Positions 1 through 64,000 of a stretch of 64,000 bases of DNA are shown here, piece after piece. A program made the translations under genes and the position numbers. Location: assembly GCF_963675165.1 (NCBI RefSeq), contig NC_087386.1:3226169-3290168 (forward strand), in the 5' to 3' direction. Positions within the stretch are counted from its first letter, which is position 1; each line of letters opens with the position of its first letter. The notes under the pieces are model-generated. The model ran no database searches and had not been told where the DNA came from. It was given only the letters and a program-made list of their open reading frames with translations. The stretch is from Halichondria panicea. Taxonomy: Eukaryota; Porifera; Demospongiae; Suberitida; Halichondriidae.

Positions 1-1206
1 GTGAAATCTGGAACAGGAGCGTCTTTAGGTCGATCAATTAGTGTGGATCCGGCCTCACCACGCCTCCAAGTCATTCTATTAGTCTAGATCCGGCTAGCAA
101 TTCTAGCTGGGACTCCCAGTTCTAGCTCCTTTTGTTTAGCGTGTCAGAGACTGGGAGAAGATGATTGGCACTCCCTGGCTCCTTTGGATGTACAGCTGTC
201 CAGATCCCTAGAACATACCCTCCATTCTGACGAGTTATCAGTGCATAGGGTGCTTACTAGATTCTTGCCAGCCAGTACAGTTCAAGCTACACACAGCACC
301 GCTCAACTATTCTCTACCCCATTATCTAGCTAAATCTGGTCCAACTAGACAGCAGACACAGCTAGTTAATTCAGTAAAGCCAGGGGTAGCCCTACTTCTA
401 CGGTTGTTCAGTACCCACGGTAACAATTCCTCTGGGCTGGGCTAACTAGTTGAGCCACGCCTCCCAATTCTCAAGGCTAGGTACATGTCTCTGTCTAGCT
501 GCTTCTTCAGCTTCTTGCTCAGTTTTGTGGCTTAGAGAAAGGCCAGCTACTCAGGGGGAAGAGTCCAGATGAAAGTCTGGCAGCCAGGTGACGTCCAAAC
601 GGTCAGTTATTCTTTCCACCAACTTTTTAATCTAGTCTAGTCCTGCTTGCACTGCTACTACTGCTGCTGCCTACTGCTGCTACTCTTCCTAGCTAGTCAA
701 AGGTTTCTTTTTTTTTTTTTACATATGCACAAAGAGACATCAAAGCTTACATCAAAGGACACAGATTTTTAGCCTACTTGACTGATAAGGCGGTTACCTA
801 GACTACAGTTTGTTTGTCAGGGAGGAGCTCACATACAACTTCATCTAATTCATCATAACGATTCCTTACCCATTGTTGTAATTTCTACAACAGATTGCCA
901 AGGAAAGAGATAGAGCCAAATAACCTCTGGACAATAAATTGGGGAGTATAAGTAGGAGTTAGGTGACTGGCTGAATTAAAAATGATAATGTTATAAATTC
1001 ATACTAAATCTAGCTCCGGTGTACAGACATAATTAATTCAGTCATTGTGCATGTAGCTATAGCTAGAGTCTACTGCAGACATGTGCAAGTAGCTAGCTAT
1101 TATATCAAGTCTATACTGCAGACAATGGAGAGTCTACTACTTAAAACTAGGCTGGCTAGCTTTCTACTTATTTAGTAGAGTGATCAGGCAAGAGCATATC
1201 TCATTT
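1..1206. other. No recognisable gene
   Basis: I see no supportable gene here. The stretch is rich in CTAG/AGCT tetranucleotides and has a poly-T run near 709-720. A plus-strand frame without a good start stays open over about 75-330, but I recognise nothing in its translation. It probably consists of decayed repeats. Confidence 0.5.
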
Positions 1207-1256
1207 TAGCCTCGATCCCAGGCCGATCCGTCTCCAATTGAACGCTAGGTCGCCTA

Positions 1257-1662
1257 GAGTAAACCACTGAAGATCAGCCACCATGATAAATCGGCCGCTC
1301 GTACGCCAACACAGCACTTGCAAATTGATTTATTTTTGCTACTATATAGAGCTCTTGATGTGATGTTCCTATGAGCCAAACGAGACTTGCAACCAACGTT
1401 GTGTTCCGGAGTTAGAGTTAACTTTCCAGCGCTGCCGAAAGTACATATATTCAGCCAATTGCATGTATTTCCGGCACAACGATCTTCTCTAGAGTATGGA
1501 GGCACGATCCAGCTAAGATTAACTTCTAGTAGTAGCTAACTATGTCTACTAGCTGCATGCAAAATATGAAACTATGTGAAACTCTGTGGTGCAGCTGTTC
1601 CGCTACTAGCCACGCTTTTTTCTCACAAATCTACCGATTGAAATTCGGCCACGCCCCATTGC
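1257..1662 (+). repeat. Left terminal inverted repeat of the pogo-like element
   Basis: This is the reverse complement of 8522 back to 7824, once the MITE inserted in the right copy is removed. The match ends at 1662, in the block GGCCACGCCCCATTGC. One 10 bp duplication near 1570-1580 is private to this copy. The meaningless 83-84 codon frames in both repeats are mirror images and are not genes. Confidence 0.9.
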
Positions 1663-1803
1663 AGGTTATAACATCATTAGCCTCGACTCCAACCGCCCCA
1701 ACTATTATAAACAGCAATCCTCAAAGATTATATGGTAACACAGACAAAATAGACAAAATAGACTACAAAAAGAACATAAAAACAATAAACAATATTATTA
1801 TTA

Positions 1804-2609
1804 CTACTGGCTACACGACATACAAAACCATGTTTTTTGAGTATCATTAAAAACAGCGTTCGGAATGTTTTCGCAATCCTGGTGGTACCATTTACTGCAA
1901 CTGTCACATGACGCCATATCCCCAAACCTCGATGTGACTTCCACATCAGAATATCGGCAACTACAGTATACAGGAACCTGCGTTTTTGTGACTATTGTCT
2001 TGGGGCAATCCCTTTTTTTTGCAGCTCGTGGGAAGCGTGACAGTTCACGATTGTTGAAGCAACGCTCCAGATGAACTCTCATCATCGATTCATCGTAGCT
2101 GATTTTCAAAGGGTTTCGACCAGAACATAAATCATAAGCCATAGCGATGGCAAACAAACCACAAGAATCATCAGTATACTGAAGTTGAACATTCACAACT
2201 TGGATTGTGAAACGGTCTTTCATACAATGGAGAATCGTGCAAGACTGTTCAATAATGGTAGGGCCAGGTTCTATGTGAAGACTGTCATACAGCTGTATTT
2301 CACTTGCATCAGATGATAATTTATTTGATAAGCACGCCCAATGAAATCCTCCAACATGCATTATTTGCACAAATTCATGAGCTGACGATCTCCACTGGAG
2401 ATTTTCGAGCAAGTACATAGTATCTTGAAGTCCGTTTTGATGAGGGAATTCTCTTCTGAGCAGCATATTTGCAGCAGAAATATGATTTGCTGACAGCCAA
2501 GCATTACGTTGAAGGGCTTGTTTCTCATAAAGAGAGAGACCAAGATCACTAACCCAATCTTTTAAGCACGGATTTGTTTCTGAGTCATCAAGCAATGATT
2601 CATTGGATA
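1804..2609 (-). CDS. Last exon of the composite gene: Ulp1/C48-like protease plus PHD finger
   Basis: The acceptor that keeps the frame is CTTTCAAG just before 2609; it joins in phase 1 to the preceding array exon. The protein begins with the KDWVSDLGLSLYEKQAL-type entry of Ulp1 domains. It then shows the His (FHW), Asp (LYDSL) and Gln...Cys (QYTDDSCG) expected of this peptidase clan. The last 55 residues hold a PHD-type zinc finger (CSC...C..CSKWYHQDC...WFCMSC). Ulp1-family enzymes remove SUMO or related modifiers, and PHD fingers often read histone tails; whether this one does either is inference. There is no in-frame ATG near the 5' end, consistent with an internal or terminal exon. Confidence 0.8.
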
Positions 2610-5600
2610 CTTGAAAGTGTACCTACAGATACAATGACATACGTAACAAGATGCTCATAGAGCATCATAACAAATATCTTACCCCACGAAAATTACCCGC
2701 TGTATGATATACAACTCTATGATATTATCCTATGGAGTGTAACTGCACAAGTAATACATTATTTACCTTGTATGCCTTCGAGACCAGCACGTGTACTAAA
2801 GGGCGTAGATTTGACATTCCTTGCAGCACTTTCCCCGCTGCTTTTCACTGGGCTCTCAGGATCAATGACAACAACAGGAGCTTGGTCGTCTGGAGATGCA
2901 TTTTACCATGAATATACAGTCAGTACAATACATGCATGTACACAAATACAAACCTGTTTTCTTTCTCCCAGTCTGAACACTCACTCCTATAAATGCACAC
3001 CAGAATCACGTGGTAACAAAACAATGAGACCCACACATATACAAGTACATGCACATGCACATTACTTACCAGCGCGTGTTCTAGAGCGCGTAGATTTGAC
3101 ATTCCTTGTACATGTAGCACTTTCCCCGCTGCTTTTCACTGGGCTCTTAGGGTCAACGACAACGACAGGAGCTTGGTCGTCTGGAGCTGCATTTTACAGT
3201 CAGTGCAATACATGCATGTACACAATACAAACCTGTCTCAGTCTTTCTCTCAGTCTGAACACTCACTCCTATAAATGCACACCAGAATCACGTAGTACCA
3301 CAACAATAAAACCCACACATATACAAGTACATGCACATGCACATTACTCACCAGCATGTGTCCTAGATCGCGTAGATTTGACATTCCTTGTACATGTAGC
3401 ACTTTCCCCGCTGCTTTTCACTGGGCTCTTAGGGTCAACGACAACGACAGGAGCTTGGTCGTCTGGAGCTGCATTTTATTGGTGCAATAACATGCATGTA
3501 CACAATACAATCCTGCCTTCTTTTCACGTAATAATACAACAATGAGACACATACATCACTCACCAGTAGGTATCTCAAAGCGCATACATTTTACGTTCCT
3601 TGTAGCATTTTTCTCACTGCTTTTCACTGGGCTCTTAGGGTCAACGACAACGACAGGAGCTTGGTCGTCTGGAGCTGCATTTACACAGTAAGTACAATAC
3701 ATGCATGTACACAATGCAAACCTGTTTTCTTTCTCCCAGTCTGAACACTCACTCCTATAAATGCATACCAGAATCACGTGGTAACAAAACAATGAGACCC
3801 ACACATATACAAGTACATGCACATTACTTACCAGCGCGTGTTCTAGAGCGCGTAGATTTGAAATTCCTTGTACATGTAGCACTTTCCCCGCTGCTTTTCA
3901 CTGGGCTCTTAGGGTCAACGACAACGACAGGAGCTTGGTCGTCTGGAGCTGCATTTTACACAGTCAGTACAATACATGCATGTACACAATGCAAACCTGT
4001 TTTCTTTCTCCCAGTCTGAACACTCACTCCTATAAATGCATACCAGAATCACGTGGTAACAAAACAATGAGACCCACACATTACAAGTACATGCACATGC
4101 ACATTACTCACCAGCGCGTGTTCTAGAGCACGTAAATTTTACGTTCCTTGTAGCACTTTCCTCGCTGCTTTTCACTGGGCTCTTAGGGTCAACGACAACG
4201 ACAGGAGCTTGGTCGTCTGGAGCTGCATTTTACACAGTAAGTACAATACATTGTACACAATACAAACCTGTCTCAGTTTTTCTCTCAGTCTGAACACTCA
4301 CTCCTATAAATGCACATCAGAATCACGTGGTAACAAAACAATGAGACCCACACATATACAAGTACATGTACATGCACATGCACATTACTCACCAGCATGT
4401 GTCCTAGATCGCGTAGATTTGACATTCCTTGTACATGTAGCACTTTCCCTGCTGCTTTTCACTGGGCTCTTAAGGTCAACGACAACGACAGGAGCTTGGT
4501 CGTCTGGAGCTGCATTTTACACAGTAAGTACAATACATGCATGTACACAATGCAAACCTGTTTTCTTTCTCCCAGTCTGAACACTCACTCCTATAAATGC
4601 ACACCAGAATCACGTGGTAACAAAACAATGAGACCCACACATATACAAGTACATGCATATGCACATTACTCACCAGCGCGTGTTCTAGAGCACGTAGATT
4701 TGACATTCCTTGTACATGTAGCACTTTCCCCGCTGCTTTTCACTGGGCTCTTAGGGTCAACGACAACGACAGGAGCTTGGTCGTCTGGAGCTGCATTTTA
4801 TTGGTGCAATAACATGCATGTACACAATACAATCCTGCCTTCTTTTCACGTAATAATACAACAATGAGACACATACATCACTCACCAGTAGGTATCTCAA
4901 AGCGCATACATTTTACGTTCCTTGTAGCATTTTTCTCACTGCTTTTCACTGGGCTCTTAGGGTCAACGACAACGACAGGAGCTTGGTCGTCTGGAGCTGC
5001 ATTTTACACAGTAAGTACAATACATGCATGTACACAATGCAAACCTGTTTTCTTTCTCCCAGTCTGAACACTCACTCCTATAAATGCACACCAGAATCAC
5101 GTGGTAACAAAACAATGAGACTCACACATATACAAGTACATGCACATGCACATTACTCACCAGCATGTGTCCTAAACGGTGTAGATTTGATGGTGGTTGT
5201 AGAACTTTTTCCACTGCTTTTCACTGGGTGAGCTTGGACGTCTGGAGCTAATTAATTGAGAAGGTCAATCCACATGTGTAGATATACATCTATACATTGT
5301 GACAACTCACATGTACTAAGAGGAGAACTCTCAAAACCACCGCCACTGAATGTATACGTATCACATAGGGTATCTGACCAGTTATCCGGAGGATCTATGT
5401 ACATGTACACGACTGCATGACGTATAAAGGAACACGACAATTTGTATTGTGACAGCAATCATAATTATGTTCACACATAAGCTCACCAGTTACTGTTATT
5501 TTTACAGGATTGGTGGCCTGATCCCTACTGTGATGATTGGGTGGATCTGTATGAGCACAAAACTTATACATAGTTGCTACGGATAAAGGGATAGGAGGAA

Positions 5601-7549
5601 TAACTCCACAAGTAATAAAGGTGCATTACTTACCAAACAGAGAAAGCTGAAGAGGGCTTACAAGTAAACTGTCCTCATCGCTGTCACACACCTCATCTGT
5701 AGTACGATAAACCGAGTAAGCACAGCACATGTAACAACAGTTAAACAAGCCAAATACCTTTTGTCTCTGTCTTGCTCTTGTCTTGTTTCTCAGTCTTGCG
5801 ACGGGTTCCTATAGTGTATAATATGAATGCATGTATGCAATGTACAAATAATTATGATGGTAATAAATTATTATGAAACCTACCTGTTGATTTTGGTTTC
5901 GATTCAATAAGTTTTTTTATATCATCTGATACTGCTAAACCTAACGATATAAAAGTATACTGTAATATATCTACGTGTAATATTCGGACTTACTTTTCTT
6001 TAATTCTCTGATGTACTTATTTTGCTCTTTTCGGAATTTCTCTTGTGCTTTATCCACTTCCTTTAATTCCATTTTTTGCCTTTCTTCTGAAGATGTTGCC
6101 ACTCTAAATGTCTTTCTCGGCTTGATTGTTGGAAGCTTATGGATTGGCTCAGGGTAAGTTAAAATTTCTTTAAGGGGTCTTCCAGCAGTTGGATATGTGT
6201 AGTTTTTGGAAGCATCAGTTTCTTTTCTAGGAACATCAGTTTCTTTTCGGGAGTACGACTTTCGTGACGGAGTCAACAATGGCAGAAATGGCAACCCATC
6301 CACATCTTCTTCCAAAACGCTTTCCTCCAGATACTCAGGTGGCATGATTTTACTCCTGTCAAGTGGATACACTCCTGTTGTTTCAAATCCGGACTGAACA
6401 TTTACCATCGTTAGTGCCTGAACCCATGCCTTCTTAAAAACGAGAATCTGCTGAGCACCTTTCCTGGATTTTGGGCCAAATATTCATGGCAGAATTGACT
6501 ATAGCGAATTTTAAGGGGACCGAAAATCCCCTTATCAAGTGGCTGCGACAGGTGCGTAGTATTAGGGGGGAGAATAAAGAGAATAACTTTTTGCTTTGCT
6601 GCCAGACGGATGGTTTCAGGTGAATAGTGTGTGCTGTGTCCATCCATCAATAGCAATAATGGGCGAACAGCAGGGGCATAACGTAGAAATAAGTTATTAA
6701 ACCAGATGTCGAAAAGCTCAGTGTCAATCCACCCATTATCAGAGAAAGCATGCAACGTCCCATGACTTCACCAGCTGCCATGTCAGGGTGCATGGACTTC
6801 CCATTCCAGATAACCATCGGGGGAATACAGTAACCAGCAGCACTGACACATGCAACTACAGTTATTTGGGTCTTTTTTCCACTCGTGATACATGAAGGAT
6901 TTTTCATTCCTTTTTTGCAAACAACTTTTGGAGGATGGTGGTCCAGAGGCATGCCTGTCTCGTCAATATTAAAAATATGTGCTGGTGTGTCTAGAAGGTC
7001 ATACTCTACTAGAACCTTCTCCAACATGTCAAAGTAACTCGAAATAACTTCTGGATCTGTGGCTTTTGCTCTTGCTACAGACAATTTAGCAGGAATTCGC
7101 AAAACTAGTTCCGAGTGTCGCTTTGTGAAGCTTTCATACCAACCATGAGTGACTGTGACCTTGACTCCTTTACGGTCGCACACTCTTTGCACAATTGCAA
7201 TTACATTACTTCTGGTTTTAGGAAAGCCAACAGAGGCACATCTAATCAAGAACCTGGTCAGTTCTGCTTCTTCTGTATCAGAGAGATACTTGTTTGGGCC
7301 ACTTTTGGCACCAGGAAGAGTGCTTCCTCGATAGTAATCGCCCAGTGTGGACCTAGGAATACCATATTCTTCAGCAGCACGTCGTTGACTCAACGTACCA
7401 TTTCTAATAGCTGAACAAGCAGTGCTTACGGTTTTCAAATCCCAATGCTTGTATGAGGGTGGGCGATTTTTTGAGTTAACTTCACATACAGTCACAGCTT
7501 TCTTAGTACGGCTATAAAATATTCTTTCTTTTAGCGGTACCTCAGCCAT
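1804..7549 (-). CDS. Composite gene: pogo-type transposase, repeated-exon linker, Ulp1/C48-like protease, PHD finger
   Basis: The start ATG is at 7549-7547. Exon A (7549-5994) encodes a psq-type HTH (about residues 25-75), a CENP-B-like DNA-binding region and a DDE_1 catalytic domain with the landmarks FNIDETGMPL, LLLMDGHSTHYSPE and LPPNTTHLSQPLDKG, then a GFETTGVYPLDR end motif and a charged helix. Two one-base losses shift the frame, near 6757-6765 and in the A/T run at 6434-6440. Next come phase-1 exons at 5884-5940, 5758-5808, 5634-5696, 5487-5546 and 5311-5394, then ten copies of one exon between 5247 and 2767, then the last exon 2609-1804. That exon encodes a C48/Ulp1-like protease with candidate catalytic residues in GGFHWACL, LYDSL and DDSCGLFA, followed by a PHD finger of Cys/His pairs at the C-terminus. 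Every tail exon length is a multiple of three and the frame is open across all inferred junctions. Expression and proteolytic activity are not shown by sequence alone. Confidence 0.82.
2767..5247 (-). repeat. Ten-copy tandem exon array inside the transposon gene
   Basis: Ten copies of one coding exon lie at 5161-5247 (87 bp, degenerate), 4886-4996, 4674-4790, 4393-4509, 4112-4222, 3832-3948, 3564-3674, 3352-3468, 3070-3186 and 2767-2889. Each has an AG acceptor and a GT donor (GTGAGT, GTAAGT or GTAAAT) on the minus strand. Lengths are 87, 111, 117 or 123 bp, all multiples of three, with phase 1 at both ends. A typical copy encodes PDDQAPVVVVDPKSPVKSS followed by a short basic Ser/Thr/Arg stretch. 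The repeat period including intron is about 210-282 bp. Symmetric exons let any number of copies be skipped without loss of frame, so linker length could vary by splicing. Confidence 0.88.
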
Positions 7550-7823
7550 ATGTAACCTACAGAATAAGCAAAGACAAAAATAAATGTTCAGCACCATAAT
7601 TGTGGGGTTCTAAGTTTGTCTCAAAGTGAAGTGAAGCTGTTGTTATTACACTATACAAGCACACTGTAAACCATTGCCAAAACATAGATACAAATTATGG
7701 CCATGAAGCTAGCTAGCTAGCTCATTAATTACCTAGAAGCGAGCCTAGAAGCACCTAGTACCTGGAAACACGTCTCACACAGTAGCACTTTCGATTTATC
7801 CACGTGGCAAGATAGTTTTGAAA

Positions 7824-8522
7824 GCAATGGGGCGTGGCCGAATTTCAATCAGTAGATTTGTGAGAAAAAAGCGTTGCTAGTAGCGGAACAGCTGCACCTA
7901 GACTCGCAAGCCGTCACTGTTGCAGGCGAACAGTAGACTGGTCAAACTCTGTGTTGAGACTCGTGTTGCACAGTCAGCATATCAGAAAATATTTTAAGTG
8001 GCTGCGGTTTTCGTGACGTCAGTATACTGCATGTGATACGTAGAGTTTTCTAGTGGAACGTCACTATTATTGATCTTGTGGTAACCGCATGCGGTTAGTT
8101 GCCACAAATATCGTGGCAAACGTTACACGAGTCTCAACACGGAGTTTGACCAGTCTACTGTTCGCCTGCAACAGTGACGGCTTGCGAGTCTAAGCTGCAC
8201 CACAGAGTTTCATATTTTGCATGCAGCTAGTAGACATAGTTAGCTACTACTAGAAGTTAATCTTAGCTGGATCGTGCCTCCATACTCTAGAGAAGATCGT
8301 TGTGCCGGAAATACATGCAATTGGCTGAATATATGTACTTTCGGCAGCGCTGGAAAGTTAACTCTAACTCCGGAACACAACGTTGGTTGCAAGTCTCGTT
8401 TGACTCATAGGAACATCACATCAAGAGCTCTATATAGTAGCAAAAATAAATCAATTTGCAAGTGCTGTGTTGGCGTACGAGCGGCCGATTTATCATGGTG
8501 GCTGATCTTCAGTGGTTTACTC
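7824..8522 (-). repeat. Right terminal inverted repeat of the pogo-like element, interrupted by a MITE
   Basis: This is the inverted copy of 1257-1662. It is interrupted at 7898-8192 by a 295 bp element; removal of that element plus one copy of its 8 bp duplication restores the match to the left repeat. Confidence 0.9.
7898..8192. mobile_element. hAT-like MITE nested in the pogo right repeat
   Basis: The ends are inverted copies for about 70 bp (CTAGACTCGCAAGCCGTCAC on the left, the reverse complement on the right). The direct repeat AGCTGCAC flanks it at 7890-7897 and 8193-8200. An 8 bp duplication fits hAT elements. The intact left pogo repeat shows the uninterrupted target with a single AGCTGCAC. 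A related, more decayed copy lies at about 29983-30223. Confidence 0.85.
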
Positions 8523-8589
8523 TACTAGGCCTGGTATTGATTGTATTTGGGCGTGATCTGGGCGTGGTTTTTTAATAAATTGACTCTGG

Positions 8590-9030
8590 TACAACAAAAA
8601 ATGAATCCTCCAACAGTGGTCTTCAACAACAGCCTCTGGGGCAGTATACAGCAGGAAATACTTCCCAGAAGACACTTCTTTGGCAGTGGCAACCAAATCT
8701 TTGTCGATTCCTTTATTGCTACTGAGGATGGCAGCAGAAACACCTCTATTGTTTAGACTCCTGCCTGGTCAATCATGAGTCTCATGATGAGAGATACAAG
8801 GGGAGAGACAATTAACAAGAACAACACTTTTGTCAACAGGAGGAGCCTTGGTCCTACCTAGCTTGTAGTCCATTAAAAAGGGTAGCAACTGATATAGCAG
8901 AGAGACTTGCCATATCCCGTTGGGAACCAGATAAACACGTCCCTTCCCTCAAACAGGAGCTTGAGAGCCTGGGCCTGTTCTGCCATGAGAGTGAGGCCAT
9001 CTTGCTTCAAACAAGACAACGCGTTGCATG
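8590..9030 (-). pseudogene. RecQ-like DNA helicase fragment
   Basis: On the minus strand the translation contains a Walker A region, FPTGYGKSLCYQLLPFL, and later SPLVSLM. After a frame change near 8750 it continues with KYFLLYTAPEAV, the pattern of RecQ-family motifs Ia-Ib. Stops and at least one frameshift, and no remaining helicase domain, make it a fragment. It lies wholly between the inverted ends of the 1209-9263 element, so it looks like captured host-type or transposon-associated helicase sequence. Confidence 0.7.
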
Positions 9031-9429
9031 CCATAGCTAGCTAGCTATAAATTGAGAACATGACACGGAGCTACATTACTGTAAGTTTTACGGGAGTAAA
9101 ATGCCTCTACGTACACCTTTAGTATTACAGAAAAAAAGCAGGAAACAAAATGTGAAGAATCTCTGCTTTAGTTTCCGGTTCCTGCCACGCCCAGATACAA
9201 TCAATACCAGGCCGTATTTTTCAACTTCGTTCTATTAAAAAAAAATCGGCCTGGGACCAAGGCTAATCTCATTTACATCTGTGCAAAGTCAAGGGTTAAC
9301 CTTGGAATGCATTGCCCTGCTACGCCCACTCATTTACCTTTTACTTCTGCCTTTTCTGATTTCTGGCTTTCTGGTCCTACATGCGCGTGCATGCGAAATG
9401 TATAGACTGTTACTGTTAGCAATCAGAAT

Positions 9430-11600
9430 GGCTACTCAACAAGAGTATGAGGACATACTGTTGTACAAGATGCTGCCAGCAATGCTGGCCAGAAGAAATA
9501 CAGAGACGGGCTTTCCACTAATGACAAGAGAAGTATAAGAGACAAAGCTCAAAGATATGCTCTGCAGCAACAATGCTTATACCTGCCTGAGAAGGACAGC
9601 ACTGGCATGCATAGAATGAGAAGAGAGTTGTGGTGAAGCAAGAGGAGAAAAGCAGGATACTAAACATGTGCCACGATGGACTGGATGGAATGCATTTTGG
9701 GAGAGACAAGACCTATGGAAAGGTATATTTATCATCATATCTTACAAAGTATAATTATATCTGTTTCATGCATGTAGGTTGCTCAGGATTTCTACTGGAA
9801 AGGCCTACATGCTAATGTCATACAGCTCTGCAAGCACTGCAACAAATGCCAACGAACGAATCACCAACTGGAGAAGCCCAGAGCAGAACTACATCCCATC
9901 CCTGTGACAAAAGTCTGGTACAGAGTTGGTATTGACTTGGTAGGACCTCTACCTGAAACAAGCTCTGGAAACAAGTACATTATCACGCTCTCAGACTATT
10001 TCTCTAAGTGGCCTGAGGCTGTCCCACTCCCATCAAAATCAGCAGAAGGTGTAACAAAATTTCTGTTTGACACATTTTGCAGGCATGGGTGGCCAAAAGT
10101 GATTCAATCAGACCAAGGAAGAGAGTTTGTCAACGAAATTAACACCCGACTTTTTCAGTTGACTGACATACAGCACTGCATATCAAGTGCTTACCACCCA
10201 CAAACAAATGGCCTTGATGAACGCTTCAACCAGACTCTAGTGAACACTCTCAAGAAGGTAATCGATTCTAGTACTGATGACTGGGATCAGCATCTCTCTG
10301 CTGCTCTTTTTATGCCTATCGCATATCAAAACAGGTAAAATTTTAATTATTATATCATGCATGCATATATTATTTTTTGATTGTAGGCGTCATCAAAGTA
10401 CACACCCTTTTTCCTAATGTTCAATCGCCACCCGCGGAAAGCTGTTACTTTTAATATGGATCAACGAGATGGTGCCGACGCTATAGAAGATAGAGGAGAT
10501 GCTGACCAATTGAGTGGAGAGGAGACTGAAAATGAAGAAGACAGAGAAGACATGGATGGAATTCTCCGAAGGTTGATAGAAATTCGTGACTGCTGTCACC
10601 TCAATGCCAAGGAGAAAATTGCTGCTGCACAGCAAAAACAGAAGCAGCAGTATGACAACAAGCATAACTCTTTGAAGGTATTATTTTATATAGCAAACTT
10701 TAGCTTATTTTTAGCCATTTTTGTCGTAGAGTTATTTTTGTCGTAGAGTTATCCAGTTGGCAGCAGTGTCATGCTAAAGAATATGGCCAATTCTCATCGA
10801 ATAGGAGGGAAAATGGACTGCACCTGGAAAGGTCCATATATTGTCCATAAGATCCTTGACAAGGGTAGATACGAGTTGCAGTCTGGGAGCGGCAAAGTAT
10901 TGAAAAAGTGTTATAATGGGGTACTGCTAAAGGAATACTACTCTCCAGGTAAAGTGTGGCTAGCAATAACCTCCTTCTGTCGTGTTCCTTGCTATATAAT
11001 TATGCTTAAAACATTTTACAGAAACCAACGATGAAGAAAACACTCTTCCTGGCTCTGAAGACAACCACTCTTCTCCAGTTAAATCACCTCCTAAGAATAA
11101 ACGAATGCCTGACGTACCCTCTCAAAATCCTGATGTACCCTCTCAAAAGCCTGACCTACCCTCTCAAAAGCCTGATGTACCCTCTCAAAAGCCTAACATA
11201 CCCTCTCAAAAGCCTGATGTATACCCTCTCAAAAGTCTGATGTACCCTCTCAAAAGCCTGATGTACCCTCTCAAAATCCTACCATACCCTCTCAAAAGCC
11301 TGACCTACCCTCTCAAAAGCAAGATAAGCGTGATAAGCGTCCTCTTGACACAAAAGATCCTTGCAAGTCACCTCCTAAGAAGAAACAAAAGAGTCAGGTA
11401 ATAATATTATATCATAACATGTCTATTTTCTTGGTAGAATATTCTGTATAAGCTGCATGTGTATATATCTTGTACAATTCTTAGACTTCTGTGTATATGA
11501 TTATAGGGAACGATGTGGCTGAAGACCCTAGATCTAAACCTCTTTGACAAACAAGTGTTGAGTGCAATAGGTGGTATGCTCTCAGACAACCAAAACATAA
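9430..11600 (+). pseudogene. Intron-containing integrase gene (KRBA2/Ginger-like) with truncated Ulp1-like tail
   Basis: A possible start is the ATG near 9429. Coding resumes at about 9632-9720 with an HHCC integrase zinc-binding region (MCHDGLDGMHFGRDKTY, then CKHCNKCQ after an intron). The rve catalytic core follows at 9904-10334: the first Asp in GIDLVGPL, the second in IQSDQGREF and the Glu in HPQTNGLDERFNQ. Further exons are at about 10388-10676, 10757-10950 (SH3-like CTWKGPYIVHKIL) and 11022-11398 (repeat linker). A last one at about 11507 reads WLKTLDLNLFDKQVLSAIGG, the entry of a Ulp1-like domain, then breaks off. Frame breaks near 9530, 9632 and 11222 show it is decayed. Introns argue against a simple LTR-retrotransposon pol. 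Confidence 0.7.
11105..11320 (+). repeat. 21 bp coding minisatellite, about ten units
   Basis: The unit CCTGATGTACCCTCTCAAAAG is repeated with few changes, giving the heptapeptide PDVPSQK. One unit near 11219-11224 (GATGTATACCC) has extra bases and throws the second half out of frame. The array sits between the integrase C-terminal domain and the Ulp1-like start, the same place the repeated exons hold in the pogo gene. Confidence 0.85.
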
Positions 11601-11602
11601 CT

Positions 11603-11932
11603 GTGGTTAAGGGAATTAATTACCCTTTCGCAGGCAAGATCCCCCTGCGCATGGCCCCGCCTATTACCATGCCCTAATTGATGAGATCTTACCGTTTGGG
11701 TGAGCACGAAGAGTAATACCCTGACTACCTCCCAAACGAGCCCAAGCACTTCCTCCTTATTTCTTTATTCCCTAGACGTTTATCCCTCAACCCTAAACGA
11801 AACTGATTCCATAACTACCAAATCACTGACATGACAAGGGCTAAGCTACGACTCAACATAATTATTAATACAATTCCCAATGCAAACTAAAGTTTTTAGT
11901 CCACTGTCTACTTTTTTCGTATCGATTGACAT
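11603..11932. other. No gene; possible junction between integrase remnant and DIRS-like element
   Basis: The Ulp1-like frame of the integrase gene fades here and the DIRS-like recombinase begins at 11933 on the other strand. The short GC-rich segment 11633-11690 (CAGGCAAGATCCCCCTG) looks like an element end, but I could not match it to a partner. Confidence 0.35.
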
Positions 11933-12679
11933 TCACGGGGGACATAACACTGCCGAAATTGAAGCTAAGTGATCCCTGGGAGTCCGAATGTACAACAGGT
12001 ACGCTGAACTCTCCCATCTACCCAACATTTTTATGGTTGAGTCGGGGACTCCGCGTGCCCCAGCTGTCGTTGCTGCACCTATACGAAACGAGTGCCCTGC
12101 ATAGTCTTTGGCCTGCAGCCCAGCTTTTGTCATAGCCTCCCGGACTGTATCCACGAACCGAGTTTTTGACAATAGGCGACCATCCACAAACCTGAACAAA
12201 AACCCCGGGTCTTGTCCCCGAATAGCTAGGTAAGACAAGAGTGCTGCTATTGGACAGAGCGGACCTTCGGCTCGCCCCAACACAATATCTACCCCTTTTC
12301 GAAGGGGGTCTGTCTTCGATGCTTTCAGACGTAGTTTTAGGATGGAGGGGTTGGACAAACTGTCTATCGACACGTCTGCTAAATTCATATGGACCGCCGG
12401 ATCGTACCCTGCGTCTGAAGGGACAGTGATTTCCCCGGACCGAAAAAAGCCAAAGAACGCCACACAGCAAGCTGCCCATATCATGATATGGTCTGAGTTT
12501 GACCTATCATATTCCCAGATTGCCCGCAACTTCAGCAAAATTTCCGGAGTAATGGGCAACCAAATCTTAGGTTGCTTATTCGCATGCTTCAATTGGTAGG
12601 TTCTGATGCCTCTAATCACCCCTTCCAGCTTAGGCATTGAGCTTATTTTTGGGTCTGGCATGTCTTGTGCAATTTGCAT
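11933..12679 (-). pseudogene. Tyrosine recombinase domain of the DIRS-like element
   Basis: The longest open stretch is 248 codons. The first catalytic Arg lies in FFGFFRSGEITV, the His-x-x-Arg in AGHSFRIGAATTAG and the nucleophile Tyr in SSAYLLYIRTP, so the catalytic set is preserved. The N-terminal core-binding part lies in a different frame to the right (12630-13007), separated by a break, so it could not be made as one protein without a frameshift. Confidence 0.75.
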
Positions 12680-13091
12680 GTTTCGAATTGCCGACAGGTA
12701 TAACCTTTAATGGACCTATGTGAAATGCCACTTCCTGACAAAAATGACACATATTGACATAACTGATATTCATAAACTGGGAGAGGTGCAAAACTATATA
12801 GGCTACAAAATTTACTATAACCTGCAGCATACGTTCGTTGGGTGAATTTTGAAAATAGAACTCCACAGCCTGGTCCAATGCTGCGATGCCCAGTCTGGTT
12901 TGGTTAGCAAGAGCAGCTCCACTAATGCGGGAGGGATAGGGGTTGCCTGGGGTAGAGCCTGTGGGTGGAGAGAATGAAATAGGATAGCATTGTCCCTGAA
13001 AGTGCATCTGCTAGGGTATTGTCTACCCCCCTGATGTGGGAGGCGGAGACTACAAATTAAAGTTAAAACGAGCTGTGATAAATGCCAAACA

Positions 13092-13580
13092 TCACATGAC
13101 GTGCATAATGAGTTCATCTTTACTCGTCCCTGATCTGAGGATTGCCACTAGATCTACTACCACATTATCACAGCGAAATCGTACTGACTTCCTCTCCCAC
13201 AAGTGCCCCCACATTGCTGCTGCAAAGACAACGGGGATCAATTCCTTGATGGTGATGTGATACCTCAGCATGCTAGGCGGCCATTGAAATTGAAACCAGG
13301 CTTCTTCCCCATATGCCCCACAGCCCCAATTCCCTGATGCGTCTGAAGTGACCCAGATAGTAGGGTTCAATCTGTCGAACCTGCATAACATAAACGTGCC
13401 ATTCCATTTCTGGGCAAATTCGCACCACCAGCGAATGTCTGATTGGGCTGATTTGTTTATTCGTATGTCGTTGTTTAAACCTTTCCTAGCCATGGACAAA
13501 TCAATCAGCCTGCGAAGGAAGCTCCTTTCTTGGCGAACTGCTTTTGAAGCATGCTGGAGTGATCCGATCAGAGACAGCAA
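13092..13580 (-). pseudogene. RNase H domain of the DIRS-like element
   Basis: There are 162 open codons with the RNase H pattern VTSDASGNWGCGAYG (first Asp), HITIKELIPVVFA (Glu) and FRCDNVVVDLV (Asp). The upstream palm/thumb region is in another frame. Confidence 0.7.
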
Positions 13581-13639
13581 TTCTTTTTTTTACCGGCTTT
13601 GCGACCCCTCCATGTTTTCAGTATCTTCTAAGGTTTTTT

Positions 13640-14211
13640 AGCTTGTCTTCTGGGAGGCGGATATAGTTAACCCCACCGAGTCCAATTCAATACCAAGGAA
13701 GGTGATGGTGGTTGTTGGGTCTACGGACTTGTCTTCTTCCACCGGTGTCCTTGTGTCTCTGCAAACCTGCCTGATTATTGCGAGGTTGTTCGCACAGCCG
13801 TCCTGTCCTGGCGGGCTTAGCGTGATCATAATCATCTAGGTAATGGAATAGTGGTCCGGCTCCCCTCTGTTGCATGATCCATTGCAGTGCGTCTGCCACG
13901 GCTGTGAAGATCAGAGGAGCTGACCGCATCCCGAACGTTAATACGTTATCCCATAGGATCGTCTCTTTCTAGTTCACTCCGAGTAGGGGTCGGTCCTCTG
14001 GGTGTATGGGCACATTACGGTAAGCCTGTCTGATGTCTATCTTAGCCATCTGAGCCCCTCTTCCCAATGTCAGCAAACAATCCACGACCTCGTCCACTGA
14101 CACGTAGGTTAGGCTGGAGAGTTCCTTGCCAATACCATCGTTTACACTGCATGCACCCGTATGGTGCTGACAGGTTAACGATAAGCCTCGATCCATGAGC
14201 CCGGTATGCAA
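13640..14211 (-). pseudogene. Reverse transcriptase domain of the DIRS-like element
   Basis: Fragments in two frames carry the RT landmarks: VSVDEVVDCLL...MAKIDIRQAYRNVPIHP (fingers/palm) and, after a stop near 13970, FTAVADALQWIMQQ and the catalytic box FHYLDDY. At least one stop and one frame change interrupt it. Confidence 0.7.
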
Positions 14212-14774
14212 TGTACGTATATCCTAACTATACATGTTCTAACGGATTGGAGTCATGCTCTCTCGCCCGCTTTCTTGTTTCCATGCTTTTAGGTGTTTCC
14301 CCCGGCCAATCATAGCAATTTTCACATTGCAAATGTTTTTGTGGGTCTTGTTCCCTTGAGTTGTACAGTATGTAGAGACGTGTACTCGCTCAGACAGAAT
14401 TAATATATATATATTGCTCAGAGAAAGACACGTACATTCCACCCAAAGGTGCATGTACGTACATCAATGGGTACATAAAACAAATCATGGGTACTACGTA
14501 CATTAAAGTCCAGAGTAAATAAAACTATAATTATACTTCCACATACACAATCGATACCTGTCAAGAAAGGCAGACAGATAAAATGCACATGCAGTTATGA
14601 TATCATTTAACTTCTGCAATCTTCAAATAATTATGGCTGATCGATATATCAAGCAAAATAATTATGATTAAAAAAGTTTACAGTAGATCTAAACAGTTGA
14701 AAAACACTGACAACGTGTTTTTATTGTTATTACTAACAAAGTGAAAGTGCATTGCATAAATTGAAGATGAAAGT
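14212..14774. other. Spacer without recognisable gene
   Basis: AT-rich spacer between the DIRS-like remnant and the 3' end of the adhesion GPCR gene. It has a (TA)n run near 14403-14412 and nothing else I can name. It probably contains the GPCR 3' UTR. Confidence 0.5.
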
Positions 14775-17700
14775 TCAACAGTCTGTTGTCGATAAACTAC
14801 TGCTTTCTGTAGAAGTTTGACTGTAGCTTTGGCTTGCAAACCCATTTTCATTATCTGCAAAGTATCATTTAAACGTAAAAGCTAGGCTCTCCTACGAAAA
14901 CCATCAGTACCTACTACTAAGCACCCACCTTCTCTGTATGGTGAGCCAATCATGCTTATTGCGTTTGAAGTGGTACCAGTTGTAACCTGTATGCAATAAT
15001 AATTGTGATAGGCATCTACTACCTAAAAAATATATTATACACACACATGTTCCAAACAAAAAAGAAGGCTAACGATTCTTCGGATAATATTCAACTGCTT
15101 AATTGGTGGATAATTTCACTTCAAGTGTAATCTAATTCTTGAGTTAATTTCCGACGCTCTGACGGATAATTAACATATTTTCTCCAATGATTTTAGTGTA
15201 AAACAAAGTATAGAAGCTGCCACTGCTTTTAACTAGCTTCTGTTCGTTCTAGAGTGAACTACACGCAGGAATTGACATTATTACATAAGTAGAATAGGTG
15301 AAACAAAACTGTAAATAGAATCATTTCTAACACTTTGAGCAAAAGGGGGGTTCCTTTGCTCCCTTGGATCTCCCCCTGTATTCGCCATTGCGTTTTTGCA
15401 AAAAGAGGGTAGTTGTCTTTCTTTTTTGGAACATGTTATATACATGTCATGCACACAAACACAATTATGCACATGCCTTACATTTATAGAAATGTCCTTT
15501 GCTGTGGTCAATCGACGTGCTTTGGAGGAAGTCAAGCAGCAGACTACCCTTTTTAGCACCTTACTCACCTATGAACCATATTGGAGTACATGCTTAGGGC
15601 ACTACAAGAGATATTATGCATGCTCGTCTCACCTGCTCATTTCTTAAAATATGAAGGACAAAGAAAAGGAAACCCTGCATATCCGTACAAGACAAAAGAG
15701 TGAACTGATGAAATCGAAATTAGCACATTAGTACCCATAATGACACTTACTTATTATCATAGTGTACCGTGAAGCATGCTCCGGTACAAACAAACCAACA
15801 ATAAGAGGTGGCCTGTTAAACAGGTTGGACATGTTCATGGAGGCCTTGGGTTTATGAGTGGCCACAATAGACTTACAGTACCATAACAATTAAGATTTTA
15901 TATTGTAGGTATTAGAATGCTAGAATGTACAAACAGCACAGCCAAGCTACTACTACAACCAAAACACTGTAGCAGACAGTGTCAAGCATAACCTCTTGTT
16001 AGATTTGTACGAGACAGTTAACGTGCTCACCTGTAAGGAGTTGCACACTGTGAACATCCATGCAAATACTGTAGTATTTTTATTGACTGCGAAAATTCCC
16101 AGTACCCAAGTCAGACCAAGAAGAGGCAAGAGAATCGCAATGGTCTTAATGGCAGACCTATGTATATCGAATACAAGAAAATATGTGAAAAGTGATAAAA
16201 AGCTAATCCTAGTTAAAGCCTACTGGATTTACCTGACTAGCTGTGTGGTGTTGACGCCCCTCTCTGCTCCTCCATACTTTCTACTGTGTAGCAGATTACA
16301 CACAGTTAGTACCAAAAACACACTGTTAACCTGCAGTCAAGAAAATAGATGAACGTACGTATATCAATATAATCATTCGCTTACACACACAATCAGTAGC
16401 ATGGGACCAACAAAAGCCCAGATTGTTCCACTCTCCGTAGACAGCCAGCAACTATACAAGGGACGAATGTAACATGTTGCATCCCTTCTATGCATGATTG
16501 ATTCAGAAACTCACAATCGGTCTGTTCCATACAGATCATGCTGAATCCCAACTGATACCGCAACAATAGGAATGGGCAAACCTAGCAGTCAAAACAGAGT
16601 ATGGTAATATTTTAGCGTGCATTAACAACTGCATGCAACTGCCGTTGAACTATCTATTATACATTACACATTCATTACTTGTATACTCACCCCAACCTAC
16701 AAGCAGAAAATAGTACCATCTCGTTGCAAGTTTTCCAAACACCTTGACTACCAGGATGTATAGCATGATCCCTTCAGCAAGCATCCAACAAAAGACACAC
16801 AGAAAAAGGTAATGCAATGCAACAGCTACCACTGTACACAGTAACTGTGTGAAAAGTGCAGTTATATATAATTGTAGCATGCACTGTCACAATTGACTAG
16901 TCATACACATGCATTCCACCGTACCTTGATACTAACTACACTCTCGATGCCTGCAATGAACACTACCAGGGCTAAGCACAGTGACAGACAGAAGTTGATA
17001 TGAATGTATAAAAGAATTCCTTTGTTTAAGCGTTTGCTGCATGGACAAAGTACACTTTAATCTATGTACAAGGTATTCACCACTTACCCGCAAGTTACGA
17101 GTATCAGCAAAGATAAAATGAGACAGAGAAGAGAAATACCAGAGCCTACGTAAGACATTACACTGAGAGCTTTATCTTCAACCGTTGCAGTCACATTCTA
17201 CAAATAATCATTTCATGTGCCATTGATTAAAATGTTGTCATTATACTCAGAGAAAACAAGTTAAGGAGTGACCAAGCAACATAAAAAGTAGAAATAGGGG
17301 TGGGAAGAGGCTTCAATATAAAGTGCATGCTCACATTGTCAGGTGGTGTCAAGCCAACAAGAACAGCAAAGGAAGTCAAGTGAGTGGTTGTGCAGATGTA
17401 CGTCCCATCAGGTGAAACCCTAGTAGTAATCCCTGTGGCAGACCAGTGACTGTAGGTGCAAGAACATACCGGTACGTACTATTTTGACCTTCCATACATT
17501 GTTTTGATGTCTAGCATCCTATACCGATGTCAAGAATATACACGTATGTATGGTGATACCCAAAAATTGAATAGTAATGGCTGGGTGCTCAACAGTTATT
17601 AGTCAGTATAATTATTAATATATTAAGCATACAGCATGTATAGTGGCTTGCGGCGATACCTGATATTGAAGTCCCAAAACATGCACGAATGATTCATCAC

Positions 17701-20700
17701 TATCTGTATATACAAAATTAATAAAATCAACATCTTATACGTCAGCAAAACTTAACTGTTCCATTAACTGACATCGGATTAAGGTGTAATTCGACAGGAT
17801 ACTCCTTAATAGGAAAGGCAGAATTGGCTTGATCTGGTACAGTCAGCATCAACAGACGGGAGTTTACAAACAGTTCAGTTTGGCTGTAGATCAGAAGTGT
17901 TGATGCTAATTGTCTTATACAGCCTACAACTCCCAACGTCTTGGTAAGTAGGAGTAACTCTAATTTGTTATTGACTAGAAATTAGGGCTACTTATAGGGT
18001 TTCTTTTAGGAGTTTGCACAAGTGGGGTGAAAATGTGGGTTCCAAATAATTAAGGGGGTGATTGATAGGAAATTTACTTGCTCCAAGCGAGTGATAGAAC
18101 ATTTCAAGCGGTGAAAATCACCCGCCAACCCGCACTAAAATAAACCTTGCTAGCCTAGGGACACAAGTGAGGAAAAACGTCTATGTGGTGTCACATCATG
18201 CCTGTGTATGCATTAATTTACCACCAAACAAACCTTCAATTTGAAAGCCATAATTATGCCTTAAAAAAATTATAGGAGTGTAGGAATGCAATCTACTCAC
18301 TTACATGTTTGAAATTTGATCCAAATAGAGTGGTAGAGCTTGGACCAGTGCAGTAGCCACAGAAGAAGAACAGTCTATACGCACGTAGAGTAAGGCAATT
18401 ATTTACACGTTGGTTTCAACACACCTATATTGCCTAGAGTTTGTGCACACAGCAACTGCACTGGTATTAGGACAAAATTCTTTGGTTCATCACTATTCAC
18501 TGTACATGAGTGGAATAAAGGTTACTTGATGAGGAAAGTAACAAAGGATATAAGAGCTTTTCATGACATATAACATGTAATGAATGATGCACATGTATAC
18601 TGTACTTTGTGGGAAGTATGCTGTGTAGTATCCATCCTTTATGGCCTGTGGTGTCACTCGCTCTATCAGTGCTACATTTAAAGCAAGGGATGCTCATTGA
18701 TGCGACAGATTTGCTCAAAACTTACAGAGGATATTTGTTCCAACAAACTGGAACGGCTGGTCAGTTACTTTTCTCCCAGCCATGCTCAAAAGCTGCTCCA
18801 TTCCTGCCAGCAAGGCCGAGGATGCACTGTTTTCCCCATTCATTGAGTTACGCTATGAAACAGATGATGTATTATTACAAACACGTACAGGAGCACAATA
18901 ATCTATTTTACTACCATCTTTGATATGAATGTCAAGGTAGTGTGTCAATGATGAGTTGCCCCAATGCCATGCAGATATAAGACTATTGCAAATGGGAAAC
19001 ATTACCCCACCATAATTATGATGTGCATTAAAGTGCTACAAGGACAAACACATACACCAAGCCCTAAATACATGCACACCTGTTGCAATAGTTTCCAAAC
19101 ACTTTGATTGTTGAGAATTTTGTCCAGGAGAGGCATAATTCCTCCATTTTGAAACAGCGTCAGGTTGCTTGTTTCGTAGGATTTAGTCAGAGACTCAATG
19201 ATCCTCACAGCTCTGGCCAGGGACTGCACATCCGATGCGTTACTCAAGCTCCACAGAATGGACAGGACTACCATTGAGCCATTAAGGTTCAAGTCCCCAG
19301 AATCCAATATGTTTTTTACGAGTGTGTCCTACAGTAAGTACATGTACAACTTCATTTAACAACCTCAGACAAACGAACATGACTTACATGGAACATTAAA
19401 AGATAATGTTGTTATGGTAAACCACGGTACTTACACAAAAGGTGACGTGGTTGAATGTGGTATGCACACCCAAACACCCACACATTCGAGCAACCAACTA
19501 AAACCGACATTGCTGTATTTGACACGTACCAACAATTAACTACATACCGGGTATATACTTGTCATAAAACGAAAAATAGCTTACACAGAGAGCTCCATTA
19601 GACACAACATCATCAGTGCACATCTGGAGACACAGGTTGAAATTCACTTGGTCACACAAGCTAGATTCCAAAATTGAGTCTGTGCAGTGAAATGAAATGT
19701 TCCTTTACCTGTCTAATTGCACAATGCCATGCAACAATGTATCTACCTACCATTATGTGTCCACTGCACCGGGAAAGATGCATAGCGGCTGTAGAAGGGT
19801 CTAGACGCACTACGTGACTGACATTGGCTGTTGAGTGTATTGGTGAGATTGCGTTGAAAGATTATCCTCGCTTCACCGACATTAACTTTGTTCCAGTCGC
19901 CGGAACACCTGAATAGTCAACAATAAACATATACCTATAACATTGCTGCATGCAATTAAGTGTTCATTACAAGTGCCAAACATAATGTGGAATTCTTACC
20001 TGAATGCTAGGTAACTGACAGATGAGTTTAGATCAGTCCTGTTAATTCCAGCACTTCGAATAAATGTTGAATTGCCACTCACTACTTCACAGAGCAAACC
20101 AACACCATCTAAACTAGCATTAATACTCTGTTGCTCACAAAATGGTGTTGACCCCCCAATTAGAATGACATCTTCTCCGATATCATTAATAGCCAAATTT
20201 TCTACTACAAACCATGAGGTGTTAGTACCTACTGCAGAAATGACTCTGCCAATCCCAGAACAAACGTCAGTGGGTGCTAGATGAATTTCTTTTATATTGC
20301 ATTCTATAATACAGAGAAAGAGGATGGAATCAGCACAATATTATTATGCAGACTATAATTATGCTTTGTTCAAACTTATAATTTATATGCAGCGCACTCA
20401 CCAACATTTTCCCATGAAACGTTCAGAATGACATTGCACCTCTCATACCCAGTTAACGAAATATTAGTGCTCTCCAGTTGTAGAGCCAGCCCCAAATATT
20501 CTTTAGTACCCAGTGCAGTACTTTTAATATCAGAATCTTCATTATCTTGCCCAGAGGATGACAAAATACTTTTATCTTCATTATCTTGCCCAGAGAATGA
20601 CAAAATACTTTTATTGTCCTCAGACCACTCACACCTGACTGCAACAGCAAAGTGGCTACAAGGAGAGTTAGTTGTGTTCATATCGAAGACACTGCACTCT

Positions 20701-20978
20701 ATGCCAGGAACATCGGAGGGGCCAGACTCAAAAAAATCATCAGCAGTTGAACAGAACTCTTCGTCATTGTCGAATAATGTAACATGCTTTTCATCTGCCA
20801 ATTTGTAGTACTGGTAGTTAAAGCAGAGAACTCTGTGCTCTCCAGGACTCAATGTGAGCACCTGAACACTCCCTCCAGGTATGGAATCCATTGGGCACTC
20901 CGGAATGCATTGAGTAGATGCAGTATTGACTTGCAGTACAGCCAAGCAACTAAGCACACTAAGAGCACGATGAAGCAT
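14775..20978 (-). CDS. Adhesion G-protein-coupled receptor, multi-exon
   Basis: Exon 1 (20978-20401) starts with a signal peptide (LSVLSCLAVLQV) and a Cys-rich ectodomain of unknown fold. Ectodomain and GAIN-like exons follow at about 20306-20001, 19911-19751, 19680-19587, 19331-19083, 18853-18726, 18382-18306 and 17924-17751. The GPS is split over two exons: CMFWDFN near 17690-17655, then HWSATG...THLTSFAVL near 17467-17346. The HLT autoproteolysis site is intact. Transmembrane exons follow at about 17199-17089, 17041-16925, 16843-16691 (LHYLFLCVFCWMLAEGIML), 16580-16520, 16459-16390, 16334-16238, 16150-16032 (LPLLGLTWVLGIFAV) and 15677-15634 (GFLFFVLHILRNEQ). A Ser/Thr-rich tail runs through 14989-14932 to a stop at 14777-14775. 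Exon edges are read from GT-AG signals and small exons may be missing. The ligand is unknown. Confidence 0.85.
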
Positions 20979-21149
20979 TTCTGAAAATACACTATCTAGC
21001 AGGATACACTACCACTATAGTACAGATGGCTGCAAAACCAATTTATATAGGAGCAGCCACAGTTTTAATATGGTTTCCATCCTGTTTGTGGCAAAATAAT
21101 TATTCATTAAGCCTCAGTCGTTACAAAATGGGATACAAACAAGGAGTGT
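20979..21149. other. Spacer between the adhesion GPCR promoter and the WDR24 3' end
   Basis: About 170 bp separate the start of the adhesion GPCR from the stop of the next gene on the same strand. It must hold the GPCR promoter and the WDR24 3' UTR; no clear TATA box or long motif is visible. Confidence 0.4.
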
Positions 21150-24100
21150 TCATGCTAGACAACCACTGCGTGCACATTGGTGCCCACAGCCAGCTGGACA
21201 CTGTTCATAGTTCTTGTGCCATTGAGTTATATGTTGTAAGTGTCCTCCATGACCACACACTTGACACCATACTACCAGACCACGCACTGCTCGATTGCTA
21301 TGGGCACGGTGTATGCATACAGTTACAATGTACAGTACATGTAAATATTTAAGTCTTTCATTTTTCAGAGTGAAACATAGGGACGGATGATCAGACTGAT
21401 TCAAATTTTTTATTTACTTATTTACTCGGTTAGTTTCGACATGTAAGTACCATTTAGCGTGTATTTTTGAGGAAGAAATTCAGCAAGTGATAAATAAATC
21501 AAATGCATGGGTGTTCAATACACGTACGTAGACTGCCACTCTCAGGCTGCGAAACTTTTTATACAAATTCAACAGCCAAACTGCGAAATCTCAAAAAATA
21601 TCTGCTATAACATTGAGGATGAACTTTGGCTAACTCACCAAACTGAGCAGGTGCTGGTTATCTTCTCACAGCGCTGACACTGCCATCCCCTGTTCTCCAT
21701 GGACTTGCTACAACCTCCACACCCAATGTGGTATGTAGTTGATTGCTGCATAGATGCAAGTAAATGTAATGTTGTTTACTGAGACAAAGTGACGTACATT
21801 AAATGATGGTGGCTTAACTCAATACAAACGTAACGTCATAATACAAGGGTAGTAGTCTATGTAGCCAACATAGTATTATTTTCCATGGCTGACATAATTC
21901 AGCTACATGATTGCATTCGTTTCCAACACTGAACATAGACTAAAACACGTGACATAATTATTACACAGACTGATTTATTATTATTCGCTGCCAGTTATCA
22001 CATTGTGCTCCGAAAACCTTTTCCAGAAACTTACAACAATTGTACATTCTCTCACCTGGCTCATTTCATTGATGCTTGGAAGGGGACACAATTTGATGAC
22101 GAGTGCAGCTACTGACCACAGTTCGTAACGTATCAACAGATCTGCCCAAAAGTGCACATTACATCAACGGTGTTGATATCTAAATATACACGGCTGTCCA
22201 AATCCATGGTACTGTTTCAGCCTCAGACTAACATTATGTTATCCCTGATAGATTATACAATAGTGTGTACATTATTGCAACAACCATACTTTTAACCTTT
22301 ACAAGGGTTGTCACAGATCAGATTTAAGCACACACAGGTCTGCACATGTACGATGTACGTTTATATTGCTGTTGCACATGCATGCACAAGTGTGTATATA
22401 CATACCGATGTACGAGGAGAACCACTGCTCTTGCTGTATCTCATTGACTAGCCCTGGAGTCTTATCTCCCAGCACAAGCAACACTGACACACTCATCTGA
22501 ACATCACCCTGCATGTACATTTATCAAGTATACTTAGCCAAGTTGGGTTGTCACCCGGGTTCCGTTAAATCTCGACATTAATTATACGCATGCATGCGAG
22601 ACAGCTAACTTTGAGATTTTATTATTAATAACAGAGACAGCTGCTTTGAGTGATAACAAGTGATCCTAGACTTTCTCATGAACTACAATTAGAGAACCTG
22701 ACAATTAAGGCCATTTCATGTTCTACTGACCAGTACCTTTTGTGCATAGAACTTGAGCATATCTCCCACCACAGGAGAAAAGTTCCAAGGTGCAGTGATC
22801 TGTAGAGTTAGTTACAGCACATGATCATTGTGGAGAACCTGCTATGTACATGCACAAGTACATGTAACAAGATGCCCACTGTACTTCAGTGCAAAGATGA
22901 TACACTCTAATGTGAAATTCGAATTCACATTCATGCAAAGAAATTTAAGCTGATAGTACACCTACTCCAATGTACACAATTAGGAAGTTGAGACATGCAC
23001 ATCGCCTTACCCTACGCTCTGCTTGAAAGAAATTTAAGTTGATAGTACACCTACTCCAATGTAATTATAAGTTTAACAATCAGGAAGTTGAGACATGCAC
23101 TTCAGGTGTTAACACAATTATCGCCTTACCGCTACGCTCTGCTTGTTGTAGCTCATTCCCTCCTTGGTTTGGGGTCTCACGGACACACTGCTTGAGTCTT
23201 GAGCACTAGGAAGAGCAGAACACATATCATATACTCTGCAGTTACAGGCATACATTGTACAGTTAACCAGTACTACAGGAAGAGCAGCACACATAAGATC
23301 ATCTATACTGCAATTACAGCATACACTGTACGTACAGATAGCCAGTACAGCTGTATAATTATGTTAACATGCATGAGACTAAACACAATAATTATAGTCT
23401 GCATGATGTGCAAGCTGACTGCAGACAATACACATCATCACATGCCATGCAACATGGAATAACAATTGGGCACCCACCTGTGAGCTGTTGACACTGCAGA
23501 CAAAGCTTCTTGATCAGGGGAGGGAGGTCTAAGAATGATCGTAATATGAATGTGCATGAAACTATGCTTTTCTCCTGAGATGTACAGTACGAATATACAT
23601 GTACTAGCTGTTACATGAAAAGAAGCAGTAAACAGACTAGAACATTGATTTGAGAAGTTTCTTTATGTACTATAATTTATTAATGGTCTAGTATACATTA
23701 AGTGCTTACCTCGCTAGAAGGTTATGTCTCAATTGAATGGACTCAGTGGGCAACTGTGAGAAGTACATGCAAGCCAATTTGCTATCAAAAATGGTTTAAC
23801 AATTACAAACTGTAAATTCAAGGCAAACATTGACCTTTCACTTGTCTAATAGACTAGAGCTTACCTCATCCCAGCCCTGCTGACGGGGCTGCTGTGAAAC
23901 AATAATCTGAGCAGGACCGACGTCAGACTCTTGGTCACTTGACTCAAAGAAATCCAGAGCTGTACAGGCGAGGAATGAATCGTACAAATCTTTTGGCTAT
24001 ATAGATCATACATGTGTACATGCAAAACAGGTGTAAGTATGTGTATACGTACAATGTACATGTACATTCCTACATGTACAGTCGAACGCTCACCAGCATT

Positions 24101-27100
24101 GAGGTCAGGGGGGTTGCTCTCCTCCACATCATCCTCCGTCTCATCAGGGCAAGAGTCTGGATGGGTGTGTGTGTGTGGGGTGAAAATGGAGGCAGGTACT
24201 TGGTACACAACGAATGGTTGGTGTATGGAGTGAGCTACAGTAATACATAGTTGTGACTAAATGTGAGTAGTGCATTAGTATGAAAACACAGGTGCACAAA
24301 TATGGACAAACCATGTACCTATGGAAGGGGCCCCCTCCTGCTTGGGCAGTGATACAGAGTCCCTCCTGTGCAGAGAGCTGGGAGTGTCACTGCTGGCCTC
24401 AGCGATTATCACAGGGGTCTGCATGCATAGCAACAGTGAAGTGTGGTGGTGCTACGTGGTGGAGCTAGGAACTAAATAATGGCAATATACACGTACGCAT
24501 GTTTAATATCTAAGTTGAACTGAGATTTACGGATCAAAGGAGAATACTTTAAGGACAGTACGCTGTAGTGCAATGTGTAGTAGACTAGCTGATAAAAGGA
24601 TTGAGAAACTTGGAAAAAATTTCTTCGAGCACATGCAACTACTGAAACAATCTTTATAACGAAGACGGCGTGCTAATCAGTGTTTGAATACTGTATTTCA
24701 CAAGTCCCAAGACCTGTGGGTTCAGGTACAGGTATACCAAAATCCTCTCACCTGTACATTTGAAAGCCTACTGCTTGTGTGTCGTGTCGGGGCCCTGGTC
24801 TGCAGTAGACCCAGCATGGAGCAGTCAGGGTCAGTGTTGCAGTAGAGAAGCTTGAGGAAGAGCCACGTCTGAGCAGTATCCTGTCTGCCTAGCTCAGCAG
24901 ACACCTATTATGAGGAGCAGCATCACACCCATGGTTTAAGAAGTAAGACAGATTGTACGCTACTGAAAACCATAGGATAAGTATATACACGTGCATGGTT
25001 ACCGTAGTGCTAGAAATATAATATTGCATTTTTAGCACTACAGTATTTTTCTATTAGTACAGTGTATGTACAAAGCATATCTCATGCGCACAAAAGCTGC
25101 ATGCAATTAATAATTATATTCAAAGCTATTAAATGTTATGGAAGAAAACAGAATTTCAACAGGGTCTCTTTAATTACAAATACCTTGCCATGTAGCAACT
25201 TGCTGGCAATAAATCCCCGATAGAACTAACCTTGTAGTTGTGGTCACAAAGCTCATGCATTGGCTGTCCATGAAGTTTGAACGCCTTCGCACAGCTGATA
25301 AACTTGTCCATGCTACCCTAAAGAGAAACACACTGATTTTCTGCCATACACTAGTCAAAAAGTTATTTTTTCACTAATCTGGAGTCTGTCTGATGTATAT
25401 ACGTATGTTGAGCAGTCCATATTACACTAACAGTAAGTACCTCCTTGTCCTTGGGGTGTTCCTTGAGTGAACTGGCGAAAAGAAGGAATGCCTCAGGGTA
25501 TGGGTCATAGTCAGGCTTACGGAAGGACATGGGCTGATAAGAGTGACGGGAAGAGCCGTACTGACCACTGCGATAGACAAAATGCAGTATTTATGGATGT
25601 CTGTTATTAAATAAAAATTAATGTTACATGTACCTGTTGTTATGTGTAGCCTTAGATTTGTGTATGAGTGAATCACTGCAGGCATGGACCACATGACCAT
25701 CAGGTCTGAAAGACAGGGCCACCGGAGTCTATCAAAAGTTCAAACAATCAATACACATGTATAGAGAACAGACATGTTGGTTTTTGTACAGGTGTCTATG
25801 CGGAAGACTTACTGCCTTATCCACTGGTCTCAGTGCGTCTGAGAAGAGCTGCTGAATAACCTTCCCATCCTTAGAGCAGGAGATTAACACCTGGTCATTC
25901 AACCACAGCAGATCTGCACATGCACAATGTACACTTAATAAGCGTTTGAAAGAAAAATTCTTTGACTAAGTACATGTATAGTGTGCTTATATAAAACCTT
26001 TCAATGACGCAGGCAGCAATACCACTTAAACTGCTAAGTTTCAATGTACTAATAATAATAATGTGTGCTATAAAATATGTGTGTAAATTAGAATTTACAC
26101 CTGTGACATCATCAGTGTGTTCTGTGAAGGAGGCAAAGGGAATGAATGGCCGTCGGTAGTCCCAGATCTGCACAGTGTTGTCCAAAAAGTGGGAGCAGCT
26201 GTATAAAATAAGTATTCAAACTGCAACATCACATGTGAATGTTTTTTTTAGCTTATATAAAGGTAAAGTCATACATAACATGTAGACTCGACTTAGCACC
26301 AGAGTGAATGCAGTTTGACTACAACATATATTTGTACGTGTTACATTGTAGCAATAAAACTGATAGTGCTAGGCAACAACGTATTTGATTGATTCATCAA
26401 AAATATTACCTAGTGATGTGGTTCTTGTGACCTGGCCTCCATTTGGCTCTGGCCACAGAGAACGGTGTGGAAACTGTGAACCTCTCTTTGGGACGGCCAG
26501 TTGAAGTAATGCCTTCATAGCCCTGAATGGGATCAAAACCATTTTGCTCAACTAGGTGTATATGCACACACTCAGCTCAGCTAGGGTGTCATACAGGGGG
26601 AAGGGGATACCCCCTCTGGTTTAACCCTCCTCCGCCCTAAAATTTGTATCCAGGTACTATAGCTATATGACTGAGAATATACAATCCCAAAACCCACTGG
26701 AATTTCCATGGGTTTCCATTGCCAGCATTACTACGAGGTATTGAAATAACAGCAGTTGACCTTTTTAGCAACATTTTCTGGTGACTTTTAGACCCCCCCT
26801 CCCCCATCCTCTACTTTGTACATTGTTACACAGATCTAGGTACCCATTTCAAATGAAAGCACCGCAGGTGCTGATGCCTCGGTGGAGATGCCAAAGCTAC
26901 ATAACATAAAGCTACTTTTTCCAATATCATGCATGCAAACTCAAAGAGTGGGTAATGATCGACCATGAATGTTGTTAAAAACGATCGATGCCAAAAGTTC
27001 AAGTCTAAAATTAATGGCTGCCACCATCAGCATAGCCTTGCAGCTCTATTCTCACTCTTGCAGCTACCAATAGTTAGCGTTCTAGTGCAGAGCTAACTAC

Positions 27101-30100
27101 TAAGTAGAGTAGCAACACTCGGTAAACAAGTTTGGCTACGTGCTCTTCTGAAAAGGCTGCAATGGCATTCCAAGTAAGCAAAACTAGGCATAACTCGAGA
27201 ACGAAGCATTATTTTGCAAATCCACGAATTAAAATCCAAGTAAACATGACTAGAAGCCTATAGAAACTCTTACTTGCACTTGATTCATCCTTGAGCAGCT
27301 GTAGCAGTCTACACAGACACACACACAGACACACACACAGACACACAAACACACTACCGTATACCTCGCTTGCGCATGCGCACCGAGGCATAATTACTGA
27401 ATAAGACTAATCAACCTACCTTTATGAGCTTGTCCCTGCCTGCACTGAGGATGCAGTGCTCCACCTCAGGGTGCCAGTTGCAGCAATAAACTGGGCCATT
27501 GTGGCCAGGAATGGTCTTCAAACAGTGTTCATTGTAGCGTCTGTCCCATACCTAGAGTGGAGACTGTGATCACGGTATACACTGGTTTAAGGGAATGTTA
27601 GGTGGAACCTCAGTAGGAAACCATTCTGGGGTACGTACAGGTAAATATACATACCGTACCTAAAGGCCTACTAAAAACCAACATCGTTAACTCATTCTTA
27701 TATACCTGTAGTAGAGACTACTCCATAAAACATACATGTACGTACCTGCATGCAGAACAGATGACCAGAGCCTAGCATTGGCAAGCTGTGCTTGCATGCA
27801 TGCCTCGGGTTAATTGAATACATAATTTATGAGGATTCTTTTTATATCACGACAACCCTTACCAAAATAATCATGCCTCGAGGCTATGTGACAGTGTAAT
27901 GATTATGACATGGAAGGGACTGTACGACTTTTATTTCACATTGCACGCTTGTTACCTTGACAACGTGACAAAAGTATGTATATACATATACAGTTACTAC
28001 ACAGCTGTTACACATGTAGTGTACTTGCCAACCTGTATTGTCCCATTGTCATAGCAAGCAGCAAAGTAGTGCTCATTACTCGGAGCAAACTGCAAGACGA
28101 ACAATTGTAAGTGTGTATGCAGCTCACAAGAAGTACTGCATGTACAGCAAACCAAATATTCACAGGGATAAAGTAATAACAGTTGTACATAAGAGGCACA
28201 TACAGTTCCTCAATCGATCATGGCTTACAAGAATGTACAATCATGCATGTACTCCTCTGCAATTTAGTTTCTACACCATGCAGCTTACAAGTAGATAAGT
28301 TGGTGGCAAATTAGTGGGGTTTGTGTTTATGCCTCGGTGCGCATGCGCAAGCGAGGTATACGGTACTGTGTTTGTGTGTCTGTCTGTGTAGACTGCTACA
28401 GCTGCTCAAGGATCAATGAAGTCCAAGGGTTTCTATACAGGCTTCTATGTTTTCTTGGATTTTAATTCGTGCATTTGAAAAATAATGCTTGGTTCTCGAG
28501 TTATGCCTAGTTTTAATGCCATATTGCAGCTTTTTCAGAAGAGTGCGTAGAAAAACTTGTCCATGGAGTGTTGCTACTCTACTTAGTAGTTAGCTCTGCA
28601 CTGGAACGCTAGCTATTGGTAGTTGCAAGAGTGAGAAGAGAGCTGCAAGGCTATGCTGATGCAGCCATTAATTTTAGACTTGGATTTTTGGCATTAATCA
28701 ATGAATCATGGTCGATCATTACCCACTCTTTGAGTTTCCCTGTGATTCTGGATTCTGCCTGCATGCAATACAAAAATGTTTATCATGATATAATCAATGT
28801 GTGTATAAAAGCTATATAGTAGCTTTATGTTATGTAGGTTTGACACCTCCACCGAGGCATCAGCACCCGCGGTACTTTCATTTGTGTTTGTGTTCTAGGC
28901 ATACATTTATACAGTAAACTTAGAAGTAAACTTAAAAAGTATTTTATGAATGACTTTATGCAGTCTTGTGTACAAAGAAACCAACCTTGACATCCCTGAC
29001 ACAGTCTGGGCCTTTGAAGGCACTTACAACCATTCTCTGCCGGGTATCCTGGAAAAAGAATGATCGAGCAATAAATCTCGAAGACTCATACACAACTGTA
29101 ACCAGGGTGTCATCAAGGGGGGGGGGGGAAGGGGGGTATCTCCCCTCTGGCTCTAATCCCCCCCCATAAAATTTGCATTCAGGTACTAGTTGCATGAGGG
29201 TCCATAGCTGACAATGTTACATACTAACAGGGTACTGAAATAAAACAGTTGATCTTTTTTTTTTAGTAAAATGTCCTGGTTACTTTTCAAATGACACCCT
29301 GGTAACGGTAACATACATGCTACTCTGCAAATATAATCTATGAAACAATCCCAGCAGGAGAACAACTCACAAATATATTCATGCATGAGTCCTGTGCTCC
29401 ACTGAGAAGGAGGTTGTAGTCCTTGGGGTGGTAGCTGACCTTGTTCACTGCTCGCTGGTGAGCGCCCTCAAACACATGGTCTGGGTAAGGAGGTTAATGG
29501 GTGAGAATACATGTATGTGAGCTATTAAAATTACATGGCTACTAGCCATTTATTCACCTGCACCATTTTGTACGATTCTATTCACTCACAGAGTTTATTT
29601 TTGGTTCTCTTGCTGATGTCCCAGATCACAACACTGCCATTGGTGGGTGCAGTGGCCAACTGAGACTCTGTGGGCACCAATATTTATTTTGGTCACGGCT
29701 ACATGTTTATGCACGTAAATCTACATGTACATGCACATACAGAGTAAAAAATATAACTACGGTGGCACACTACGGCATGTATATAGCACTGACCGTCTTT
29801 GGGGTGGAAGTGGACATCGTTGTTGGAGTAATTGAGGTTGAGCTGCTTATTAGGGAGGTCACGCAAGTTGCACACCACCTCATAGCTACTCGGCTGGATC
29901 CTTAGCACTTTGAACACTGAGAAACAAGAATATAATGATGGGCCTTATAGGAATGTTCATAAGCGTTGATGGACAGCTTTCTTTCGAGTCACTGACTGCG
30001 AACAGTGGACTGGTCAAACTCTGTGTAGAGACTCGTGCAACGTTTGCCACGATATTGACGTAGCACTAGCTAAAATCTAAGTATTACGTGCAGTCGACTG

Positions 30101-30603
30101 ATGTCACAAAAACCACAGCCACTTAAGAATCTTATCTGATATGCTGACTGTGCAACACGAGTCTCTACACGGAGTTTGACCTGTCTACTGCTCGCTGTGC
30201 AACAGTGACGGCTTGCGAGTCTACCAGATAACCGGGGTGAGATTAGCAATGTGCAAGCAGTCGTTACCAGGCCCACTCTCAGAAGAAGTGCGGCCTGGGA
30301 TCGAGGCTAAACAAAAAAGTGACAACTGCTAGTACAGTATAGTGTACACACACACAACATGAATACATAAATTACCTTTTCTTCCAACCACTGCAATTAG
30401 TGAAGTAGAGGCATCAGTGCAAATAGAGGAACAGGCATTGTCCAAAGAAACCACCACTTTAGAGTGCACACCCTCTGGAAGATAAATAGGTTGAAAGTGC
30501 ATGATATGCTGATTTAATAGTGTGTGATCATTTAGTAAGCTTGCCTAGATCTAATACCGGAATTCCTATCCCTACCTGCATCTGTCTTTTGTTTCTTGCT
30601 CAT
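21150..30603 (-). CDS. WDR24: WDR24, GATOR2 complex subunit
   Basis: The first exon is 30603-30576 (MSKKQKTDA). WD40 exons follow at 30474-30376, 29916-29794, about 29669-29593 (ATAPTNGSVVIWDISKR), 29480-29373, 29048-28983, 28093-28034, 27550-27421 (GHNGPVYCCNWHPE), 26525-26411 (SVARAKWRPGHKNHI), 26200-26099 (VQIWDYRRPFIPFASF) and 25914-25811. Smaller exons continue through a long acidic middle to a C-terminal zinc-binding RING-like region: CGGCSKSMENRGWQCQRC at about 21740-21655 and CQVCGHGGHLQH...CPAGCGHQC in the last exon 21298-21150. Order and motifs match animal WDR24. GATOR2 promotes amino-acid signalling to mTORC1 at the lysosome, and the WDR24 RING region is needed for complex integrity and ubiquitin-ligase activity. 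Introns carry several transposons. Confidence 0.9.
26851..27393 (+). repeat. About 540 bp interspersed repeat, copy 1 (WDR24 intron)
   Basis: It begins AATGAAAGCACCGCAGGTGC, then TGATGCCTCGGTGG, and ends CGCATGCGCACCGAGGCATA. The short GATGCCTCGGTG-type ends are inverted. Copies 2 and 3 are at 28329-28884 (opposite strand) and about 44270-44807 (same strand). No protein is encoded, so it is a non-autonomous element. It includes a (CACACAGA)n run at 27309-27354. Confidence 0.8.
28329..28884 (-). repeat. About 540 bp interspersed repeat, copy 2 (WDR24 intron)
   Basis: This is the reverse-complement copy of 26851-27393, from TATGCCTCGGTGCGCATGCG to the mirror of AAATGAAAG. With copy 1 it forms an inverted pair bracketing the WDR24 exons at 27421-27550 and 28034-28093. 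Confidence 0.8.
29983..30223 (-). repeat. Decayed copy of the hAT-like MITE (WDR24 intron)
   Basis: It shares the ends (GACTGGTCAAACTC near 30009 and its mirror near 30170; GGCTTGCGAGTCTA at the right end) and the interior (CATATCAG..., CCACAGCCACTTAAG) with the element at 7898-8192, in opposite orientation. The left end is eroded. Confidence 0.75.
30240..30305 (-). repeat. Solo end of the GCCTCGATCCCAGGCC family
   Basis: The reverse complement reads GCCTCGATCCCAGGCCGCAC and continues to the shared inner block GGGCCTGGTAACGACTGC. The outer base is followed by TA. No partner end is found to the left, where the hAT-like MITE begins, so the element is truncated. Confidence 0.65.
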
Positions 30604-30772
30604 CCCTAGTGCCGGTGGCTAGCAGAGCAGTACAGTGTACAGACAATGGTGTGTGCCTACATAGATATGTCTGTGGTGCCTATCTAGCATGTCTTTTTAT
30701 TCATGTAGGTAATGATCGTCTCAGTAGAAATTTAAGGTCGCTCGAAAATGCATGCTGGATACCCATTTCAGA
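30604..30772. promoter_or_regulatory. Shared divergent promoter region of WDR24 and GST kappa
   Basis: Only 169 bp separate the start codons of two genes read in opposite directions, so transcription must start within or very close to this interval for both unless there are upstream untranslated exons. I see no clear TATA box. An out-of-frame ATG (about 30748-30750) lies just before the GST start. Confidence 0.5.
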
Positions 30773-33700
30773 ATGAAGAAAGTTCAGATGTTTTATGATG
30801 TTGTCTCTCCTTACTCCTGGGTTGGATTTGAGGTGGGTGTCTTAGCAGGAATTGTTGGTCCAATTGTTGCTTGCATGCTATCTCTTTGGCTATCTCTCTC
30901 TGGCTAAGCTTTACCATCTTTTTTCATTTATAGTGCCACGTACCCTATAATTATATTGTAATTGTATTGAGTGCCAACAAATTTTTTGTTGGCGCTTAGG
31001 TTATAGGAAAAGAATGTGGTACGTACAATTATAGCCTCGATCCCAGGCCGCACTTCACTCAGGGAAGTGGGCCTGGTATCGACTGCTTGCGCATACGCTA
31101 ATGAAGGCCGGTGAAGGAGGCTAGTACAATTATTGATATATTATAGCTTCGTGGAATGACTTAAAGTAATGACTTAAAGTCATTTGCCACTCCTAAGGTA
31201 TAAGCGCCAATTAGTATTTTTCTTGTTGCTGTAAACAGAAAAGGACGGTAGTACCTTTTGTCTTGTACTACCTCCCATTTCAATGATCCCAAAAAATTAG
31301 CACAGTCATGACTGTGGTCCTGACTACATTTCTAGGTAATGTAATGACAACCCATGGAAATAATGACCTTCACCAAGTTGTGGGAAAACTGAGATGAAGT
31401 ATTATAGATAGCGCTAAGTGGTGCATAAGAAATCTGTCTAAATTAATATTATGGTAAACAATCTAGTAATTTTACGAAGGTTTATGAACGTAGAACGACA
31501 GTTGCGCATATGCATTATCACCCATGCAATAGATACCAGGCAGTATTTTAATTGGCCCGGGACCAAGGCTAGGGTACAGGGTACAGTGCACTCTTGTTAA
31601 ACCGGTCACCCCTGGAACCATGCAGTTTGGCCGCATTTAGCGAGGTGGCTGCAATTCTGAAAGTGTTAATCCGAATTTTACAGGATAAACATTAACCTGA
31701 TAATAGCGCAAGCGCACTGGATCGTTTTTTTCCTGGATAGGTCATTTTTAGGAATCAATGACCAGGGGCCGGTGTAAGAATATCGATTCAACTCTAAAAT
31801 CACATGAATCAACATGCACAAATCACTTAATAATGATGACAACAATAACGAACTACAGTATAATAATTATCGATCCAATGTCGATCTGATAACTGGCATG
31901 TGGTTGTTTGACCGAATGGCATTATTGATTAGTTGTGCACTTACAGTTGCTACAGCGATACAGCCGGAAATGGAACTTTGTGCTGGACCTTTGTCCTTTT
32001 TTTCTTGGAGGAATTATGAAAGGAAGCTGTAAGACTCGTACCTGTAGATGGTGTTACAAGATGATGCAATTGATAATTATGCGTACACTTCATAACATTT
32101 GCAGCTAACAGACCTCCAGGCATGAATGCAGCGAAAGCAGCATACATGGGAGCAGATCTAAAAAGAATTTCTGCTTATTATGATATTCCCCTTAACATTC
32201 CATCCGTAAGTGATATGTAATTAACAATTGTCATGGTTACCTTCCGTGTGGTTATAGGATCCGGCTGAGGTGATGTTCAATAAAGGATCCTTGAGTGCTC
32301 AGCGATTACTGACAGCTGTGAAAATACATTGTCCAGAGTATTTAGTACCTGTGTCTCGTCAACTATGGCTTAGGATTTGGTCCTATGTAAGTTGAAAGCA
32401 GCTCGTAATTATAACGTTTTTTTGTATAAAATTAATGTGCTGTCTAGTTCTGGGGATAATCTGCATGATTATAATTATAGATCTAGCTTCAGTGCAATTA
32501 CCGTACATCTAACACTGCTGTGGCTGCACTTCCAATTCAGTGTCATTTCTTCCATACGCACCGTATCATTATTGAATTTATATCATGTTTTCATGGTTTT
32601 AAGCGTAATAAAGTCATACAGTCACCTATATTATTTTTATTACACAGTTGCGTAGCCTCGAGGCATGATTTGGTACGGGGTCGTCGTGATATAAAACACA
32701 TTATAGCATGAGAATCATTGTGTTTTAATTATACAGTCAATATGCCCCCAGGGTTTCGCCCTCATGCTTGTGCCTGCATGTATATTTTTCAGTCTCATGC
32801 TATATCTTTAGATAGTTAATAAGACAGTGCCGCCTCAAAAAATACACTACAGTATTTGTAAGTGGTTATAACCCTAGTTGGGCGTGGTCCCACCCTGGAC
32901 GCTCACGTAGGGTTGGGCACCACTCAATGTCAGGTTTTGTTCCTGCTGCAGAAAATTTGCAGCCCAATCAGATCGATTGCAGAGTTCAAGTATGGAGGCG
33001 TGGCTCATTAATGAACGAGTCAGTAACTATAGTCATTCTCTTTAGTTAAATCAAAATGCACAATATAATTATATATAGTAGACAAGCCAGCTTGATTCAG
33101 GAACACACCAGGTCAGTTAGAGCTAGTGGTATGCAGAAGTGACTCCTGCAGTAGTAGCATTCTAACTGAGCTTTGCAGTTACCGCCCACTTGGAATTAAT
33201 CATATTCATGCTTAGCCACACCCTAAAGCTAAGTACCGGTGGAACAAACCATTGCAGTGGTGCCCAACCCTACGCGAGCGTCCAGGGTGGGGCCACGCTC
33301 AACTATTATAACCCCAAAAATTGTTTGCTAGCCGGCGCTTAATTATTGTGGCCCTTATGTGCTACAGTAAGTCTATAGTGTCGAGTATAATTTTTGTGAG
33401 GGTATATACGGTACACAATGAGGCCTAACTTGTGCTTCTAGAAAACTCAAACGCATGAGCTCTTTTTTGTTTAATCCCCAACATGATGTATACATGATAT
33501 ATTAAATTAGAAATGCACTAAATTCCTTGATTTTGATTCTTTAGGACGAGGATATCACAACAAATGATAGCCTTAAGTTGGTTTCCGAAAAAGCAGGAAT
33601 TCCACTTAAAGCTATCAATAACCTGATTGATCAGGTAACAACTGATTCCATAATTGAAGAACTGAAGCGAACTACACAAGAAGCACTTGACTCAGGGGTG

Positions 33701-33984
33701 AAATATTGTACTTCGTTACGTGTACAGCAAATTATGTAATTTATTCAACAATTGTCACACAAATGCTTTGTATATCTTTAACCTTTGTGATAGGCATTTG
33801 GGGCACCTTGGATAATTGCAGACGTTGGAGGTGTAAGAAAATGCTATTTTGGAAGCGACAGAATGGAATTATTAGCTGACAGCCTGGGTGAGATTTTCTG
33901 TGTACCCCCCTTCATATAATTATTGCAGCACTTACAGGAGAAAAATATGAAGGGCCACTCGTGGATTTAAAAGCATCTTTGTAA
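30773..33984 (+). CDS. GSTK1: Glutathione S-transferase kappa, seven exons, complete
   Basis: Exons are 30773-30832, 31947-32028, 32105-32205, 32258-32386, 33545-33697, 33794-33887 and 33938-33984, all with GT-AG junctions that keep frame. The protein starts MKKVQMFYDVVSPYSWVGFE, with the thioredoxin-fold SPYSW segment whose Ser is catalytic in family members. It continues with FFLGGIMKGS, the helical DsbA-like insert, and FGAPWIIADVG...YFGSDRMELLA, which forms part of the glutathione site. About 220 residues is the usual family length. Kappa GSTs act in mitochondria and peroxisomes. The end KASL resembles but does not match a canonical peroxisomal tripeptide. Intron 1 and intron 4 each hold a MITE. 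Confidence 0.93.
31034..31569. mobile_element. 536 bp MITE of the GCCTCGATCCCAGGCC family (GST kappa intron 1)
   Basis: The left end is GCCTCGATCCCAGGCCGCAC and the right end is the mirror of GCCTTGGTCCCGGGCC. Both continue into the inner GCCTGGTAT block and CGCATA. TA flanks at 31032-31033 and 31570-31571. No coding sequence is seen. Confidence 0.75.
32864..33315. mobile_element. About 450 bp MITE with 60 bp inverted ends (GST kappa intron 4)
   Basis: The left arm GGTTATAACCCTAGTTGGGC through CACCCTGGACGCTCACGTAG is mirrored at 33252-33315. The interior is not coding. It belongs to a different family from the GCCTCG elements. Confidence 0.75.
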
Positions 33985-34145
33985 GGGCAATTATTCAGCG
34001 ATAATAAACAATGTACAAGTGTTCTCATAGTCTACTTATACGTCATAAAATTATGAGCATTTTCATGGTACAGTTTTCATGATAGTAATATCTGTTTGCA
34101 GGTGTAATGCCTGATTGTATTATAGTGGCACGTACATTATATGAT

Positions 34146-37100
34146 CTAAAAGGATGTGTTCACATGAGTTTGTAGTTTGAGGTATTCAGCGTCGGTATTC
34201 TGCAGTCCGATAACTTCTCTCAGTATTTTTTCCTGATCAGTTAAGTTCAGTCAGTTGCATAGGCACGAACATGCGTCTGTGCTGTCGAAATCTTGACGGG
34301 GTAGTACAAGTACAGCAATAATTGGTATACTATTATTAATGGGATAGTACCAGCTGACAAAAAAGTGAAAACCAACCTCACAATAATCATAAATGTATAT
34401 ATTGCGTACCTCACTTGAAGATCGTTGTTTCAACCTCTCATTTTCTTGCATGAGCTGAGTAACTTTAATTTGAAGCTCCTCTGACTTCTCAGAGCTCATA
34501 GTACGTTGTACCTTTAGAACCGCCAAAGTAACCCAACAAAAATTAATTAATGACACTGACACTTACATTTGATGCATTACTAATAAACACTATAGGTATT
34601 GTGTGCTGCAACGTATTTGTGTTACACACAAAAATTCTAGAGTGGTGATGCTATATACAGCAACTGTTACATAATCATAGCACAAAAGTTGCTTCATATT
34701 AATTTTATATAGAGCTACCGGTATGTCAAAAATCCCATGTACAGGTAAATAATAATTATGGGCTAAAGTTTGATAAAAGTAATTAAAACTCACTTTTACA
34801 CCGATGTCCTCATCCTTTTCTTTCTTCAGTGCTGCCATACTATTTTTGAGAGATTCAACAATTTGCTTGAGGTCGTTCTCTTTTCTTCTACTTTCCTCAA
34901 GTTTAATCACCGTCTCTTCTAATTCCTGTGTTCTACCTCGCAATTCAGCATGCTTATGTGCAAAGTTACGCTCTAGTTGAAGCTGATGAGCTGCTGTATC
35001 AGCCTGGTGGTTACGTAACAAACCATCCATTTCTAGAACCTGGCATGAAACGACACAGAACATATCAATTTAGGTTTAAAATGAGTGCATAATTATAATA
35101 CCTGTTGAGATCGTTTGGTAAGCTCTTCTTGCATATGAGTCAGAGCAGCATTCACTTCCTTTTTCTGATATGCTGCCCTTGATTCAACACTCTTCAGTTC
35201 TTCTTTGCATACAGCACACTGTTCCTCCAAGAGTTTAAGTTCTTCTCCAAGTCTCATAGCCTCAGATTCTGCATCCTTCCTTCCCTGAGTCTCCTTCTGT
35301 AGCAATACCATCACTTGTTGTACTTTAGTCTGAAGCTGAGCATTAAAAGACTGCTCCTCTTCCAGCATTGTGTTGAGTGTCGCCTTCTCCTCTTGCAGCA
35401 TAACTATTTCATTTCGACTCTATAAGAAAATATACACATGTATTTTGGTCACCATGCATGCACAATATAACTTGATCATACATGTAAATGACTATGCATG
35501 TGAACTGAGTATAACAATTAAACTATAATTATGTAGTAATTGCTTCCATGACACGTACAGTCATGTATATCTGTTAAATTTACCGTTTCAAGTGAAGTTC
35601 TTAAGTTCTTTACAGTTGCCGAAAGAGAGTTACAAACCACATTAGTTTCGTTTAGCCTCTGCTTGACATTCGCTTGCTCTCGACGACTACTAACAATCTC
35701 TCGTTGAATACTCGTTGCATGATCCGTCTTTTGTCGGAGCTCATCCCGAGCTTGTGTTAGATTCAATGAGAGGGATTGTACCTGCAGGCAATGTCACAAG
35801 AAAAGACGTTCACAGTATAATAGTTATACATATATAGCACATTCATGCATATAAGCAAAGAGTACAGTGTGAGTATAATATACATAGCACATCCATACAA
35901 ATACAGAGTACAGTGTGAGGGTGGCAAGGATAAACAGTCCGAGAGTGACTCTTTCTTTGAGCATAATATTTTATATGCATTAAAAAATACAAGCCACTGG
36001 AGGGCTATTTAATACATGTACCAACACTTAGGTGATGAGTCCAACAAATTTCTTGTGAATGTAGGGGAAATGGAAATGTTGTGTGTTTCTCCTGTTGACA
36101 AATTATTTTTAGGTGCCTATATAGGGTTAATTGGAACCAAACCCATCTGGCAGGATGCATGTGGACTGTTAACTTATTATTATAGGAACTCCCCGCTATT
36201 AGTATAGGGCAACTTGCCTGTTTTTGAAAATGTTCAACTTTTAACTTGTGCTGCTGTGTGCTTTCCTCAACAACTGACACATGGTCTTCTACCTCTCGTC
36301 TGCACATCTCTAACGAATGTTCCAGATATGTCATGCGCTCACAGCCCCTTTTGATCTCTGATCTTAGCAGCTGCATCGACTTACAGTATGACTCACGCTC
36401 TTGTTCCAATTGAGTACGAAGTGAAACCAACCTCTCAGAAAAATTAGACTGATTGGCTGAGATGCATAATTATTATGTTATTATTATACATGTACTTAAT
36501 CACTAACTAACCTCTCAAAATCAATGTTGCATTACCAAGATCTTTCTCCAAATTAATTTTATCAGCTCTCAGTCTTTCCAATTGATCCTGCAGCTCTTTG
36601 CAATGTATATTATGTAAATCTTGTACTATCTTCAGTTTAGCAGCAGCATTATCCGCAATCTCTTTTTTAAGAATGGTAACAGATGACCGTTCTTGAGCCA
36701 AGCCAGCTCTTATTCCAGTTAGTTCTTCAACATGCAGCTTGGCCGACCGAGCTTTCTCTGCCAACTGCTTCTCCAACAGAAACACCTATACAAAGACAAC
36801 ACCTAAGTCATGTATACATGCACTCCCGATCATGCACTCCCGATACTACTATATATTGCAGCCACAAAAACATACTTCTTTTTCAAGGTGATGTATTTTT
36901 GTCCTTGAATGCTCTAACTCAGTTTTTTGGGTGAAGCAAGTGACAGTGGTCTTTGACGCTGATGATGACAAAGAGTATGGACTACAAACATCGTCCTCAG
37001 AAGGAACTCTGACTTCATGCTCCTGATATTGAGGTCCAATCTGTGGGGCTGCATATTCCTGATCTGGGCTAATTGCTACTTGAGAGTTTGAACCCAATAT

Positions 37101-38151
37101 ACCAGATTTAGTGTACCCGATGTACTGAGGTTTCAGAGAGCAAGAAGTTTCCAATAAAGAAGCATCCTCGTTGTGTGACAAAGTTGTCCATATGAGATCA
37201 TCAGATGGATGGCACACACCAGAAGCGTTGCGTTCTTTGTTGTGTTTAGTACGAGGTGTACTAGATGAATGGGGAAGTGGTTTGTTAGCAGCCTTATCCG
37301 AGAGCCTGGTCTCAGGATATCTGATCGTGTACAAATCCTGTGCAAGATTTGACGTGCTCTTGCTATGCCGACTCGAAGCAGAAGTTGGTATAATCACTGT
37401 TTCCAAATGGCTACCATCATGACTGTGTCTACTGCTATACTTCATAGAAGGGGTTTGCACATGCACACAAGAAAGGTTGTCGGAATACTTAGAAGTAGGT
37501 CTTGCTTCAATTTCCTTATACGTGGAGGGTGTATAAAAGGGTAGACTAGCACCACTGCTTGTTTCCACATCGGTAGTCCTGTCTGTTGTGTCAGGACGGC
37601 TATGAGGCTCAGCAGGAGGATGAGAAGAGAGGGCCGCAACATTAAGTTTCCTGAACAAATTTAATTATTCTCATCTATTACAATAATACTGTAGTTGATG
37701 TATTAATAATAATAATTATGCCACTTTTAGGCGCCATATCAAACTGAATGCAACGTTTTAAAATCTTAAAAAAAGCGTCAATGGTTGCTGTAAAAGGCGT
37801 GTTTGTGATGCCAAGACACTGTTTGACCCATAGATTCTAATTATTATTATGCACATGTATTTGATATAGCTGTATTGTAGATGCAGCTGTAAAATACAGA
37901 CACCAAAATTGAACTGCGTACTATGAGATTGCACTCACGACAGTACTAGACTATGTAATTATTGCGGTTCTAAAAATGTTTCTGGTGCTGTGTTATACAT
38001 CAACTACCAACTATGGATTACAACATGGACCCACCTACACTCTTCTTTAAGAGATTTGAGCTCGTCTTTCATGGCCTGGTGTCTGAACATCCAGTCATTT
38101 CTTTCTTTTGAGACTGCTTCTGATTTGAGCTTAACGAGTGAGTAGGACATT
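34146..38151 (-). CDS. Long coiled-coil protein, centrosome/cilium type suspected
   Basis: The start is the ATG at 38151-38149 (MSYSLVKLKSEAVSKERNDW). Exons lie at about 38151-38039, 37650-36875, 36786-36512, 36430-36215, 35780-35582, 35420-35100, 35041-34793, 34512-34410 and 34237-34146 (ending HVNTSF, stop at 34146-34148). Exon 2 is a Ser/Thr/Pro-rich disordered region of about 250 residues. Everything after it is dense heptad coiled coil (for example QLRTEL-like Glu/Lys/Leu blocks). There is no membrane segment or enzymatic domain. I do not recognise the orthologue. The architecture resembles centrosomal and ciliary scaffolds (CEP/CCDC families), but that is inference from composition only. 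Confidence 0.7.
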
Positions 38152-38322
38152 TCTTAACACCGTCGGTTTCAAAAGGAATATCCCGCCTGTCTCAGCTCCA
38201 GCTCCATCATATCCATGTAGTATAAATTATATAGCAAGAGTTCATAGTGTGTACAGTACTCTTTTTTATAATGTTCGATTATTAAAATCACGACCTTTTC
38301 CAAAATTCTAGCTCTAGGCTAT

Positions 38323-38407
38323 AATTTTTATCCAAGTAGTTAATTGGGCGGAGTCCAACCAACTGCGTGGTTGGTTGGACTCCGCCAAATTAACTACCAT
38401 AAAAATT
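38323..38407. repeat. Hairpin-forming palindrome in the coiled-coil/aprataxin divergent spacer
   Basis: The two arms, AGTTAATTGGGCGGAGTCCA on the left and the mirror TGGACTCCGCCAAATTAACT on the right, flank a loop of about 10 bp. Weaker pairing extends outward to AATTTTTAT on both sides. It looks like a very short MITE or a recombination-sensitive hairpin. Confidence 0.75.
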
Positions 38408-38670
38408 TGACTCCCAAATTAATTATTTATGTCTGAGTGCCTTGTGTTCTGAGTTTTGAAGCCACTGGATCTATATATATATACATCACTGTCCTCTTCC
38501 TGTCACATCTCTATGGTCAGCAATAATTAACAGCAACTTGCAAGATAGCATTAATATTGTAGGTGGCTGTTTTATAAACCCTATGAATCGCTGCTATGAT
38601 CCTCTGCTTTTTCGGTATTCACTTCCTACAGTGATTAATTCTATTTCCACTTAATCTAGGTAGTGTGATT

Positions 38671-39276
38671 ATGAAGCGTGCTGGTGGGGCATGTGCGTAC
38701 ACTCCTGCCAAACGACCTAGTGCTGGTCACTGGAGCACGAAGCTAATTGAATGTATGGGGAACCCAGACATGGTGGTGCAATCTGATGATTTGACGGTGA
38801 CTATTAAAGACGGTTACCCTAAGGCAAAGCATCACTATCTGGTTCTACCAAAGGAAGACATACCTTCACTAAGACATATAAACAGAACTCATATCCCGCT
38901 AGTGAAGCAAATGATGGAGAATGGGAAAACATTAGCCAAGAAATTGACAGAGAAGGATGGGACACTCAAGTTTAGGCATGGATATCACGCAATACCAAGT
39001 ATGGCCAGGTTGCACATGCACGTTGTAAGCCAGGATTTGGTATCTCCATGTCTGAAAAACAAGAAACATTGGAACTCCTTCACAACTGAGTTTTTTGTTG
39101 AAGCGGAGCAAGTCATAGAATTGCTAGAATCAAAGGGAGAGGTGCAGTTTGACAAGAGTAGGTTTGAAGAATTTTTGAAGCTCCCACTGAGGTGTCACAA
39201 GTGTGAGGCAACACCTATTAATATGCCCAAACTGAAAGCTCATTTGGAACAACACTCTAGAAGCAAGACTATGTGA
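38671..39276 (+). CDS. APTX: Aprataxin-like DNA-adenylate hydrolase without FHA domain
   Basis: The most likely start is the ATG at 38671 (MKRAGGACAYTPAKRP); an intron acceptor (AATCTAG) lies just upstream, so a 5' untranslated or coding exon may precede it. The HIT domain shows LVLPKEDIPSLRH and the catalytic histidine string LHMHVVSQDL, then the aprataxin-specific SPCLKNKKHWNSF. The C-terminal C2H2 zinc finger is CHKCEATPINMPKLKAHLEQH-like. Aprataxin removes AMP from aborted ligation ends in single-strand break repair. At about 201 residues it lacks the N-terminal FHA domain that docks vertebrate aprataxin to XRCC1/XRCC4, a form also seen in fungi. Confidence 0.9.
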   Translation: MKRAGGACAYTPAKRPSAGHWSTKLIECMGNPDMVVQSDDLTVTIKDGYPKAKHHYLVLPKEDIPSLRHINRTHIPLVKQMMENGKTLAKKLTEKDGTLKFRHGYHAIPSMARLHMHVVSQDLVSPCLKNKKHWNSFTTEFFVEAEQVIELLESKGEVQFDKSRFEEFLKLPLRCHKCEATPINMPKLKAHLEQHSRSKTM

Positions 39277-39444
39277 TTTGGTGCTTTCCCACACAGAGAT
39301 CATAATTATTATGTATAACAACATGGTAATGGAGATATCTATATATAATTATATACATGTATACACCTGAAAACAAAGTACGAAAAAAAGCAAAAAATTA
39401 GGCCTAAATATTTTTATGAAAATTATTATGGAAATTGGCAATGC

Positions 39445-42400
39445 TCACACAGCAATGTCATGCCCCAGTGCTTCTATTTCATCAAGCACAAAGTCCATAT
39501 CTTTTTTGGTGGACATTGGATTGATGATCACCATTCGGAGACAATTAGGCACACCCCCTGGCAGTGGTTGGTAGGCCATCATCATGTTGCCCTTGGCTAC
39601 CATACGAGCTTTGATGATGGGAGCAACTTTATTCAGCCTTTCTGAGGAAACTATACGGAAATCAGTCGGTCCTGGTACTGCAAGGTCATCCAAGCAAGGG
39701 GGGACATACCAAAAGCACACATTGGTGAGGTCAGGCTCCTGTGGATGGAATTCAGTATAATTATTATGATAAAATAATGAAGAGAGACAAGATACAATTG
39801 GAATCCCTAACATGGTGGAATCCCGCAACTTTTACTTAAAAAAATATTCCTGAAAAGTGCATGTCTCACTATAAACGGCCATTTGCTTAATATTAACCTA
39901 TAGGTGGACGTTCCAAAAGATGATAGTTTAGCATGTTGTTATATAAGTATTGGTAGATCTTCAATTTTGTGACTATAATAATTATTGTGACATGAAAATA
40001 CTATAAGGTAAAACAGGTGACATATTTTTGCAGGTATTAATTTCTGCGAATGAGAGTAAAATCACAATACTCACGAATAATTGGAAAATGCAATGTTAAA
40101 ACCACTTGCAAGTTAATAACAAACGTTATAAATCCTTAAAACGTATTTCACAACAGCAGAATTTAATACCAAAATGCAAAATGCATGTGCTAATGTGAAG
40201 ATGAAAAAATTTATTATGCACACGTCTCAAATTCATTTGCTTCACAAAAGCGTTAGGACAATGCTCCTCAAAAAACTTCATTACTATAGAGCAATTTTGA
40301 TACATTCACACGAATTTTAGAGTTAGTTTCTAGCTGTGATAAAGTTACATGTACCGTAGTAACCGTTGAACCGCCCACCTGTTTTGATAACTTCATTTAG
40401 GCTAAACAAGGGGTGGGCGGATATTTGATTATGTGCTACTGAACCGTGCAAGCGCCCATCCAAGAGAGTTATGCTGGTACTTTCTGTGAAAACGACACAG
40501 CTCCATATTCTGTGATCACAGAAGACACTCTGCCACAAGAGAGAAAGGGGCCTGAGCTGGAAGTAGACCATGTGTTTTGGTGTTCAGAAGAAACAGTCGT
40601 ATCTCGAACGCTTGATGTCTGTTCTAGGATAGATCTAACAATGTTGTATACATGTAGGTCTATAGCTAGTACTAGTAAATTTTAAAGCCTTGTTTTGTGC
40701 ACGTTTATGAGCTAGCTAGCTATTTAATAGTAGTCTCTATAAATTAACCGCTCTTCCTTGAACACAGGAAGGGCGGCTGATTTATGAGCCTAATTTAATA
40801 GCTGCACAGTTGTATCATGTTGACCTTTGACCCAATTATACGCATGTGCAATAGTGGGCGCTTCTACGATTGCAATTAGGCCTCTACAGGACTTTCAGGC
40901 AAAAGTAGGGGATGGGCGGTTATTTGATATGGGTGGTTCGACGGCTAGCTACGGTATGACCGTTTGAAAATCTGTGCAACATAAGTAATTAAACTGCTGG
41001 CCATGCAATCTTAGTTAGTTCCTATATACTGGTACAACAAATTTTTATCTTACCTGAACAAGCAGTCGGAACCTTGGCCTCCTTGCTTGTATTTTGTCCT
41101 TGAAATAGTCCCTAAGATCCATGCACCAGTCTATTCTCTTTTCCAAACCCAACATCCCCTGTTAAAAGAGCAGCCCAAAAGATGTTATGATAAGTTTTTT
41201 GTCTACATGCAGTTAGAGTTGTTGTACGACATGCATCATTTCTGGGGTTTAATAGGTATCATGATGAGGATAAATGCATGTGTATAACGACGATGCCAAA
41301 CACCCTTACATGTGCGTGTACTTGGAATTATGAGGTGCATATGCAGAGTGCTAAGATAGGCAATAATTATAGCATCGACGAAGGAGAATAACAATGCATA
41401 CGTACCTCATGCTTCCACATGAGCCAAAGCTTGAACACGTCGGCAAGACGTCCACACTGAATGCTCTTGTCTCCAGTATCCAAAGAGCTGTCGTAACTTT
41501 TCTTATCCTTCTGAAACAGGTAGCCGGCTTCAGTAGAGTTACATTCCGCTAGCATGTGTTGGTGTTTTGTGACGAAACAAGAGCACTGAAGAGGAGCACC
41601 CATAGACTTGTGAGGATTCCACGTCATCGAATCTGCCCTGTAATTAAAAGAGGGTATACATGCATGCATTTAATAGGGACGTCATACATGCATGCATTGC
41701 TGTTTTAAACCTTAAGCTTCATAATGCAAGTATTTTTCAACCAGTAGGTTTCATACCTGTACATATGTAATAATTATATCCGTACAGCGCGACATTTTTA
41801 GGCACTTAAATTTCATGGAATGGCCTCTAAAAAGCATTAAATTTTTCGTTGAATAACTTTCGCGCTATTTGGTTAAATGACATTGATACATGTAGCTATA
41901 ATCAACGAAAACAGTGAAACATAAGCCCCTGGAAAATTTCACGGTATATAGAAGTTTAAAAGTATTTTCGCGAGAAGCAATTTTAACATAATCATTAAAA
42001 TTAAGTGGTACGTACTGTATTATTATTATTACATCGATCTATATCATTCTGCAAGTCTACACACAATTAAGTTACAAATAACGATGGCTCACCTCTCGAT
42101 TCCTGCTAGACTTTGCCTATGTTTTCGTGAGAATAGCAATGCCCCTCCCACTGCAGCATCAACATGTAGCCAAACCTTGTGCTTCTCACACACATCAGCA
42201 ACTTGATCCAGGGGGTCAATGGACCCAAGAACTGTAGTGCCAGCAGTTGCAACAACTGCTACAGGAACAATACCCTGCATGTACGTCGTATGTGCAGTCA
42301 AAGATATAAACAGAGGAAAAGACTTCAACAGCTATAGAGTATATTTAAACTATTATACTACGGGCACCGATGTATTCACTGACAGCTTCAGGCCGAAATT

Positions 42401-45400
42401 ATATTGCTTAAACTATTTGGAGGGTGCTTAATTTGTTATTAATTCAGATCTACAATACATTGCACTATGTGCGCTACAAGATGACTCACACTAGATACTG
42501 CTTTGGCCAATTCCGAGTCCAATTCACTTGCAATCATCCTTCCGCTACATAAACAGCAGTATATACATGTATACATGAACAAAAATTTAACTTACTTTAA
42601 GTCACACTTTATCTGCGTGACATTCCCTAAGCCTATTCCCATAACGATTGCTGACTTGAGCACGGAGTAATGCGACTGTATGAAAAGATATGGTATGGCA
42701 CGAATAATTTCAAGGCTTCATTTAAGTAGATTATAAGGGTACACACGTATCTATATTTTAAGCGCATGCTTAATTATACTCATGCAACTGCTGGTTGCAT
42801 TAGAATAATTATAAGCAATTATTACGTGACAGATATGTCATAGAATTGATTGAGCTAGCAAGCTAGCTATAGTGAATGAGTAGATACTTATAGCTGGTGA
42901 TAGATTGGCACACTGTTATACATGCATGTATTGTGATCATCCTGAGAGAATGTTACCTAGATGAGGTGCATGGACTTGAACACCTGTTGTTCCAAGTCCT
43001 GGTTTTATAACAATTATAATGAATGCTAATGTTTTAATAGCTAACTATTATGATATAATTATACAGTTAGTCGCAAGCTAGTAGTCATCACTCGTCATGG
43101 TGACACCCAGTTACTGGGTAGAGTTGGAGAAATGCTGTATTATAATGAAGCGCATAGAGATCTGCTATTGACTCCATTAGCGCACATCCTAACTTAATTA
43201 AGTTTCTACGTATTGATGTGTACATGAACTCATCCTGACCCCACTCTCACTTGTTTAGAGCAGAACAAGGCCATCTTTGGCAGACCATAATTTCCCGCAT
43301 TCCTTGACTCTGGAAACTGCTTGAACCTGGCAAGCAGAAGGCCATACAAATTTGAGATGGATCCTCCTGGTGAAAAGATTCCATCTCCTACATCCCAGCC
43401 CACCAGTTCTCGGATTTGAGTAAAAACCTGGCTCTCCATTAAAGTGTACACTGGAGCCATCTCATAAGTAAACACATTTGTATTGGACGTAGCACTGACA
43501 AAAGCTCCAAGAAGACCAATCTCATCCGCATCACCAAACAGGGTGTTGTAAAAATGCGGATGACCTGCATGGGAATAATTATAATAATAGATCATAACAA
43601 TCAAGAGACGTAATACTGAGAGTGGGCCTTGTATCGACTGCTTTATAAGCATGCGCTAACCATAGTCAGAGTGTATATGTAGTAAAACAATGACATCACC
43701 ACGGAAAGGAAGTGGTAGATTGAACAATCTAGCGGTATAGCAACTCCGTTGTATGCACAGTTTGATTGAAGATTTCTAGCCCTACCTGAGAGGATGCTGA
43801 TAGCTACCCTTGATCCATCATTTGAACAGAGTGAAAGCTGACACTAGCCTTGTGAAACGCTACATGTATCAGAAAGAAAAGTGCTGCAAAGTGAAATATG
43901 CTGCAAAAATAGACTTTCTATGTCTCTAGCTAGCTATAGCTATATACATGACTGCACATGTACATAACTTAATTTTATTCTTTTTTCGCAAATTATTTTC
44001 GACAAAAAGTTCAGAATTTTATGGGAAAAATATCCAATAATTTGCGCATAATGCGCAAACAGTCAGTAGCAGGCCTTCTTTCTTACATTAATATCCATGG
44101 CATCACCATAGTTCAATTCCCTCATAAATCAACCGCCCGACCGATTCAACCTAGCTTGCATTGATGCGTGGCGAATCCCAATGCAGTCGGGTACAATCCT
44201 TGCAATTATTACGCAATCAGCAGTCATGCCTTCGAGTTTTATTAGCTGTACATATATCTTGCATGAGTAATGAAAGCACCACGGGTGCTGATGCCTTAAT
44301 TGGTGAATGTGAGCCTAGCTGTTGCTAAAAAAAACACACACAGATATCGTAATGTTCTTACGGTAATTTTGCTGCATGCATCTGCATGTATTATGGAAAC
44401 TCAAATGATGATTGATGCTAAAAACTATACCAAAGTATAAATTAAGTGTCTAAAAGCTAAAATTAATTGGCTGCAGCATCATGTCAGTAGAGCCTTGCTG
44501 CTCTCTTCTCACTCTTTCAGCTACCAATAGCTAGTGTTCTAGTGCAGAGAGTCTACTAAGTACTGTAGAGTAGCAACACTCCATGGACAAGTTTTGTTAC
44601 GCGCTCTTCTGAATAGGCTGCAATAACATTCCAAGTAAGCAAAACTAGGCATAACTTGAGAACAAAGCATTATTTTACAAATCCATGATTAGCATGACTA
44701 GAAACTCTTACTTGCACTTCATTGATCCTTGAGCAGCTGTAGCAGTCTACACAGACACACACACTACCGTGCACCTCGCTTGCATATGTGCGCACTGAGG
44801 CATAAGTATTAGTTATTGCCCAGCACGATTGCATGCAGCCCTCTGGTATTATGTTGCTCCAGTGCAATATTTGGCATGTTGCACGAGGGCACCTGCATGC
44901 AATAACTAACTTGTTGCCCAATGACGTAATGACGTCAAGTTTTTCCATAAAAGACATGTGTTTTGAGTGAATTCAGTTTTGCTGAGTTCCATAGTAAATT
45001 CTTAGTTTTGCTTCCCACAACTAGTGCAAAGGGAAGTAGCCTATAAAAGGGACCAATTGCCGTGGGAGGGTGGGCCATAACTCAAAAAGCAGATTTCATC
45101 TACTGCATTTACACACAGTGCAACAACATACCATAATTACATTGCACTGCATTACATGGTAGTGATGCAACATGCCATATACAGAGCACTGGGTTGCTTT
45201 GATCTGGAAACAATAACCTATACGTAACACTAGCTGCCATACCACATAATATTATACGTATAGCGGGTATATTTCGAGAGTATAAACTTTTGTTTCGGGG
45301 AATGACCGTTAGTTAGAAAGGTTTTTGGGGATTTAATTTTCGCAGAATAGCACCCTTTTTGCAGCATGCATGCATGCATGCATTCGTGGGTATAAAATGT

Positions 45401-46428
45401 TCGAAATATACCCACTATACGGTATACAAACGAGTATATAACACTCACATGTGTGCACAGAAAGTGAAAGAACTTTATCACAAAGAGACAAAATGTCCTT
45501 TGCATCCACTCCATTGTCCCCTACTCTGAAATCAATCTGTTTGTTGAGCTCGCTAGGAAGTTTGAAATCAATAACCTGCAGCAAGGCAAGTGCATAAAAC
45601 AATGTCCTAACGATCAAGTTACTGCCAGAAAAAATCTTGACGGCTATTTCGTTCGTTTTGATTGATCATAACTATTGTCAAGACAGATTATTTCAATTAC
45701 TTTGCAAGCATAATAAGCCCAGCCAGTAGTGTGAAAACATGTACATCAATAAAGCTGAGTAAGGCTACTTTCCTACACCCTTTGCATGGAGTGGCCATCA
45801 TGGACACGATCTTTCACTAACATCAAAAAATTGGTTACGCAAATGTTGCGGTAACAATTAATCATGTGCGGTCACCACCCGCGTCTTTTGTCAGGAAATT
45901 TATAGATTACAAGTGTCTATAACGTCATTACCATCGCAGTTTGTCTTTGACATCACAGAAACAGAACACTGAATATCTAACCTCGGTTTAATTAATTTAA
46001 ATAATATGTAGAAGCTGCTGCAAAGTAAAAAACAACCAAGTAGGTTTGCAGAGACGTCAGCGCTAAACACGTAGAAGCAGAAGATCACGAATTTGATTAA
46101 ATTCCATGAGCAATCACATCCTATTGTGAAATGACCTTAATTAAGACAAGAAGACCCTCTGAAGGATCCTGAGACTATTGTTACGTAAACTATTCACGAA
46201 TCTTGTGCCAGAGTTCGCTATCCATTAATGTCACTGTGGAACATTTTTGCTGTTATATATGCCACAACATACCCTTGGTTACGTTGCCATGTACACAATG
46301 ACGTAAGTAGTGTAAAACTTCCCAAACAAACCTTAGAAGTCCGTTCATGGTACTTGACAAGGTAGTTTTTAATCAAACCAAAAACATCATCGAATAATTT
46401 CTCATGGTTTTCATCTGGTTTCAATGAC
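39445..46428 (-). CDS. PLP-dependent group II decarboxylase, CSAD/GADL1/GAD-like
   Basis: C-terminal exon 39738-39445 ([11 protein letters not shown]..., [17 protein letters not shown]). Further exons lie at about 41157-41056, 41638-41405 (PLP lysine in [13 protein letters not shown]), 42275-42094 ([14 protein letters not shown]...[11 protein letters not shown]), 42545-42491, 42675-42595, 43565-43250 ([11 protein letters not shown]..., [12 protein letters not shown]), 45577-45470 ([14 protein letters not shown]) and 46428-46331. The true start exon upstream of 46428 was not found. These enzymes decarboxylate glutamate, cysteine sulfinate or aspartate. FWYVPPCL at the substrate-side loop resembles the FWxVPPSL of CSAD/GADL1 more than the FWYIPQSL of GAD, which points to taurine or beta-alanine metabolism; the substrate is not settled by this. 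Confidence 0.85.
40352..40956. mobile_element. About 600 bp inverted-repeat element in a decarboxylase intron
   Basis: The left end TACCGTAGTAACCGTTGAAC then CGCCCACC is mirrored at 40905-40956 (GGGTGGTTCGACGGCTAGCT then ACGGTA), with internal GGGCGG...TATTTGAT blocks. The arms are imperfect. No protein is encoded. Confidence 0.5.
44270..44807 (+). repeat. About 540 bp interspersed repeat, copy 3 (decarboxylase intron)
   Basis: Same family as 26851-27393: AATGAAAGCACCACGGGTGC at the left, then the mid-element TTCTGAATAGGCTGCAATAA and AAAACTAGGCATAACT, and CACTGAGGCATAA at the right. Confidence 0.75.
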
Positions 46429-46439
46429 CTGTAAAAATA

Positions 46440-48617
46440 ATGACATGGGTCTGGCAACATAGAGATCAATTCATGATCACCTTTCTGCAGCCATTCTTGG
46501 GTTTCTGCACTCAGTCAGTCAGCCTTTCTCTATTAATTAATTATGTCACTCATGCTCAGTGCAGTACTAAATTTACTTTTCAAGTTAGGGAGGGCGTGGC
46601 CAAACTACAGTCCAGAGTCTACAGAGCTGTGTTGACCACAAACATCAATGACATGTGGACAGTACAATGAAGTAAATGATTTAAGAAAGGTGACGTTACT
46701 GCTGGTCAGCGCTAAAGGGCAATATGAATGCATGCGAGGTTAATTTTTGTGGCACACACTCCTGCAGTACCAGTTAGACCAGGAGTGAATTCATGCACTG
46801 ACTCTACCATGACTACAATACCCGGTACCCCCACCCTCACAGGAGATACATGAAAAGCACTGGACAGAAAAGAGTCACCGCAAACAGTTAGGGACAATCA
46901 GTTTGTATCTCCTGGTTAGACCTAGGCAGTGCATGCTGCCTTTGAAGTGCAGCCAATGAAGGTTTTTAGCACTTCAGTAACTCACTGTTCACCCTGTACC
47001 CTGAACTCGCACTTGTCGTATGTCTGACAACAAATCTACCCTCTTAATTAAAGCCACACGCCTGCATGGCATGATCTGCTCTTTATACATGTAGATCTAC
47101 CTCGATCATAATGTAGATCTACCTCGATCATAATTTTTCCGCTCCCTCCCCTAAATTTTACCACTGTTTTCTTATAATTATGCTGATAGGACTGATTGCT
47201 AGCTTGGTAGATTTTACTTGGTTTACCTGTTTTTCTTTAATATGTTCCCCTATTTGTTTCGGCCACCTTATTCTTCAATTAATATCCTGTTAACTATATT
47301 GATTCTGAAGTAATTATTTACTCTGAGTTTTAGACCTAGTGCACAACTTTCTTGTAATACCAATAGATCTACTTAGCACTCATATCTCTAGCTGCTGCCT
47401 TCCTTGGGGGGTAAATAGAACATTCGTCCGATGAGGTGGCCAGGCTACGTCTTTACCCCCTCCCAAGCTGAAATCAATTAGAGGAGCTGCCTAACCCAAA
47501 TCAGTCATGGTTCGGCTCACCCTCTAAGGAGCGTTGTAGAAAGGGCATGTAGTTGTACTTATGCACTGTTCATGTTTTTGTATATACCTAGTTAGTGCAA
47601 GATAATAATTATCTTGCACTAACTAGGTATGCAATTCGATATCAATCTCTAATTATTATATCTATCAGAGATCGATATCGAATCAATAGAAAACATTGAG
47701 TTTGCCCAGATCTATTTAAAAAAAACATTGACTAGTTTTTAAAGTGCACTTCGAAACTATAACTGCTAGCTGTCTAATTAAAGGATGATCTGATGAATTC
47801 CCTCGAAAAGTTCACTGCAACATCTCTACACTGGTTGTACAAGACCAAAAACTTTATGACAGTTGCATCATAGATACTATAATATCTATGGTTGCATGTT
47901 GGATGAGCTATTCAAATACCAAAAAGGAAGTGAACACGAATATGGGTACTAACCCTAAAAGAAACGCCTATTACAAAACGTACGTCATTAGTGGTCTCCC
48001 CACTTATAATAAGTTAACTCTCTATAATAATGCATGCAGTGAAAAAAGTTACAAACAAGTGCAAAAAACATTTTGTGAAAAAATGGGAAAGAGTCCACCC
48101 CCAACTAGTTAGAGAGCATGCAAAGACTATACCAACCCATAATCTTGTTTTCGAACTTTTTGTTACTTCAGTGCGCATGCTCTTCCAACCCTACTCTTTC
48201 CCATTTTTTGCAGAGTTGTATAATTATGGTTGCTATGGTAGTGATGCAACACGCCATATACAGAGCACTTAATTGCTTTGATCGGCCCACTCACTGGGCA
48301 ACAAGTAACAATACAAGACAGAGGACTAAGTCTAAGACGAGTATGAAAATGCTGATTCAGCAAAAATTAATGTTAGGCGGATGGTTGTTGGAGGTGTCTC
48401 CTCTGCCCCCCCCCCCCTATCAGGGATAGGTGGGGATTAGACCTATCACATGATCTAATCCCAACCTATCCCGTGGGGCATTAGTTTGACAAGTGCATAA
48501 TAAGAGGTGTATAAATTGCTATGCCAAGAATGCAGTGCATGAAATAGCAACAAGTAAACAGTCCATTAACTACTGTTCATTTTGTTCTAAAAAACTGTTT
48601 TGTACAAAGCATACATA
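46440..48617. other. Spacer between decarboxylase and laminin, repeats only
   Basis: No convincing gene. It may hold the 5' exon and promoter of the decarboxylase. Segment 48231-48280 (GGTAGTGATGCAAC..., CATATACAGAGCACTTAATT) repeats 45161-45205, so a diverged repeat links the two flanks. Two hairpins lie at 47584-47685. Confidence 0.5.
47584..47630. repeat. Near-perfect 47 bp palindrome
   Basis: ATACCTAGTTAGTGCAAGAT is followed by a TAATAATT centre and its exact mirror. A second inverted pair (ATTCGATATC / GATATCGAAT) follows directly at about 47634-47684. Confidence 0.8.
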
Positions 48618-51600
48618 TCACCTAACACACTCCATCGGTAGGTTAGATTGCACTTCTTGTAAATAATCTACCTGTTCTTGTACGGTAATGATCTTGGCTT
48701 CTAATTCCGTTCGTTTTTGACGTTGCTCTTCAATTTTATTGCGAAGAAACAAATCGACTTCTTCAACATTAGCCAACGCAAACTCAGCTAATACATTACT
48801 AAGAAGTACCTCAAGACTATCAATAGCTTTGGGGTCTGACAGTTCCAATTGGTCGAATGCACCCTGCAACATATTAACTGCAGATTGTGCTGTACCAGAT
48901 GCAGCCAATGTTGTGTTGAGTCCAGTTTCAATATTGGCTACACTTTCTGCAAGATCATCTATATCACTGAGCACATCGTTAGTCATACTGTGGATGCTCT
49001 GCACATCACTTGATAAATCCCTTACTGCATTGACAGTTGACTTTGCTTCTATGATGTTTGAAGCTTCAAATTCTACGAGTGGTGATGCCGTGAGAGACAT
49101 TACATCCTGCAAACAAGAGAATGTCAGAATGAATGTCACGGATAAAAATGAGAGCGTGCTTTGTTGCAACAAAACAACGGACACTGAGCAAATAACACAC
49201 AGCCAATAATACTAAACCTTGTGTGCGTGTTAGCGAACCTAGAACTAATAAATAGTAATTGCCTGGCAAATGTAAAGTGCTGAGTCAGCAATGAGCCGGG
49301 GCTCATTGCTAAGGGGGGATTAGAGAGTGAGTGGGGCTCGTTGCTGACTCAGCACTTTACATTCGGCAGGCACAAACTACTCTAGCTCAGCTTTTGCAAT
49401 GTTTACTGACTCTCTGCAATTGCTCCAATGTACTGTACTCTATCTAGATTCAGCCCAGTGTGTGTCAGTTAACTCTAGCTGTGTAGTTCTGGCATAAACC
49501 AGCATGTTTCGCAAGCATAAAACGTTGGGTGCAAGTGCTTATGGTATTGCAATAATAATACTGCATGCAAGATAATTTAAACTTACTTGCTTAGCTGAAG
49601 AAACAAGATCAAAAGCCTTTGAAATGTGTGCTTTTGTTGTATTTACTCGGCCCGTTAGTTCAGAAAGTTGTTTTTGGAACAGTTCCGCTTCACTCAGTAT
49701 GAGAGCAGCACTTTCGTTTATACTGGTCACATGCTGCAATGCCATATTAGCCTGAAGTGAGATTTGCAACGAATTATTGTTAAAGTCCAGCAAGTTTCGC
49801 AGAATAGTTTCAGCTAATTCTATCTGTTCGGCAACGGAATCAGCTGTCTCGTACGCTTTATTTGGAAGATCTTGGGCTCTGTTACTCTGACCAAACACAC
49901 GGCTTTCATCGACTGCTAATCGAGCTTGTACAACTTGGAAGCTACTTAATTCTCTAGCCAATGTTTGATTAAGTGCATACAGTTGCTGATGCTGGTTAGA
50001 AATTTCGATTGAGATGTCAGTGTTAACGTCAGTTTCTGTTGCATGTGAAAGAGAGATTAACTTTCGTAGAATTTCTTCAGGTGGACAATCTGGTACACTC
50101 TGAAGCAAAAGTAATTGGTCTTGAAGTATTTGTAAATTTGATGTGAGGTTGTTTACCATTGAAACAATGCGATTGATATCAACAGCTGCTGCATCGAGCA
50201 TTTCGTACGAATCATTTATCGATGCCGAGGTGTTGCTAAACAGATGAAATATGCTACCAGCTTCTTGCCGAGCATTTGCTAGGAACGTTGCAATTTGGAT
50301 TAAGTTATTCTGAATTTCGGCAACTTGACCAGAAACAAACTGCACTGATTTAGCTACAGCCTGGGAGACATTTAGACTACTATTAAGACTAGCTTGAATA
50401 CGGTAAGATGACATTTGGATAAACGGAAGCAGTTCATTTTGAATAATGTCTAAAAATGAATTCGCCGAGAAGAACTCATTAATGATACGATCAAGTAACT
50501 CATTAGATGTGGAACCAAGAACTAAAACTGTAGTGGAAGTGCTTTTTAGCGTCTCCAAAGAAAACTGTATCGACGTGCTCTGTGACTGAAGAACTTCCAC
50601 TGCCACACGTACAAGGGTATTGAATCTAGTAGTTAAATTTGTCTCTCTGACACTGAGAGCATCAATAACTGATACAATATTATTAACCACTTGTTGCTTG
50701 CCTGCTAATCGAGGGTTGAAGGGCCCAAGGCCCAAAGCAGTTAGCATATCTTGGAGTTTGGTGAGTCTGTTTTGTGCGATAAAATACCGAGCTTCAGCAT
50801 CCACTGCGTTATCTTCGATTTCTTGATAGCAACTGGGACATGCTGGAAAGGAATGACGCAAAAACACAATCGTTACATGCACATTAGGATGTTCAGAGAA
50901 GACACAATCCCACAAAAGTAAATTAATTAATACATGTACCGGGTACATCGTAGATTGGATGCCCCGGCCCTTATCATTTTACAACGACATTTGACCACAT
51001 CTAGGCACCTGGTCACTCAGTAGATTAATCATGTGTTTAAAATAATACGCTGTGTACTACTGTAAATGTCAGTCCACTACAATGAAAATTACTTTATGTA
51101 CTTCATTATTTATAGGGCTATTCTGCTTGCTCAAAAACTACACGGGTGGAGCTAGTATGCACCGTCGGGTTTAGAATGACACTGTATAAGCCTGATTGCG
51201 TTAATTTGCAAATTGCATGCAAAAAACAAGGGAAAATGCGCATGCATGCTCACTCTTTGTGTTTTGCGAATTATGCGAAATGCAATGGAAAGAAAGTCGC
51301 ATTCGAAACCCAATTTATGGTATGTATGTACCTCTGCATCTTTGACTGGTTTGAAAATAATTCGTAACACAATCTCTACAATCAGAGCCAGTAGATCCAG
51401 GCAGGCATATACAGACACCATCTGCTTCACAAAATACTGACTGGGAGTTGAATTGAGAGCAGGAACATTCTGCAAACACAAACAAAGTATTCATAACCAC
51501 TCAATCAGATTGCTTACGGGCAGTGATTCACATCACAACATAATTATAGTTATTGCAAACCCACATTCGCATTCATATACGTATGGTAGAAACAAACCTT

Positions 51601-54600
51601 GGCATCCGACAGTTGTGAAATTGAAGTACCCTTGAAGACACTGGTCACAATTATCTCCAGTAACCCCAGGGAGACAAGTACACTGTCTGTTGTCATCACA
51701 TTGAGAGCTAACTGATCCAATAGTATTACAGTTGCACGGAAGACACCCAGATTCCTGGCCAAACCCGAAATAGCCTAGAGTGCAGCGGTCACAGCTCCGT
51801 CCAATCACATTGGGTAGACAAGCACACTGCCCAAGCTCCATATTACAGACACTACTCTCAGAACCACTGAGCTCACAGTCACAGTCTGAATGCATGATCA
51901 ACAAAAATTAATGATGTTAAGTACAGCAGTGTTAATGTAGGTAAGTACGTATACAATGTATATACTACCTACTGCAAAGGTGAATTACGTACATGTATGT
52001 CGTTGTAGTCAGTACATTGTCAGAAAAAAGCTTCAACATGTGGATTACTCACCAGTACAGTTCTTCGATGTTACAGCGTCACCATAGAATCCATCTGCAC
52101 ATCGTTCACACTGATCACCCGCGGTACTCCCAAGACAACGAGTACAGGAACCCGTAGTAGTGTTACAACTAAGTGGGTCATCTAGGTTGATGTTGTTGTT
52201 GCACAAGCAATCCGTGCACAAGGAAGGTTGTCCAGTCAAGAGTCCAGTAGGATCTCCAAAGTAACCAGTTCTACAAAATTCACAGTTTTGCCCGACATGC
52301 CCACTGGGGCAATTAGTGCACATTGCTTCACCGTTTGGGAGGAGGACACACTCATCTGAAAACTGGCCACCTGGTTGAGACAGAGGGCAAGGGCAAGGTT
52401 TACAGCTAATATTTCTGATTGGATCACCAAAGAACCCTTGCTGGCAACTTCCACAGGCGGGCCCTTCTGTTGCTTGGGAACAATTCATGCACACACCATT
52501 TCCAGGGTCGCAGTTGTTTGAGAATCCATTACACTCACAAGGCTCACATGTACTCTGTGCTGTTTTTGTATAGCCTTGTGCACATCGCTCACAAGAGAGT
52601 CCGGCATAGCCCAGAGGACATTCACACTCCTCAACCCAAGAAACTTGTTCACCAAGACCAGATGATCTAACAGCTGTATCCAATCTAATTTGAGACAATA
52701 ACACTTCAGTGTTGAAATTTACCGAAATGTACAGACTGTTTAGTGAAAATAGCACATATTGAAGATCGGATAGAGAAGCGGGAGTTGAGGTAACTAAATG
52801 CAGCCATCCAGCAGTTTCGTGAAACTGAACAGAAAACAATCCATCGTCAATTTCCATTAATAATGCACCAAGTTGAATGTTCTCACGCACAAGTACTACG
52901 TCATAAGGGTCTACAGAGTAATTTTCTGCCACAGCTGCCATGCCAACGTGCAGGTATTGACTGTAAGAGCTAAGTTTATTTCCAAGAAATTGGTTAGGTG
53001 CTAAAAGTTTACCTTCCAAATTGCCAGGGATAACAATTCCAGCATCCCCTTGCATCACCTCAATTGTGTCATTTTCATTGGCAGTGACTAGCTGCCAACC
53101 ATCTAGTGGAACGACTGCTGAAGAATTAAACAAGGTAGACACTGAAGATCGTACAAAACCGTCGGCTGCGGAACACCGTGAGGTGAGGCCAGCACAGAAA
53201 CAACTCTGACAACCGTTGGGGTTGCTCTCTTGCAAGTTGAAAGTTCCGAATTGACACAAAGAACAGTCACGATCCGTAACATTCATAACACATTCGCACT
53301 GACCAGTAACGAGATCACAGCTTTTACCAAACGATCCAGTAGCATTACAGTCACATGACCTTCAGAAAAATAAATGGTGTGGGAAAAATGGATACATGCA
53401 TCTACATGTATTATTACTACGTAGATGCACCTTAGACAGGCAGCTAGGGTACTCCAGGCCACCATGATATACACATACTTAGCTAAATTTCATTCCACCC
53501 ACTTTAATATGGCCTTAATATGCTCATGTATGTACTGTCACATTTGTGAGAGAGTTCTCACATGCACTGTACCTGCAACCGGACTCCTGAAAGCCGTAGT
53601 AAAATTGTGCACACCGGTCACAAGTTGCCCCGGTTACACCAGGCTTGCATTCACACACACCAGATGTATCATCACAATTGGTATTCACAGCTCCTACAGA
53701 ATATGGATCAAAACGACATAATTATTATCTCGCACATATGTACATGATAGATATCGGCTCCCTATAAACAGTGGTCTTTTATTTTAGTCAAAGTAAAATT
53801 CTGTCTACTTTTATACTTATACTAATTAATACAACATTGTAGCAATAATTATGTGTAAGGTATAATTATATATTTGTATGCTGCATAATTATTTTCTTGT
53901 TACCAATAAGACTACAGTTGCACGAGAAACACTGTAGATCTCCAAGGTTTCGGAATCCTTCAGCACATGACGAGCAATCTCTTCCAACAGTGTTCTCTAT
54001 GCACTGACACACACCGCTAGTAGAATCACAATAAGGGCTAATGGAACCATCAACATCACAGTCACATCCTACACATATGTGAAGAGTATTTCATTTTAAC
54101 AATGAACAAGAGGCAAGTGTGAGACACTCACTTGAACAGCCACTGGTGTTAAGGTTGTAATAGCTGGGAATGCACTGATCACATTGACGCCCCCTCACTC
54201 CCGGCAAACAGAAGCATTTCCCTCCAAAAGCCTGACAAGTAGTGCCACGTTGGCTGCCAGTCTCATCACAGCTGCACTCTGTAGTGATATATATCCTTGA
54301 ACAACCATTTTAGGAACAACGAAGGCATGCACTTACAATATATCTTAGCTGACTAGCTATAGAATGAAATAACAGTTCACTCACCCAATGCTCCATTGTA
54401 CACAGCTACTGATATGGTGAATATTGTCAAGGCACATGACGGATTGGCTGAGGACCGAGTAATGATATGACTGTACTCATTAATGCAGTCCATGTAATCG
54501 GAAACAAGTTGAGTATGATCAAATATGGGGAGACCTGCAGCCATTATCGGGACTATAAAAAGGGAGTCAATGTCGAACATGCCGGGGCTGCCAGATAACC

Positions 54601-57333
54601 CTGATGAAAAATCATGGAGACTATAGTTATAGCTTTGTCCTGCACGTAGGCAAACAGCAACAGAGTTGGTTACACCACTCCCCATTGGCCACGAAGAGTA
54701 AATGATCGATGTATTTGTAGTTATCTCCTCGATACTCTCACTACAGCTGAAAGAGTCTCTCCCAACATTTGGGTTGGGTGTAATTGACAGTGTAACACTA
54801 TCCCACATGGTTATTCCTTGAAGGTTGTACCTGATGTAAATGATGTACAGCCCACTTACTGGGGCAGTCAAATATCCCAACTCTAGCCTATCGGAAGTAC
54901 TAGTGACACGAGCATAACCAGTGCCCGTAAATCGTTCATTTTCTCCACTGGTTTCAATAATTCGATTAGAGCTATATTTTTCAGCCTCCAGACGGAGATA
55001 ATCGATAGAGGGATAGAAGTACCCGTTAATAGTTTCTGAACATGTCCTTCCTTGGATACCCTGTCTACAAACACACTGTCCAGTAATCATGTCACACTGG
55101 GAGTTAATCGAACCACCCGAGTTGCAATTGCAAGGCAGACAACCTTCGGAGGTTATTGGGATAGGTTGATAAAAGTTGGGTAGGCATTGGTCGCATTTAT
55201 CACCAACAATGTTTTGTTTACACTGACACACACCGTTTACAGGATTGCATTCTGTGCTTAGGGATCCAGTGGAGTTACAGTTACATTCTGCATAAATGGA
55301 ACCGTATCAAAAATTGGAATTAATGTGACAATAACATACCTTGACAGCCATCTGGGTTTTCAATAGTCAAGTTATAGAAACCAGACATGCATTGTTCACA
55401 CGCTTGTCCAATCACTTGAGATTTACAAAAGCACTGCCTGACTTCAACACCCTGGTTTGCTCCTCGGGTACACTCACCATCATCTGTCACTCCAGCAAGA
55501 TTGCAGTTGCACGCTTTGAGAATTAGACAAAACATAAAAAGGTGGGACTATGAATCTCATCCTGTCCTTAAAACGATAAACATATACATACACAATTTTG
55601 CCACACACATTTTAACACGACTACTATAATTACATGACTGTACCTACTGCTTGGATATCAAAGCAAATCGGCAGACATAAATTATAATTATCTTCAAGCA
55701 TAATAATAGTAATTGATGATAATTATACACCAGTGTTGCATAATGATTTTCTATTATGAACGTCTCAAATTCAGGATGCAAAAAAAAAACTCACGTTGGC
55801 AGGCATTGACATCACTGATATCGAGACCTGGTATCTGATAGTGGGAAGTAGCACATTGATCACATTGTCTTCCAGCAGTGTTGTCCTGGCAATTGATGCA
55901 CACACCCCCACTTGTTTCCCCAGACTGAGAGTACACGTCCGAGTCAAACACACATATTGTTGAGTGGCCATTGCAGCTACACACTGTAGGGTGTAATGAT
56001 CACTGATAAATAAATAATTCAAGCTTGACTAGTTATGGTTGGTGATGGATGATACACAATCATCCAATGTACTTTGCACATACAAGACTAGTGTAAACAA
56101 ATTCATATCCAATTATGCCAAACTGTGGTAAACATTCAAAAAAGTGGGTGGAACAGGTCCACCACCTACCGTGGAACCTCCCATAAGCTGAATACCAATA
56201 ACTTTAGTGTTTTAGTGAATACAACCTCTCAATAAAGGACAACTGGCATACAATCTTGCACATTTTTGGGAGTTCCAGAAATCACAATTTTCATTCAAGC
56301 CTATGCTACTTCAACCAACCCTAATCTCAACCAAGCGCAATACACCTGTTACATTTATGCACTCACTTTGGCATTCAATCTCTCCATTTCCATTTGCCCT
56401 GTGCCATGGCCTATCTTGATAAAAATCTGCGCAACGTTCACAAAATTGTCCAGCGGTATTATGTTGACAAACACATTCATACTCATGTGTAGTGGGGCTT
56501 CTTGTACAGGCAGACGCATGCCCATTGCACTGACAGCTTCCAACAACATTCAAATCATTGATTGCATAGTAGTAGCCAAAGTCATCCGGTGCCAAGTCCG
56601 GGATTGGAAAGTGTTCAGCGAGCACCACTCTGATGTTGGTAGCAGTGAGAAAATCAAACAGCATGCTGCTATAACCAGGAATAGAGTCATTAGCAGATGG
56701 TCGACCAAGTCGGGGAAAGAAACTCTTTGCTCCAGGGGCTGGAGGAAGATTAATACTCTGACACAAAACAGTTGTTTCATTGGCTATATCAAGCATCTGA
56801 TTCGACTCGAGACCAAATGTGTCAACACAAGAAACAGCGAAGTAATGATAGGGAGTATACGTTTGGCCATAATCATCAGATTTCAGAATGTAAAAGCTGT
56901 TTGGCATGAATGAAGCAAAGTTGAATCTTATTACTTCAACCTGTACAAGAGTTTGTAGAGAAAGTTCGATTACTACAACATTCTGTGTGTCAAAAGTATT
57001 CTCAGATTGCCACCAACTCTCTTCATTCAGAAGAAAATCAGTAATTAAACTTGGAGGGTGAGAGTTAACGGAACTGTCTGCATCACATATAGCAGAGCAG
57101 TCACTAGTGACTTCCCTAAGTATCAGGCTGTATTGTCTTGTACAAAATTCAGTAGGAGGAAATCCACATGTGCTGTTCACTTCTGGAACTTGGTTGAAAG
57201 AAAACGATTGTGTGGGTGGCTCACAATGAACAGCAATTCCATTTGCCTCGTAACACTCCGACTGGATTTGTTCTTGACCAAAAACGTGCAATACTAGCAG
57301 CAGAAATACTGTTAAGGTGGTACACATGACCAT
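48618..57333 (-). CDS. Laminin short-arm/coiled-coil chain (gamma-like) with both LF-type and L4-type domain IV
   Basis: The start is 57333 (MVMCTTLTVFLLLVLHVFGQ, signal peptide). Domain order: laminin N-terminal domain plus first LE repeat (57333-56370; QCNGHASACTRS, CQHNTAGQFCERC); LE exons at about 55980-55795, 55515-55340 and 55285-55030; a laminin IV domain of LF (beta-chain) type at about 55030-54390 (GYFYPSIDYLRLEAEKY); LE exons at about 54280-53330; an L4 (type A) domain at about 53200-52650 (VPLDGWQLVTANENDTIEV); LE repeats at 52640-51375; then coiled coil at about 50845-49590 and 49110-48618 with no LG domains. The C-terminus ends QSNLPMECVR, a single Cys near the end as in gamma and beta chains that pair at the end of the coiled coil. 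This is a basement-membrane or extracellular-matrix subunit that should assemble with other chains. The mix of LF and L4 is unlike vertebrate beta or gamma chains. Confidence 0.85.
49261..49370. repeat. 110 bp palindromic MITE-like repeat in a laminin intron
   Basis: The left arm TGTAAAGTGCTGAGTCAGCA is mirrored at 49340-49363 (TGCTGACTCAGCACTTTACA). The middle has imperfect GGGGCTC pairing. Confidence 0.75.
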
Positions 57334-57819
57334 TTCGTTGAGGCAAACAGTGCAGTGATACAATGGAGCTTCTCTGCCTTGCGGTTCAGGTTCTACACAG
57401 CTAAAACTCGAAAAGGGGAGGGGCTGAGAACTCTGTGAATTAGACCGATTTTTCTCCAATCAATAGATCTAGTGTCTGTGTTACTTTATAATTATAATTA
57501 TTATAGTAACAGACTGAATTTCTAGGACTCTGTACTATCGATCTATGCCTCTCATCAGCTTGCAGAATAACAAAACAAGCGGGCTATGGCCACCCTGCAT
57601 TATTATGAACTATATTATAGACAGTATGTTATAGTATAGACTACTGGCGCGGCGCGGTGCAAGATATTAATTTATTTATTGTGAATACTGGGAAGCTACA
57701 CTCTTATTTCCACTTCTCTGAATTCTGCCTGAACTGATCATCATTAGATCGCTCTAGCTAACTTGTCCTCTGGCCTGGTCTCGAGGGCTAGGGCTAGTGA
57801 GAGAACTGAGGAGTCACTA
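57334..57819. promoter_or_regulatory. Divergent spacer between laminin and the kinase element
   Basis: It holds the laminin promoter on the minus strand; no clear TATA box. The right boundary is the TA at 57818-57819 that flanks the kinase-bearing inverted-repeat element. Confidence 0.35.
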
Positions 57820-59022
57820 GCCTCGATCCCAGGCCGAGTTTTCGCTTTTATAACGGTTAGGCGATTTAAGGAGACACGTGACCTATAGGGACGCCATAAA
57901 TTTTATTCAGGCGCATGCGCTGACGGTTACTCAGTAATAACTCCCATTAGGTGACTGCATCCCTCCCTGTACTAGCTAGTAACAGCTTTAAGTATGTACA
58001 CTACAGTGAGTAGAAACCTGGTTGCTAGAACAGTACGACCGTTTCCAGACCTCCCTCAATACAGAGGAGATCATCGATTTGACTTGTTTCTTCCTCCATC
58101 GTACCTTTTTGGCCACACACTGGGTGATGGAGAGTTTGCAACAGTGAGATTGGCTTACAACCTCCGAACTGAAACATACGTGGCAATTAAGTGTTTCAAG
58201 CCAAGATCAGGGCAGTACATGATGCTAGATGAGCAAATAATGAGAGAACTTATGGCTACAAAAGGATTGACACATCAGCACATTGTAAGAACGTATGAAG
58301 CAATACTTTATGGAAATCGAATTTTTATGGTAATGGAATATTGTCCATATGGAGATCTCAGAAAGTACATAAACAAAACTGGAGCTTTAGCTGAAGTTGC
58401 TGCAAGGAGGTTTTTTGGTCAATTATGTTTAGGAGTTCAAAAAATGCACAATCTGGATTTAGTGCACCGAGATCTAAAGCTAGAAAACATTCTGATTGAT
58501 GCAAACTTCAAACTCAAGATAGGAGATTTGGGATGTGCCAGAAGACAGATGGATAAGCAGTTACACACTGTCACAGGAAGCTACGCTTATGGAGCTCCAG
58601 AATTAGTGAGGGGGGACCATTACAATGGGAAAAAGGCAGACATGTGGAGCCTCGGGATTATCCTCTACGCCATGGTTGTTGGAAAACTTCCGTATACTGA
58701 CAAAGGGCGACTAAAAAAGATGCTAAAGGACAGGATGAAAATTCCTGAGTTTCCTCTCACTCTCTCTGTCCAATGCTGTCAAATACTTTCTGGACTCCTG
58801 TCCTATGACCCACATAATAGACTATCTCTGGACGAAATCATACGACATCCCTGGATGGAGGTTGGAGTAGAAACTGAGCTGTAGGAATTAACTCCTATAC
58901 TTATTATTTTGTGCAAATATTTTGTCAAAATCATTGTTTTGCGCCCATTACCTAGGCTGTAACAATTTACTGCAACAAAAAAAGACTTATAAAAAAGCGA
59001 AAACTCGGCCTGGAATCGAGGC
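57820..59022. mobile_element. Inverted-repeat element of the GCCTCGATCCCAGGCC family enclosing a kinase gene
   Basis: Left end GCCTCGATCCCAGGCCGAG then TTTTCGCTTTTATAA; the right end is its mirror (from TTATAAAAAAGCG to CTCGGCCTGGAATCGAGGC, 58987-59022). About 35 bp match with one substitution and a small T-run difference. The left flank is TA; the right flank is CA, one base off a TA duplication. The kinase reading frame 57994-58884 lies wholly inside. This may be one element that captured the gene, or two independent insertions facing inward. Confidence 0.6.
57994..58884 (+). CDS. Intronless Ser/Thr kinase, TSSK-like (CAMK group)
   Basis: A single 296-codon frame, close to the 270-300 residues of testis-specific Ser/Thr kinases. 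Gly loop LGDGEFATV (about residue 43), VAIK lysine, catalytic loop LVHRDLKLENIL, activation segment start IGDLGCARR, APE-equivalent GAPELV, and MWSLGIILYAMVVGKLPY. The magnesium-binding motif is DLG instead of DFG, a tolerated change in some active kinases. There are no C-terminal domains. The lack of introns beside intron-rich neighbours fits a retrogene or the naturally intronless TSSK genes. Every catalytic residue needed is present, so activity is plausible. Confidence 0.85.
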   Translation: MYTTVSRNLVARTVRPFPDLPQYRGDHRFDLFLPPSYLFGHTLGDGEFATVRLAYNLRTETYVAIKCFKPRSGQYMMLDEQIMRELMATKGLTHQHIVRTYEAILYGNRIFMVMEYCPYGDLRKYINKTGALAEVAARRFFGQLCLGVQKMHNLDLVHRDLKLENILIDANFKLKIGDLGCARRQMDKQLHTVTGSYAYGAPELVRGDHYNGKKADMWSLGIILYAMVVGKLPYTDKGRLKKMLKDRMKIPEFPLTLSVQCCQILSGLLSYDPHNRLSLDEIIRHPWMEVGVETEL

Positions 59023-60560
59023 CATGCTGCATGCAATGCATGAAGCTTTTTATGCAACATAAATTATATCTATTACATTACAGGCTATGAGTGCCACAAG
59101 CACTTTAGTGATAAACTATAGCTAAGACGGTTTAAAATTAATTAAGGCCCTTTATAAACCGAAAAAATCTAGATCAACAATAATTAGGGCCAATCACAAA
59201 TTTAGCCACCCTTTTCGATCTTTGAGATTGTTTCTCTTCACATTGAATTGTGCATGTGACCATAGACATTTTATAGAAAAAAGCTGAGGGCCTGCATGCG
59301 AAAAGGATGCCATGCATGTAATAACAGGAGCAAATGAGGAGATCCTTATACAATCAATCAAAGATTTTTATCCAAATGGGAAAAAAGGGTCACACAATAG
59401 GCTTTACAACCTCTCCCCGTTGCACAATGTTTACATGAGATGACGTCTAAGTGCTGATTTAAACGAGGTCAAGGCAGTGCAGCTTACAATGTTAGAGGGT
59501 AAGCTGGAAGCACCTATTTACATAAAAATGAATAAAATAATATAATAAATAAATAGCAGTTTACCCTAGTATGCTTGCAGAGTAGTTACAGGTGGTGTGA
59601 CCTTGTTGACTGCATGACTTGAGACGTTATAATGGCCGGTTCTTGAAGCACAAGCAGTCCATCTTGTGGAATATCTTGTACGTTTGGCAGCATGCAGGAG
59701 ATTTCTTTTATTCTCAAGCGTTAACCGAGCCGGCATTCATCATAGGATTTGCTCCAGCTGTTATTCTCTTTGTTCCACTTGGCTTCAATCCATCTTGCTG
59801 CTCATTTTTGAATGCTTTCTATGCTTTTTATATCTTTCATGCCATGGCGACCATACCAGACCAGACTGCATGGCCGGGGCTGAGAACTATATAATTATGT
59901 GGTGCTGGCATTGTAATAACTCACTCTTCATACACCACAAATGCCTTTTTATATAGAGAGTGTATAATTATCTCTAAAATAATGTCTTGCAATTCTTTGG
60001 GTGGAGGCTGGGCTCAGGTCTATCTCTATAGTATGCCATTTAATATTAGCCATACAAATTATTGCGATAGAAAAAAGGTTTTCTGTCTACGCATTAATTA
60101 AAGTCCTCGTGCTTTCGTAAATCGTAGATCTACGTATATACAACAATATTATTTTTATGACCAACACTCACACATTTCCATCCTGGGGCCAAATCAATGT
60201 AGTTTATAGGATTATTAAAGTAGATGTCTATATAGAGATCTAGATCTAGTATATAATAATAATAATTATGACATTGAATAGATCTAATTATGTATCATGT
60301 ATATCCAGGATAATTAATGATGATGCTTGCAACACAGGAAATGCGCTTGCTTTAGTAGATGTAGATCTGATCTACGCCACATTATAATTCGATCTACTTA
60401 AAAATTAGTCATTTAATTTAAACATGCTTATGCACCATTATAACCTCTATTGTAACTCTACGCATAAAAATAAAATAGGTCTATTACACTGCCTGTGAAA
60501 ACAAGCTATACAGGATGATTGATACGTTATAAATTATGAATAAAAATAGGACAACTGCAA
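59023..60560. other. AT-rich spacer, no recognisable gene
   Basis: No host gene can be supported. Minus-strand frames over about 59400-59900 have a faint non-LTR reverse-transcriptase-tail look (for example NKVTPPVTTLQAY) but no domain I can name. The remainder is AT-rich with repeated TAGATCTA words around 60230-60380. Confidence 0.4.
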
Positions 60561-63500
60561 TCATGTATCAATAACTATTTTTTTCTTGCACTTTTTTCCT
60601 ATCACATACAAGCATCTCTCTAGTGGAGGTCTGTTTTCTTCTCTATAAATCGGTGGCAGGAGCAAAGCACAGAAAGCTCCCACTGTGAGTAAAGAGGCCA
60701 CGATTAGGACTGGAATGCCACGGTTCACATCCAGGAGATGCCCAAACATGACATTCCCAAGAATTGCTCCCAGCCTCCCTACTCCAGAGTGCACTCCAAA
60801 CGCTGTAGACCTGGGTGTGGAAGTAGGGGGTACAAAAATCAAAGCGAGAATAATTATCGATAATAATGACTGTAGCGTTTGCTAATATCAATGCCAAAAA
60901 ATACCAAGTACCTTAATTCGGCATCATAGAAAACTGTATTGACTACGTCTAGTGCTCCAAATACAGTGACAGAGACAGCACTAAAGAGACAAGACACAAC
61001 CAAGACGGTAGCGTGGTTACTGGGAACACCCCATATGCAGAATACACTCACGGAAGACAGTAGCAAAGCGACCACTGCATGGACACAATACAATTACAAG
61101 TTGTGGGAATAAGTGGGAATAAAAAACAAAAATCGTTTACAATGCTGAAGTGTTTCAAACAATAATTATTGTGTACTAAGTAACATCATTGATTCATAAT
61201 TATACATGTCATGGCCATGTGATCATAATAGGAGATAATCATTCATGGCGACCCTCCAAATATGCGACACCCAGGAGCTTCAGCAATTTTCTGACCTCTA
61301 AAATAGCGACAGCTGTGTTGACAATTATTTTTTAATGTCGCGTTCCACTCTGTAGCCTCGATTGTAGCCCACTGGAAAATCAGTGTTTTAAAGTGGCCTG
61401 AAATTGAGGCAAGTACTCTGTAAAGTTACCTCCAATTAGATGTGACCCTCTAAATATGGACACCATGCAGGACTTCAATATAATTTTTCTACCTCCAAAA
61501 GAAGCGACCTCTGGCTTCGTAATTATTAAAAAGTGTCGCTTTAAATTGAGGTCTTACAGTAGTACAATCAGTAGGAGGTTGTACATAATAGGATTGGCAG
61601 TGCTATTGTATGTGTTATTTCGCACACATTTTCATTATGTATAGTACTCCCTAAGGCCTATACATAGCTAAAGCACTTAAGTTTATTTAGTCTGGTTCAC
61701 CGATGTACAGTATAGCAGGTTATTTTCGAGGCACTAAATTTTCGCAGATTTTGATGGAGGTTTAAATGACCATACCCCGTAAGTAGAGAGGCCGGTCTTT
61801 CAACAGGAAGGAAACCAATTTTCGAAGTACTAAATTTTTAAGGTTCAACGGTCAATCCTCGAATAACCAGCTATACGGTATGAATTCCATAATTTCATAT
61901 GAAAAACAGCAGAATAGAGCTCACTTTGCAGTCCACATGGTGGGAGAGGCTGGATGCTGGCTCCATCCTCCATGTGGTGTATAGAGTGCGCATGCGCAGG
62001 ACTAGATAGTTTATTGCATCGAAGCAAAGCGCTAGCAAAATCTCGCTTTTATAAGGCACATACATGCATGTACATGTAATAACTTGTTGTGCTGAAGCTA
62101 TCTATGCTGTAAATGCAGCGCTATGGCATCCAGGTGAGCAGACTCAGAATATACACACAGACAAACAAACAACACACTATTAATTGACTACTAAAACCGG
62201 TGGTACACCTCGGGTTAATTACATACAACCAACTCAGTGGTTGTCAGTGCTGACCTCAACCACAGTTTGGTTCGCATGCCCATCTTTTTCTGTTCTTTGT
62301 CACATTAAGAAGAGGAATTGGAAGAGCAAAGAAAAAGGAGAGCCTCCTTGCTAAGTCGTGTGATCCCCCACTGACGTAGACAAATGTTAATGAGCGTGGG
62401 CGAGAGTACAGAGCTAAGTTTTTGCCTCCCACACAGTACTTGAGCGCATTTACCAAGAACATATCTGTACAGCATGCGGTGTATAATTTTATGAGTAATG
62501 TAAACTTCGTGAGACCTTAATTTAGTCAGTAGAGGAAAGAGTTATGAAAGACTGGAGTACTCTAGTGAAGTAGAGTGTGCCTATTCTGAGTCCAAGCACA
62601 CTTCTATTTGAGCAAGGATAGTACTGATTTCTTCGAAGTCGAGTTTAGAATTCTCAACTTGGGAAAAACTGAGCTAAATTTAGGATCTTTAGTCTTAGTT
62701 TTTACTAGGTAAGCCCTCGTCTACGATGTCTCAAGACTTAATTATCTATGATGCTATAGCTTTTATGTGAAAGTCTGCAATGTGTAGGCATGCTGTAGCA
62801 TTATGCCCTGCCAAGCTCCGCCCAGCTAGTGACTGCCCACGTTCATTTTCCGTCACGCGACTTAGCATGACAAAGAATAGAAAAAGGAGAGCCTGCGAAG
62901 GAGGCTACTAAATATCAGCGTGTCATCTTAGTTTCTTCTGAACTATGCAAGAATAATTCTTACCCAAAAATTTACCCTGGCGTATTATGCTCAATTTTTA
63001 TCCCATGCAGCTTGACCTCAACTCAAAGAAGATCACAAAGATCCAAAGTTTTCCGAATCAAAGATAAAAAAGATCGAAGTTTTTTTCAATGCAATTGCAG
63101 AAAGTAATTATTTTTAATGCTACAGGATAATTGTTGCTGCCAATAGCTAAAAAGCCAATTTAAAGCGCCTGACCTGTTTGTACTCTTCCCCCGATGACAT
63201 TGATGAGCAGTGAGCCAGCAATGTTCCCAGGCAAAGAGGCCAGAGCAGTATACAGAGTGTCCTGGTAAAACTGAAGGTTGGTCTCATTGCTAGTGCAGTT
63301 CCGGAAATCAGCTGTACTGTTATTTTCAATACAGTCCAATTGAAGCCGTTTGAAGAACTCTGGAAACCACAGCTGTAGACCATAGTATCTGTGTGAACAG
63401 AACAAACATTGCTGTAAGGAACACTAATGTTGTAAACAGTTTCACATCACAAGCCAAGAGACCATTGAACATGCACACAAAGGGTTTGCCAATCAGCAGA

Positions 63501-63828
63501 TAAGACACTGTTGATGGAAGTGGTTTGATTTTGTGGCTAATCATTTTACCAAATGGCCCTGACTCTATCCTGTTTGCACACATTCAGCCCCTTACAAAGG
63601 TTCTGTTACTGTACTGTAGCATGAATGTTCGCATACAAACTGCTTGCACAATGGACAGCATCAGAGAAGCATGTCAGCTTACTGGCACTATAAGCACAAT
63701 AGTCTTTTAACCCAAAAAAATCCAGAACTCACCCAAACATCTGAGTGAACCAAATTACCAGGAGCAGCAACGTTCCTCGCAAGTATCTCAATCTGAAGAT
63801 ACCAATTGTCGTCCGACACATCTAAACG
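60561..63828 (-). CDS. SV2-like major facilitator transporter, C-terminal half (gene continues beyond the window)
   Basis: Exons are about 63828-63732 (LLLLVIWFTQMFG), 63388-63174 (YGLQLWFPEFFKRL; FYQDTLYTALASLPGNIAGSLLINVIGGR), 61075-60911 (FGALDVVNTVFYDAELR) and 60810-60561 (STAFGVHSGVGRLGAILGNVMFG), with a stop at 60561-60563. These match the second six-helix bundle of SV2/SVOP transporters. The loop between the first two exons has two N-x-S/T sequons (NNST and NETN), in the place of the glycosylated luminal loop of SV2, but it is far shorter than in vertebrate SV2, so SVOP- or SLC22-like membership cannot be excluded. The N-terminal half lies to the right of the window. Confidence 0.8.
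61210..61530. repeat. Two diverged copies of a short repeat in the transporter intron
   Basis: GCGACCCTCCAAATATGCGA (about 61249) and GTGACCCTCTAAATATGGAC (about 61441) begin two related segments, each continuing with an 'aggacttcaa'-like block and a 'ctcc/taaaa' block before a GCGAC. Weak, non-coding. Confidence 0.45.
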
Positions 63829-64000
63829 GTAAAAACAATGAAGAAGTGAGGACTCACACGTGTTTACTAGAGTAAACCCTGCCATTGACGACCCCTGAGT
63901 CAACGAATTAACTCTTTTTCAACAATCATGATTATACCTGTCGTTGTAACGACACTGCTCTTATACCCTTTAAAATTGAAATTCACCCTCTCTCTGAGAG

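Follow-up and report, generated by a model that had tools for sequence, protein, structure and literature searches.

Cut-and-paste transposons are usually thought to encode little besides their transposase. Does a pogo-type transposon of the sponge Halichondria panicea carry, in the gene of its transposase, a Ulp1-type protease and a PHD finger, and what might such a chimera do? The question arises from a 64,000-nucleotide stretch of the genome (C10:3226169-3290168, hereafter the window), for which an earlier note had proposed this fusion. The assembly searched comprised 131.5 Mb, and L-numbers and C-numbers denote loci and contigs of this same genome. A laminin-like gene was also seen at ~52-57 kb of the window (by eye only).

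The pogo-type element spans 1257-8522 of the window, with TA on each side and inverted ends of 406 bp (Table 1), and encloses the transposase and the whole tail, as the earlier note had described. Its gene lies on the minus strand and fills exactly the span given there, 1804-7549, with the ATG at 7549 and the stop codon at 1804-1806. The nested insertion in the right end is not TA-flanked; it lies between the two copies of a 9-bp direct repeat, at 7890-7898 and at 8193-8201. The frame of the transposase exon is broken twice, near 6758-6764 and near 6438-6441, and transposase and tail therefore do not form one reading frame in the window copy; the single frame claimed for them is predicted in an unbroken copy, L005. 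The 16-exon tail was confirmed in its AG/GT borders, its one phase and the 743 residues read through to the stop, and every one of the 15 internal exons has a length divisible by three. Towards its end, the usual acceptor AG of the 15th exon is gone and the frame takes an AG six bases further in, and the junction preceding the last exon, which begins at 2609 in the one-phase reading, has more than one in-frame solution. The splice sites are predictions; for the 15th exon's donor and the last exon's acceptor, sites that keep the frame were picked. The repeat exons of the linker are in-phase duplications with a tandem period of ~274-282 bp.

Table 1 Features of the pogo-type element in the window.
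Feature	Position	Strand	Evidence or remark
Left TA target-site duplication	1255..1256	.	TA/TA in 7/7 copies recovered with both ends
Left terminal inverted repeat, 406 bp	1257..1662	+	starts GAGTAAACCACTG
Last exon, Ulp1-type protease and PHD finger	1804..2622	-	272 aa frame, stop 1804-1806
PHD finger, C4HC3	1807..1980	-	Pfam PF00628, 34.7 bits, cut-off 24
Ulp1/C48-like domain	2023..2565	-	invariant columns in 13 cassettes; profile match to SENP1, E ~2e-7
Predicted catalytic codons	H 2341-2343, D 2284-2286, Q 2179-2181, C 2161-2163	-	
Nine repeat exons of a linker	2785..4996	-	105-117 bp each
Six small tail exons	5161..5940	-	all phase 1; last (5161-5247) similar to repeat exons
Transposase exon	5994..7549	-	HTH_psq, DDE_1
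Right terminal inverted repeat	7824..8522	-	split by nested insertion 7899-8192
Nested inverted-repeat insertion, 294 bp	7899..8192	.	arms 68 bp
Right TA target-site duplication	8523..8524	.	

The window transposase exon contains HTH_psq (40.9 bits, cut-off 20.4), with HTH_Tnp_Tc5 found below its cut-off only, and DDE_1 scores 60 bits on one frame piece of the exon. DDE_1 was also identified in L005 (PF03184, E 1.7e-20), with the triad D195, D302 and D338 corresponding to DD35D. The pogo hallmarks are present: TA duplication, terminal inverted repeats, a DDE_1 D-D-D triad and an N-terminal helix-turn-helix (psq). The tested sequence features fit the pogo superfamily, with the Fot/Fot-like signature of HTH_psq plus DD35D; the transposase trees consist of families of the host genome. 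In the portions of Gao et al. 2020 consulted (PMC7386202), HTH_psq with DD35D is given for the Fot/Fot-like group, which is listed outside animals, and very long terminal inverted repeats in pogo are reported only from insects. Membership of Ginger1 was rejected, since the element has a DDE_1 transposase and TA sites as against a Gypsy-type integrase and CCGG/CCGT sites.

The protease and PHD cassette was characterized using an alignment of 13 cassettes, which has 21 invariant columns, including H94, D113, Q148 and C154 and the eight C4HC3 zinc ligands (C220, C222, C239, C242, H247, C250, C267 and C270, invariant in all 13 rows). When broken cassettes were included (21 rows), H, D and C were kept in 21/21 and Q in 20/21, and all four were kept in 7/7 pogo rows. 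The HMM search of the last exon proposed in the earlier note succeeded for one of its two targets: Pfam called the PHD finger (E 1.8e-8) and gave no C48 match at E ≤ 1. C48 was called above cut-off in L011, L022 and L032 and below it in L009, L019, L021 and L030, with no match at E ≤ 1 in L010, L012, L020, L023 and L024. Against the PDB, 60 of 193 matches of the cassette profile were listed, and the best protease among them was SENP1, matched over profile positions 21-168 (E 2.1e-7). We call the window domain a protease because its relatives, its catalytic residues and the SENP1 profile match agree. The PHD fingers matched by the profile were those of PHF2, DIDO1, PHF8, BPTF and SPP1 (E to 1.3e-12, among the same 60 of 193), and CXXC1 and PHF2 had the nearest solved PHD fingers to the window exon alone; all six proteins are H3K4me3 readers. 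The positions that we take, after the PHF2/PHF8 structures, to form the H3K4me3 cage are Y, M and W, and they are occupied as such in the window and L005. Y is replaced by F, H or I in L009, L011 and L013, and M by V in L010, while W is kept in 17/19 PHD-bearing rows. A single-sequence AlphaFold2 model of the window cassette had a mean pLDDT of 33 and was discarded. Scanning viral contigs with the alignment gave 17 pattern matches, none of which was confirmed.

A search for further TA-flanked copies had been suggested in the earlier note; using a portion of the cassette exon as DNA query, we found nine copies of the window family in the genome (one in two rows), a count to be read as at least nine. 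Seven of them were recovered with both ends, and TA/TA flanks occur in 7/7. The left end has 18 matches, which all fall within the nine copies if the far end of the C1 copy is placed by its position, and 9/9 contain cassette sequence. Full-length ends of other copies are 93-97% identical to the window left end, and one partial end is 90% identical. An empty site is provided by the repeat hosting L002, whose uninterrupted units cross the insertion point with a single TA. Most of the transposase has been lost from L001-L004, L006 and L008 through an internal deletion with a common breakpoint. Since L001 and L002 lie on C10 and C8, respectively, and have identical match tables, recent movement in trans is suggested; L002 and L003 are inserted into repeats of one kind and could represent one insertion that was later duplicated. 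The unbroken copy, L005, lies on C9, is 5144 bp long and has both ends ~97% identical to the window left end. Its transposase frame comprises 541 residues, and 10 predicted exons with nine GT-AG introns yield a stop-free fusion of 1003 residues. Linker exons of the repeated kind number three in L005 versus ten in the window, and the copies therefore differ by in-phase exon gain or loss. Tail-less copies together with an independent source of the exon, which the earlier note had named as evidence against its reading, were not found for the window family, all nine copies carrying the tail. Cassette relatives do occur in other element types, and one member of another family (L018) lacks the cassette.

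The cassette was found downstream of the transposase, on the same strand, in five more pogo families (L009, L010, L011, L012 and L013); identity to the window is 36-49% for their transposases and 41-45% for their cassettes. In L009 and L010, both parts are enclosed by one pair of inverted ends starting TAGAGT. They likewise lie within such ends in L012, where one of the two deviates by two bases, and L011 has one TAGAGT-type end plus long inverted repeats. In L013, a DUF4371 frame of another element lies between transposase and cassette, and the ends of the element are not delimited. The proposed pogo-Ulp1-PHD fusion is thus borne out by the unbroken L005, by 9/9 copies of its family and by five further families, and we are highly confident of the anatomy itself, a pogo element with a transposase, a Ulp1-type protease and a PHD finger.

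A same-strand cassette lies ≤6 kb downstream in 14/58 pogo transposase loci, nine of the window family and five others; random spacing predicts 0.17. The 58 loci were typed from 74 transposase matches, 16 rows beside another row being merged by hand, and the cassette set was 125 of 142 matches, with two split rows and the 15 weakest omitted. The count excludes an opposite-strand pair (L031) and two same-strand pairs separated by 7.9-8.0 kb; in one of the latter the cassette lies downstream of L015, past the probable end of that element. L039, of which 2.5 kb of sequence was taken, was scored as without cassette from this count alone. No cassette was found in the 7 kb examined at L014-L017, which have long pogo frames of 575-676 residues (six cassette queries, tblastn E ≤ 0.01), the sole exception being a 20-residue match in L017 (E 0.010). 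The cassette is also absent from L018, ~96% identical to L012, in which the stretch examined contains no second end. A 2255-residue open frame of a pogo match on C17 was dismissed as it crosses N; L044 has long runs of N.

In the best transposase tree, the six cassette families are not grouped, and L005 and L009 are positioned among families without cassette. A single clade of cassette-family transposases was rejected with 17 rows (p-AU 5e-6), in a test that scored truncated copies, e.g. L040, as without cassette, and was not rejected with 11 rows (p-AU 0.274), in a repeat that omitted L018 and L040-L044. Neither test demonstrates a single origin for these transposases; one capture with later losses and exchange between pogo families both fit. 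In the tree of 20 cassettes, the pogo cassettes and L037 formed one clade (100/99.9) and the Mutator cassettes another (100/99). The cassette may have been acquired a single time in the pogo lineage and retained since.

The same cassette occurs in other element types of this genome. In L021 it ends a single frame of 1210 residues that contains a Mutator transposase (PF20700 above cut-off), and in L022 a single frame of 1148 residues that contains a P-element domain (PF12017 above and PF21787 below cut-off). L019 has a 757-residue frame of Gypsy-type integrase appearance (by eye), also with the cassette at its end, in which no Pfam integrase model was found at E ≤ 1. The cassette frame of L035 is preceded, on the same strand, by a frame containing rve and H2C2 integrase domains. 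L031 and L032 contain HIRAN-Ulp1 frames without PHD in the frame seen, the HIRAN domain being Pfam-called in L032.

We compared the element with known systems. It resembles the pogo superfamily in its TA sites, inverted ends, DDE_1 DD35D transposase and psq-type DNA-binding domain, but adds Ulp1 and PHD and reaches 1003 aa in L005; the consulted text of PMC7386202 gives pogo elements as 1.20-5.20 kb with transposases of 300-977 aa and, after an hmmscan screen of pogo transposases, names only DNA-binding and DDE domains. Extra domains are also joined to pogo transposases in CENPB, POGK and POGZ, but according to the same excerpts these are host genes that arose by domestication, and the domains added are of dimerisation, KRAB or zinc-finger type, whereas the chimera described here lies within a mobile element. 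In the parts of Bao et al. 2010 available to us (PMC2836005), Ginger1-9_HM is a Ginger1 transposon with Ulp1 and PHD, and a figure legend aligns these domains of Ginger1 and Mutator transposases. Ginger1 is similar in having a C-terminal Ulp1, and in one listed family a PHD, on a DDE-type transposase with inverted ends, but differs in its Gypsy-integrase-like transposase and CCGG/CCGT target sites (PMC2836005, same parts). Mutator elements with Ulp1 share the C-terminal Ulp1-PHD cassette, as in L021, but have a Mutator transposase, and their cassettes in this genome form a separate clade. Cryptons likewise hold a Ulp1-related C48 peptidase within a transposon; they differ in using a tyrosine recombinase, and in the sections of PMC3212892 consulted the C48 is an additional protein in some CryptonS and PHD is not mentioned. 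The earlier note had known of no pogo example, and our search of open-licence PMC text brought up no title on a pogo element with Ulp1 or PHD; a database-only entry (Repbase) is possible. The Ulp1-PHD module is therefore already known, and its fusion to pogo was not found in the open literature searched.

We favor, with moderate confidence, the explanation that the element is a single-gene pogo transposon whose product is a chimera of transposase, linker, Ulp1/SENP protease and PHD finger, which would act against SUMO-like tags at H3K4me3 chromatin. The predicted order is a psq-type DNA-binding domain, the DDE transposase, a phase-1 small-exon linker, a Ulp1/SENP-type cysteine protease and the PHD finger. 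The PHD finger would dock the complex on H3K4me3-marked (active) chromatin, where the protease would remove SUMO or a similar modifier. Its targets would be proteins of silencing or repair, or else the transposase, and the element could then remain expressed and able to complete transposition. Related cassettes would serve the Mutator, P and Gypsy-integrase-like elements of the same genome. We infer from sequence that the fusion is transcribed, that its protease is active with SUMO as a substrate and that its PHD finger docks on H3K4me3; roles in counter-defence and targeting are likewise presumed. As the best single mechanism we propose, tentatively and at somewhat below an even chance, that host proteins of silencing or repair are freed of SUMO-like tags at active chromatin. 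A wider reading appears about equally tentative: within one animal genome, at least four unrelated transposase superfamilies (pogo, P, Mutator and Gypsy-integrase type) would have acquired a portable Ulp1-PHD module and long kept it as a general anti-silencing tool, combining H3K4me3 docking with removal of the SUMO marks needed for small-RNA-guided transcriptional silencing.

Emphasis could instead be placed on the PHD finger as the working part, steering insertion to H3K4me3 chromatin while the protease merely tunes SUMO on the transposase. Matches of PHF2/CXXC1/BPTF type and the Y, M and W positions of the window and L005 agree with this, but the HIRAN-Ulp1 frames have the protease with no PHD in the frame seen and the Y position varies across pogo families, and we consider it unlikely. 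Adenain-like proteases are maturation proteases in viruses, and the chimera might similarly be a precursor from which the C48-type domain frees the transposase, by cleaving either itself or the linker. The cassette is indeed C-terminal to a linker in the pogo, Mutator and P proteins, with its catalytic residues kept. Such a role is nevertheless unlikely, as it leaves the PHD finger without a function and as viral maturation proteases do not appear among the 60 of 193 PDB matches listed, in which SENP1 and a Ulp1-like SUMO protease are found.

The transposase and Ulp1-PHD might also be two genes of one element, expressed apart, given that the number of small exons between them varies by family. 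We regard this as improbable: in L005 a stop codon directly precedes the last exon, whose first Met falls within the protease domain; the tail exons keep a single phase; and in L009 one short predicted intron can join both frames in phase (by eye). Nested insertions do exist (window 7899-8192 and the DUF4371 frame in L013) and would suit a chance neighborhood or one element lying in another. The probability of this is negligible in our view, considering that six families share the same order and strand, that three of the other five hold both parts within shared ends, that the cassettes form one clade and that linkage so far exceeds the random expectation (14/58 loci versus 0.17).

The cassette is joined to the transposase, kept in six diverged pogo families and common to unrelated elements, which suggests that it serves the element itself in a function under selection. 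In flies, transposon silencing is supported by host SUMOylation, and the single-gene chimera favored here is for that reason a concrete, testable candidate for counter-defence by an animal transposon. Cassette-bearing and cassette-free pogo families within a single genome offer a natural comparison, and the presence of Ulp1-PHD cassettes in unrelated transposons of that genome hints at a common way of handling host silencing.

The linker of the window element, the series of small phase-1 exons between its transposase exon and its Ulp1-PHD exon, contains a single exon multiplied in phase to nine repeat copies, to which a related exon is added. By contrast, L005, an unbroken copy of the same family, has two repeat-exon copies plus the counterpart of the related exon. 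Inserted into the window element's right end is a 294-bp inverted-repeat element whose arms measure 68 bp each; a 9-bp direct repeat borders it, a length that would fit a Mutator-type element. A unit in L011, a pogo element of another family, has arm starts matching those of this nested element and is likewise adjoined by a 9-bp direct repeat. Elsewhere in the window, one frame looks by eye like a Crypton- or DIRS-type tyrosine recombinase. Further frames, likewise judged by eye, resemble a laminin gene and a serine/threonine kinase and point to an animal host.

At other loci of the genome, HIRAN-Ulp1 frames without PHD were found in L031 and L032, with the HIRAN assignment based on a Pfam match in L032 and on likeness in L031. 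The L031 frame is faced by a divergent opposite-strand frame whose Tc5-type DNA-binding match is sub-threshold. Short Ulp1-PHD frames in L023, L024 and L035 lie close to long PSQKPD/PSSHKPD-type repeats, with several matches of near-equal strength in the genome-wide cassette search; the L035 frame has an rve/H2C2 integrase frame upstream of it. The L022 cassette continues a P-element-type transposase (PF12017) in one 1148-residue open frame, and a 1210-residue open frame in L021 combines a Mutator transposase (PF20700) with Ulp1-PHD. Cassettes related to that of L021 occur at four further loci (L020, L028, L036 and L038).

Coordinates of the features, in the window or local to each locus
Feature	Location	Position	Strand
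Nine linker repeat copies	window	2785-4996	
Related linker exon	window	5161-5247	
Nested inverted-repeat element	window	7899-8192	
9-bp direct repeat	window	7890-7898 and 8193-8201	
Recombinase-like frame	window	11933-12706	-
Laminin- and kinase-like frames	window	49539-57459 and 57976-58884	- and +
Unit with matching arm starts	L011	7050-7342	
Mutator-Ulp1-PHD frame	L021	798-4427	+
P-Ulp1-PHD frame	L022	3262-6705	-
HIRAN-Ulp1 locus	L031	2035-3081 and 490-1479	- and +
HIRAN-Ulp1 frame	L032	1486-2493	+
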